From Planctomycetota bacterium (GTDB taxonomy: Bacteria > Planctomycetota > Planctomycetia > JALXBF01): a DNA stretch of 39,045 nucleotides. The position numbers and the translations under genes are program-made. The notes below the pieces were generated by a model. The model did no database searches and was not told the origin of the DNA. It saw nothing but the letters and a program-made list of their open reading frames with translations. The first letter of the stretch is position 1. The number at the start of each line of letters is the position of its first letter. The stretch covers positions 1 through 39,045 of the forward strand of contig JALXBF010000166.1 of NCBI GenBank assembly GCA_026991575.1, given 5' to 3'. Positions 1-39,045 of the stretch are shown here, piece by piece.

Positions 1-910
1 TCTTGTGATTCGGCCGCTTGGAGAAGCCGATCCCTGTGCCTCGACCGTTATGGGCGAGCCACCAGAGCTCACCTTTGAAGCTCCACTGGGCCAGGGTCGA
101 GTCATCGCAGACTTTCTCGAACCACTTGTCCCCTTCGCGCTGAGCCCAACGGCCGTTGCCTGGGTAGCGGATCGAGTGCGGCGAGACCCAGGTCCAGGAC
201 AGAGGGTCGCGGTTGGCCCATTGGGTGCGACGCGGGCCTTGCGGAATCCACTGCATGCTCCCGCGCACCCACTCAGAGAACGCTGCCGTGAATGCTGTGC
301 CATCCACGATGTCGCGCAGCGCGATCGGCTTGTTGAACGCCCAGTCCCAACCGGGCTGGTAGACGATGCCGTTGGTGCGCCAGTTGTTGTAGTACCGCTC
401 CGTGCCGTGGTTGGGCGCGTAGTTTTGAGACGTTGCCTCGGGGATGCGATGATCAAAGTGAGGATCCGATGGGCAGATGAACGTCTCGATCCGGGCCCGG
501 CGGAGCGTTCGGTTTGCGTCACTGCGCCATGCGCGGCTTCGCGGGATCGTGGGCGGTTCACCGTATGCGCGCAGATCAAGGTTGGCGGCGTTGTAGATAT
601 CGGCCCGGTCCAGGTAGGGCAGCAGGAAGACCTTCATGGACCAGTGCTGCTCGCCACCAGCTGCCCAGCGCCTGGAAGCACGGCCGCGGATGGCACGCAT
701 GCCGTCGGGCGGGAAGTAACCATGCGACTGGTGGTAGTTGTGTAGAGCCAGGCCAATCTGTTTTAGGTTGTTTTGACATTGCGCGCGGCGCGCCGCTTCG
801 CGAGCCATCTGCACAGCCGGGAGCAGCAACGCAATGAGCACCGCGATGATCGCGATGACAACCAACAGCTCGATGAGCGTGAACGCTCGTCTCGCGGAGC
901 AACGGGTCAT
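1..910 (-). CDS. DUF1559 prepilin-like secreted protein (3' end outside window)
   Basis: 303 codons lie in the window and the C-terminus is cut off by the left edge. The start is the ATG at 910-908, preceded by GGAGG at 916-920 (5 nt spacing). The N-terminus carries a type IV prepilin signal, [16 protein letters not shown] (residues 7-22), with Glu at mature position 5, followed by the family-typical [15 protein letters not shown] and [14 protein letters not shown]. Further on come the FICPSDP and NYAPN segments usual in DUF1559 (SBP_bac_10) proteins, which are expanded mainly in Planctomycetota and relatives. The residue before the expected cleavage point is Ala rather than the usual Gly. 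The C-terminal H-X9-DG motif of the family is not reached. Such proteins are presumed exported pseudopilin-like surface proteins; the actual function is unknown. The gene is monocistronic as far as visible, divergent from the MoxR operon. Confidence 0.9.
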
Positions 911-1178
911 GACAACCTCCCCGGGCAAAGAGCCCGAACAACCTGGAAAAAACGCCATGGACAATCTCTCGGGCGGGCTTCCGCACGCTCGTGCTCGCCC
1001 CGGTCGCGCCAACCGGCGCTGATGGCACGACTGCCGAGGAAAAAGAACACTGCAATGGGCACCAGCCGACAAGCCGGAGCACGCGGCCGGGTGAGATGAG
1101 CGCAACCTGGAATCGCTGACTACGACGCTGCCCACGAACATTGCACGGATCACATCCGCGGCGTTCCCAAAGCCTCGT

Positions 1179-1229
1179 GGGCGGCTCGTCAGGATAATGA
1201 CCGTGACCCCGCATAAGAGCGAGCCGCCC
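1179..1229. repeat. 10-bp inverted repeat with 31-nt loop
   Basis: GGGCGGCTCG (1179-1188) is perfectly complementary to CGAGCCGCCC (1220-1229). It lies mid-way between two divergent genes. It may be an operator, a leader hairpin for the minus-strand gene or a terminator-like structure, but no U-run follows on either strand. Confidence 0.5.
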
Positions 1230-1386
1230 CATCGGCGCCGACAGTCTACCAACCTCAGGAAGCCGTGTCAAGCGCCTAAGTCGCGTTGTTTCGGGGCAAT
1301 GTTGCCGGGCCGGCAATCGCGCGCCGGTCGCTGCTGCGGGCGCTAGCCCGCTGTGGTCGGGTGCGTTTTGCCGGGCCGCGAGCGGT

Positions 1387-1392
1387 TAGAAT
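1387..1392 (+). promoter_or_regulatory. Possible -10 box TAGAAT upstream of the MoxR operon
   Basis: TAGAAT ends 53 nt before the chosen TTG start. No good -35 hexamer is seen at 16-18 nt. The same hexamer precedes four other plus-strand genes in this window, which is the main support. Confidence 0.3.
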
Positions 1393-1445
1393 TAGCGGAT
1401 GTGATTTGGGTCATAGGCAAGCATGTTTTTTTGCGGAGGTCTGTG

Positions 1446-2393
1446 TTGAGTGTCGCCGCCGAATCAGCTCGGATTGTCAGCCAGCTCATCGACAACATCG
1501 GTCAGGCACTTCTGGGCAAACGGGACGTGATCCGGATGGCGGTCATTGGTTTATTGGCCGACGGACATGTCCTGATCGAGGACGTGCCCGGTGTCGGTAA
1601 GACGCTGCTGGGCCGGGCGCTGGCCCGATCGATTTCGGGCACGTTCCGTCGGATTCAGTTCACGCCTGACCTGCTGCCCAGCGACATTCTGGGGACGAAC
1701 GTGTGGAATGCTCAGTCGGCTACGTTCGTTTTCAAGCCTGGGCCGGTGTTCGCCAACGTCATCCTGGCCGACGAAATCAACCGCACCACGCCGCGCACGC
1801 AGAGTGCGCTGCTGGAGGCAATGAACGACCGACAGGTTTCGATTGACGGCACGACGCACGAGTTGCCCGCGCCGTTTCTGGTCTTCGCCACGCAGAACCC
1901 GTTCGAATTCGAAGGCACGTATCCGCTGCCGGAAAGCCAGCTGGACCGGTTTATGCTCCGGATTCGTGTGGGCTACCCGCCGCGGGACGAGGAGCTGCGG
2001 ATGCTGCGGGAGCATCGTGAGGGCGAGCCGATCGATCGCGTCAGGACGCTGATCAGTCCCGAGGAGGTGCTGCAGTTGCAGCAGCAGGTACGTGCCGTGG
2101 AGGTGCACGATGATCTGGCCGGCTACCTGCTGGATATCGTCCAGGCGACGCGCGAGAACGAGCACCTGTCGGTTGGGGCCAGTCCGCGTGCTGCGCTGAA
2201 CCTGTACCGAGCGGCGCAGGCGGCCGCGTTTGTCGACGGGCGTGACTACGTGACGCCCGATGACATCAAGTCGCTTGCCGTGCCAGTGCTTGCCCACCGG
2301 GTCATCGCATCCTCTCAGCTTTATGGTGCCGGGTCCACGTTTGTTGAGCAAGTGATCCGGGACATTCTCGACAGCGTGCCCGTGCCGGAGTAG
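1446..2393 (+). CDS. MoxR-family AAA+ ATPase
   Basis: A 315-residue protein. MoxR ATPases are AAA+ chaperone-like proteins that act with DUF58 or VWA partners, usually in maturation of envelope or enzyme complexes. Visible motifs are Walker A GVGKT (49-53), Walker B VILADE (105-110), sensor-1 region VFATQNPFEFEGTYPLPE and the family-typical SQLDRF, so it is full length. The TTG at 1446 is chosen because GGAGGT (1435-1440) lies 5 nt upstream and the protein then begins where MoxR homologues do. The GTG at 1443 is only 2 nt from the same site, and the 5' extension to 1353 has no homologous look. It is the first gene of a MoxR-DUF58-transglutaminase operon, a very common bacterial arrangement; 28 nt separate it from the next gene. 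Confidence 0.95.
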   Translation: MSVAAESARIVSQLIDNIGQALLGKRDVIRMAVIGLLADGHVLIEDVPGVGKTLLGRALARSISGTFRRIQFTPDLLPSDILGTNVWNAQSATFVFKPGPVFANVILADEINRTTPRTQSALLEAMNDRQVSIDGTTHELPAPFLVFATQNPFEFEGTYPLPESQLDRFMLRIRVGYPPRDEELRMLREHREGEPIDRVRTLISPEEVLQLQQQVRAVEVHDDLAGYLLDIVQATRENEHLSVGASPRAALNLYRAAQAAAFVDGRDYVTPDDIKSLAVPVLAHRVIASSQLYGAGSTFVEQVIRDILDSVPVPE

Positions 2394-2421
2394 GCCGCCG
2401 CAGGGCCGGGGGTGAACGCTC

Positions 2422-3672
2422 GTGGCTATGGCCTCTGAAGCGTACGAAGAACGCTCTGCCAGAGCCGGGCGGCCGTGGTCGTGGCGGATCCGGCCGGAAG
2501 GGTGGCTCTGCGCCTTGCTGTTTGTGTGGGCTCTCTTGGCCAGTGCCGCGTCGCGCGCGAACCTGATGATCCTGCTGGCCGCGTTGGTCTCCGGCATGCT
2601 CGTCGTCGGTGCGGTGGTGCCGCTGTTCGGTGGCCGCTCGTTGAAGCTGCGCGTCGAGCTTCCGGAGCGCGTGTTCGCCGGTCAGCCCACGCTGGTCCAT
2701 GTCGAGCTGCGAAACCTGTCGCGCTGGTGGGGGGCTTCCGGCAAGGGGGTGCGGTTGGCGGTCGAGCCGGCTGCGATCCGGCCGCTGGCGCGCCACTTCT
2801 GGTGGATACCCCCCCGCGGATCGGCCAGCTGGAGCCGCACCGTGGTGTTTGACCGACGTGGCGAATACTTCTGGCTTCCCCCGGTGATTGTCAACACCTA
2901 CCCGTTTGGCTTTGCCGAATACTGCCGTGTCCCTAGCCAACACCAACACCGCCGTCGCCTGGTCGTCTACCCCCCCTTGGGCCAGCTGAACACCCAGTTC
3001 TTCGAGCAAGAACTGGGCGTGCGGCTCACCCAGACCGTGACGACGCCCGATCAGACGTCGCGCGAACAGGAGTTTCGTGGGCTGCGCGAGTATCGCGAGG
3101 GTGACTCTGCCCGCTGGATCCACTGGCCGACGACCGCCCGAAAGGGCACGCTAATGGTGCGTGAATTCGAAATCCCCCAGCACAACCGCATCCTGCTGGT
3201 GCTCGTGCCCTGGTTGGCTCGCGACGGCGATGACGCGGCGCGAAACAACGTGGAAGTGGCGGTCAGCTTGGCGGCAACCGCACTCTACGAGTTGTCGCGG
3301 CGGCCCCATACCCGCGTGGGATTGCTGATCGTGGGCAAACTGCCCCAGGCGTTCGGTCACAGTGGGGAAAACCCATCGCTGGCCATTGCCCTCGAGGCTC
3401 TCGCGCTGTTGAAACCAGTGGCGGAACCGGACTTTCAGGCAGCCGCCGATCTGCTCCGTCGCATTGCCGGACCCGGGGTACAGGTGTCCGTGATCACCAC
3501 GGCTGCCCCACAGGCGATTCCAGGATGCCAGCGGCTGATGACGGGCCGCCCAGGGCACCGTGGCACCTTGCTGCTCAACGTAGCCGACCGCCGCAGCCTG
3601 CTTAGCTACTTTGTGCCCCCGCCGAACTTGCTGTCTACGACGGGTGGAGACGATGAGAATCGCGCGAGTTGA
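2422..3672 (+). CDS. DUF58 domain membrane protein
   Basis: 416 residues. Two hydrophobic segments near the N-terminus (about 28-45 and 47-69) form a membrane hairpin. A beta-rich region follows, then the DUF58 signature LREYREGDSARWIHWPTTAR (221-240) continuing to VREFE, and a VWA-like alpha/beta tail. DUF58 proteins are the standard partners of MoxR ATPases; their biochemical role is not settled. The GTG at 2422 follows GGGGGTGA (2409-2416) and is preferred over the ATG two codons later, which is further from this site. The 3' end overlaps the transglutaminase start by 20 nt, suggesting translational coupling. Confidence 0.93.
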   Translation: MAMASEAYEERSARAGRPWSWRIRPEGWLCALLFVWALLASAASRANLMILLAALVSGMLVVGAVVPLFGGRSLKLRVELPERVFAGQPTLVHVELRNLSRWWGASGKGVRLAVEPAAIRPLARHFWWIPPRGSASWSRTVVFDRRGEYFWLPPVIVNTYPFGFAEYCRVPSQHQHRRRLVVYPPLGQLNTQFFEQELGVRLTQTVTTPDQTSREQEFRGLREYREGDSARWIHWPTTARKGTLMVREFEIPQHNRILLVLVPWLARDGDDAARNNVEVAVSLAATALYELSRRPHTRVGLLIVGKLPQAFGHSGENPSLAIALEALALLKPVAEPDFQAAADLLRRIAGPGVQVSVITTAAPQAIPGCQRLMTGRPGHRGTLLLNVADRRSLLSYFVPPPNLLSTTGGDDENRAS

Positions 3673-5851
3673 GCTACTGCGCCTGAGCACCTACGTGCTC
3701 GCTTGCGTCGGCTCGGTCTCGCTCTACCTGGCCGAAGAAGAAGGGATCCTGCCGTACGGCTGGATCGTCGTCATCGCGGCCGTCCTTGCCTACGCGCTCT
3801 GCGACTACCGCGGCTTGATCCGCGTCCCCGATCAGCTTGATGGACTGCTTGCCACACTCGTGCTCGGGTTGCTGGTGTTTGACGCCGGCATCCGGCAGCA
3901 GCCGATCGCTCAAGCCCTCGGACACGTGCTCGTGCTGTTGCAGGTGTTGCTTTTCTTCCACCGCAAGACCGTGCGCACCTACCTGCTGATGGCCGGTATC
4001 AGCCTGCCGCAGATGGCCATAGGAGCGATTGTCAACAACCAGTTCTACTACGGTGTGCTGCTTGCGGTCTACGTCGTCCTTTCGGCCGTCGTGCTTGCCC
4101 AGCTGCATGCCCTCTTTGTGGTCTCCGCAGCACAGCGTCAGGAGGCGCTGCAGGAACCCGTTCGGCTCGCACTGCTCAGCCGGCTGAGCCTCATTGGGCT
4201 ACTGACCGGTGTCGTCGGCGTGGGTTCCTTCCTTCTGATCCCTCGTCAGGGCCGGCCCAACTGGAGCTCGCTGGAGTTCACCAGTGGCGAGAACCTGACC
4301 GGATTCGACGAGGAGGTCACGCTGGGGGACCTGGGCACGATCTTGAAGAACGACAATGAGGTGATGTCCGTCCAGCTTACCGACCAGAATGGCAACCCGT
4401 ACACGCCGCCGGACGAGCCGTTGTGGCGGGGCATCACGCTAACCCACTATGAGAACGGCAAGTGGTCCGCGCCTCAGCAGACACGTACCGGCCGACCACT
4501 GCCGCACCCTGAAGAGCTGCCGAAGGATCGGCCGCTCATCGTCCAGGAGATCACACTCCAGCCAATCCGCACCGACTTCTGTTTCGCCTTCTGGCCCCCC
4601 CTCTATGGCTGGGCGCGAGGGGGCGGCACGATCAACTTCAACTCGTACGGCAACGCGCTGCTGCAGGAAGAGCGCGTCGAGTTGACGCCGTTCGACTACG
4701 TGGTCGTCTCACCCATGGGAGCCGACCTGGGCAAGATTGGCTTTCCCATGACGCGCGCCGAACGTAGGCCGGAAATCTGGAACAGTCTCGTCGGGCTCTC
4801 GCGGGAACTGCGCCAGGAGCTGTCGCAGTACATCGAGGAGAACATCGCGCCGCTGGAAGAACTCCGCAGTCTACCGGTGCAGCAACGGTGCGAACGATTG
4901 ACCGACTACCTGCGCGCCACAGGCGGCTTCACCTACACGCTCGACCAGCAGGTGGTCGATCCGAACGTGGATCCCGTGATCGACTTCCTGCGGAACCGCA
5001 AGGCGGGACACTGCGAGTACTTTGCCTCCGCCCTGGCACTCATGCTCCGTACACTGGACGTTCCCACGAGGATCGTTAACGGGTTCAAGGGGGCCGATAT
5101 CAGCCAGGTGGTGACCCGGTTCTACGTGGTGCGCCAGATGCACGCGCACAGCTGGGTGGAGGCGGCAGTCCCTGACCCGCAGGCCCGACCGACTGGGTAC
5201 CGCTGGATTGTGCTGGACCCAACGCCAGGCGGAGCACGTCGGCAGCAAGTGGCCCAGATCGCCGCACAGCGAGGATTCTGGAAGCGCTTCCGCGACGCAG
5301 CGCGCCAGATCTGGTCGCGCTACATCCTGAACTTCGACTTCTCCGAGCAGCAAGAGCTCATCTATCAGCCGATGCGTGAGCTGGTTGCCACGACCGTCGG
5401 CGGACTGCAGCAGTGGGCAGAACGGCTCCGCAGGGGGGACGGGCAAGCCTGGGTAACGCTAACCGTTACGCTCCTGGCATCAGGGCTATCGCTCACCGGC
5501 TTTGTCTGGTTCGTGCGGCGACGACGGCGCCGTGACGTAACCCGACCGCGGCGTGGCCGACGCGCGCCGGCCCGCTACTACCTGCTCGTGCGTCGCTTCC
5601 TGCGCCTGGCACGCCGCCTCGGGGTACGGCGCCAACCTGCCGACACGATGCTGGAGGTCGCCGTGCGCGTCCAGCAGGCCCTCTCCGAACGCGGCCTCGA
5701 TGCCGACCGTTGCGGCGTCCCGGTTGAGCTGGTCCGCCAGCTCTACCTGCTCCGCTTCCGCCCGGGTACGAACGGCGAGGTCACCGAGCGGGCGAGTCGA
5801 CTGCTGGCTGAGCTGCGTGAACTGGCCCGCCGGCCGCATGCCGCATCCTGA
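3653..5851 (+). CDS. TgpA-like membrane transglutaminase (DUF3488-transglutaminase-DUF4129)
   Basis: 732 residues. The N-terminal third has several hydrophobic helices (DUF3488-like, about 10-215). It is followed by an extracytoplasmic domain holding a transglutaminase/protease core, with Cys454 in AGHCEYFASALALMLR, His499 in MHAHSWVEA and Asp522 in WIVLDPTPG, i.e. a complete Cys-His-Asp triad. One more membrane helix (about 604-622) leads to a cytoplasmic DUF4129-like tail. The start is the ATG at 3653 after GGTGGAG; it lies inside the end of the DUF58 gene. In Pseudomonas the homologue TgpA is an essential inner-membrane protein. By family and context this protein works with the MoxR and DUF58 products on an unknown envelope substrate. 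An upstream in-frame start at 3611 adds only 14 atypical residues. Confidence 0.94.
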   Translation: MRIARVELLRLSTYVLACVGSVSLYLAEEEGILPYGWIVVIAAVLAYALCDYRGLIRVPDQLDGLLATLVLGLLVFDAGIRQQPIAQALGHVLVLLQVLLFFHRKTVRTYLLMAGISLPQMAIGAIVNNQFYYGVLLAVYVVLSAVVLAQLHALFVVSAAQRQEALQEPVRLALLSRLSLIGLLTGVVGVGSFLLIPRQGRPNWSSLEFTSGENLTGFDEEVTLGDLGTILKNDNEVMSVQLTDQNGNPYTPPDEPLWRGITLTHYENGKWSAPQQTRTGRPLPHPEELPKDRPLIVQEITLQPIRTDFCFAFWPPLYGWARGGGTINFNSYGNALLQEERVELTPFDYVVVSPMGADLGKIGFPMTRAERRPEIWNSLVGLSRELRQELSQYIEENIAPLEELRSLPVQQRCERLTDYLRATGGFTYTLDQQVVDPNVDPVIDFLRNRKAGHCEYFASALALMLRTLDVPTRIVNGFKGADISQVVTRFYVVRQMHAHSWVEAAVPDPQARPTGYRWIVLDPTPGGARRQQVAQIAAQRGFWKRFRDAARQIWSRYILNFDFSEQQELIYQPMRELVATTVGGLQQWAERLRRGDGQAWVTLTVTLLASGLSLTGFVWFVRRRRRRDVTRPRRGRRAPARYYLLVRRFLRLARRLGVRRQPADTMLEVAVRVQQALSERGLDADRCGVPVELVRQLYLLRFRPGTNGEVTERASRLLAELRELARRPHAAS

Positions 5852-5909
5852 CGGCGGCACGCGCCCTCTACCTGCGCGGACACACTGCAGTGGGCGCTGC
5901 AGGCATCTC

Positions 5910-5931
5910 AGCACGCGGCATGCCGTGTGCT
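5910..5931. repeat. 22-nt palindrome downstream of the transglutaminase gene
   Basis: AGCACGCGG (5910-5918) pairs with CCGTGTGCT (5923-5931) including one G-T wobble, around CATG. It is 58 nt after the stop codon of the MoxR operon. It may act as a terminator stem, but only a weak pyrimidine run follows. Confidence 0.35.
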
Positions 5932-6032
5932 GGCGCGTCACGCTACACTTCTTCTGCTGATCTGATCGCCACGAGACGGCCCGCGCGCGTGTGGCCGACT
6001 TGTGCAGACAATCCCTGGGCCGGAGACCCACG

Positions 6033-7079
6033 ATGCTGCGCATAGGCCTCATTGGTTTCAGCGGCTGCGGCAAGACCACCGTCTTCCGGCTGCTGACGGG
6101 AGCCAACCCGGATCCGGCAGCCGTGAGCCGTACGGGACAGGTGGCCGTCATGGAGGTGCCGGACCAGCGGCTGCCGCAACTGCAGCGCGTCTTCGAAGCG
6201 GAGCGGGCGGTGCCGCCGGCGCTGGAACTGCTGGACACGCCGGGCATCGATCCCACGGGCACCCACACCGCCGCTCATACGCTCGGCTTGCTGCGGGCAA
6301 CCGACGGCCTGATCTACGTCGTCCCCCTACGGGGCAACCCGGCCGGCAGGGAGGCGTTCCGGCGACTCTTCGGCCTGGTCTGCGATGCCGACCAGGCAGT
6401 GCTGGAAGGACGGCTGGAGCGGATCGACACGGCGTTGAAGAAGCCCAAGCCGGCAGCCGAGCGCCAGGAGTTGCTCAAAGAAAAGGACGATATCGAGCGG
6501 ATGATCGGTCGTCTACGGCAGCGCGCGGCGGTCGAGCCGGCTGACGCAGCTGCCGCGTTCCGCCGGGGCTATCCGTTGTTGTCGGCCAAGCCGTTCTGTG
6601 TGTTGGTTAACGTGAACGATGACACGGCGTTGGCCGAGGCTGACCGAATCGTGCAGCAGGAGTTTGCCGGTACCGGCACCGTGGTGATCAACGCGGGGCT
6701 TGAGGCGGAGCTGCGCGAGCTCGAGCCGGAGGAGCGAGCGGAGTTCGTCGAATCGTACCAGCTGGATCAGGGGGGGTTACGATCCGAGACATTGCCCCGG
6801 CAGCTCCCGGAACGACTTGGTCTGGTCACGTTCTACACCGGGAACCGCAAGGAGCTGCGCGCGTGGCTGGTGCCCCGCTGTACGACTGCCCTGCGGGCAG
6901 CAGGCCTGATCCACTCGGACATGGAGCGGGGGTTCATCCGGGCCGAAGTCGCCCGCGCCGAGCGGCTCGTGGCGATCGGCTCTGACCGGGAGGCTCACCG
7001 CCAGGGGGCGTATCACAGCGAAGGTAAGGATTACCATGTTCGTGACGGCGACGTGTTGCTGATTCGATTCTCGGTTTGA
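6033..7079 (+). CDS. Divergent YchF/Obg-like GTPase with TGS domain
   Basis: 348 residues, slightly shorter than classical YchF (about 363). The G1 loop is GFSGCGKT (8-15) instead of the G-x-PNVGKS of YchF, and the G3 motif is DTPG (68-71). The G4 motif is NVND (193-196), close to the NxxE variant that marks ATP-preferring YchF. A charged helical hairpin lies about 125-170. The C-terminus (about 268-348) is a TGS domain with MERGFIRAEV, EGKDYHVRDGDVLLIRFSV, nearly the YchF consensus. So it belongs to the YchF lineage but is not the housekeeping copy. The start ATG 6033 follows GGAG (6022-6025). It lies 10 nt before the next gene and appears to form an operon with it. Role inferred only as a P-loop NTPase linked to translation or stress. 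Confidence 0.82.
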   Translation: MLRIGLIGFSGCGKTTVFRLLTGANPDPAAVSRTGQVAVMEVPDQRLPQLQRVFEAERAVPPALELLDTPGIDPTGTHTAAHTLGLLRATDGLIYVVPLRGNPAGREAFRRLFGLVCDADQAVLEGRLERIDTALKKPKPAAERQELLKEKDDIERMIGRLRQRAAVEPADAAAAFRRGYPLLSAKPFCVLVNVNDDTALAEADRIVQQEFAGTGTVVINAGLEAELRELEPEERAEFVESYQLDQGGLRSETLPRQLPERLGLVTFYTGNRKELRAWLVPRCTTALRAAGLIHSDMERGFIRAEVARAERLVAIGSDREAHRQGAYHSEGKDYHVRDGDVLLIRFSV

Positions 7080-7089
7080 GGCTTGCGGA

Positions 7090-7533
7090 ATGCTTGAGCT
7101 GCTGGCACATTTACTGCGTCGGCTGCGCGACGGGCGTGTACGCGAACGTTGTGGCACGCCGGTCTGGTTCCGGTGTCAGGTTGGCGTGCCTGCCCCGGTT
7201 GATGCCGACCGGTGGCTGGCTTCGTTGATCGAGTTGGCCGTTGGCTGGCTCGGGGCTGAACCGGAGTCGATCGAGGCGGTGCGCGGTACGTGTGAAGGAC
7301 AGCACGCGTGGCTGTGTCGCTTCAGCCAGGGCCAGGCTGCGCTGTTGGTGCTGGCTACCGTGCCCTCGCCGTCGGAGCGCTTTCTGCTATGCGACGCGCT
7401 GGGGCAACACGGCGCGGTGTACCTGGAGGAAGTTCCGGTCGCCGCTGGCTGGACATTGGAGCCGTTGCCTGCAGAGGCCTCTCCGGTCGGCAACAAGTGG
7501 GTGGGACGTGTGGTGGAGGTGATCGGTGGCTAA
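7090..7533 (+). CDS. Hypothetical protein, 147 residues
   Basis: I do not recognise a family. The protein is soluble in appearance, begins with a short amphipathic helix rich in Leu and Arg, has Trp-containing segments (FRCQVGVPAPVDADRWLASL, VGWLGAEPESIEAV), and a likely alpha/beta core with ALLVLATVPSPSERFLLCDA. Its ATG follows GAGG overlapping the stop codon of the YchF-like gene, and its 3' end overlaps the next gene by 8 nt. This tight spacing and the strong downstream ribosome binding site inside it support a real gene. No signal peptide or membrane helix. Confidence 0.7.
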   Translation: MLELLAHLLRRLRDGRVRERCGTPVWFRCQVGVPAPVDADRWLASLIELAVGWLGAEPESIEAVRGTCEGQHAWLCRFSQGQAALLVLATVPSPSERFLLCDALGQHGAVYLEEVPVAAGWTLEPLPAEASPVGNKWVGRVVEVIGG

Positions 7534-8665
7534 GTATCGGGTCTTGCTCGTAACCGGTGGACGGACGCACCAGGAGAACTATGCCGCCTCGTTCCGGGCG
7601 GATGCTCGAGCCGAGGTCGTGGCGGTGGCGGACGAGCGAGGGCTGTCGCCGTATCGCCAGAAACACAACCGTGCGCTTGCGGACCAGTTGCGCGTGCCGT
7701 ACATCGAGGGCCTGGAGGAAGCGTTTCGGCGGACGGAACCGGACGTGGTTTCCATTTGTGCCGAACCCCAGCGGCGTGCTCGGGTAATCGCTCGGTGTAT
7801 GGAACTGGGCGCTAAGGCCCTGTATCTGGACAAGTCGTTATGTGCGGAGCTGGAGCGGGCGATCCAGCTGGCCGAGGAGGCCGACCGTCGTCACGTGTTC
7901 ACGCACATGTACACCAACAACACGCAGCCTTGGGCACGGGCGGCGGCCGAGCAGGTGCGTGGTGGTGTGCTGGGCCAAATCCGTGCCGTGCATGCGGACG
8001 CGTTCTTCGCCAAGGGTAAGCCGGGCACTGCGCAGCTGAGTCGACGGCGTGAGCTGTATCCGCCCACGCCCGGTTCCTTCCAGACGCTTATTGCCAAACG
8101 CGAATTGGACAACATCGGCGTTTATCCGTTGATGATGATCACCTGGCTAACTGGCCAGCGTGTGCGCGAGGTGCTGGCTGTGACCGCCAACTATTTCTTC
8201 CGTGAACACCAGCAGGAGAATGTAGAGGATTTTGCTGGCGTGCTCGGCACGTTGAGCTCTGGAGCCGTGTTCTCGATCAGTTGTGGCCGTATCGGATGGA
8301 CCAGCCATCCCGCTGCGGGCACGAACCGAATCACCCTGGTCGGCGACCGAGCCAGTGCTACCTATGACATGAACCGCTGCCGCCTGTACCAGGCTGACGA
8401 TGGCCCGCCGTGGCAGCCGCCGGAGCCGCATCCGGAGGACCCGATGTTCTTCTGGGCGAGCACACAGGAGGCAGCTGGAGTCCGGCCGAAGCGCGTCTGG
8501 CTACCGTTAAACGGCGATCCCGACGCGGACGTCCGCTACTTTCTGGACTGTCTGGACCGGAACCAGCCGAGCGAAATGGATATCCACCGCGCAGCCCATG
8601 CAACCGAGGTGATCTTTGCGTGCTATCGCGCGGCGGCGACCGGGCGCCCGCAGCGTGTCACCTGA
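7526..8665 (+). CDS. Gfo/Idh/MocA family oxidoreductase
   Basis: 379 residues. The N-terminal Rossmann part runs from KYRVLLVTGGRTHQENYAAS through VVAVADE and EPDVVSICAEPQRRARVIARCMELGAKALYLDKSL, where the Lys corresponds to the usual EKP catalytic-site Lys. The C-terminal alpha/beta domain holds DNIGVYPLMMITWLTGQRVREV, the conserved D-x-G-x-x segment of the family. These NAD(P)-dependent enzymes oxidise or reduce sugars and cyclitols; the substrate here is unknown. The start is the GTG at 7526, preceded by GGAGG; it overlaps the previous gene by 8 nt. The nucleotide loop is VTGGRTHQ rather than the usual GxGxxG, so cofactor binding may differ. It ends 9 nt from the convergent epimerase gene, which may act on a related substrate. 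Confidence 0.88.
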   Translation: MAKYRVLLVTGGRTHQENYAASFRADARAEVVAVADERGLSPYRQKHNRALADQLRVPYIEGLEEAFRRTEPDVVSICAEPQRRARVIARCMELGAKALYLDKSLCAELERAIQLAEEADRRHVFTHMYTNNTQPWARAAAEQVRGGVLGQIRAVHADAFFAKGKPGTAQLSRRRELYPPTPGSFQTLIAKRELDNIGVYPLMMITWLTGQRVREVLAVTANYFFREHQQENVEDFAGVLGTLSSGAVFSISCGRIGWTSHPAAGTNRITLVGDRASATYDMNRCRLYQADDGPPWQPPEPHPEDPMFFWASTQEAAGVRPKRVWLPLNGDPDADVRYFLDCLDRNQPSEMDIHRAAHATEVIFACYRAAATGRPQRVT

Positions 8666-8674
8666 GCCGTGAAG

Positions 8675-9709
8675 CTAGAAGTTTCCGTCGCGTACCCAGA
8701 ACTTGGTGGGTTTGTCCCACACGTTGCCGCCTTGCAGGATCCAGTCCGCCACAAGGTCCACCAGTTCGCTGGCAGTCAACTCGGGCGGTCCGAACAGCTC
8801 ATGGCACCGTGAGGCGTCCGATAGGTAGGCGGTCTCGGCTGGGGTTCCGCTAAACCGCGGCTCAACGCCTAGGCGTTGCGCTAGTTGCTCTGCGACGGCA
8901 CGCACGGCGAGTTTCTCGGGGCCGGTCACGTTGAGTATTTCCGGAGGGCTAGCGGCCAGCGAGAACGCACGTAAGGCGACTTCGTTTGCGTAGCGCTGCC
9001 ACACGAAGTTGACGTAACCCATCTGCAGGGGGACCGGTTTACCGGCCAGCAGCATGCGTGCAATGTCGACGGGCACGCCGTAACGCAGGTCGACGGCGTA
9101 GTTGAGCCGGAGGAACACGACCGGCGTGCCGTGCACTTTGGAGACGAAGCGCACCAGCAGCTCGCGTCCACACGCGGCCTCCGCGTACATGCCCAGCGGC
9201 TGGCACGGTGTTTTCTCGTTGGCCCCCGGGCCTGAGACCGGCACCATCGGGTAGACATTGCCCGTGCTGAAGCAGACAATCCGGCTCTGGCGATACCGCT
9301 CGACCAGACTGGCGTGCAGATATGCGTTGCGTCCCCAGAATTCGGCCGGGTCGCGTTCTCCGGCCGCGAACTTGTAGCCCAGCATCAGGACCACTTCACT
9401 GGCCTCGGGCAGGTGGTTGCGTGCCTCGGGGTCAAGCAGGTCGCAGCGGACCGTGCGCACGCCGGCCTGCTCCAGCTCGGTCCGCACCGTTTCGTCGCTG
9501 AACCGCGACACCGCGACGACCTCGTAGTCATCACGGCCTGCTGCGTCGGCGGCGCGCCGGGCCATGCGTGCCAGGCTCGGCCCCATCTTGCCCCCAGCAC
9601 CCAGCAGCACCATGCGGTTGCCCAGCGAGCGCGCAAACGCGACCAACGCCGGACTTGGTCGAGAAAGTGCTTCTTCCAGTTCGGCTTCAGTCCTGGGACA
9701 GCGAATCAT
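8675..9709 (-). CDS. NAD-dependent epimerase/dehydratase-like SDR protein
   Basis: 344 residues. An N-terminal extension of about 30 residues precedes the dinucleotide loop VLLGAGGKMG (34-43). FSTGNVYP (147-154) matches the extended-SDR strand that carries the catalytic Ser/Thr. The expected active-site YxxxK is Y175-A-E-A-A179, so the Lys is missing. Later segments FLRLNYAVDLRYGV and ILNVTGPEKLAV are also SDR-like. It may be an atypical or non-catalytic SDR, or use another residue. The ATG at 9709 follows a GGGAG site. It converges on the Gfo/Idh gene with 9 nt between the stop codons, so both are probably read from separate promoters. Confidence 0.85.
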   Translation of the reverse strand: MIRCPRTEAELEEALSRPSPALVAFARSLGNRMVLLGAGGKMGPSLARMARRAADAAGRDDYEVVAVSRFSDETVRTELEQAGVRTVRCDLLDPEARNHLPEASEVVLMLGYKFAAGERDPAEFWGRNAYLHASLVERYRQSRIVCFSTGNVYPMVPVSGPGANEKTPCQPLGMYAEAACGRELLVRFVSKVHGTPVVFLRLNYAVDLRYGVPVDIARMLLAGKPVPLQMGYVNFVWQRYANEVALRAFSLAASPPEILNVTGPEKLAVRAVAEQLAQRLGVEPRFSGTPAETAYLSDASRCHELFGPPELTASELVDLVADWILQGGNVWDKPTKFWVRDGNF

Positions 9710-9791
9710 CGCGGTAATGCTCCCGGTCCTGTCGCGTGAATCTTACCGGGGCAGCGCCGGCCGGACGCCGCGGGTTCAACGTAGGGTAAGG

Positions 9792-9797
9792 TAGAAT
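9792..9797 (+). promoter_or_regulatory. Possible -10 box TAGAAT upstream of the decarboxylase gene
   Basis: TAGAAT ends 64 nt before the chosen ATG, in the 152-nt gap between divergent genes. No clear -35 hexamer is visible. Support comes from its recurrence upstream of other genes in the window. Confidence 0.3.
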
Positions 9798-9861
9798 GCG
9801 CACGGACTGCTGGCACGGCGTTTGCCTGTCAGCCCGGACCGTATCGAGCGGGAGTCACATC

Positions 9862-11592
9862 ATGCCCAAGAAGACGCTGGCCAAACGCACCGATCAGGCC
9901 AATAAGCAGGCGGGCAAAGCTCAGGGCCGTGACAAGCGCGACGGCACGCCCGCCAAGCCTGCCACGCTGGGACAGTACCTGATCCGACGTCTGCACGACC
10001 TGGGTGTGCGCCACATCTTCGGGGTCCCCGGCGACTACGTGCTCACGTTCTACAAGATGCTCGAGGAGAGTCCCATTACGGTCGTGGGCACGACACGTGA
10101 GGACTGCGCCGGGCTGGCCGCCGACGCGTACGCCCGGCTCCGTGGTCTTGGTGTGGTCTGCGTCACGTATGGCGTCGGTGGCTTTAACCTGTGCAATGCC
10201 GTGGCCCAGGCCTATGCGGAAGAGTCACCTGTCGTGGTGATTTCTGGAGCGCCGGGTGTCAACGAGCGGGCCACGAATGCGTTCCTGCACCATCGCGTCG
10301 GCGAGTTTACGACCCAAAAAGAAGTCTTCGAGAAGATCACCGTTGCCAGCACGATCCTCGATGACCGGTTAACCGCGTTTCGTGAAATCGATCGCGTCCT
10401 GGAAGCCTGTCTCCGCTACAAGCGGCCCGTGTACATCGAGCTGCCACGCGACCAGGTCAACGCCGAGCCGCTTTACGACCATCAGCCTTCCGTCGAGCGG
10501 CTCACCAGCGACCGACGAGCCTTGCGCGAGGCCATCGAGGAGACCGTGCAGATGATCCGGCAAGCGAAGCGGCCGGTGGTCCTGGTCGGCGTGGAGATTC
10601 ACCGCTTCGGCCTGCACAATGAATTGATGCAGTTCGTCGAGCGGGCCAACATCGCCATGGCCTCCACGCTGCTTGGTAAGTCGGCGGTGGCCGAGAGCCA
10701 TCCGCTGCACGTCGGAATCTACGAGGGCAAGATGTGCCGTGAGGAGGTGCGCCAGTTTGTGGAGAACTCCGATTGCATTCTCCTACTCGGCTGCTTCCTC
10801 ACCGACGTAGATCTCGGCGGCGAACTGACCCGCTTCCCCGAGGACCGCAGCATCTGTGCGACATCCGACGGCATCCGCATTCGCCATCACGTGTACCGTG
10901 ACGTGCTCCTGACCGACTTCATGAAGGCTCTGGCCCGCCACGAGGACCTACCGCGCAAGGACGATGCCGAGCATCCGACGGTGTCGCGGCCGCAGCCGTT
11001 CGTTTGCCGGCCGAACCAGCCGGTCACGATCCGGCGGCTGTACCAGAAGCTGAATGACATCCTGCAAGAGAACATGGTCGTGATCTGCGACATCGGCGAC
11101 GCGCTGTTTGCTGCCTCGGAGTTGGTTACCCGCCAGCGTACCGAATTCATCAGCCCGGCCTACTACACGTCCATGGGGTTTGCAGTGCCGGCAGCCGTGG
11201 GCGCCTGTTTTGCACGCTCCGACCTGCGCCCACTGTGCATCGTGGGTGACGGTGCCTTCCAAATGACCGGTATGGAGCTGTCCACGATCGTGCGGTACGG
11301 TTTCAACCCGATCGTCATCGTCTTGAACAACCGTGGCTACACGACCGAGCGGTACATCCTTGATGGCAGTTTCAACGACATCCACCCGTGGCAGTATCAT
11401 CGCATCCCGGAGGTGCTGGGCGGAGGGTGGGGCTTTGAGGTGCGCACGGAGGGGGAGCTGGAGGACGCACTCCGAGCGGCGTTGGCCAACACGTCCAGCT
11501 TCAGCCTGCTCAACGTCCACCTGGATCCGTGGGACTGCAGCCCAGCTTTGGAGCGGCTCGGTAAGCGGCTGCAGCGCCGGGTACGCGGCTAA
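9862..11592 (+). CDS. Thiamine-diphosphate 2-keto acid decarboxylase (PDC/IPDC-like)
   Basis: 576 residues in the three-domain TPP-enzyme order. The N-terminal PYR domain has HIFGVPGDYVLTFYKML and the catalytic Glu80 in TTREDCAGLAADAYAR. An adjacent His143-His144 pair in FLHHRVGEF is typical of pyruvate, indolepyruvate and branched-chain keto acid decarboxylases and absent from acetolactate synthases. A central domain follows, then the PP domain with VGDGAFQMTGMEL (GDG 462-464) and NN at 489-490, the cofactor Mg motif. It should convert a 2-keto acid to aldehyde plus CO2; the keto acid cannot be told. The ATG at 9862 has GGGAG (9850-9854) 7 nt upstream and is preferred to 9796. The first 30 residues are very rich in Lys, Ala and Gln. 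It converges with the kinase gene, 26 nt apart. Confidence 0.9.
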   Translation: MPKKTLAKRTDQANKQAGKAQGRDKRDGTPAKPATLGQYLIRRLHDLGVRHIFGVPGDYVLTFYKMLEESPITVVGTTREDCAGLAADAYARLRGLGVVCVTYGVGGFNLCNAVAQAYAEESPVVVISGAPGVNERATNAFLHHRVGEFTTQKEVFEKITVASTILDDRLTAFREIDRVLEACLRYKRPVYIELPRDQVNAEPLYDHQPSVERLTSDRRALREAIEETVQMIRQAKRPVVLVGVEIHRFGLHNELMQFVERANIAMASTLLGKSAVAESHPLHVGIYEGKMCREEVRQFVENSDCILLLGCFLTDVDLGGELTRFPEDRSICATSDGIRIRHHVYRDVLLTDFMKALARHEDLPRKDDAEHPTVSRPQPFVCRPNQPVTIRRLYQKLNDILQENMVVICDIGDALFAASELVTRQRTEFISPAYYTSMGFAVPAAVGACFARSDLRPLCIVGDGAFQMTGMELSTIVRYGFNPIVIVLNNRGYTTERYILDGSFNDIHPWQYHRIPEVLGGGWGFEVRTEGELEDALRAALANTSSFSLLNVHLDPWDCSPALERLGKRLQRRVRG

Positions 11593-11618
11593 GCCCGCCG
11601 CCGCCGGTATCGCGGCAC

Positions 11619-13661
11619 TCAAGGTTGCCTGATCTGGCGGTACAGCAGTGCCCAGATGGCGGCTAGCGCGACCAGCAGAGCAGCGCTGGTGATGAGGCCG
11701 CGGTTGATGAGGCTGTCGCGCAGCGGCGACATAGGCCGCAGGGCGCTCTGGCGGCTTTCAGCGGCGACGACCGCCCAGTCGACCCGGGTGCCTGGCCGCG
11801 GCGACCGTACAAGCTGAATAGCCACAAGCCAGTCGCCGGGCAGCAAGGGGTCGCGTGCATTGCGGAGCTGGACGGCGCCGTCGTTCAGGACGCGCGCAAC
11901 CAGCTCGCCGGAGTACCGGGGCAACGAACCAGCGCGGACGCGGTCCAGACGTCCCACGCTGCTAAGTCTGGGGTGCTGGAGCACTAACCCCACGCGGCCC
12001 GACCAGTCCGGGCGACAGTCGAACAGGGCCAGGAAGCGTTCGCTGGTCTGGCCGCTGCCGGCATGGTTACCCAGCCCGAAGAAGTGGCCGATCTCGACAG
12101 TCATGGCCATGACGCCGATCGGGTCAGCACCTGTGCCCTGGTCCGGCCAGATCGGGACCGATAGGGCGATCATCGGCGTGTGCGTTGCCTGGCTGATGAA
12201 GACAATGGATCGGTGAGGCTGGCGGATGGGCCGAAGCTGCGGTGACGGTGCTGTCAGATCCTGGCCAAGACCGTGGAAGTAGTCCCGGAAGGAGAAGTCT
12301 CGGCCCATGGTCTCCCGCTGCAGCGGGCTGCGTGCAATCTGGCGACCGCGCTGGTCGGTGACGAACCAGCTACGTGCTTGAGCGGTGACCTTGTGCGCCT
12401 CATGAAGGTGCTCGAGCCGTTGCTGGAGAGCTGCCAGCGGTAGTCGATCGCGCGGTAGCTCCTGGCTGGCGTGAACCAGAGCGATCAGTTGCGGATCGCC
12501 CGCAGCGGCTTCCAGGATGCGCCACCGGCGGTCAAGTTCCTGGCCCACCGAGCGGCTGGCCAACTCCGCGACCAGTGAGCTCCGGTACAGGGCATTGCTG
12601 ACAGAGACGGCCTCGGCTTGCCGCAGCGCCACGAAGATGCCTTGCCACACGAAGAACATCACGCCAATGGCGAGAATGGTGGGTAGCAGACCGCCGAGGA
12701 CGACCAGAGGCCGCCGGGCCCGGGCCCGCTCACGCTCCTGCAGCGCCTCCAACACGGCTTCCGCGCTCGAAAACCTTCGGGCCGGATCGGTTGCCAGGCA
12801 GCGGTCGATGATGCGTGCCAGGTGACGATCCACGCCTGGTACCCGGTAGTGTTCTCTGGGGGGCGGGGCGTGCGTGATGAGCTCGCGGTAGACGCGGAGC
12901 CGCTCGGCCAGATTACCTGCGTCACGAAGTCGGCGTCGCGCCTCTGGTGTATCGTGTGGCGGCCGACCCACGAGCATCTGGTACAGAAGTGCTCCCAGCG
13001 CGTAGACGTCCCAGCGAGTGTCGGGCAGGCCCTGCTCTAGCTGGGCCTGTTCCGGCGGCATATAGAAGAAGGTACCGAGAGCAGGGGAGACCTCTTCGCG
13101 GAGCTGAGCCTGGCCGAAGTCGGCCAGCATTGGTTCACCGCGCGCGGTTAACAGCACGTTGCCAGGCTTCAGGTCGCAGTGCCGGATGCCGCGTGCATGG
13201 ACGTAGGCCAGCGCCTGTGTCAGTCGGCGAAAAAGCGCGACGGCTTCGCCGACCGCCAGCGGGCCGCGCTCAAGCCGCTGTGCCAGCGATTCTCCCTCAA
13301 TGTAGTCCATCACGTAGTAGGGCGGGCTAGCGGCAGCATTCACGTCGATGAGCCGGACGATGCCCGGATCTGCCTGGAGCAGCGCCAACTGCTGGATCTC
13401 TGCCTGCAGGAACTCCCAGCGATTACCCACCGCGTACGACAGGAACTTGATGGCGACCTTCACACCGGTGCGAACGTCCCGTGCCAGCCACACCTCCCCG
13501 TAGGTGCCGGCGCCGAGTAGCCGTTCCAGCTCGTAGCCGGGCACGTGGGGTGCGCTTCGGCTCAGGGCCCGAGCTCGTGCCTGAGCCTCCTCGCCTTGTG
13601 CAACGGTGCCGTCCAGCGACGGCGCACTGCTGTTTGGTTCGGCGGCGAAGTTCATCGTCAC
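11619..13661 (-). CDS. Receptor-like Hanks-type Ser/Thr protein kinase with extracytoplasmic sensor
   Basis: 680 residues. The kinase domain (about 44-310) comes first: glycine loop GAGTYGEV (50-57), Lys72 in VAIKF, catalytic loop HCDLKPGN (161-168), DFG (181-183), PPE (202-204) and Asp218. HCD replaces the common HRD, making it a non-RD kinase. A membrane helix at about 319-345 leads to a large extracytoplasmic region (about 346-650) with a double-Cache look (RDYFHGLGQ, TPMIALSVPIW), and a second helix near 655-675 ends the protein. So the sensor sits between two helices and the kinase is cytoplasmic. The GTG at 13661 overlaps the TGA of the upstream phosphatase (GTGA), so translation is coupled. 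The ligand is unknown. Confidence 0.92.
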   Translation of the reverse strand: MTMNFAAEPNSSAPSLDGTVAQGEEAQARARALSRSAPHVPGYELERLLGAGTYGEVWLARDVRTGVKVAIKFLSYAVGNRWEFLQAEIQQLALLQADPGIVRLIDVNAAASPPYYVMDYIEGESLAQRLERGPLAVGEAVALFRRLTQALAYVHARGIRHCDLKPGNVLLTARGEPMLADFGQAQLREEVSPALGTFFYMPPEQAQLEQGLPDTRWDVYALGALLYQMLVGRPPHDTPEARRRLRDAGNLAERLRVYRELITHAPPPREHYRVPGVDRHLARIIDRCLATDPARRFSSAEAVLEALQERERARARRPLVVLGGLLPTILAIGVMFFVWQGIFVALRQAEAVSVSNALYRSSLVAELASRSVGQELDRRWRILEAAAGDPQLIALVHASQELPRDRLPLAALQQRLEHLHEAHKVTAQARSWFVTDQRGRQIARSPLQRETMGRDFSFRDYFHGLGQDLTAPSPQLRPIRQPHRSIVFISQATHTPMIALSVPIWPDQGTGADPIGVMAMTVEIGHFFGLGNHAGSGQTSERFLALFDCRPDWSGRVGLVLQHPRLSSVGRLDRVRAGSLPRYSGELVARVLNDGAVQLRNARDPLLPGDWLVAIQLVRSPRPGTRVDWAVVAAESRQSALRPMSPLRDSLINRGLITSAALLVALAAIWALLYRQIRQP

Positions 13662-15322
13662 GGGGCTGGCCTAGCGGAGGGCAACGGGTTTTCCGGCACG
13701 GGCGGCGGCACGTTGAGCCAACGGGCAAGCGTTGCTGCAAACTGGGTGACCGAGCTGCGGTGATCGATCACTGCCGGACGCAGGGCGGGATGACGCAGCA
13801 CGATCGGGACGTTGGCATCATAGGCGTGCGGGGAACCGTGAGTGGAGCCGGTGCTGCGCGCCGAGGTGCTCGGGATGCTCAAGGCACGGAGGACGACCGC
13901 CACGTCGGCGTCCCAATCGGGTGCCAGCGCCCAATACAGGGCACGAGCATATGGGTCGGTACGGTCAAAGACGCCCTCTTGCAGCTTCGTGGCATCATAA
14001 ACGGCAAACACCTCGGAACGCCGCCGTAGCAGGCTAATGAACCGCGCACGCGCAGCGGCGCGGGACAGCCCCGCATACTCGGCCGCAGCAGGGTTAAGAA
14101 ACAGGAACGCACCGGTGATGCGAGCAATGAGGCGAGGTGGCCGACCGGCAGCTTGCTCCTGTTGCTTCACGACGCCGGCAAAGAACTCGCGTTCCACCTC
14201 CTTTAGCACCTTCTGCACCACGACACGATGGGCGGGGTAGCCGACGCTTGCCGCTACCTCCGGAGCCGCTACCACGCCATGATCGGCGCTTAGCGCCGCC
14301 GCCCAGCCATCAGCGCCGAGCTTCTCGTCCAGGAAACGGAAAAACTCTCCGAGCGCCTGTCCCGTACGCAGGAGGCAGTCCTGGTACTCCAGGCTAAGCG
14401 GGCCGTACGCGTGGCCCACGGTGTCGGTGGCGCTGAGACAGAGCCAGAGTAGATCTGGCGTGTCGTCACCGCCAAGTTGCTCGGCTTTGACTGCCTCTTG
14501 CGCGACACGCAGCGTGAGCTCGTTCACGAACGGTGTTATGCGTAACACGGAACGAACCGCGTCTGAATCGGGTAGCTCATGGGGAAACTGCCCAGCTGCC
14601 CCTTGAGGCTCACCCGGCCGCTGGTCCGCTCCGGCTGGATAGCGTCCCGCGGGTAGCAGTAGTTGCCAACGGCGGCCGCGATAAAGCGAAGCGTTCAGCT
14701 TCTTGTTTGTAGCTTCCAACCACTCCGGCAGCTGGCCATCACGGTGGTAAAACCTGCTGGAGACGAAGCCCCCCGTCTGGCTGCTGTACCAGTAGGCCTT
14801 GCCCGCGTAGCCGGCTGTAAGAACTGCTGCGCGATCCTTGCCGGAGAACGATAACACCTTTGCCCGCCCGGAACTGAACGTCGCTAATACATCGCCCACC
14901 GTGGGCACGCGGAGCCGGCGCGGACTGGCGCCCTGGCCGGCCGCACCAACCAGCGGAAACTCAGGATCGGCAACACAGTACACGGTCCGCCCCTCGGCAG
15001 GATCAAACCAGCTGTTGCCATAGATGCCGCTGAACCGGGGAGGCGCACCGGTTGACAAGAGACTGTGGCCGATGGCGGTCACAGTGGTGGCCTGCGGGTA
15101 GAAAGCGTTTCGATACCAGATCCCTTCGCTTATCAAGCGACGCAGACCCGAGTCGTCCGGCAGGATCGGCGCCACGCGTTCTAGGATCCACTCCGGGAAC
15201 TGGTCCAGGACGACGACCACGACCAAGCGAACGCGGGCCGGCTGAGAGGCTGCGGGCAGGTTGCCCACGGTCGGAACAAGGAGCAAGAGGATGGCGATGG
15301 TTAACCGGGTGAAACGAAGCAT
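13658..15322 (-). CDS. PafA-like alkaline phosphatase/phosphodiesterase superfamily protein
   Basis: 554 residues with a signal peptide (about 1-27). Metal-site and nucleophile regions are visible: VVVVVLDQFPEW (Asp40), QATTVTAIGHSLLSTG with the nucleophile Thr at 79 or 80, GNSWFD (Asn103), FSGKDRAA with Lys162 and Arg164, SATDTVGHAYGP and LSADHG. The Asn plus Lys-x-Arg set is that of PafA-type phosphate monoesterases rather than of classical PhoA. It probably acts in the periplasm to release phosphate. The ATG at 15322 has GGAGG at 15329-15333. Upstream on this strand, TACAAT (15400-15395) could be a -10 box. It is translationally coupled to the kinase gene that follows. Confidence 0.88.
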   Translation of the reverse strand: MLRFTRLTIAILLLLVPTVGNLPAASQPARVRLVVVVVLDQFPEWILERVAPILPDDSGLRRLISEGIWYRNAFYPQATTVTAIGHSLLSTGAPPRFSGIYGNSWFDPAEGRTVYCVADPEFPLVGAAGQGASPRRLRVPTVGDVLATFSSGRAKVLSFSGKDRAAVLTAGYAGKAYWYSSQTGGFVSSRFYHRDGQLPEWLEATNKKLNASLYRGRRWQLLLPAGRYPAGADQRPGEPQGAAGQFPHELPDSDAVRSVLRITPFVNELTLRVAQEAVKAEQLGGDDTPDLLWLCLSATDTVGHAYGPLSLEYQDCLLRTGQALGEFFRFLDEKLGADGWAAALSADHGVVAAPEVAASVGYPAHRVVVQKVLKEVEREFFAGVVKQQEQAAGRPPRLIARITGAFLFLNPAAAEYAGLSRAAARARFISLLRRRSEVFAVYDATKLQEGVFDRTDPYARALYWALAPDWDADVAVVLRALSIPSTSARSTGSTHGSPHAYDANVPIVLRHPALRPAVIDHRSSVTQFAATLARWLNVPPPVPENPLPSARPAP

Positions 15323-15635
15323 CGATGGCCTCCTGGTGGGGACTACGAATGCGCCTCCGCCTGGCAGGTGTTGCGTCACCACAACGTGCAGCCCATTGTA
15401 AGCGAACGGCCCCGGTTGCTCCGGCCTGCCCCACGCATCTCGGCTCACGCAAAGCCGACCGGAGAATCGACCGACCGGCCATCATCGTGGTCGTCGCGAT
15501 CGAGTGGAAAGCCGGTACGGCCGGCCGTGTCGGTCATGCCACTCGGGCCGAGTAAGCCGATCGACCGCGTCGAGGGCAGGCGATGTCTGAGCTGGACCTC
15601 GTCAGCCGGGGGACGTCCCAGCGGCCGGGTTGAGC

Positions 15636-15641
15636 TAGAAT
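15636..15641 (+). promoter_or_regulatory. Possible -10 box TAGAAT upstream of the His/Tyr-rich secreted protein
   Basis: TAGAAT ends 46 nt before the ATG. There is no recognisable -35 hexamer at standard distance. It is one of five such boxes in the window. Confidence 0.3.
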
Positions 15642-15687
15642 GAAGGGAGAAGGCCAGCGGTCAGTGCGACATGGTGGAGGCGTTACC

Positions 15688-16308
15688 ATGGCACGTCTGA
15701 GGCAAACGGTAGCGCTGGCCGCGATCGGGCTAGCAGCTTGCCTGCTTGCTGCGCCGGTCGCTTACGCGCAGCGGGATCACGATGCAGATGGCGGGCACCG
15801 AGGCACGGTAGGGCACCTTCGCCACGGGCAGCATCACCACGGGCACATCCATCATGCCGGATGTGCACACTTGCATGTGGGGTGGCTGTGCCCGTTCGGA
15901 ACAGTGGGCGTTGGCTATCATGCGTTTCCGGTGCCAGCAGTTATGGTTTTTGCAACCCCCTGGGGCTATGGCTACACCGCCTACCCGGCTCTCGGGTGGT
16001 ACGGTGCTGTCTACCGCCAGTACCTTCCTTCGTACCTCGTGACGCTATATGGCTTCAATTGGTACGGCGCGCCGGTGGTCGCGCCCGTATATGGCTGGTA
16101 TCCGTACGCGTTGGGAGCCTACGGGTACGCCCTCTCCTACCGCGGCTTTGTTAATCCGCCGGGCACGTCCGTGTACCAGTACCGGCACCGCACTCAGGTT
16201 TACGGCTCGCTGGTGATCTCAATCCTGCGGCATCAGCCCGCGGTATCGCACCGGGCCGTGCCCAGGGTGCGACCTGCCTGGGGGCACTTCCGTACCGGAC
16301 AGCGCTGA
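15688..16308 (+). CDS. Secreted His-, Tyr- and Gly-rich hypothetical protein
   Basis: 206 residues. A clear signal peptide (MARLRQTVALAAIGLAACLL, cleavage after AYA near residue 27) is followed by a His-rich stretch, including GQHHHGHIHHAGCAHLH, which could bind metal. The rest is rich in Tyr, Trp, Gly, Pro and Val in short repeats such as PWGYGYTAYPALGWYG and YGWYPYALGAYGYALSY. I recognise no family; low-complexity secreted proteins of this kind are common in Planctomycetota. The ATG at 15688 has GGAGG (15676-15680) 7 nt upstream. It stands alone, followed by a strong hairpin unit 240 nt downstream. A role in metal handling or the cell surface is only a guess from composition. Confidence 0.78.
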   Translation: MARLRQTVALAAIGLAACLLAAPVAYAQRDHDADGGHRGTVGHLRHGQHHHGHIHHAGCAHLHVGWLCPFGTVGVGYHAFPVPAVMVFATPWGYGYTAYPALGWYGAVYRQYLPSYLVTLYGFNWYGAPVVAPVYGWYPYALGAYGYALSYRGFVNPPGTSVYQYRHRTQVYGSLVISILRHQPAVSHRAVPRVRPAWGHFRTGQR

Positions 16309-16497
16309 TGTATGCTTACGTGCCCACGCCGCTGGGCAATCGCAGTGCCGCATCGAGCCTCTGGGCGATCTGTGCGGGCAGCCAACGGTTGCGTGCGCGG
16401 CTGCGGTTGGGTAAGCTCCGGTGCGAAGAGGTCGCCTCTCGGGGACCAGCCACGCGCGAACTTGCGTGCCCCGGCCGATCTGCCAGGCTAACAGGTC

Positions 16498-16526
16498 TTG
16501 CAATCGGCGGTGCCGGGGGGTAAGAT
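16498..16526 (+). promoter_or_regulatory. Sigma70-like promoter for a candidate small RNA
   Basis: TTGCAA (16498-16503) and TAAGAT (16521-16526) are separated by exactly 17 nt; each matches the consensus at 4 of 6 positions. It stands out as AT-rich in a GC-rich gap and directly precedes a long hairpin with a U-tract. Confidence 0.4.
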
Positions 16527-16532
16527 GTTTGC

Positions 16533-16612
16533 TACTTTAGAGGAGTCAACGCCACAGGGGCCCGGGTGCGGTTTGGGGTGGCGCCCATCCGGGTTTCCCT
16601 GTGGCGTCTTTT
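16533..16612 (+). ncRNA. Candidate small RNA or strong intrinsic terminator in a convergent gap
   Basis: A transcript from the promoter just upstream would be about 80 nt. Its 5' leader (about 16 nt) contains AGAGGAG. Then ACGCCACAGGG (16549-16559) pairs with CCCTGTGGCGT (16597-16607), an inner stem CCCGGGTG (16561-16568) pairs with CATCCGGG (16586-16593) with one wobble, around a 17-nt G-rich loop. TCTTTTG follows, as in intrinsic terminators. It lies between a plus-strand gene ending at 16308 and a minus-strand gene ending at 16624. It could simply terminate transcription from the left; the dedicated promoter spacing suggests an independent RNA. The rest of the gap (16309-16497) holds nothing I recognise. 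Confidence 0.45.
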
Positions 16613-16623
16613 GTGCCCGACGG

Positions 16624-18183
16624 TCACCACTGTGTGATGGCGCGCCACAGGATTCGTTCCCCAGTAGGCCAACCCTTTTCCCGTTCTAATTCGGGATAGA
16701 AGCGGCGATAGATCAAGATCACTTCGGTCGTTCCGGCTGCGGCTTCGCCGGCGGCAAAAACAAACTCACCGCGTACGGTAGTAGCCGGTGCCAGCGTCGT
16801 ATCGACCTCACGGTCCGCCAACCAGAAGGGGGCCAGCCGGTTCCGGTGGTAGAAAACTCTGCCGAAAAACAACCCGGGCTTGCCCGCAAGCTCATAACCG
16901 AGCGATGCGGACCAGCCTGCCACGTCCGGCAGCACAGGCCCGGCTAGTCGGCGCAGCGCCATGCCGTGCCGGTCATAGGCTTGCACCAGCAGGAGGAAGT
17001 GTCGCTGAGGGAATCCGGTGGGCACGCGGTGACCGACCGCGCCGGCGCGGGCTGTGACGGTGACCTTCAGTTGGCCGTTGGCCAAGCTGCTGCGGACCTC
17101 GTCAACGCGCAAGGCACGGGACAACATGGCCGGATCGTCGCCACCTGGGAAGCGATGACTGGCGAGCTGCTCCCGTGGTCGCTCGATCCCGCCGCGCCCC
17201 GGTGCGGTATTCGATCGCCCGGTCGGGGGTGGCATGTGGCAGTGCTGGCAACTCTTGCCCTGGCGTGCAGCCGGGCTGCGCAGCCACTCACTGTAGGTAC
17301 GGTAAACGTGCACCCCGAGCAGCAGGCCTTCGTGACACGGCGCACAGTAGCGGGCGTCGCTGTAGACAGGCGCGTAGGCATCGCCTTCTGAGATCGCATC
17401 GGGGAGTGGGCCGAAGAAAGCCTGCTGATGATCGGGTGGCGTCAGGATCCGGTAGGCGTGTACGCCGTGCTGAAGCGGTAGCTTGCTGACGTCAACGTCG
17501 ACCACCTTGTGGCACAGGTCGCAGTGGATGCCTTCGCGCGCGACTCCGGTCAGCCGTCTGGGATCGGCCATGGCCGGGTCACCCAGGGCTGCTTGCGGAA
17601 AGTGGCACGGGGCGCAGACGCCTCGGACGTCGGGCCGGTCGCGGAAGAAAGCCCACCGCGGGGGAGCATCATCACGGCGGGTGCCGGTGCCATAAAGCAC
17701 ATCGAGAAGCTGCTCGTTGATGGCACTGGTAGCGTGCCGCGACGCAGCCCACTCACGGTACAGTTGCAGGTGGCAGTGACCGCACGCATGCGACTCATCC
17801 GCCTCCGGGCTGGGATCCACCCACCGGTAGCCAGGGCGGGAAGCCGGTAGGCGGCGCAGGCGCAGGATGATTGGATCGGTCAACACGCTGGTGCCGGAGT
17901 TGTAATAGCCAGGCGCAGCGGCCGTCACGGTCGCGCCTTCGGGCAGCTGCTCGGGCACGTGCAACCGGAAGCTGCCATCCGCATCTGCCACAGTGCCATG
18001 CCGGCTTCCCTGCAGACGCACCAGGGCACCGGCGACAGGCTGCCCCTGCTCATCAACCACGGTGCCGCGTACCAATGGTGTGGTCGGTGCCTGGGCCGAC
18101 ACGACAAGCGCGGCGCCGAAGAGCAAGACAACGCCCAGCGCGAACCGCTCGATGTGTCGTCGTGACCGCTCAGAATGGCTCAT
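16624..18183 (-). CDS. Pentaheme c-type cytochrome with carboxypeptidase-regulatory-like domain
   Basis: 519 residues with an N-terminal signal sequence/anchor (about 12-31). Residues 37-110 form a carboxypeptidase-regulatory-like beta-sandwich (GTVVDEQGQPVAGALVRLQG, TVADADGSFRL). Five CxxCH heme sites follow: CGHCH 134, CAPCH 190, CDLCH 221, CAPCH 280 and CQHCH 312, with extra His available as distal ligands. The last 150 residues are beta-rich without hemes. The general layout resembles cytochrome c554-like proteins, so an exported electron carrier or oxidoreductase is likely; substrate unknown. The ATG at 18183 has only a weak GAGAAG site. It follows the HEAT-repeat gene by 27 nt, in one operon. 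The 3' end is 12 nt from the U-tract of the hairpin unit. Confidence 0.88.
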   Translation of the reverse strand: MSHSERSRRHIERFALGVVLLFGAALVVSAQAPTTPLVRGTVVDEQGQPVAGALVRLQGSRHGTVADADGSFRLHVPEQLPEGATVTAAAPGYYNSGTSVLTDPIILRLRRLPASRPGYRWVDPSPEADESHACGHCHLQLYREWAASRHATSAINEQLLDVLYGTGTRRDDAPPRWAFFRDRPDVRGVCAPCHFPQAALGDPAMADPRRLTGVAREGIHCDLCHKVVDVDVSKLPLQHGVHAYRILTPPDHQQAFFGPLPDAISEGDAYAPVYSDARYCAPCHEGLLLGVHVYRTYSEWLRSPAARQGKSCQHCHMPPPTGRSNTAPGRGGIERPREQLASHRFPGGDDPAMLSRALRVDEVRSSLANGQLKVTVTARAGAVGHRVPTGFPQRHFLLLVQAYDRHGMALRRLAGPVLPDVAGWSASLGYELAGKPGLFFGRVFYHRNRLAPFWLADREVDTTLAPATTVRGEFVFAAGEAAAGTTEVILIYRRFYPELEREKGWPTGERILWRAITQW

Positions 18184-18210
18184 CTTCTCACGCTGGGGCG
18201 TTCGATGGCT

Positions 18211-19317
18211 TTACCTGTCCGACCCGCTACTCTTGGTCTGCTCCTCCCGCGCGTGTGCTTGCTGCTCTGCCCACCAGGCACGCCACCGCCGTATGCTGGC
18301 CTCGACTTGCTCACGTGTTGCTCCCGGTGGCGGCCCGAACAAGCGACGGGTGATGCGAGTCAAGGCCGTAGCTGCTTCCTGCCGCAGTTGCTCGTTGTTG
18401 GTCGATAGCAGTTCGATGAGTACCGGAACGGCCCGCCTGGCACGGAGCCGTCCAAGCGTTCGGACGGCGGTGATGCGATGGCTGGTGGGCAGTGCCGGGT
18501 TGGCGGCGGCCGTCATGAGGCTGTCCAGGTGAGCCGTCAACTCAGCGGCCCTGCTCTCCCGCGCCGCTCGCTCCAGGGTGCGCAGCTCGCTGGAGGACAA
18601 GGAACCGGCACGGAGCCCGGCAACGAGCCGTGCAAGCGAGGTGCTCTCAGCACCGGGGCCGCTGGCTGGTGGCACAACCGATGGGCCAGCTGCCGGCTGG
18701 TTGGCCGTTTCGCCGCGCAGGATCCGGAGCAGGTCACCGTCAACGGCCGCCACGCTCTGCTGGCCCCGCTTTCGCATTCGCCGCAGCAGTTGGAGCCGGC
18801 TGTACTTGCGAAGTTTCGTTCGAAGAACCTGGTTCCGCGCGGCGCGGAGCGCGCTGTTGATGTAGTGGCCGTATGGACCGCGGCCGGGATCCAAATGACG
18901 CAGAACGTACTCTCCTAACGCGGGATCGTCGGCTCGTCTCAGCAGCGCGCGCAACTTGCTGCTGAAGGCCACCACCGGACAACTGGCCCCCTGGCGGACC
19001 GCCCGGTTCAGCCCGCGCACGATTGCCGGAATCGCCGCAGGATCCCGTAATCGTTCCCAGCGTGCCCGAGCCTGGACGGCCTGGGGTCCCCGTAGAACGC
19101 CGACGTCGTAGGCGTAAAAATCGTCCACCACACCCTGGTACCGTGCCGCCTGCCGCTCAAGTTCCCGGTCTCTGTCCTCGACGTTGGCCGATGCTCGGTC
19201 TGCATCCCGAGTGGCTCTGGACCGATCAACCTGGGCGTTGCCAGGCTCAGCGGCCGCAACAGTAACGAACAGACAGACGACGAAAACCAGACATGACCGC
19301 AAGCACGTCTGTGCCAT
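18211..19317 (-). CDS. Secreted HEAT-repeat protein
   Basis: 368 residues. A signal peptide (MAQTCLRSCLVFVVCLFVTV, cleavage near AAA) is followed by a charged coiled segment (RSRATRDADRASANVEDRD) and helical repeats. The best HEAT-like repeats are near the end: HRITAVRTLGRLRARRAVPV and LIELLSTNNEQLRQEAATAL, the usual armadillo-type helix pair. An earlier part, LRDPAAIPAIVRGLNRAV, is similar. Such repeats mediate protein binding. The ATG at 19317 has GGAGGAG a few nt upstream; the in-frame extension to 19389 has no signal peptide and is rejected. The cytochrome gene follows 27 nt downstream, so this may be an accessory protein of the cytochrome. No enzymatic motif is seen. Confidence 0.82.
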   Translation of the reverse strand: MAQTCLRSCLVFVVCLFVTVAAAEPGNAQVDRSRATRDADRASANVEDRDRELERQAARYQGVVDDFYAYDVGVLRGPQAVQARARWERLRDPAAIPAIVRGLNRAVRQGASCPVVAFSSKLRALLRRADDPALGEYVLRHLDPGRGPYGHYINSALRAARNQVLRTKLRKYSRLQLLRRMRKRGQQSVAAVDGDLLRILRGETANQPAAGPSVVPPASGPGAESTSLARLVAGLRAGSLSSSELRTLERAARESRAAELTAHLDSLMTAAANPALPTSHRITAVRTLGRLRARRAVPVLIELLSTNNEQLRQEAATALTRITRRLFGPPPGATREQVEASIRRWRAWWAEQQAHAREEQTKSSGSDR

Positions 19318-19418
19318 TGCTTCTCCTCCGGCACGATCGCCGGGCTCTTCCCTAGCGACCAGACTACCTCTGCCGAGCGTGCGATGCAACTGGTGGGCCG
19401 GTTAGAAGCTGACTTCAC

Positions 19419-20468
19419 CTACGACGACCACGCTCCGGTGCGGACAAGCTCGTAAAGTTCGTCCGGCGTTGCGGTGCCCGTTTCGCCCAGTTTACGGATC
19501 GTGATCGACGCAACGGCGATCCCCAGCAGCGCTGCCTTGCGCAGTGGCCAACCGACGGCCAAGCCGGCGGCGACAGCCGCAAGCACCGAGTCGCCGGCTC
19601 CGACCGTGTCGATCGGATCGGGCACGCTGATTGCGGGTAAGTGATCTGTGCCATCCTCGGTGCAGAGTACCAGCCCGTCGGGCCCGGCGGTGCAGATCAC
19701 CGGACAGCCAGAATGTTCCGCCAGCGTGCGCGCCAGCCATTCCGAAGAGGCATCGGCGTCGATTGTGGTGTCCGCCAGTTCGGCCAGGGCTCGCGTACAT
19801 TCGGAGGTGTTGCCGTGCAAGATGACATTGTGGAACTTACCCAGCCGCTCGCGGCTTTCGACCAGCACCGGCTTCTTGGCGCGGCGAACCGCCAGCTCGC
19901 AGAGCCGCTCGCGCAGTGCCACCCCGAGCACGCCGCATTCCGGCTCCTGAACCTGGTCCACGGCCACCACCACGTCCGCTTCGTCGAACGCTTCGTCCAG
20001 ATGCCGGGCGAGATCACGGACGACGGTGGGGGGGGTGGGCGTGCGGTTCTTGATGTCCAGGCGGTTCAGTTCACGCGGCGGCGACTCGTTGGTGACGAGC
20101 GGTTTCATGTACGTGGGCGTGCGCCTGAGTTCCGTACGAAGCACGTGGCGGAGGTTGAGTCCGGGGCTCTGTTCCAGAGCCCGGCATAGAGCCCAGCCTT
20201 CCGGATCGATACCGACGAACGCTACCGGCAGGATCCTGCCCACACCGAGGCTTGCCAGGTTATTTGTGACGGTTCCGGCCGCACCTGGGCATTCGCGCGT
20301 GCGCACCACCTGGTAAGCGTCCAGGCCGGTTTCTAGGGACATTTCGGTCAGGCGGCTGTCGATGTCGAAATAGCGGTCCAGAAACAAGTCTCCCACCACA
20401 GCCACCGTCACCGAAGGGACTCGCGCAAAGAATTCGTCCAAGTCTTGTTCGGACAACCGAGCTGGCAT
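19419..20468 (-). CDS. PfkB-family sugar kinase, HldE kinase-domain-like
   Basis: 349 residues. The fold starts with TVAVVGDLFLDRYFDIDSRL, then PGAAGTVTNNLASLG (61-75), the first PfkB signature, close to the HldE/RfaE form. The second signature DTVGAGDSVLAAVAAGL starts at 287 with catalytic Asp293. The length fits a kinase domain only; the cytidylyl/adenylyltransferase part of bifunctional HldE is absent. It may phosphorylate a heptose or other sugar phosphate for envelope glycans. The ATG at 20468 is chosen because homologous sequence begins shortly after; GAGGT lies about 9-10 nt upstream. An alternative start at 20573 would add 35 Arg-rich residues. It is 101 nt from the next gene downstream. 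Confidence 0.87.
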   Translation of the reverse strand: MPARLSEQDLDEFFARVPSVTVAVVGDLFLDRYFDIDSRLTEMSLETGLDAYQVVRTRECPGAAGTVTNNLASLGVGRILPVAFVGIDPEGWALCRALEQSPGLNLRHVLRTELRRTPTYMKPLVTNESPPRELNRLDIKNRTPTPPTVVRDLARHLDEAFDEADVVVAVDQVQEPECGVLGVALRERLCELAVRRAKKPVLVESRERLGKFHNVILHGNTSECTRALAELADTTIDADASSEWLARTLAEHSGCPVICTAGPDGLVLCTEDGTDHLPAISVPDPIDTVGAGDSVLAAVAAGLAVGWPLRKAALLGIAVASITIRKLGETGTATPDELYELVRTGAWSS

Positions 20469-20638
20469 AGGCCAGGACCTCACAATCGCACGGTACCGTA
20501 CCAGGAACGAGCCACGGGCGGCCGTGTGCCGCGGTGCCCGACGGTAGCTTACGGCAAGCAATCTTAGCGACATGGTCTGGACTGACGAGGCCTGGTAGGA
20601 CGTTGGCCAGGGGTGCGGCTGCCATTCCGATAGATCGA

Positions 20639-22435
20639 CTAGCCGTCCAGCGGCAGGATTCCGTCCCAGTCCGGAGGTGGGCTGTAGCCGAGCTTCTTCA
20701 GCATGGGCAGCAGCCGCTGGGCCACCGGATCGTGACCGAGCCGGTGCAGGATCTCAGCAGCGAGCGCCCAGTTGCCCGCCTCGATCTGTTGCACGGCCCG
20801 CTCCAAGTCGCTCGGCTGGCTGCCGAGCAGGCCTGCGTCCGCGAGGGTTTCGGCGGGCAGCAACTCGTAGATCTCGACTGCTCGATCCATACCTTGCGGT
20901 CGCACGCGACCCAGCCGCCGGATCAGCGCCCAGTGCTCCGGGTTGGCCGCGCGCAGGCGTCGGGCGGTCGCTTCGTCAAGCAGGATGGTTGCCCCGGTCT
21001 GCTTGGTAAGTGTCTCCAGCCGGGCGGCTAGGTTCACGGGTGGTCCGTACACGGTGACCTTGAACTGTTCGGGCGTGCCGAGCCGTCCGGCAATGGCTCG
21101 CCCCGAGGCGATACCGATGCCGCAGCGGAACGCATGCAGCGGGTGGCCGGGTTGATCGGCCAGCGCTTCGAAGCGGCGTCGGATGGCCAGGGCGGCTCGC
21201 GCTGCTTTTTCCGCGCCCTGGCGGTCCACAATCGGCCAGCCCCAGAAGCCCATGGCCGCGTCGCCGTGGAAGTCACCAAGGACACCGCCGAAGTCGGCGA
21301 TGCAGTGGCTCATAATGCTGAGCGCGTCGCAGAGCCGATGCCAGAGACCCTGCAGGTCGTGCTCCCACCGGTCCGCGAACCGGCTAGAGCCGCGCAGATC
21401 GCAGAATAGGACCGTGACCTCCACCTCGCGAGGCCGTAGCACTTCCTCAAGGTCGGCGCTGTGCGAGAGCAACGTCAGGATCGGCCGAGGGAAGAACTGG
21501 ACCAGAACGGACTGGCGCCGCTGCAGGTGATACAGTCGTCGCAGCGCTGCGTGCACGCGCGCGACCAGGTCGACGTAGTCGACCTCCGGCTTCAGCAGGG
21601 ACAGGCGTTGTTGTTCTGGGAGCTGTTGCTGGCCGAGCCGGCCGGCAACGTACAGTGCCAGGTCTGGTTCGGTCGGCTCCAATAATGGCACGCACAGGGC
21701 CCAGTCCAGGTGGGCAGAGGCGGTGTACTGAGGATCTATGTCGGCCGCTGCTTCGGCAGGGGCGTTCCAGAGGTGGACGACGTTCTTGCGCATGACGTGC
21801 ACGGCGCTCCAGACCAGGCGTCGCGAAGGGTGGGGGGCAAAGCTGGGGCGGCGCGGGTCGAGCCAGGCCAATAGCCTGACCTGCGGCTCGTTGCCACTAC
21901 CCTCCGCCTGCACCAGGGCAGCCCAGTCGGCGTGGCTGACGCCAGCAAGGACGACTTCCAGCGTCTTGCGATTCAGCTCATCGAGCTCCGCAGCTGCGCT
22001 CAGCAGCTCCGGTAGCTTGCTCAACAGCGCCCGGGCCGGATGTCCTTCGGCTGCGGTGGGCTGCTGCAAGTCGGCGATCGGGTACACGAATTCGGCAAAC
22101 TCCGGGGTGCTTGCCGCTGGCGCGGTCTCTTCTGCCTCATGCCGCACCTCAAAGATCGTCTCCCCGATGACGAACCGCTCCCCGGCCGCGACCGTGAACT
22201 CATCCACGGCCCGTCCACGCCAGAAGATCGGGTTGGTAGCCTGCGGATGACGCCGCACCCAGAGCCGGCCGGCCTTCCAGTGGAGAACGGCGTGCAACCG
22301 GGAGATGTAAGGATCCCAGTCGACGACCCAATCCGCCTGGGCACGGCAGCGGCCAAGCGTGTAGGTTTTCCCCTCCGAAAGAGTTTGTACCCACCAGTGA
22401 TGGCCACCTTCTGACCGGGCGCGTAACTCAGCCAC
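20639..22435 (-). CDS. FHA-GAF-like-class III nucleotide cyclase homologue
   Basis: 598 residues without membrane helices. An FHA domain (about 24-97) shows YTLGR and ISRLHAVLHW, the phosphothreonine-binding loops. A middle region (about 150-305) looks GAF-like. The cyclase domain (about 335-510) has metal Asp346 in VLFCDLRGSSRF, Asp392 in FHGDAAMGFWG, and VNLAARLE with Asn468 and Arg472. The two purine-specifying positions are changed: the usual Lys is Asp388 and the usual Asp is Pro465 in YGPPVN. So product specificity, or activity, is uncertain. The GTG start at 22435 has GGAG 7 nt upstream. FHA binding links it plausibly to Ser/Thr kinases such as the one at 11619-13661. It is divergent from the TolC-like gene. 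Confidence 0.9.
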   Translation of the reverse strand: MAELRARSEGGHHWWVQTLSEGKTYTLGRCRAQADWVVDWDPYISRLHAVLHWKAGRLWVRRHPQATNPIFWRGRAVDEFTVAAGERFVIGETIFEVRHEAEETAPAASTPEFAEFVYPIADLQQPTAAEGHPARALLSKLPELLSAAAELDELNRKTLEVVLAGVSHADWAALVQAEGSGNEPQVRLLAWLDPRRPSFAPHPSRRLVWSAVHVMRKNVVHLWNAPAEAAADIDPQYTASAHLDWALCVPLLEPTEPDLALYVAGRLGQQQLPEQQRLSLLKPEVDYVDLVARVHAALRRLYHLQRRQSVLVQFFPRPILTLLSHSADLEEVLRPREVEVTVLFCDLRGSSRFADRWEHDLQGLWHRLCDALSIMSHCIADFGGVLGDFHGDAAMGFWGWPIVDRQGAEKAARAALAIRRRFEALADQPGHPLHAFRCGIGIASGRAIAGRLGTPEQFKVTVYGPPVNLAARLETLTKQTGATILLDEATARRLRAANPEHWALIRRLGRVRPQGMDRAVEIYELLPAETLADAGLLGSQPSDLERAVQQIEAGNWALAAEILHRLGHDPVAQRLLPMLKKLGYSPPPDWDGILPLDG

Positions 22436-22700
22436 CGATCTGCTCCAATCGCTGCCTTCCTCCCAATCCTACCGGGCCGACACAGGCGCGCAGCGCCGCG
22501 CAACCGTTCCCACCGCCAAAATCTTCAACACCGCTCCACCCGGCGGACGAAAAAAACGGTGAGCCCGGCTTCGCGGTGGCCAGGCCCGCAGTCGGTATGC
22601 CCGCCCACAGTGTGCTCCAGAAGCACTGTGGTGATTGACGTACCAGCCTGTCGACCGGCAACGTACTCGGCAGGGGGAAGCGGTCAAGGAGACCGTGCCG

Positions 22701-25700
22701 ATGCAGTCCAGATCTTCAGGACGCTTGCGGGGAGCATTCCTCTGGTGGTCACTGGCTTGTGGCCTCATCCTGAGCACCGTCGGCGGCTGCAGTCGAAAGT
22801 ACTATCGCCTGCAGGCCGACGCGGAAGCTTACCAACTCATCCAGGAGAAGGGCACCGACGAGCGGTGGGCACGACGTGAGTTCTCCGTCTATCCGGACGT
22901 GCGGTCGCGGTTCTACGACCCGTACGATCCGGATTACCCGCCGATGCCCCCAGACGATCCGGAGTCGCATCAGTTCATGCACGAAGTCTACGGCATGAAG
23001 GGTTCCAAACACTGGCACGATTACGGTGATCGGGTCGGCCTGGAAAACCCGTACTGGCGTGACTACCTTGAGCAGTTCATGCGGCGTGACGAGGACGGCT
23101 ACTACATCCTGGACTTGGATGCCACGATCCAGCTGGCCCTGCTGCACTCGCCCGACTACCAGCGAAACCTGGAAGAACTCTACCTGTCGGCCCTGGACGT
23201 TGCTTTCGAGCGATTCCGGTTCGACACCCAGTTCTTCGGCGGCAATCTAACAAACTGGTTCAGCCGCGGTCCACGCCACCCCCAGGCATTCGGCGGCCAG
23301 AGCAGCAGCCAGTTGAGTACCCGTACGTACCTGGGCCGCGGGGGCACGCGTACCCTTGGGGCCGTGGCCGGGATCCAGAAGCTGCTGCCCACCGGCGGAC
23401 AACTGCTGGCAAACTTCGCCAACAGCTTCGTCTGGGAATTCGCCGGCTCAGACCAGAACCTTCAGGCACGCAGCGTGTTCAGCTTTACGTTCATTCAACC
23501 GCTGCTGCGCGCAGGCGGCCGCGACGTGGTGCTCGAGCGGTTGACGATTGCCGAGCGGGCCCTCCTGGCAAACCTCCGTCAGATGGCCCGCTACGAGAAG
23601 CGCTTCTATGCGGACCTGTACTACGGCGGTGGCACCGGTAGTGGGCCGCGGCGGCGCGGTGGCTTCCTCGGTGGTGCCGGTCTGACAGGCTTCGTTGGCC
23701 TGGGTGCGGGCGGCTTTGGAAGCGTCGGCGAGGCGGTCGGCTTCGGCCGCTTCGGCGGTTTCGTGGGCGGCGGAGCTGCCGCTGGTGGTGCAGCCGGCGC
23801 CGGCTTTGCGGCGGGCGTCGCCGTGAACGTCGGCGGCTTCTACGGGCTGGTCCAGCGGATGCAGCAGATCCGTAACCGTGAAGCGAACCTGCAAGCTCAG
23901 TTCGATAACCTCGCCCGTGTGGAAGCTCTGTTCGAGGCCGGCCGAATTGACCGGCTGCAAGTCGACCAGTTCCGCCAGAACGTTCAGTCGGCACGGAGCC
24001 AGTACCTTGATGCGCTCGTCTCATTCCAACGCACATTGGAGAGCTTCTTGACCCGCACGCTCGGCCTACCACCAGACCTGCCGGTCAAGGTAGACGAAGA
24101 GGCGCTGCGGCCGTTCCAGTTCATGGCTCCGGAGGTCACGGCGCTGCAGCGCGAGGTGCGGGCTTACTTGGACGAGGTTCGCGGTGCGGAGTCTCCCAGC
24201 GGCGACCAGATCCGCCGCTGGATCGAACAGTTCCGCTCGTTTCGCGAGCAGATCGGCGACCAGCTAGCGGCGATTGCTGAGGATGTGCAGCGGGCTGAGG
24301 CACTCAGCGACGAACGGCTCCGTCACCTGGAGAGCGAAGAGGAGCGGCGGGAATTCCTCGATCAGCTCAAGACCGTGCACGAACGCTACGAAGAGCTCAT
24401 CAGCCGATTCCAGGCCACCGAAGCCCACGCGGCCGAAGTCGAACAACTGCTCGCCGAAGGCGACGTCGCGGCTGCCCACAACCGGCTGACCGCGTTCACG
24501 GACGAACTCAGCGTCCTGCTGCTGGACATGCCACTGGTGCAGGCCGCAGCCCGCCTGGAGACACTCATCCTGCAGCCGGTCGAACTCGACTCCGAACGCG
24601 CCTTCCGTATCGCCCTGGCAAACCGGCTCGACATCATGAACCAGCGCGCCGAGGTGGTCGATCAGTGGCGGCTGATTGCGTTCAACGCCGACGACCTCGA
24701 GAGCGACCTGGACATCGAATTCGGCGGCGAGATCAACACCGTGGACCGCAACATCGCCAAGTTCCGCGGCAAGGCGGGTCAGTTGACCGCTGCCCTGCAG
24801 TTCGATGCCCCGCTGACCCGTCTGGGTGAGCGGAACGAGTACCGCCAGGCCTTGATCGACTACCAACGGGTCCGCCGCGACTACATCGGGTTCCTGGACG
24901 CCGTCCATGCCAGTCTCCGCGACCTGCTACGACGGATCGACCAGTTCAAACAGGAGATGGAACTGCGCCGACGCGCCATGCGGATTGCCATCCGAACGAT
25001 GGACCTGACCCAGGAGCAGCTGCGGCAACCACCGCGCGTCACGGAAGGTCAGACGACCACGGGGCTCGGGCCCACCGCCGTGCGCGACCTGCTGGCCGCT
25101 TTCTCCGACTTGCTGAACACGCAGAACGACGTCATGGGTACCTACCTGAACTACGAAGCCCTCCGCATGCAGCTGTACATTGACCTTGGCATTGCCAAGT
25201 TCGACGAGCGCGGCCACTGGATTGACGAGCCGCTGGAGGACGCTCTCTACGGCGTCCCCGAGATGGATCCGTACGGGCCACCGCTGTGCCCGCTGGGCCA
25301 CTACGTCCCGCCGCCCGATCCGGCGGGAGCAGATCCCCACGAGTGTACGCCCGACTGCACGCACCCACAACCCGAGGATGGCGGCGCGCTGCCGCCCAGC
25401 GAACTCTGCCCCCACTGCACCGAGATCCGCTACTACCACACCCACGTGCGGAAGGCTTCTTCGAACCAGGACAACATCCAGCACGCCGTTGCGCGACAAC
25501 GGCCGCAGCGCAAGCCTGCCGTTCGGCTGGGCCTTTTCCAGCCCAACGCTCACAGCAGCAGCAGGACCGCCCGCCTGTCACCGAACGCTCCCGTGGTGCC
25601 CGCTGGCAAGGAACGCCCCCTCGTGGATAAGCCCCCGGTCGGGCTGCGCGACGTGATTCGCCGTATGCGGCCCGGACGTTCTGGGCCAGTTGGCCGTGGC

Positions 25701-26057
25701 GCTCACAGCCCGCCAAACGTCCTGCAAGTCCCCCGTGCACTGCCACTGGGGCCGATCCGTTCGGCCAAGCCAGCAACCTCTCCGCGATCGGTCCCTAGCG
25801 GAGCTCCCTCCCCGAGCCGCAAACCTACCTCGGCACCGTCTCCGCCACCACCAGCCGTGCGGCGTTGCCCAGTTTGCGGTCGTGCCGTAGGCAGCGGCTC
25901 CAGCGGCCTCCGCACCCATCAACGACACGGTGGTGCTCAGGGTGTGGTTCAGACTGCCAGTGCTGGTCCGGCGGCTGTGTCGGACTGCAACAAGGGCGGT
26001 TCGTCACACTGGGGCAGTCTTCAGCGTGAGTGGCGGGACGCGCAGGCAATCCGCTGA
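22701..26057 (+). CDS. TolC-family outer-membrane efflux lipoprotein with unusual insertions
   Basis: 1118 residues, more than twice typical TolC. The signal ends in a lipobox, LSTVGGC with Cys30. Outer-membrane-efflux repeats are visible as YYILDLDATIQLALLHSPDY (134-153), FSFTFIQPLLRAGGRDVVLE (260-279) and, in the second half, RAFRIALANRLDIMNQRAEV and LQFDAPLTRLGERNEYRQAL. Between FYADLYY and YGLVQRMQQI sits a Gly-rich insert (about 309-380). A long charged coiled-coil lies between the two repeats. After about residue 860 come Cys/His clusters (CTPDCTH, ELCPHCTE), a Pro/Arg/Ser-rich tail and a final CPVCGRAVGSGSSGLRTHQRH near 1055-1075. The ATG at 22701 follows AAGGAG (22686-22691). It is the first gene of the export cluster. 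Confidence 0.88.
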   Translation: MQSRSSGRLRGAFLWWSLACGLILSTVGGCSRKYYRLQADAEAYQLIQEKGTDERWARREFSVYPDVRSRFYDPYDPDYPPMPPDDPESHQFMHEVYGMKGSKHWHDYGDRVGLENPYWRDYLEQFMRRDEDGYYILDLDATIQLALLHSPDYQRNLEELYLSALDVAFERFRFDTQFFGGNLTNWFSRGPRHPQAFGGQSSSQLSTRTYLGRGGTRTLGAVAGIQKLLPTGGQLLANFANSFVWEFAGSDQNLQARSVFSFTFIQPLLRAGGRDVVLERLTIAERALLANLRQMARYEKRFYADLYYGGGTGSGPRRRGGFLGGAGLTGFVGLGAGGFGSVGEAVGFGRFGGFVGGGAAAGGAAGAGFAAGVAVNVGGFYGLVQRMQQIRNREANLQAQFDNLARVEALFEAGRIDRLQVDQFRQNVQSARSQYLDALVSFQRTLESFLTRTLGLPPDLPVKVDEEALRPFQFMAPEVTALQREVRAYLDEVRGAESPSGDQIRRWIEQFRSFREQIGDQLAAIAEDVQRAEALSDERLRHLESEEERREFLDQLKTVHERYEELISRFQATEAHAAEVEQLLAEGDVAAAHNRLTAFTDELSVLLLDMPLVQAAARLETLILQPVELDSERAFRIALANRLDIMNQRAEVVDQWRLIAFNADDLESDLDIEFGGEINTVDRNIAKFRGKAGQLTAALQFDAPLTRLGERNEYRQALIDYQRVRRDYIGFLDAVHASLRDLLRRIDQFKQEMELRRRAMRIAIRTMDLTQEQLRQPPRVTEGQTTTGLGPTAVRDLLAAFSDLLNTQNDVMGTYLNYEALRMQLYIDLGIAKFDERGHWIDEPLEDALYGVPEMDPYGPPLCPLGHYVPPPDPAGADPHECTPDCTHPQPEDGGALPPSELCPHCTEIRYYHTHVRKASSNQDNIQHAVARQRPQRKPAVRLGLFQPNAHSSSRTARLSPNAPVVPAGKERPLVDKPPVGLRDVIRRMRPGRSGPVGRGAHSPPNVLQVPRALPLGPIRSAKPATSPRSVPSGAPSPSRKPTSAPSPPPPAVRRCPVCGRAVGSGSSGLRTHQRHGGAQGVVQTASAGPAAVSDCNKGGSSHWGSLQREWRDAQAIR

Positions 26058-26427
26058 CTTTGGAAGTTAAGCACTTCTTTGAGTCACCTTTGTTCGCGGC
26101 CGCAGACCGCGCCGTGCCGGAAACGTGGCGCGACAGCGCGCGGTTTGTCGCTTGATATGGGTAGGGGTGTGTGGGGTCGGGGTCGTTCTACCGCTCGTTG
26201 CGCACGTTAGGCCGTCTGGGCGGGTAGAATGGCTCTAGTATGGCCATCGGTGCACAGCGTTCCCCGTTAGCGGCATTCCCCATGTTCAACCTGGGCGTTC
26301 TGTAGGCTCTGGGCGTTGTTGGGCCTGGTCGTAGCGTATAACCGGTGACAGCGCCCGTCGGAGTGTGATCGGGCGGACTTACGCAAGCAGCGGGAGCGGT
26401 GAGCGCCGCGCATTGTGGAGACAGGTC
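26058..26427. other. 370-base gap before the adaptor gene
   Basis: No gene is seen. A weak stem GCGACA/TGTCGC (26130-26151) follows the TolC-like gene, and a G/T-rich stretch (26159-26184) lies next. A TAGAAT box is at 26225-26230. The size of the gap suggests that the adaptor, permease, ATPase and redoxin genes are transcribed from their own promoter with a leader of up to about 190 nt. Confidence 0.4.
26225..26230 (+). promoter_or_regulatory. Possible -10 box TAGAAT upstream of the MacA-like gene
   Basis: TAGAAT ends 197 nt before the ATG at 26428. TTGCGC (26198-26203) is 21 nt upstream, too far for a standard -35 element. Evidence is mainly the recurrence of the box in this window. Confidence 0.25.
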
Positions 26428-28446
26428 ATGAGCAAGTCGGTAGGGTCGGCAACGGGTCGGAGCAGACTTGGGCAGGCATTGCGTTGGATTGTGCTGGCTG
26501 GTGCGGCCACGGGTCTGGCGGGCATTGCCGCCTTCACGCTAGGGGACCTCACTGGGGGCCCCGCACTGGAGGAGCTGGTGCTGACGCCGGTCGAGCGGCA
26601 GGATGTGGACATTGTCATCGTGGAGCGGGGCACGCTGGAAGCCGGGCGTAGCCAGGATTTGGTTTGCGAGGTTGAGAGCCGTAGTCCCGGAGCGCCGGCC
26701 ACGACAATCAAGTGGATCATTCCAGAGGGCACCTCGGTCAAAAAGGGCGATCTGGTATGCGAGCTGGATTCCGCAGCGTTGGAGGATGCCATACGTGCGC
26801 AGCGGATCAAGGTCGAGCAGGCCAAGGCGGCGCTGACGGCCGCGGAAGCGGATCTGGAGATCGTGCGGAGCCAGAACGAGTCGGACATCAAGGCTGCTGA
26901 GCGAACTGTGCAGCTTGCTGAGATCGACCTGAAGAAGTACCTGGAAGGGGACTATCCCAAAGAGCGACGCACGATCGAGGGCAACATTCTGATTGCGCGC
27001 GAGGAGCTACGTCGGGCCGAGGAACGGCTGAAGTATACGGAGCGGCTGTACAAGAAGGGCTTCGTCAGCGCGACGGACGTGGAAGCAGACCGGCTGGCGG
27101 TCATGCGGGCGCGCAACACACTGGAGATGGCCGAGGAAGAGCTGCGCGTGCTGGAGCAGTATACCAAGCCACGTACGGTGACCGAGTTGCAAGGTGCGTT
27201 GGAAGAGGCGAAGCGGGCACTGGAGCGGGTCAAGACCCAGGCGAAGGCCAAGGAGGCCCAGGCGCAGGATACGCTGCTTGCGCAGAAAGCGACCTACGAG
27301 ACAGAGCTGTCCACGCTGAAGAACCTCGAGTACCAGCTCAGCAAGTGCAAGCTATACGCACCCTGTGACGGCATGGTCGTGTATGCGAACGAGCGGTCCC
27401 GCTGGCGTCAGGAGGTGCAGATTGAGGAAGGGGCCTCAGTTCGGGAGGGACAGAAGATCATCCGCATCCCGGACTTGAGCTCTATGCAGGTCAATGTCAA
27501 AGTCCACGAAGCGAAGGTCTCGTATGTACGGCCCGGTCAGCCGGCGATCGTGCGGGTCGAGTCCAGACCGGACGTGGCCTTGAGAGGGCGGGTCAAGTCG
27601 GTGGCCACGATGGCGGACGCTCAGAGCTGGTTCTCGACGGGTGTCCAGGTGTTCACCGTGTTGGTCGCCCTCGACGATCCACCTGAGTGGCTCAAGCCCG
27701 GCATGACGGCCAACGTGCAGATTCTGGCCGACCGGGTCGAGGATGTTCTGGCTGTGCCGGTGCATGCTGTGATCGAGGTGAACGGCAGTTACTTCTGCTT
27801 TGTCAAGCGGGGTGCGGGCATGCCGGAGCCGGTCGAGGTCGTGCTCGGGCCCAGCAACGACAAACTGGTCGTCGTCGAATCGGGCCTGAAGGAAGGCGAC
27901 CTGGTGGTCAACAACGTCCTGTCAGTTGCCGACGACGCGGTGCTGAAGCGGTTGCGTGAAAGGACGAAGGGCTCGGCAGTTGCGGCGCAGGATCGAAAGC
28001 TCTTCAAGACGCTCTCCCGCCAGAGCGCCGGCGGTAGGGGGGCTATTGCTCAGCATGGTACGGCCGCTGGCCCCGGAGCGGTAGCTCACGGTGGTGGCGG
28101 GCCAGCTGCTGGGCCGGGCGGTAGGCCGTCCGCTGGGGACGGGCGTAAGCGGCGCGCCGGCTCAGGGGGTGGTCCAGGGGGCGGTCGTTTTCAGCTGCCT
28201 GCTTCTGGCGCAGCGTACATCGCCCGCTACGACAAGAACGGTGATGGCAAGCTCACGGAGGACGAGCTACCGGAGCGGGCACGGCGCCGATTTGCCCAAA
28301 TGGATAGCAACGGAGACGGTGTCATCGACCAGGCGGAAGCCGACGCGCTGGTGCGTCGCATTCGCGAAATGATCAAACGTTTCCGCCAGCAGGGAGGCGG
28401 GGGGCCTGGTGGCTTCCCGGGTGGTCCTGGCGGGGGGCCGCGCTAG
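26428..28446 (+). CDS. HlyD/MacA-type periplasmic adaptor with C-terminal EF-hands
   Basis: 672 residues. An N-terminal membrane anchor (about 16-40) is followed by the first lipoyl half (PEGTSVKKGDLVCELDSAAL), a long coiled-coil hairpin rich in Glu, Ala and Lys (about 115-305), the second lipoyl half (CKLYAPCDGMVVYAN, EEGASVREGQKIIRIPDLSS) and beta-barrel and membrane-proximal domains (KPGMTANVQI, VLAVPVHAVIEVNGSYF). This is a complete adaptor. A Gly/Pro-rich linker then leads to two calcium-binding loops, DKNGDGKLTEDE (602-613) and DSNGDGVIDQAE (626-637), and a Gly-rich end. EF-hands on this family are not usual. The ATG at 26428 has GGAG 7 nt upstream. It should bridge the MacB-like transporter and the TolC-like protein. 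Confidence 0.92.
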   Translation: MSKSVGSATGRSRLGQALRWIVLAGAATGLAGIAAFTLGDLTGGPALEELVLTPVERQDVDIVIVERGTLEAGRSQDLVCEVESRSPGAPATTIKWIIPEGTSVKKGDLVCELDSAALEDAIRAQRIKVEQAKAALTAAEADLEIVRSQNESDIKAAERTVQLAEIDLKKYLEGDYPKERRTIEGNILIAREELRRAEERLKYTERLYKKGFVSATDVEADRLAVMRARNTLEMAEEELRVLEQYTKPRTVTELQGALEEAKRALERVKTQAKAKEAQAQDTLLAQKATYETELSTLKNLEYQLSKCKLYAPCDGMVVYANERSRWRQEVQIEEGASVREGQKIIRIPDLSSMQVNVKVHEAKVSYVRPGQPAIVRVESRPDVALRGRVKSVATMADAQSWFSTGVQVFTVLVALDDPPEWLKPGMTANVQILADRVEDVLAVPVHAVIEVNGSYFCFVKRGAGMPEPVEVVLGPSNDKLVVVESGLKEGDLVVNNVLSVADDAVLKRLRERTKGSAVAAQDRKLFKTLSRQSAGGRGAIAQHGTAAGPGAVAHGGGGPAAGPGGRPSAGDGRKRRAGSGGGPGGGRFQLPASGAAYIARYDKNGDGKLTEDELPERARRRFAQMDSNGDGVIDQAEADALVRRIREMIKRFRQQGGGGPGGFPGGPGGGPR

Positions 28447-28499
28447 GCTAAGCGTGGCAACGGTGACAGAGGCACGCCAGTGACGAGCGAGAGGGCAAG

Positions 28500-29795
28500 A
28501 TGAGTGCTGGGCCGTCTCTTGGACTTGTCGTCCAGATGGGGCTGAAGAGCCTCTGGATGCACAAGGTCCGCAGTCTGCTTGCGGGCCTGGGCATCGTTAT
28601 TGGCACGGCCGCCGTCATCTCGCTGCTGACCATCGGTGCCGGGTCGCGCAAGGAAGCGCTGGAGGCAATCAAGGCTTTGGGCGCGACGAACTTGATCGTC
28701 GCTAGCGTCAAGCCGCCGCAGGATTCGTCTGACGCGACCCGTCGAGCGCGTATCCTGAAGTACGGCCTCACCTGGGAAGATTACGAACGCTTCGCGGCCA
28801 TCCCGACCGTGTGGCGCGCGCTGCCAATCCGGGCGTTCCCAGCCGAGATCTGGTACCTGGAAAACAAGTTTGACGGCCGTGTCGTAGCAACCACACCGCG
28901 CTACGCGGAAATGAATCGGCTCCACCTCTTATCGGGCAGGTTCCTGACGGACCGAGACGAGGACACGTTCGATAACGTGGCCGTGCTCGGCTTTGACGTC
29001 GCGCGCGAGCTGTTCCGATATGAGGATCCGATCGGCAAGTCGATCAAGATGGGGAACCACTACTATCGGGTCGTCGGTGTCATGGACTATCGGATCCCGT
29101 CGGCTGGTATCGGTGGTAGTCTGGCACGCGAGGACTACAACAAGGACGTCTACATCCCGCTGTCAACGTGCCGCGCGCGGTTCGGAGCGTGGATCATCGA
29201 TCGACGTTCTGGTCAGTTCACTGCTGAGGAGCTAGAGCTGAGTCAGGTAACGTTGTCGGTGCGCGATGTTGATGACGTGCGCCCGACGGCGGCCATTCTG
29301 AAAACGCTCCTAGAAAAGTACCACGATCAACCCGACTATCAGATCACCGTCCCGCTGGATCTGCTTGAGGATGCCGAACGGACTGCCCTCTTATGGGCCG
29401 TTTTCCTCGGGGTTGTTGCCGGTATTTCGCTCCTGGTTGGCGGCATTGGCATTGCCAACATCATGCTTGCCACCGTCATGGAACGGACCCGGGAAATCGG
29501 TATTCGACGGGCGATCGGTGCCAAGCAACGGCACATTGCGCAGCAGTTCCTGGTCGAAGCAGTCATTCTGACGGCCATCGGCGGCGTGGTCGGCCTGGTG
29601 CTCGGGGTGGTGACACCCGAACTCATTGCGTTCGTGGCTGATGCGCTGTTCGATTATCAGGTGCGGACGCAGATTCTCTGGTGGAGTTTGCCGATGGCAC
29701 CGGCCATTGCCGTGGTCGTCGGCGTGCTGTCCGGACTGTACCCGGCCCGGCGGGCCGCGCTGATGGACCCGATCGAAGCGTTGCGGCACGAGTAG
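28500..29795 (+). CDS. MacB-like ABC transporter permease (FtsX family)
   Basis: 431 residues with the MacB/LolC topology: one membrane helix near the N-terminus (KSLWMHKVRSLLAGLGIVIG then AAVISLLTIG, about 18-45), a large periplasmic domain (about 46-295) and three helices at the end (LLWAVFLGVVAGISLLVGGI, AVILTAIGGVVGLVLGVV, MAPAIAVVVGVLSGLYPA). ERTREIGIRRAIGAK is the conserved FtsX cytoplasmic loop and PARRAALMDPIEALRHE the conserved end. The ATPase domain is separate and encoded next. MacB-type proteins act by mechanotransmission, moving substrates from the periplasm outward through a TolC channel. The ATG at 28500 follows a GAGAGGG site; 53 nt separate it from the adaptor gene. Confidence 0.94.
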   Translation: MSAGPSLGLVVQMGLKSLWMHKVRSLLAGLGIVIGTAAVISLLTIGAGSRKEALEAIKALGATNLIVASVKPPQDSSDATRRARILKYGLTWEDYERFAAIPTVWRALPIRAFPAEIWYLENKFDGRVVATTPRYAEMNRLHLLSGRFLTDRDEDTFDNVAVLGFDVARELFRYEDPIGKSIKMGNHYYRVVGVMDYRIPSAGIGGSLAREDYNKDVYIPLSTCRARFGAWIIDRRSGQFTAEELELSQVTLSVRDVDDVRPTAAILKTLLEKYHDQPDYQITVPLDLLEDAERTALLWAVFLGVVAGISLLVGGIGIANIMLATVMERTREIGIRRAIGAKQRHIAQQFLVEAVILTAIGGVVGLVLGVVTPELIAFVADALFDYQVRTQILWWSLPMAPAIAVVVGVLSGLYPARRAALMDPIEALRHE

Positions 29796-29843
29796 CCGAA
29801 CTGGTTCCGCTCACCAGGTAGCACGAAACAAGAAGACTGTGCT

Positions 29844-30674
29844 ATGACCGTACAGCCAAGTCAGATCACCGAGCGAGAACGGCAGCCTGACGCAGGTTTG
29901 CAGACCTCCGGAGAGCCCGTCGTTCGCATCGTCGACATCCACAAGGACTATTACCTAGGTAGTGTCGTCGTGCCGGCGCTGCGCGGGGTCTCGCTGGAAG
30001 TGTACCCCGGTGAGTTCATCGCGATCATGGGCGCGTCCGGTTCGGGAAAATCGACGCTGCTAAACCTGCTTGGCTGCCTGGACCGCCCCACGCGTGGCCA
30101 GTATTACCTGGGCGGGCGAAACGTCGCAAATCTCAGCGATGATGAACTTTCTGAGATCCGCAGCCGCTACATCGGGTTCATCTTTCAGTCCTACAACCTC
30201 ATTCCTCAGCTGACCGCGTTCGAGAACATCGAGGTGCCGCTCTATTACCAGGGTAACGTAAGCCCTGAGTCGAAGCAGCGGGTTGTCGAGCTGGCACGTC
30301 TGGTAGGCTTGGAGCGGTGGCTAAACCACAAACCAACCCAACTCTCCGGTGGCCAGCAGCAGCGCGTTGCGATTGCCCGCGCATTGATCAACGATCCGTA
30401 CATCATCCTAGCCGATGAGCCAACCGGGAACCTGGACACGAGCACCAGTTACGAGATCATGAAACTGCTCGTACAACTCAACGACATGGGGAAGACGATC
30501 ATCATGGTCACGCACGAACCGGACATTGCTGCATACGCCAAGCGTGCGGTGCACATGCGTGACGGTAAGATCATCAAGGACGAGCCGATAACGCAGCGAC
30601 GGGTCACTTCAGATGGCCCCGTGCCGGCCGGCGCACAGCTCACCGCCAGTGCGGGCCAGGACGCGGGCGAGTAG
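29844..30674 (+). CDS. MacB/LolD-type ABC transporter ATPase
   Basis: 276 residues. Walker A GASGSGKS (63-70), Q-loop Gln115 in [16 protein letters not shown], signature LSGGQ (167-171), Walker B IILADE (187-192) and switch His224 in MVTHEPD are all present, so it should be active. [10 protein letters not shown] and the [16 protein letters not shown] start are typical of the MacB/LolD/FtsE branch. A 25-residue lead and a 30-residue tail beyond the usual domain are low in complexity. It pairs with the permease encoded 48 nt upstream. No specific substrate can be inferred. Confidence 0.95.
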
Positions 30675-30725
30675 AGGGTGCGACTGGATGCTGCCCGCCG
30701 GTGAGCTTCCAAGTCTGGGGCTGGC

Positions 30726-31931
30726 ATGAAGCAGAGTACAGCGTACACCAACGCCGCTGTCCCGCCGCACGACGGACACACCGTCACGGCGCACGGGGCG
30801 CGGCGCCGCCGGTTGGTTTTTCTTGTGACCATCGCCGTACTGATTCCTGTGTGCGGCTGGCGGCTCCAGCAATTGGCCCGGCAACCGGCCGCCACCGATG
30901 GTTCGGTGGATCCGCGCTGGTTGCTCCGCTGCTACACGCGAGCACGCCGGACGTTTGCTCCAGGTGATCGCACCGGTGTCCTCCCAGGCCATCTCTACGG
31001 ACGACCGATTCTGTTGGCTGTCCAGCTTGCTCGGGATCCTGACGCCGGGTACTGGCCGCTCGTGGCGATGGTTACCGGTGCTGATTTTCTAGCCGCCCAT
31101 CGTGCGGAGGCTGCCGTGGAATTGGTGCGACGCTACGCTGATCGGAAGGAACATCTCGTCCGCCTTTTCCTCGGCACCTCTGATCAGTCGTTTTACGACC
31201 CCCGGCCGATGTACCAAGCGCTGTTACGCGAGAGCTCGCTGGACGATCTGCTTCGTGCCGTCATCTGCTACAGCTACGCGGAATGGCTGGCGCGCTACCA
31301 GCCACGTTCCGTTGCGCGCGACGAACAGATCCGACGGCTCTGTCAGACTGCCTTGGAGCATGGCGCCGAGAAGGTGCGCCATCCGATCTTTCCCCCGTAT
31401 ACGCTGGCGGATATGGCATCCATGCTGGTGCGGGAAGTGGACGCTGTGCGTCCGGGTAAGCCGGCCCCCTCGATTCGCGGCGTCGATCTGGCCGGTCGCA
31501 AGATGAGTCTCGAGGACTTTCGCGGAAAGGTCGTGCTGCTGTACTTTTGGGGAGCTTGGTGACCGGTTTGCGCCGCGTGGCGCGACTGCGAGCGGTCGCT
31601 CGCTGAAATGTTCCCCCCGGAGAAGGTTGCCCTATTGGGAGTGAACAGCGACCCAGACCCCAGGGTTGCTGCTGCCGACCTGGTCCGGGGATGGCGCTCC
31701 TGGTGGGACGGCGGTACCACAGGCCAGATCGCACGTGACTACGCTGTGGTTGTCTACCCGACGCTCTTTGTCATTGACCAGCAAGGCGTGATTGTGGCGC
31801 GGTTTGAGAAGAACCAGTTCGACCAGCGGCTGTGTGACCGCGTTAAGAAACTGGTGCAGGACCTCTTGGACCGCCCGCCCGATCCGGCTGCGGCCGACGC
31901 GGTCCAGGGCAACTGCATGGAGGGCAGCTGA
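30726..31931 (+). CDS. Membrane-anchored redoxin, candidate selenoprotein with in-frame UGA (Sec279)
   Basis: Read through the TGA at 31560-31562, the gene has 401 residues. A membrane helix (about 29-46) is followed by a helical region of unknown family and, from about 237, a TlpA/AhpC-like thioredoxin fold: GKPAPSIRGVDL, FRGKVVLLYFWGAW, then TGA, then PVCAAWRDCERSLAE, VALLGVNSDPD, GWRSWWDGG, and VVVYPTLFVIDQQG with cis-Pro345. The TGA takes the place of the first Cys of CxxC, giving U279-P-V-C282; Cys288 is an extra thiol. The downstream frame is open for 122 codons and clearly homologous. TGA serves as a normal stop for other genes here (5851, 7079, 8665, 26057). If not decoded, the product is a 278-residue truncated protein, i.e. 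a pseudogene. It follows the ABC genes by 51 nt. The start ATG has no strong ribosome binding site. Confidence 0.75.
31563..31605 (+). promoter_or_regulatory. Candidate bacterial SECIS element after the UGA codon
   Basis: Directly after the TGA two hairpins can form. The first pairs 31568-31574 with 31579-31585 (7 pairs, GCGT loop). The second pairs GCGAGC (31588-31593) with GCTCGC (31598-31603) around the loop GGTC (31594-31597), which begins after 31 intervening nt. A short stem with G at the start of the apical loop, within a few tens of nt of UGA, is the known bacterial SECIS pattern, and the E. coli fdhF loop also starts GGUC. The structure lies inside the coding frame, as expected in bacteria. 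GC-rich coding DNA forms hairpins easily, so this is support rather than proof. Confidence 0.55.
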
Positions 31932-32344
31932 AAGCGGTTTCTGTTCGGCTGGCGGCCAGGTCACTTGCAGTCCCTCGTGCCCGAGCGCCCACGTCCGACA
32001 TCCCCTCAGACCCCGTCCGACCGATGCCTGTGGCTACTTTGGCCCTCCTGGGCCTGGCACGTCAGGCCGGTGCTCGCTACGGTCTGAGTGGGGACGGGCC
32101 AACGAGCCGAACCTTGCTTGGCGCCCTCATCAGACGTGCTATCGTTGCTTGACGGTAACCACGGCGATCGACCCACCGCCGTCGGACCTATCTGGCGCCA
32201 CCCATCCCCGTTTGTTGCCCTTGTGCGACTGAAGTACATCGGTTCCTGCCGCGGCGTGCCGTATGTGGTCCGGTAGTGCCGTGTCAGGGACCGCGTGACC
32301 GCGAGCGTAACGGGCGACCAACCAGAGGCGAGGTGAGGAAGAGC
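31932..32344. other. 413-base gap before the chemoreceptor gene
   Basis: I see no gene, tRNA or strong terminator. A weak promoter-like pair TTGCTT (32114-32119) and TGCTAT (32137-32142) has a 17-nt spacer but matches the consensus at only 3 positions each. Open frames through this gap lack ribosome binding sites and familiar protein features. Confidence 0.4.
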
Positions 32345-33742
32345 ATGCTTACCAGCGTGATTCATGCCACAGCCAACACGCCTGCATCCGGTGGCGGCAG
32401 CAGTGCGTGCAGCCTGCGTGAGGGCACCTTGCGGCGCTTTGCCCGTCAGATCCTCGATGTGGTGCCCGTCAACGTGATGATCGCTGATAGCCAACTGCGA
32501 CTGCGTTACCTTAACCCAGCGGCCATCGCCGCCTTCCAGCAGATTCGACACCTGCTGCCCGTACCGCCGGAGCAGATGATCGGGCAATGCATCGATATCT
32601 TCCACAAGGATCCCCAGCGGGTGCGCCGCATCCTGGCCGACCCTAGCCGCCTGCCCCATTCGGCTCGATTCACCATCGGGGACGAGACGATTGCCCAGAC
32701 GGTCTACCCCCTGCGCGACCGCATGGGACGCATTGTCGGCTACGTGTCGATCTGGCGGCTGGCTACCAAGGAGCTGGAAGCGGAGCGTTACCAGCGCACC
32801 CTGCATGAGGTGCTCAGTCGTGTGTCCCGACTTGCCGCCGTTATCACGGAGTCCGCTGAGGAGCTAAGCCGGGTCAGTCGCGAGATGTCGGCCAACGCCG
32901 GTGAAACCTCAACACAGGCGCAAGCGGTCTCCGAGTCCGCCCGACAGGTCAGCGCCAGCGCGAACGCGGTGGCAGCCGCCGTGGAACAGCTGCGCGCGAG
33001 TATCGAGGAAATTGCTCACAATGCGGCGCAGTCCACGCGGGTTGTTGGCGAGGCCAATCGGATAGCGGATCAAGCCAGCAGGACCGTGTCCCGTCTGGGC
33101 GAGTCAAGCGCTGAGATTGGCGAGGTGGTCAAGATGATCACATCCATTGCCCAGCAAACCAGCCTGCTGGCGCTGAACGCCACGATTGAAGCGGCTCGGG
33201 CAGGCGAAGCCGGCAAAGGCTTCGCGGTGGTGGCTAATGAAGTTAAGGAGCTCGCCAAGGAAACGGCGCAGGCCACCGAGGAGATCGGGCACAAGGTGCA
33301 CAGCATACAGGAAGCAACCGAGGCAGCAATCACGGCGATTGATCAAATTACTTCCATCATGAAACAGGTCGACGAAGCTTCGACCACGATTGCCAGCGCT
33401 GTCGAAGAGCAATCGATCACGGTCCAGGAGATCAGCCAGAACGTGGCCCACGCGGCGCAGGGCACGCAGCAGATTGCCGACAACACGGGCGCGGTCGCTC
33501 AGCTGGCGGAAGGGGCCAGCCGTGGTGCGGCGACCGTGCTTGACGCGGCCGCCCAGCTGACTGAGCTGGCCCAGGAAGTGGACGCCCTGCTGCGCAGCGT
33601 TCAGACGACGCGCAATGGCGTCGGGCAGAGCAGTGGCGCGAAACGGGCCGACTTACGGCAGGCGGCTGAGCCGCAGAAGGAACCGGCGGGCTATGCGCTC
33701 GGCACCGCGGCGCGCGAATTCGCCGCCAGCGCGAACCGGTAG
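32345..33742 (+). CDS. Soluble methyl-accepting chemotaxis protein with PAS domain
   Basis: 465 residues and no membrane helix, so a cytoplasmic receptor. The N-terminal part (about 33-140) is PAS-like: [31 protein letters not shown], and [17 protein letters not shown]. The rest is a long helical hairpin with the invariant signalling tip [20 protein letters not shown] (274-293) followed by [15 protein letters not shown], which binds CheA and CheW. No C-terminal CheR docking pentapeptide is evident. The start is the ATG at 32345 with GAGG about 6 nt upstream; 23 further in-frame residues upstream are Arg-rich and unlikely. No chemotaxis kinase or motility gene is in the window. What the PAS domain senses cannot be told; heme or redox sensing is possible. 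Confidence 0.93.
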
Positions 33743-33756
33743 CGGCTGCTACCGGT
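33735..33756 (+). repeat. Hairpin spanning the chemoreceptor stop codon
   Basis: ACCGGTAGC (33735-33743) and GCTACCGGT (33748-33756) form a perfect 9-bp stem with loop GGCT. The TAG stop lies in the left arm. No U-tract follows, so it is not a classic terminator; it may protect the 3' end of the mRNA. Confidence 0.45.
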
Positions 33757-33850
33757 CCCGGCGGAGCCGTACGGCACGTGTCTTTCCCGGTGCCTCTACC
33801 CAAGCGTATGCAGTCAAGCCGGGTAGGCACAAACCGGTAGCTGGCGGCTT

Positions 33851-33879
33851 CGTGATGCCGGTCCGATAAGGGCATCACG
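33851..33879. repeat. 9-bp inverted repeat
   Basis: CGTGATGCC (33851-33859) pairs with GGCATCACG (33871-33879), loop of 11 nt. No U-run follows on the plus strand. Confidence 0.5.
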
Positions 33880-33914
33880 CTGCGCGGCACGTGGGCCACG
33901 AACTGTCGCCTTCT

Positions 33915-33948
33915 CGTGCCACGGGCAGGTTCACCTGCCCGTGGCACG
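33915..33948. repeat. Perfect 16-bp palindrome with 2-nt centre
   Basis: The left arm 33915-33930 (CGTGCCACGGGCAGGT) is exactly complementary to the right arm 33933-33948, leaving TC in the middle; pairing can continue outward with a wobble and a further C-G. No U-tract follows. Such a perfect, GC-rich palindrome outside genes looks like a dispersed REP-like element or a bidirectional structure, more than a simple terminator. No second copy is in the window. Confidence 0.7.
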
Positions 33949-34193
33949 GGGCCTGCGCAGCCGCCAGAGTACCACTAGGCTCCTGTCCCGCGATCAGACG
34001 ACGTGAGGCAACGTTGCGTATCGCCGCTTGGTCGCTACGGACCGTCCTCGGGCGCAAGGGCGCGCCTCTCGCTGGGGCTTCAGGCTCGCTTAGCCCTACT
34101 GCTCCCCTCGGTTGCTTGCTCGCGTGCAGGTGGGCACGGAACTCCCCCTGTTTCGCTCCTGCGCATGTGCCCGCCTGGTGGCTCTCATGGCGA

Positions 34194-34199
34194 TAGAAT
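34194..34199 (+). promoter_or_regulatory. Possible -10 box TAGAAT upstream of the metallo-hydrolase operon
   Basis: TAGAAT ends 49 nt before the ATG at 34249. There is no good -35 hexamer. It is the fifth plus-strand copy of the box in the window. Confidence 0.3.
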
Positions 34200-34248
34200 C
34201 AACACACGCGACTGCCATTGGTCGTACCCTGTGAGAGGCAGCGACTCG

Positions 34249-35301
34249 ATGATGCGTCAAATCCTCCTGGTATTCGTGTTGGCCGCAGGCCTTGGCGCCG
34301 GGCCGCTGCACGGGCAGACGGACCCGCTGCGCATCGTGGTCACGGACATGGAAGGGGGGGCAGGGACGCTGATCGTGACGCCGGACGGCGAGAGTGTCCT
34401 GATCGATTGCGGCTCCCATCGATCCGATGCCCGTGACGCGAAACGTATCGCCGACGCAGCGCGCCGGCTGGGCGTTGCCAAGATCGACCACCTGGTCATC
34501 ACGCACTTTCATCGCGATCACTGGGGTGGCCTGGGGCAGCTTGCCGAACGCATCGCCATTGAGCGGTTCTACGACCATGGCGTGCGAGACCGGCTACCGG
34601 AGGATCCGCAGTACCCACGGTACCTGGCCGTCTATCGCCGCCTTAGCGCAGGGAAGCGACGTACGTTGCGGCCCGGTGACAGCATTCCGCTGCGCGGCCA
34701 TGTGCGACTTCGCTGTGTTGCTTCGGACGGTGAGGTGCTGGGTGGAGGTAGCGACGAATGCCGGCGGCATCCGGCGGCGCCACCGGATCCGACGGATAAC
34801 GCTCGCAGCATTGCCCTCGTACTGGAACTGGCCCGCTTCCGGGCGTTTTTCGGTGGAGACATCACTCGCAACGTCGAACACGCGTTGGTCTGTCCAGTGA
34901 ACCGCGTGGGTGAGGTCGACCTGTACCAGGCTGACCACCACGGGTTACAGTCCAGCAATCACCCGCTGTTGCTTGAGCGGTTGAATCCCACGGTCGTCGT
35001 GATGCATAACGGAAAGCGCAAGGGGGGTGGCAAAGCGACGATGACGGCGTTTCGCCGTGCCCGTGCATTGGAAGCGATCTTCCAGCTACACAAGAGCTTG
35101 CGGTATCCAGCGTGGAACGTGCCTGATCGGTTCATCGCGAACGTGGCACCCGACGCATCGGGCACCCCGATCGTTGTTTCGGTAACGGCACGGCAGGATC
35201 GGTTTTGCGTGCGGCTCGGCTTTGACGGTTCCCCCGTGTCGTTTAGGATCCGCCCTGGGAAACAAGCTCCTGTCGCGCAAGCTCCCGTCGAACAACCATG
35301 A
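34249..35301 (+). CDS. Secreted metallo-beta-lactamase-fold hydrolase (ComEC-C-terminal-like)
   Basis: 350 residues. A signal peptide (about 1-22, ending PLHGQ) precedes the domain. The fold shows IVVTDMEGGAGTLIVTPDGE, the metal motif THFHRDHWGG (His86, His88, Asp90, His91), FFGGDIT and LYQADHHGLQSSNH with further ligands, and VVVMHNGKRKGG. This order matches the stand-alone relatives of the ComEC/Rec2 nuclease-like domain. It probably hydrolyses a phosphodiester outside the cytoplasm, but the substrate is unknown. The first of two adjacent ATG codons is taken, with GAGAGG 10 nt upstream; the long in-frame extension to 34003 would bury the signal peptide. The stop overlaps the next start (ATGA), so the two genes are coupled. 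Confidence 0.88.
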   Translation: MMRQILLVFVLAAGLGAGPLHGQTDPLRIVVTDMEGGAGTLIVTPDGESVLIDCGSHRSDARDAKRIADAARRLGVAKIDHLVITHFHRDHWGGLGQLAERIAIERFYDHGVRDRLPEDPQYPRYLAVYRRLSAGKRRTLRPGDSIPLRGHVRLRCVASDGEVLGGGSDECRRHPAAPPDPTDNARSIALVLELARFRAFFGGDITRNVEHALVCPVNRVGEVDLYQADHHGLQSSNHPLLLERLNPTVVVMHNGKRKGGGKATMTAFRRARALEAIFQLHKSLRYPAWNVPDRFIANVAPDASGTPIVVSVTARQDRFCVRLGFDGSPVSFRIRPGKQAPVAQAPVEQP

Positions 35302-36209
35302 CCGCTACGAACGTCGGTCCCCTGCCGGGTGCTTCACGACCTGTGCCTTTTTTTATCCGGCCGCTGCGACCGTTGCCCGACCGGCCGGCGTTTCGCGCTG
35401 CGCTGTTTGACTTCGATGGCACGCTGTCGTTGATTCGGGGGGGCTGGCAGTACGTGATGATCCCGATGATGGTCGAGGTGCTGCGCACCGAGACGGCGAC
35501 GACGGAGAGTGACGAGCAACTGGAGGCAGTCGTCACGGACTTCGTGGTCCGGCTCACCGGACGGCAGACCATCTACCAGATGATCCAGCTCGCCGAGGAG
35601 GTGAAGCGGCGCGGTGGCCGGCCCCGAGATCCGCTTGAGTACAAGCGCATGTACCATGACCGGCTGCTTGAACGTATCCGGCACCGCCTGGAGGGCCTGC
35701 GCAACGGTACGATCTCGGTCGAAGAGATGACGTTGCCGGGCACGTTCGACTTCTTGCGTCTGCTGCGCGACCGCGGCGTGACGCTGTACCTGGCGAGCGG
35801 CACCGACCTGGTGTACGTCCAGCAAGAGGTAGATTTGCTCCAGCTCCGTCCGTTCTTCGAGCCGCACATCTACGGAGCGTTGGACCAGTACCAACTCTTT
35901 TCGAAACGCAAGGTGATCCAACACATCCTTGCCACGGAACGGCTCTCCGGAGAGCAGCTCCTTGGTGTCGGGGATGGTTTCGTTGAGATCGAGGAGGTGG
36001 CCAAGGTCGGTGGCATCACCGTTGGCGTTGCCAGTGACGAGCTCTGCCGCGGTGGGCTCTCGGAGTGGAAGGTGACGCGACTGCGCGAGGCAGGCGCTAA
36101 CCTGATCGTGCCGCACTACGGGGCGCCCGAGAAGCTAGTTGCTTACCTCTGGAACGAACCGGGGGCAAGACAGCTGTGTACGACGAATTCGACCGAACCA
36201 AGCTGCTGA
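35298..36209 (+). CDS. HAD-superfamily hydrolase
   Basis: 303 residues. Motif I is FDFDGTLS with nucleophile Asp38 and Asp40. A helical cap follows (about 45-145), then motif II YLASGTD, a Lys in SKRKVIQHIL for motif III, and motif IV GVGDGFVEIEE with the metal Asp. It is thus a likely phosphatase of the phosphoglycolate-phosphatase-like group. The N-terminal 30 residues are Pro-rich and extra. Its ATG overlaps the stop of the metallo-hydrolase gene (ATGA), and its own 3' end overlaps the next gene by 34 nt. The substrate may be linked to that of the next gene product. Confidence 0.9.
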   Translation: MTATNVGPLPGASRPVPFFIRPLRPLPDRPAFRAALFDFDGTLSLIRGGWQYVMIPMMVEVLRTETATTESDEQLEAVVTDFVVRLTGRQTIYQMIQLAEEVKRRGGRPRDPLEYKRMYHDRLLERIRHRLEGLRNGTISVEEMTLPGTFDFLRLLRDRGVTLYLASGTDLVYVQQEVDLLQLRPFFEPHIYGALDQYQLFSKRKVIQHILATERLSGEQLLGVGDGFVEIEEVAKVGGITVGVASDELCRGGLSEWKVTRLREAGANLIVPHYGAPEKLVAYLWNEPGARQLCTTNSTEPSC

Positions 36210-37165
36210 TCAAGCCACTGGCCGAACGGCGACACGACCTGACCGTTGATACGCTGCTCGATCCGGCCACGGTCCGGCCCGTTCTGGAAAGCGAACCGCT
36301 GGCGGCCATCGCTGGTCGAATCCGCCGGGCTGCCGAGCTGCGACGCCGGACCGATGGCCGCCAGGGGGCGGTGATCCTGCTGATGGGGGCCCATGTGCTG
36401 CGCCGCGGCGCTGGTCCGTTGATCATCGACCTGATCCGTCGCGGACTTATCACGCACGTGGCGATGAACGGTGCCGGTCCGATCCACGAGTGGGAGTTGG
36501 CGCGTATCGGGGCAACGACCGAGAGCGTAGCCCGCTACATCCGGAGCGGTGAGTTCGGGCTGTGGCGCGAGACCGGCGAGCTGAACGACGTGATCCGACA
36601 GGCAGCCGAGCGGGGGATGGGGCTAGGTGAGGCGATCGGCAAGGCGATTGAGGAAAGCAATTGGCCGTGGAAACACACCAGCGTGCTGGCGGCAGCGTAC
36701 CGTCACCGGATCCCGGCAACGGTCCACGTCGGGATCGGCTACGACATCATCCACGAGCATCCCAACTGTGACGGCGCTGCCCTGGGTGCGACAAGCTACC
36801 GCGATTTCCTCCGGCTGGCCGCGTCGGTGATGAAGCTTGAGGGGGGAGTGCTCCTGTGCGCCGGGACCGCTGTCATGGGGCCTGAGGTCTACCTGAAGGC
36901 CCTGGCCATGGCCCGGAACGTGCTGCACCAGGAAGGTCGCCGGCTGTGCCACTTCACCACGGGGGTCTTCGACATTCAGCCGTTGCCGGAGGGAAGACCA
37001 CAGGCAGAACCTCCCCGGGACGATCCACGCTACTACTACCGGCCCTGGAAGACGGTCCTCGTGCGCACGGTTGCCGACGGAGGAGAAGGCTACTACGTTC
37101 GCGGCGACCACCGTGACGTCTTCAGCACACTGTACGCATTGTGCGTGCGTTCAGGGGAGCCGTAG
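36176..37165 (+). CDS. Deoxyhypusine-synthase-like family protein
   Basis: 329 residues, soluble. The segments VILLMGAHVLRRGAGPLIID, LIRRGLITHVAMNGAGPIHE, WELARIGATTESVARYIRSG, and ATVHVGIGYDIIHEHPNCDG resemble bacterial proteins that I recall being annotated as deoxyhypusine synthase family. True deoxyhypusine synthase uses NAD and spermidine to modify eIF5A, which bacteria lack; bacterial relatives may be homospermidine-synthase-like or act on something else. I do not see the WGK active-site segment of the eukaryotic enzyme; Lys in NWPWKHTS is a possible counterpart. The GTG at 36176 lies inside the HAD gene after a G-rich site. Assignment to the family is moderate. Confidence 0.6.
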   Translation: MYDEFDRTKLLIKPLAERRHDLTVDTLLDPATVRPVLESEPLAAIAGRIRRAAELRRRTDGRQGAVILLMGAHVLRRGAGPLIIDLIRRGLITHVAMNGAGPIHEWELARIGATTESVARYIRSGEFGLWRETGELNDVIRQAAERGMGLGEAIGKAIEESNWPWKHTSVLAAAYRHRIPATVHVGIGYDIIHEHPNCDGAALGATSYRDFLRLAASVMKLEGGVLLCAGTAVMGPEVYLKALAMARNVLHQEGRRLCHFTTGVFDIQPLPEGRPQAEPPRDDPRYYYRPWKTVLVRTVADGGEGYYVRGDHRDVFSTLYALCVRSGEP

Positions 37166-37359
37166 CGTGCACGTACTCCCCCTCCATCACGTTGGTGAAA
37201 GCCCGTGGGTGGGGGACGCAGGCAACGGAGGGCGGCGTTCGGATAGCAAGCCCTTGCATTAAGGGCCTAATTGCCCGTCCGTCCGAGGCCAGCTCTGGAG
37301 GGGCCTCTGTTGCCGCAAGGCCTGCCTGCTCCGAGGTGATGCCAGGGCTCGGCTTCAGG

Positions 37360-39045
37360 CTAGGGCACAGGCCGGGTCGAGCCAGTCGGCGTGGTCAACT
37401 CGTGTTCGAGCTGCTGTATTCTTGGATCGCGCGGTGCCCGGTCCTTTGCACGGCGAAGCCAACGCCGTGCCGTCTCGCGGTCGCCTGCGTCCAGAGCAAG
37501 TGAGGTCAGGGCGATGTACAGTTCGACGTTGCGCGGAAAGAACTGCAAAGCTTCCGTCAGCAGATTCATGGCTTCGTCGTGCCGCCGCTGAGCGGCCAAC
37601 GCTCGGGCAAGCGTGATGAGCGGCAAGGGATCCAGTGGGTCCCAGCGGCGCGCGTTCATGGCAGCCTGCGTCGCTTCCTCCAAGTCCTTCTGTTGATGAA
37701 GCAAGCTGGCGGCCAGCAGCTGCCAGCCCAAGGCCTTCGACGGGTTGGCTCTGACGACCCGACGTGCCAACCGCTCAGCGCCAAGCTGGTTGCCGGCCGC
37801 AAGCTCCGCCTGGCATTGAGCCAGCGCTGCGTCCAGAGATTCTGGAGCTAGCGTGAGCAGCTCCCGAGAAGCTTTGGCCGCGGCCGCCAGATCACCGCGC
37901 TGCAGAGCGTAGTGGATGTAGTCCAGGTAAAGGTCCAGAATCTCCTCTTCATTCAGCAGCCTTCGTAGCTCGGGATCAGAGGCAAGCGCCATGGCATTCG
38001 CGCAGAGACGGTACGCTTGTTCGCTTGCCCCTAAGTCCGCCAGTGCCAGACTTGCCCAGTACAACCAGCGAGGGTTGCTCGGATCAGACCGCCGCGCCTC
38101 GCTCAGCAGTCTCAGGCCCCGTTCCAGGTAATCCGCCCGCTGCCACGTATGGCCGTACATCACGTGCGCAATGCCCCGCTCGCCCGCTGTGGCCACGCCA
38201 AAGAAGTCGATCAGGGCCACGTACCGCGGTGGCGGACCGGGCGGCCCGTCCCGCTCCGCAGGCGACCGATAGATGGCGTCGCGACGGATCCAGTGATCCG
38301 TGGTGGTCGTGTGCTCGATGTCCTTCGGATCCCGCTTCGGCATATGGCAGGCTACGCAGTCGGAGGCGCGGTGGGCTTGGCGGAATAGCTGAAAGTCGAC
38401 ACCCTCGATTGCAGGCGTAGCCGGCCGCGTGCATTTCTCCGGCCTGTGACAGGAGAGGCACCTGGCGTTGTACTCCGTGCGACTCAGTTCCCAGCTCGGC
38501 CGATGAGCGTCATGGCAGTACGTGCAGGTCAGTTGGCCCGCCGTCTGCGTGTAGCACCGACTGAGCGCCATACGGGTTCCATGGCTCACTGCGCTGATTT
38601 GTTCGCCAGACTGGCCGGCCAGTGTGAAATCCAGGCGGTAAAGCGACAGGGGTTGGCCCGGCTCGAAGTCAAACGGCCCTACACCGCTTCTGAGCACCGT
38701 GGCGACTTCCGTCGAGAGATGACATTGCAGACAGACATCTTGTTGGAGCGCCGCGGGCAGGTGAGCCGGGTTGACGATCGTGAAGTCTTTGCCCAACGGT
38801 GGGCGGTTCGGGGGGTCCTTGCGCCGTTCGGCAACGTGCAGCGCTCCCGGACCATGGCACCGTTCACATCCGATGCCTTGCGGCAGTGGCTTGCGGTACC
38901 TGTTCTCGGAGAATGCCACGTAGTCCGCGTAGTTGTTGTGGCAAGCCATGCACCGCGGAATGACCGGCCGACCAAAGCGGTGGTTCTTATAGCGATAACC
39001 CGGGCTGAGTGCCCACTGCTGCGGATAGCTGTACCACGAAACCGG
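37360..39045 (-). CDS. Multiheme c-type cytochrome with TPR repeats (5' end outside window)
   Basis: 562 codons are present and the frame runs open through the right edge, so the start is missing. The ATG at 38949 is not the start: it lies inside the first visible heme site, CMACH. Six CxxCH motifs are seen (CMACH, CERCH, CLQCH, CTYCH, CLSCH, CVACH), preceded by WYSYPQQWALSPGY. After about 200 residues the protein turns into helical TPR-like repeats (LLSEARRSDPSNPRWLYWAS, LLTLAPESLDAALAQCQAEL, AMNARRWDPLDPLPLITLAR, LLTEALQFFPRNVELYIALT) up to the end. It is an exported electron-transfer protein of the cytochrome c554-like/TPR class common in Planctomycetota. It converges with the deoxyhypusine-synthase-like gene with 194 nt between. 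Confidence 0.9.
   Translation of the reverse strand, partial: PVSWYSYPQQWALSPGYRYKNHRFGRPVIPRCMACHNNYADYVAFSENRYRKPLPQGIGCERCHGPGALHVAERRKDPPNRPPLGKDFTIVNPAHLPAALQQDVCLQCHLSTEVATVLRSGVGPFDFEPGQPLSLYRLDFTLAGQSGEQISAVSHGTRMALSRCYTQTAGQLTCTYCHDAHRPSWELSRTEYNARCLSCHRPEKCTRPATPAIEGVDFQLFRQAHRASDCVACHMPKRDPKDIEHTTTTDHWIRRDAIYRSPAERDGPPGPPPRYVALIDFFGVATAGERGIAHVMYGHTWQRADYLERGLRLLSEARRSDPSNPRWLYWASLALADLGASEQAYRLCANAMALASDPELRRLLNEEEILDLYLDYIHYALQRGDLAAAAKASRELLTLAPESLDAALAQCQAELAAGNQLGAERLARRVVRANPSKALGWQLLAASLLHQQKDLEEATQAAMNARRWDPLDPLPLITLARALAAQRRHDEAMNLLTEALQFFPRNVELYIALTSLALDAGDRETARRWLRRAKDRAPRDPRIQQLEHELTTPTGSTRPVP

Follow-up and report, generated by a model that had tools for sequence, protein, structure and literature searches.

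A putative membrane-anchored selenocysteine redoxin with a near-invariant SECIS hairpin in a planctomycete-type bacterium

Introduction

Reviews of bacterial selenoproteins list Prx-like thiol:disulfide oxidoreductases (PF00578) with UxxC and UxxU motifs, as well as a UxxC redoxin family (PMC13188914, Table 1; PMC9312934). Selenocysteine (Sec) machinery, together with several selenoproteins, has also been reported in planctomycetes (PMC4807772), so the kind of protein considered here is already known; planctomycetes themselves are not mentioned in the two reviews (PMC13188914, PMC9312934). The locus described below lies in a window of 39,045 nucleotides, which is the whole stretch of DNA that was analysed. 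A preliminary description had proposed that it encodes a membrane-anchored Sec-containing redoxin next to an export cluster.

Results

The redoxin frame contains a single internal stop, a TGA at codon 279, which is read in the context VVLLYFWGAW-U-PVCAAW (translation). As had been claimed, this TGA lies exactly on the first redox residue (FWGAW-U-PVC), and the frame then remains open for 122 codons, including the YPT cis-proline (VVYPT), up to a terminal TGA at 31929-31931. GC content by codon position was 0.71/0.50/0.70 before the internal TGA versus 0.71/0.46/0.78 after it and, as these values are similar on both sides, the downstream part of the frame looks coding. The Pfam AhpC-TSA (E 2.4e-17) and Redoxin matches run across the TGA (residues 243-362), with a PF00578 score of 63.5 bits against a gathering score of 26. 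Homology therefore continues on both sides of an in-frame UGA, a pattern by which bacterial selenoproteins are recognised. The nearest solved structures were ResA/DsbE-type oxidoreductases, and the UxxC motif at the redox site is UPVC.

Upstream of this domain, residues up to about 240 matched no Pfam family. A kinship between this N-terminal half and the N-termini of other members was considered and rejected, the profile search giving an E-value of 0.63, inside the shuffled background. The hydrophobic anchor and the arginines just before it suggest an N-in orientation, with the remainder of the protein outside the cytoplasm.

Table 1. Positions of the predicted redoxin gene, its features and its upstream neighbours in the window
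Feature	Position	Strand	Details
Outer-membrane efflux (TolC-like) protein, upstream neighbour	22635..26057	+	PF02321, E 1.9e-4; weak, just under cut-off
HlyD-family adaptor, upstream neighbour	26365..28446	+	Pfam
MacB-type permease, upstream neighbour	28500..29795	+	Pfam
ABC ATPase, upstream neighbour	29844..30674	+	Pfam; ends 51 bp before the redoxin gene
Predicted Sec-containing redoxin gene	30726..31931	+	401 residues with TGA read as Sec (residue 279)
Membrane anchor, residues 30-48 (LVFLVTIAVLIPVCGWRLQ)	30813..30869	+	RRRR just before; Kyte-Doolittle maximum 1.92
N-terminal domain of the redoxin, kind not assigned by Pfam	30870..31442	+	No Pfam match
Thioredoxin-fold redoxin domain (AhpC-TSA/Redoxin/ResA-like), residues 243-362	31452..31811	+	Pfam, solved structures, NCBIfam
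UGA codon, putatively for selenocysteine; first residue of the UPVC active site	31560..31562	+	
Putative SECIS hairpin GCGAGC[GGUC]GCUCGC	31588..31603	+	6 bp; loop 31 nt after UGA

The Sec machinery, on whose presence the preliminary description had made its reading depend, was found: tRNA-Sec, selA, selB and selD are grouped on one contig (C184) of the window's genome. The tRNA-Sec scored 73 bits and was also called by ARAGORN, with the anticodon TCA, and the selD, selB and selA products were above the NCBIfam cut-offs. The selD gene (L009, 4999-6054) carries its own Sec-type TGA, in CAG-U-AGK, and the conserved SelD N-terminus can be reached only through it. A hairpin, CCGCAC[AGGUU]GUGCGG, follows this TGA at the same 31-nt spacing as in the redoxin. 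On this pattern, selD is itself a predicted Sec gene; ordinary gene-calling software would place its start downstream of the UGA and so miss the conserved N-terminus. Two DsbD_TM proteins were also found in this genome, as were 21 copies of the PSCyt2 domain. None of 14 control genomes had this domain above the cut-off, and the 21 copies suggest that the genome is that of a planctomycete.

Among the best homologues from 59 genomes of the class, TGA was present at the aligned codon in G001, G038, G041 and G057, the best homologue in G011 was a UxxU form, and 25 CxxC homologues stood beside these TGA forms. We then searched DNA with the pattern V-(hydrophobic)-x-(hydrophobic)-x-F-W-xxx-U-xx-(C/U/W), using the reversed pattern as a control. 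The pattern was matched in 59 of 398 genomes of the class and the reversed pattern in none, which upholds the earlier argument that the position of the TGA is beyond chance; with dozens of UGA forms and 25 Cys forms, the recurrence of TGA at the same codon in relatives was likewise confirmed. Reading of the 89 distinct TGA matches gave 68 UxxC, 21 UxxU and no UxxW, although the pattern permitted W; two of these matches (L074 and L131) were not credible genes and one (L083) had a broken frame. SelB was above the cut-off in 54 of the 59 TGA genomes versus 20 of 53 TGA-less genomes of the first set (p 1e-9). Of the five TGA genomes without SelB over the cut-off, four were 75-88% complete and one had SelB split across two contigs.

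On the tree, a long branch of 1.41 changes per column leads to the window protein, the UxxU proteins form one clade (SH-aLRT 100), and the distribution of Sec versus Cys needs at least 7 changes. A search of genome contigs returned two distant matches only. Other genomes hold several copies, with six Sec-redoxin pattern matches in G199 and five in G247, which represent a local expansion of selenoproteins. In G093, three near-identical Sec redoxin genes lie in tandem (L099, 3000-5850), the last cut by the contig end, and one further copy is present on contig C12. The window redoxin belongs to a widespread, little-described selenium redoxin group of planctomycete-type bacteria.

Within the 75 nt from the UGA, a near-invariant block was observed, (A/G)CGAGC[GGUC]GCUCG(U/C), whose loop starts 31 nt after the UGA. 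This hairpin was present in 59 of 59 core-family TGA genes, with pair-preserving changes in a few, versus 0 of 25 Cys homologues. Membership of the core family ("A") had been decided by a peptide motif lying partly over the hairpin, so every TGA match was counted again under a looser rule, free of the protein motif: a GGU- or GU-loop hairpin was found in 85 of 88 TGA matches versus 0 of 25 Cys homologues, and in 1.8% of shuffled sequences. The core 12-mer GAGCGGTCGCTC at the correct spacing occurred, across genomes, 58 times after TGA and 12 times after TGY. In the shifted control, in which the spacing was one base too long, it occurred 16 times after TGA and 33 times after TGY, the ratio expected by chance (p 3e-8 for the difference between the two spacings).

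Compensatory changes were observed at two pairs (A-U to G-C in the window, G-C to C-G in L049) and G-U pairs in six further cells; all 186 cells of the hairpin alignment pair. Since the two double changes arose only once each, the covariation, though real, is small, and the fixed spacing and sequence are a stronger argument for a SECIS than the covariation. The window hairpin agrees with the published bSECIS model (PMC13188914) in each of its four constraints. It encodes the peptide ERSL, which is retained in the window (CERSL) despite diverged surrounding residues. Folding of the whole 3' stretch favoured, over the 31588-31603 hairpin, a larger minimum-energy structure directly after the UGA, with an apical loop GCGU 12 nt away. 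This structure was dropped: its energy was ordinary versus shuffles, it does not fit the bSECIS spacing and it is not conserved. An Rfam search of the locus returned chance matches only.

The hairpin provides a DNA-level signature for finding such genes, independent of protein homology. Moreover, because ERSL is the imprint of the hairpin on the protein, former Sec genes can be searched for among Cys homologues and Sec/Cys conversions become testable. One sequence, G171:C359:49175-49216, has TGC followed by GAGCGGTCGCTC and reads C-G-F-C-R-S-L-Y-P-F-E-R-S-L; it may be a former Sec gene converted to Cys in which the old SECIS persists.

Two related types of Sec redoxin were also observed. The 21 UxxU matches have two TGA codons at a distance of nine nt but a single hairpin, placed 31 nt after the first TGA (L052, L058, L059, L070, L082, L087-L090, L092, L094, L100, L102, L105, L112, L115, L130, L132, L134, among others). 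These are likely double-Sec proteins, apart from one UxxU match with a broken frame (L083), and, with two Sec codons and one SECIS, their clade offers a natural system for how SelB handles UGAs nine nt apart. A second Sec redoxin family, shorter and marked by HLVEMH or HLVQMH, has its own conserved hairpin, CAUCU[GGUCG or GGUUC]AGAUG, about 30 nt after the UGA (L057, L061-L063, L066, L067, L072, L073, L076-L081, L101, L104, L109-L111, L114, L117).

The MacAB-TolC-type neighbours were present upstream as the preliminary description had them, namely a weakly matching OEP-like protein, an HlyD adaptor, a MacB permease and an ABC ATPase. The HlyD, MacB, ABC and redoxin genes share one strand and are each separated by about 50 bp, and a search for a terminator-like site between the ABC and redoxin genes (a weak test) found none; these two genes are perhaps co-transcribed. 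The HlyD-type adaptor exhibited C-terminal EF-hand motifs (Pfam EF-hand, residues 619-666), which are unusual in an export adaptor. Among 60 related Sec-redoxin loci of 5-19 kb, none had a MacB, HlyD or OEP neighbour, and one had a weak ABC match. In two of the 60, the Sec redoxin adjoins selA and selB (L049, 8308-11950, in G041; L052, 825-7037, in G011), and in G011 also selD.

Discussion

Judged from the nucleotide sequence and its comparison across genomes, the apparent stop at 31560-31562 is almost certainly read as selenocysteine, and the reading of 30726-31931 as a putative selenoprotein gene is strongly supported. The membrane-anchored UxxC redoxin of the preliminary description thus stands, on account of the anchor at residues 30-48, the Sec machinery, the TGA in relatives and the SECIS hairpin. 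If genes are annotated as ending at TGA, the window protein and its relatives would be truncated at residue 278 or divided into pieces.

We consider it very probable that the gene encodes a membrane-anchored thioredoxin-fold selenoprotein, with SECIS-directed Sec insertion and an extracytoplasmic redox cycle fed by a donor of the CcdA/DsbD kind. During translation, SelB-GTP-Sec-tRNASec would bind the GGUC hairpin 31 nt downstream of the UGA, and Sec would be inserted to give the active site U-P-V-C. The anchor would place the redoxin domain outside the cytoplasm, where Sec may attack a disulfide or a peroxide-type substrate and form a selenenylsulfide with the resolving Cys of UPVC. A membrane electron donor of the CcdA/DsbD kind, presumably one of the two DsbD_TM proteins, would then re-reduce the redoxin. 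In this scheme, comparison with other sequences underlies the prediction that the UGA encodes Sec and the identification of the SECIS, the Sec machinery, the fold and the two DsbD_TM proteins. The topology, redox direction, substrate and electron donor are inferred.

That the frame is instead a pseudogene, in which a Cys redoxin was broken at the Cys codon by a nonsense mutation or a sequencing error, would fit the divergence of the window protein, and a precedent exists in the pattern match L131, where a TGA is present but the frame closes after 18 codons and there is no hairpin. In the window, however, codon-position composition and homology persist for 122 codons past the TGA, the SECIS stands at the exact spacing of the family with a compensatory change, and TGA occupies the same codon in dozens of genomes, mostly with SelB; we therefore regard a pseudogene as very unlikely. 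There is even less room for UGA being read as another amino acid, such as Trp or Cys, through a changed code or a suppressor tRNA. The frame 30726-31931 would then be open, but several window genes stop at TGA, so there is no general recoding, a point on which the preliminary description was right; moreover, a tRNA-Sec with the anticodon TCA, SelA, SelB and SelD are present, and the SECIS goes with the TGA. We give this explanation next to no weight.

An addition to the selenoprotein reading, rather than an alternative to it, is that the redoxin works specifically for the adjoining MacAB-TolC-type exporter, as its redox component, and sets the disulfide state of its adaptor, its outer-membrane component or the product it exports. 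The common strand and short gaps from HlyD to the redoxin, as well as the anchor and the likely extracytoplasmic redoxin domain, are in line with it. The pairing is nevertheless absent from the 60 related loci, two of which have selA and selB as neighbours instead, and we consider such a role unlikely; the earlier suggestion that the redoxin acts on the exported product or the export machine was accordingly not borne out. In the window species, proximity alone makes a functional link to the export cluster possible. A broader proposal would have one near-frozen SECIS, at a fixed 31-nt spacing, serve the core of this lineage's selenoproteome, both UxxC and UxxU redoxins, with hairpins of the same loop type in an unrelated redoxin family and in SelD, and the window copy also recruited to an exporter operon. 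Taken as a whole it is speculative and unlikely.

Returning to the selenoprotein itself, its closest solved structures and NCBIfam profiles are those of ResA, DsbE (CcmG) and TlpA, from which it differs by Sec in place of the first Cys and by a larger N-terminal part; its scores were under the equivalog cut-offs (51.6 of 170 for ResA, 28.8 of 123 for dsbE and 27 of 230 for TlpA). The selenoprotein redoxins redoxin_TUGYCR (NF053656) and WAxxUGC_long (NF041054) are weakly similar and have a different motif, with 22.5 bits of the 100 needed and 21.4 of 300, respectively, again under the cut-offs. No NCBIfam selenoredoxin model covers the window redoxin or the three other members tested.

The Prx-like PF00578 selenoproteins share with the window group the Pfam domain, Sec at the first redox residue and the occurrence of both UxxC and UxxU forms. 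Compared with these, the window member carries an additional, anchored domain at its N-terminus, and the window group has one near-fixed SECIS hairpin throughout. Whereas the bSECIS is described by a consensus model (PMC13188914, Fig. 2), a virtually identical element is common to 59 genes here. In the main texts of open-access papers, neither the shared hairpin nor the copy number (up to six pattern matches per genome) was found described. What is new here is the near-frozen SECIS, the 21 UxxU members in one clade and the several copies per genome.
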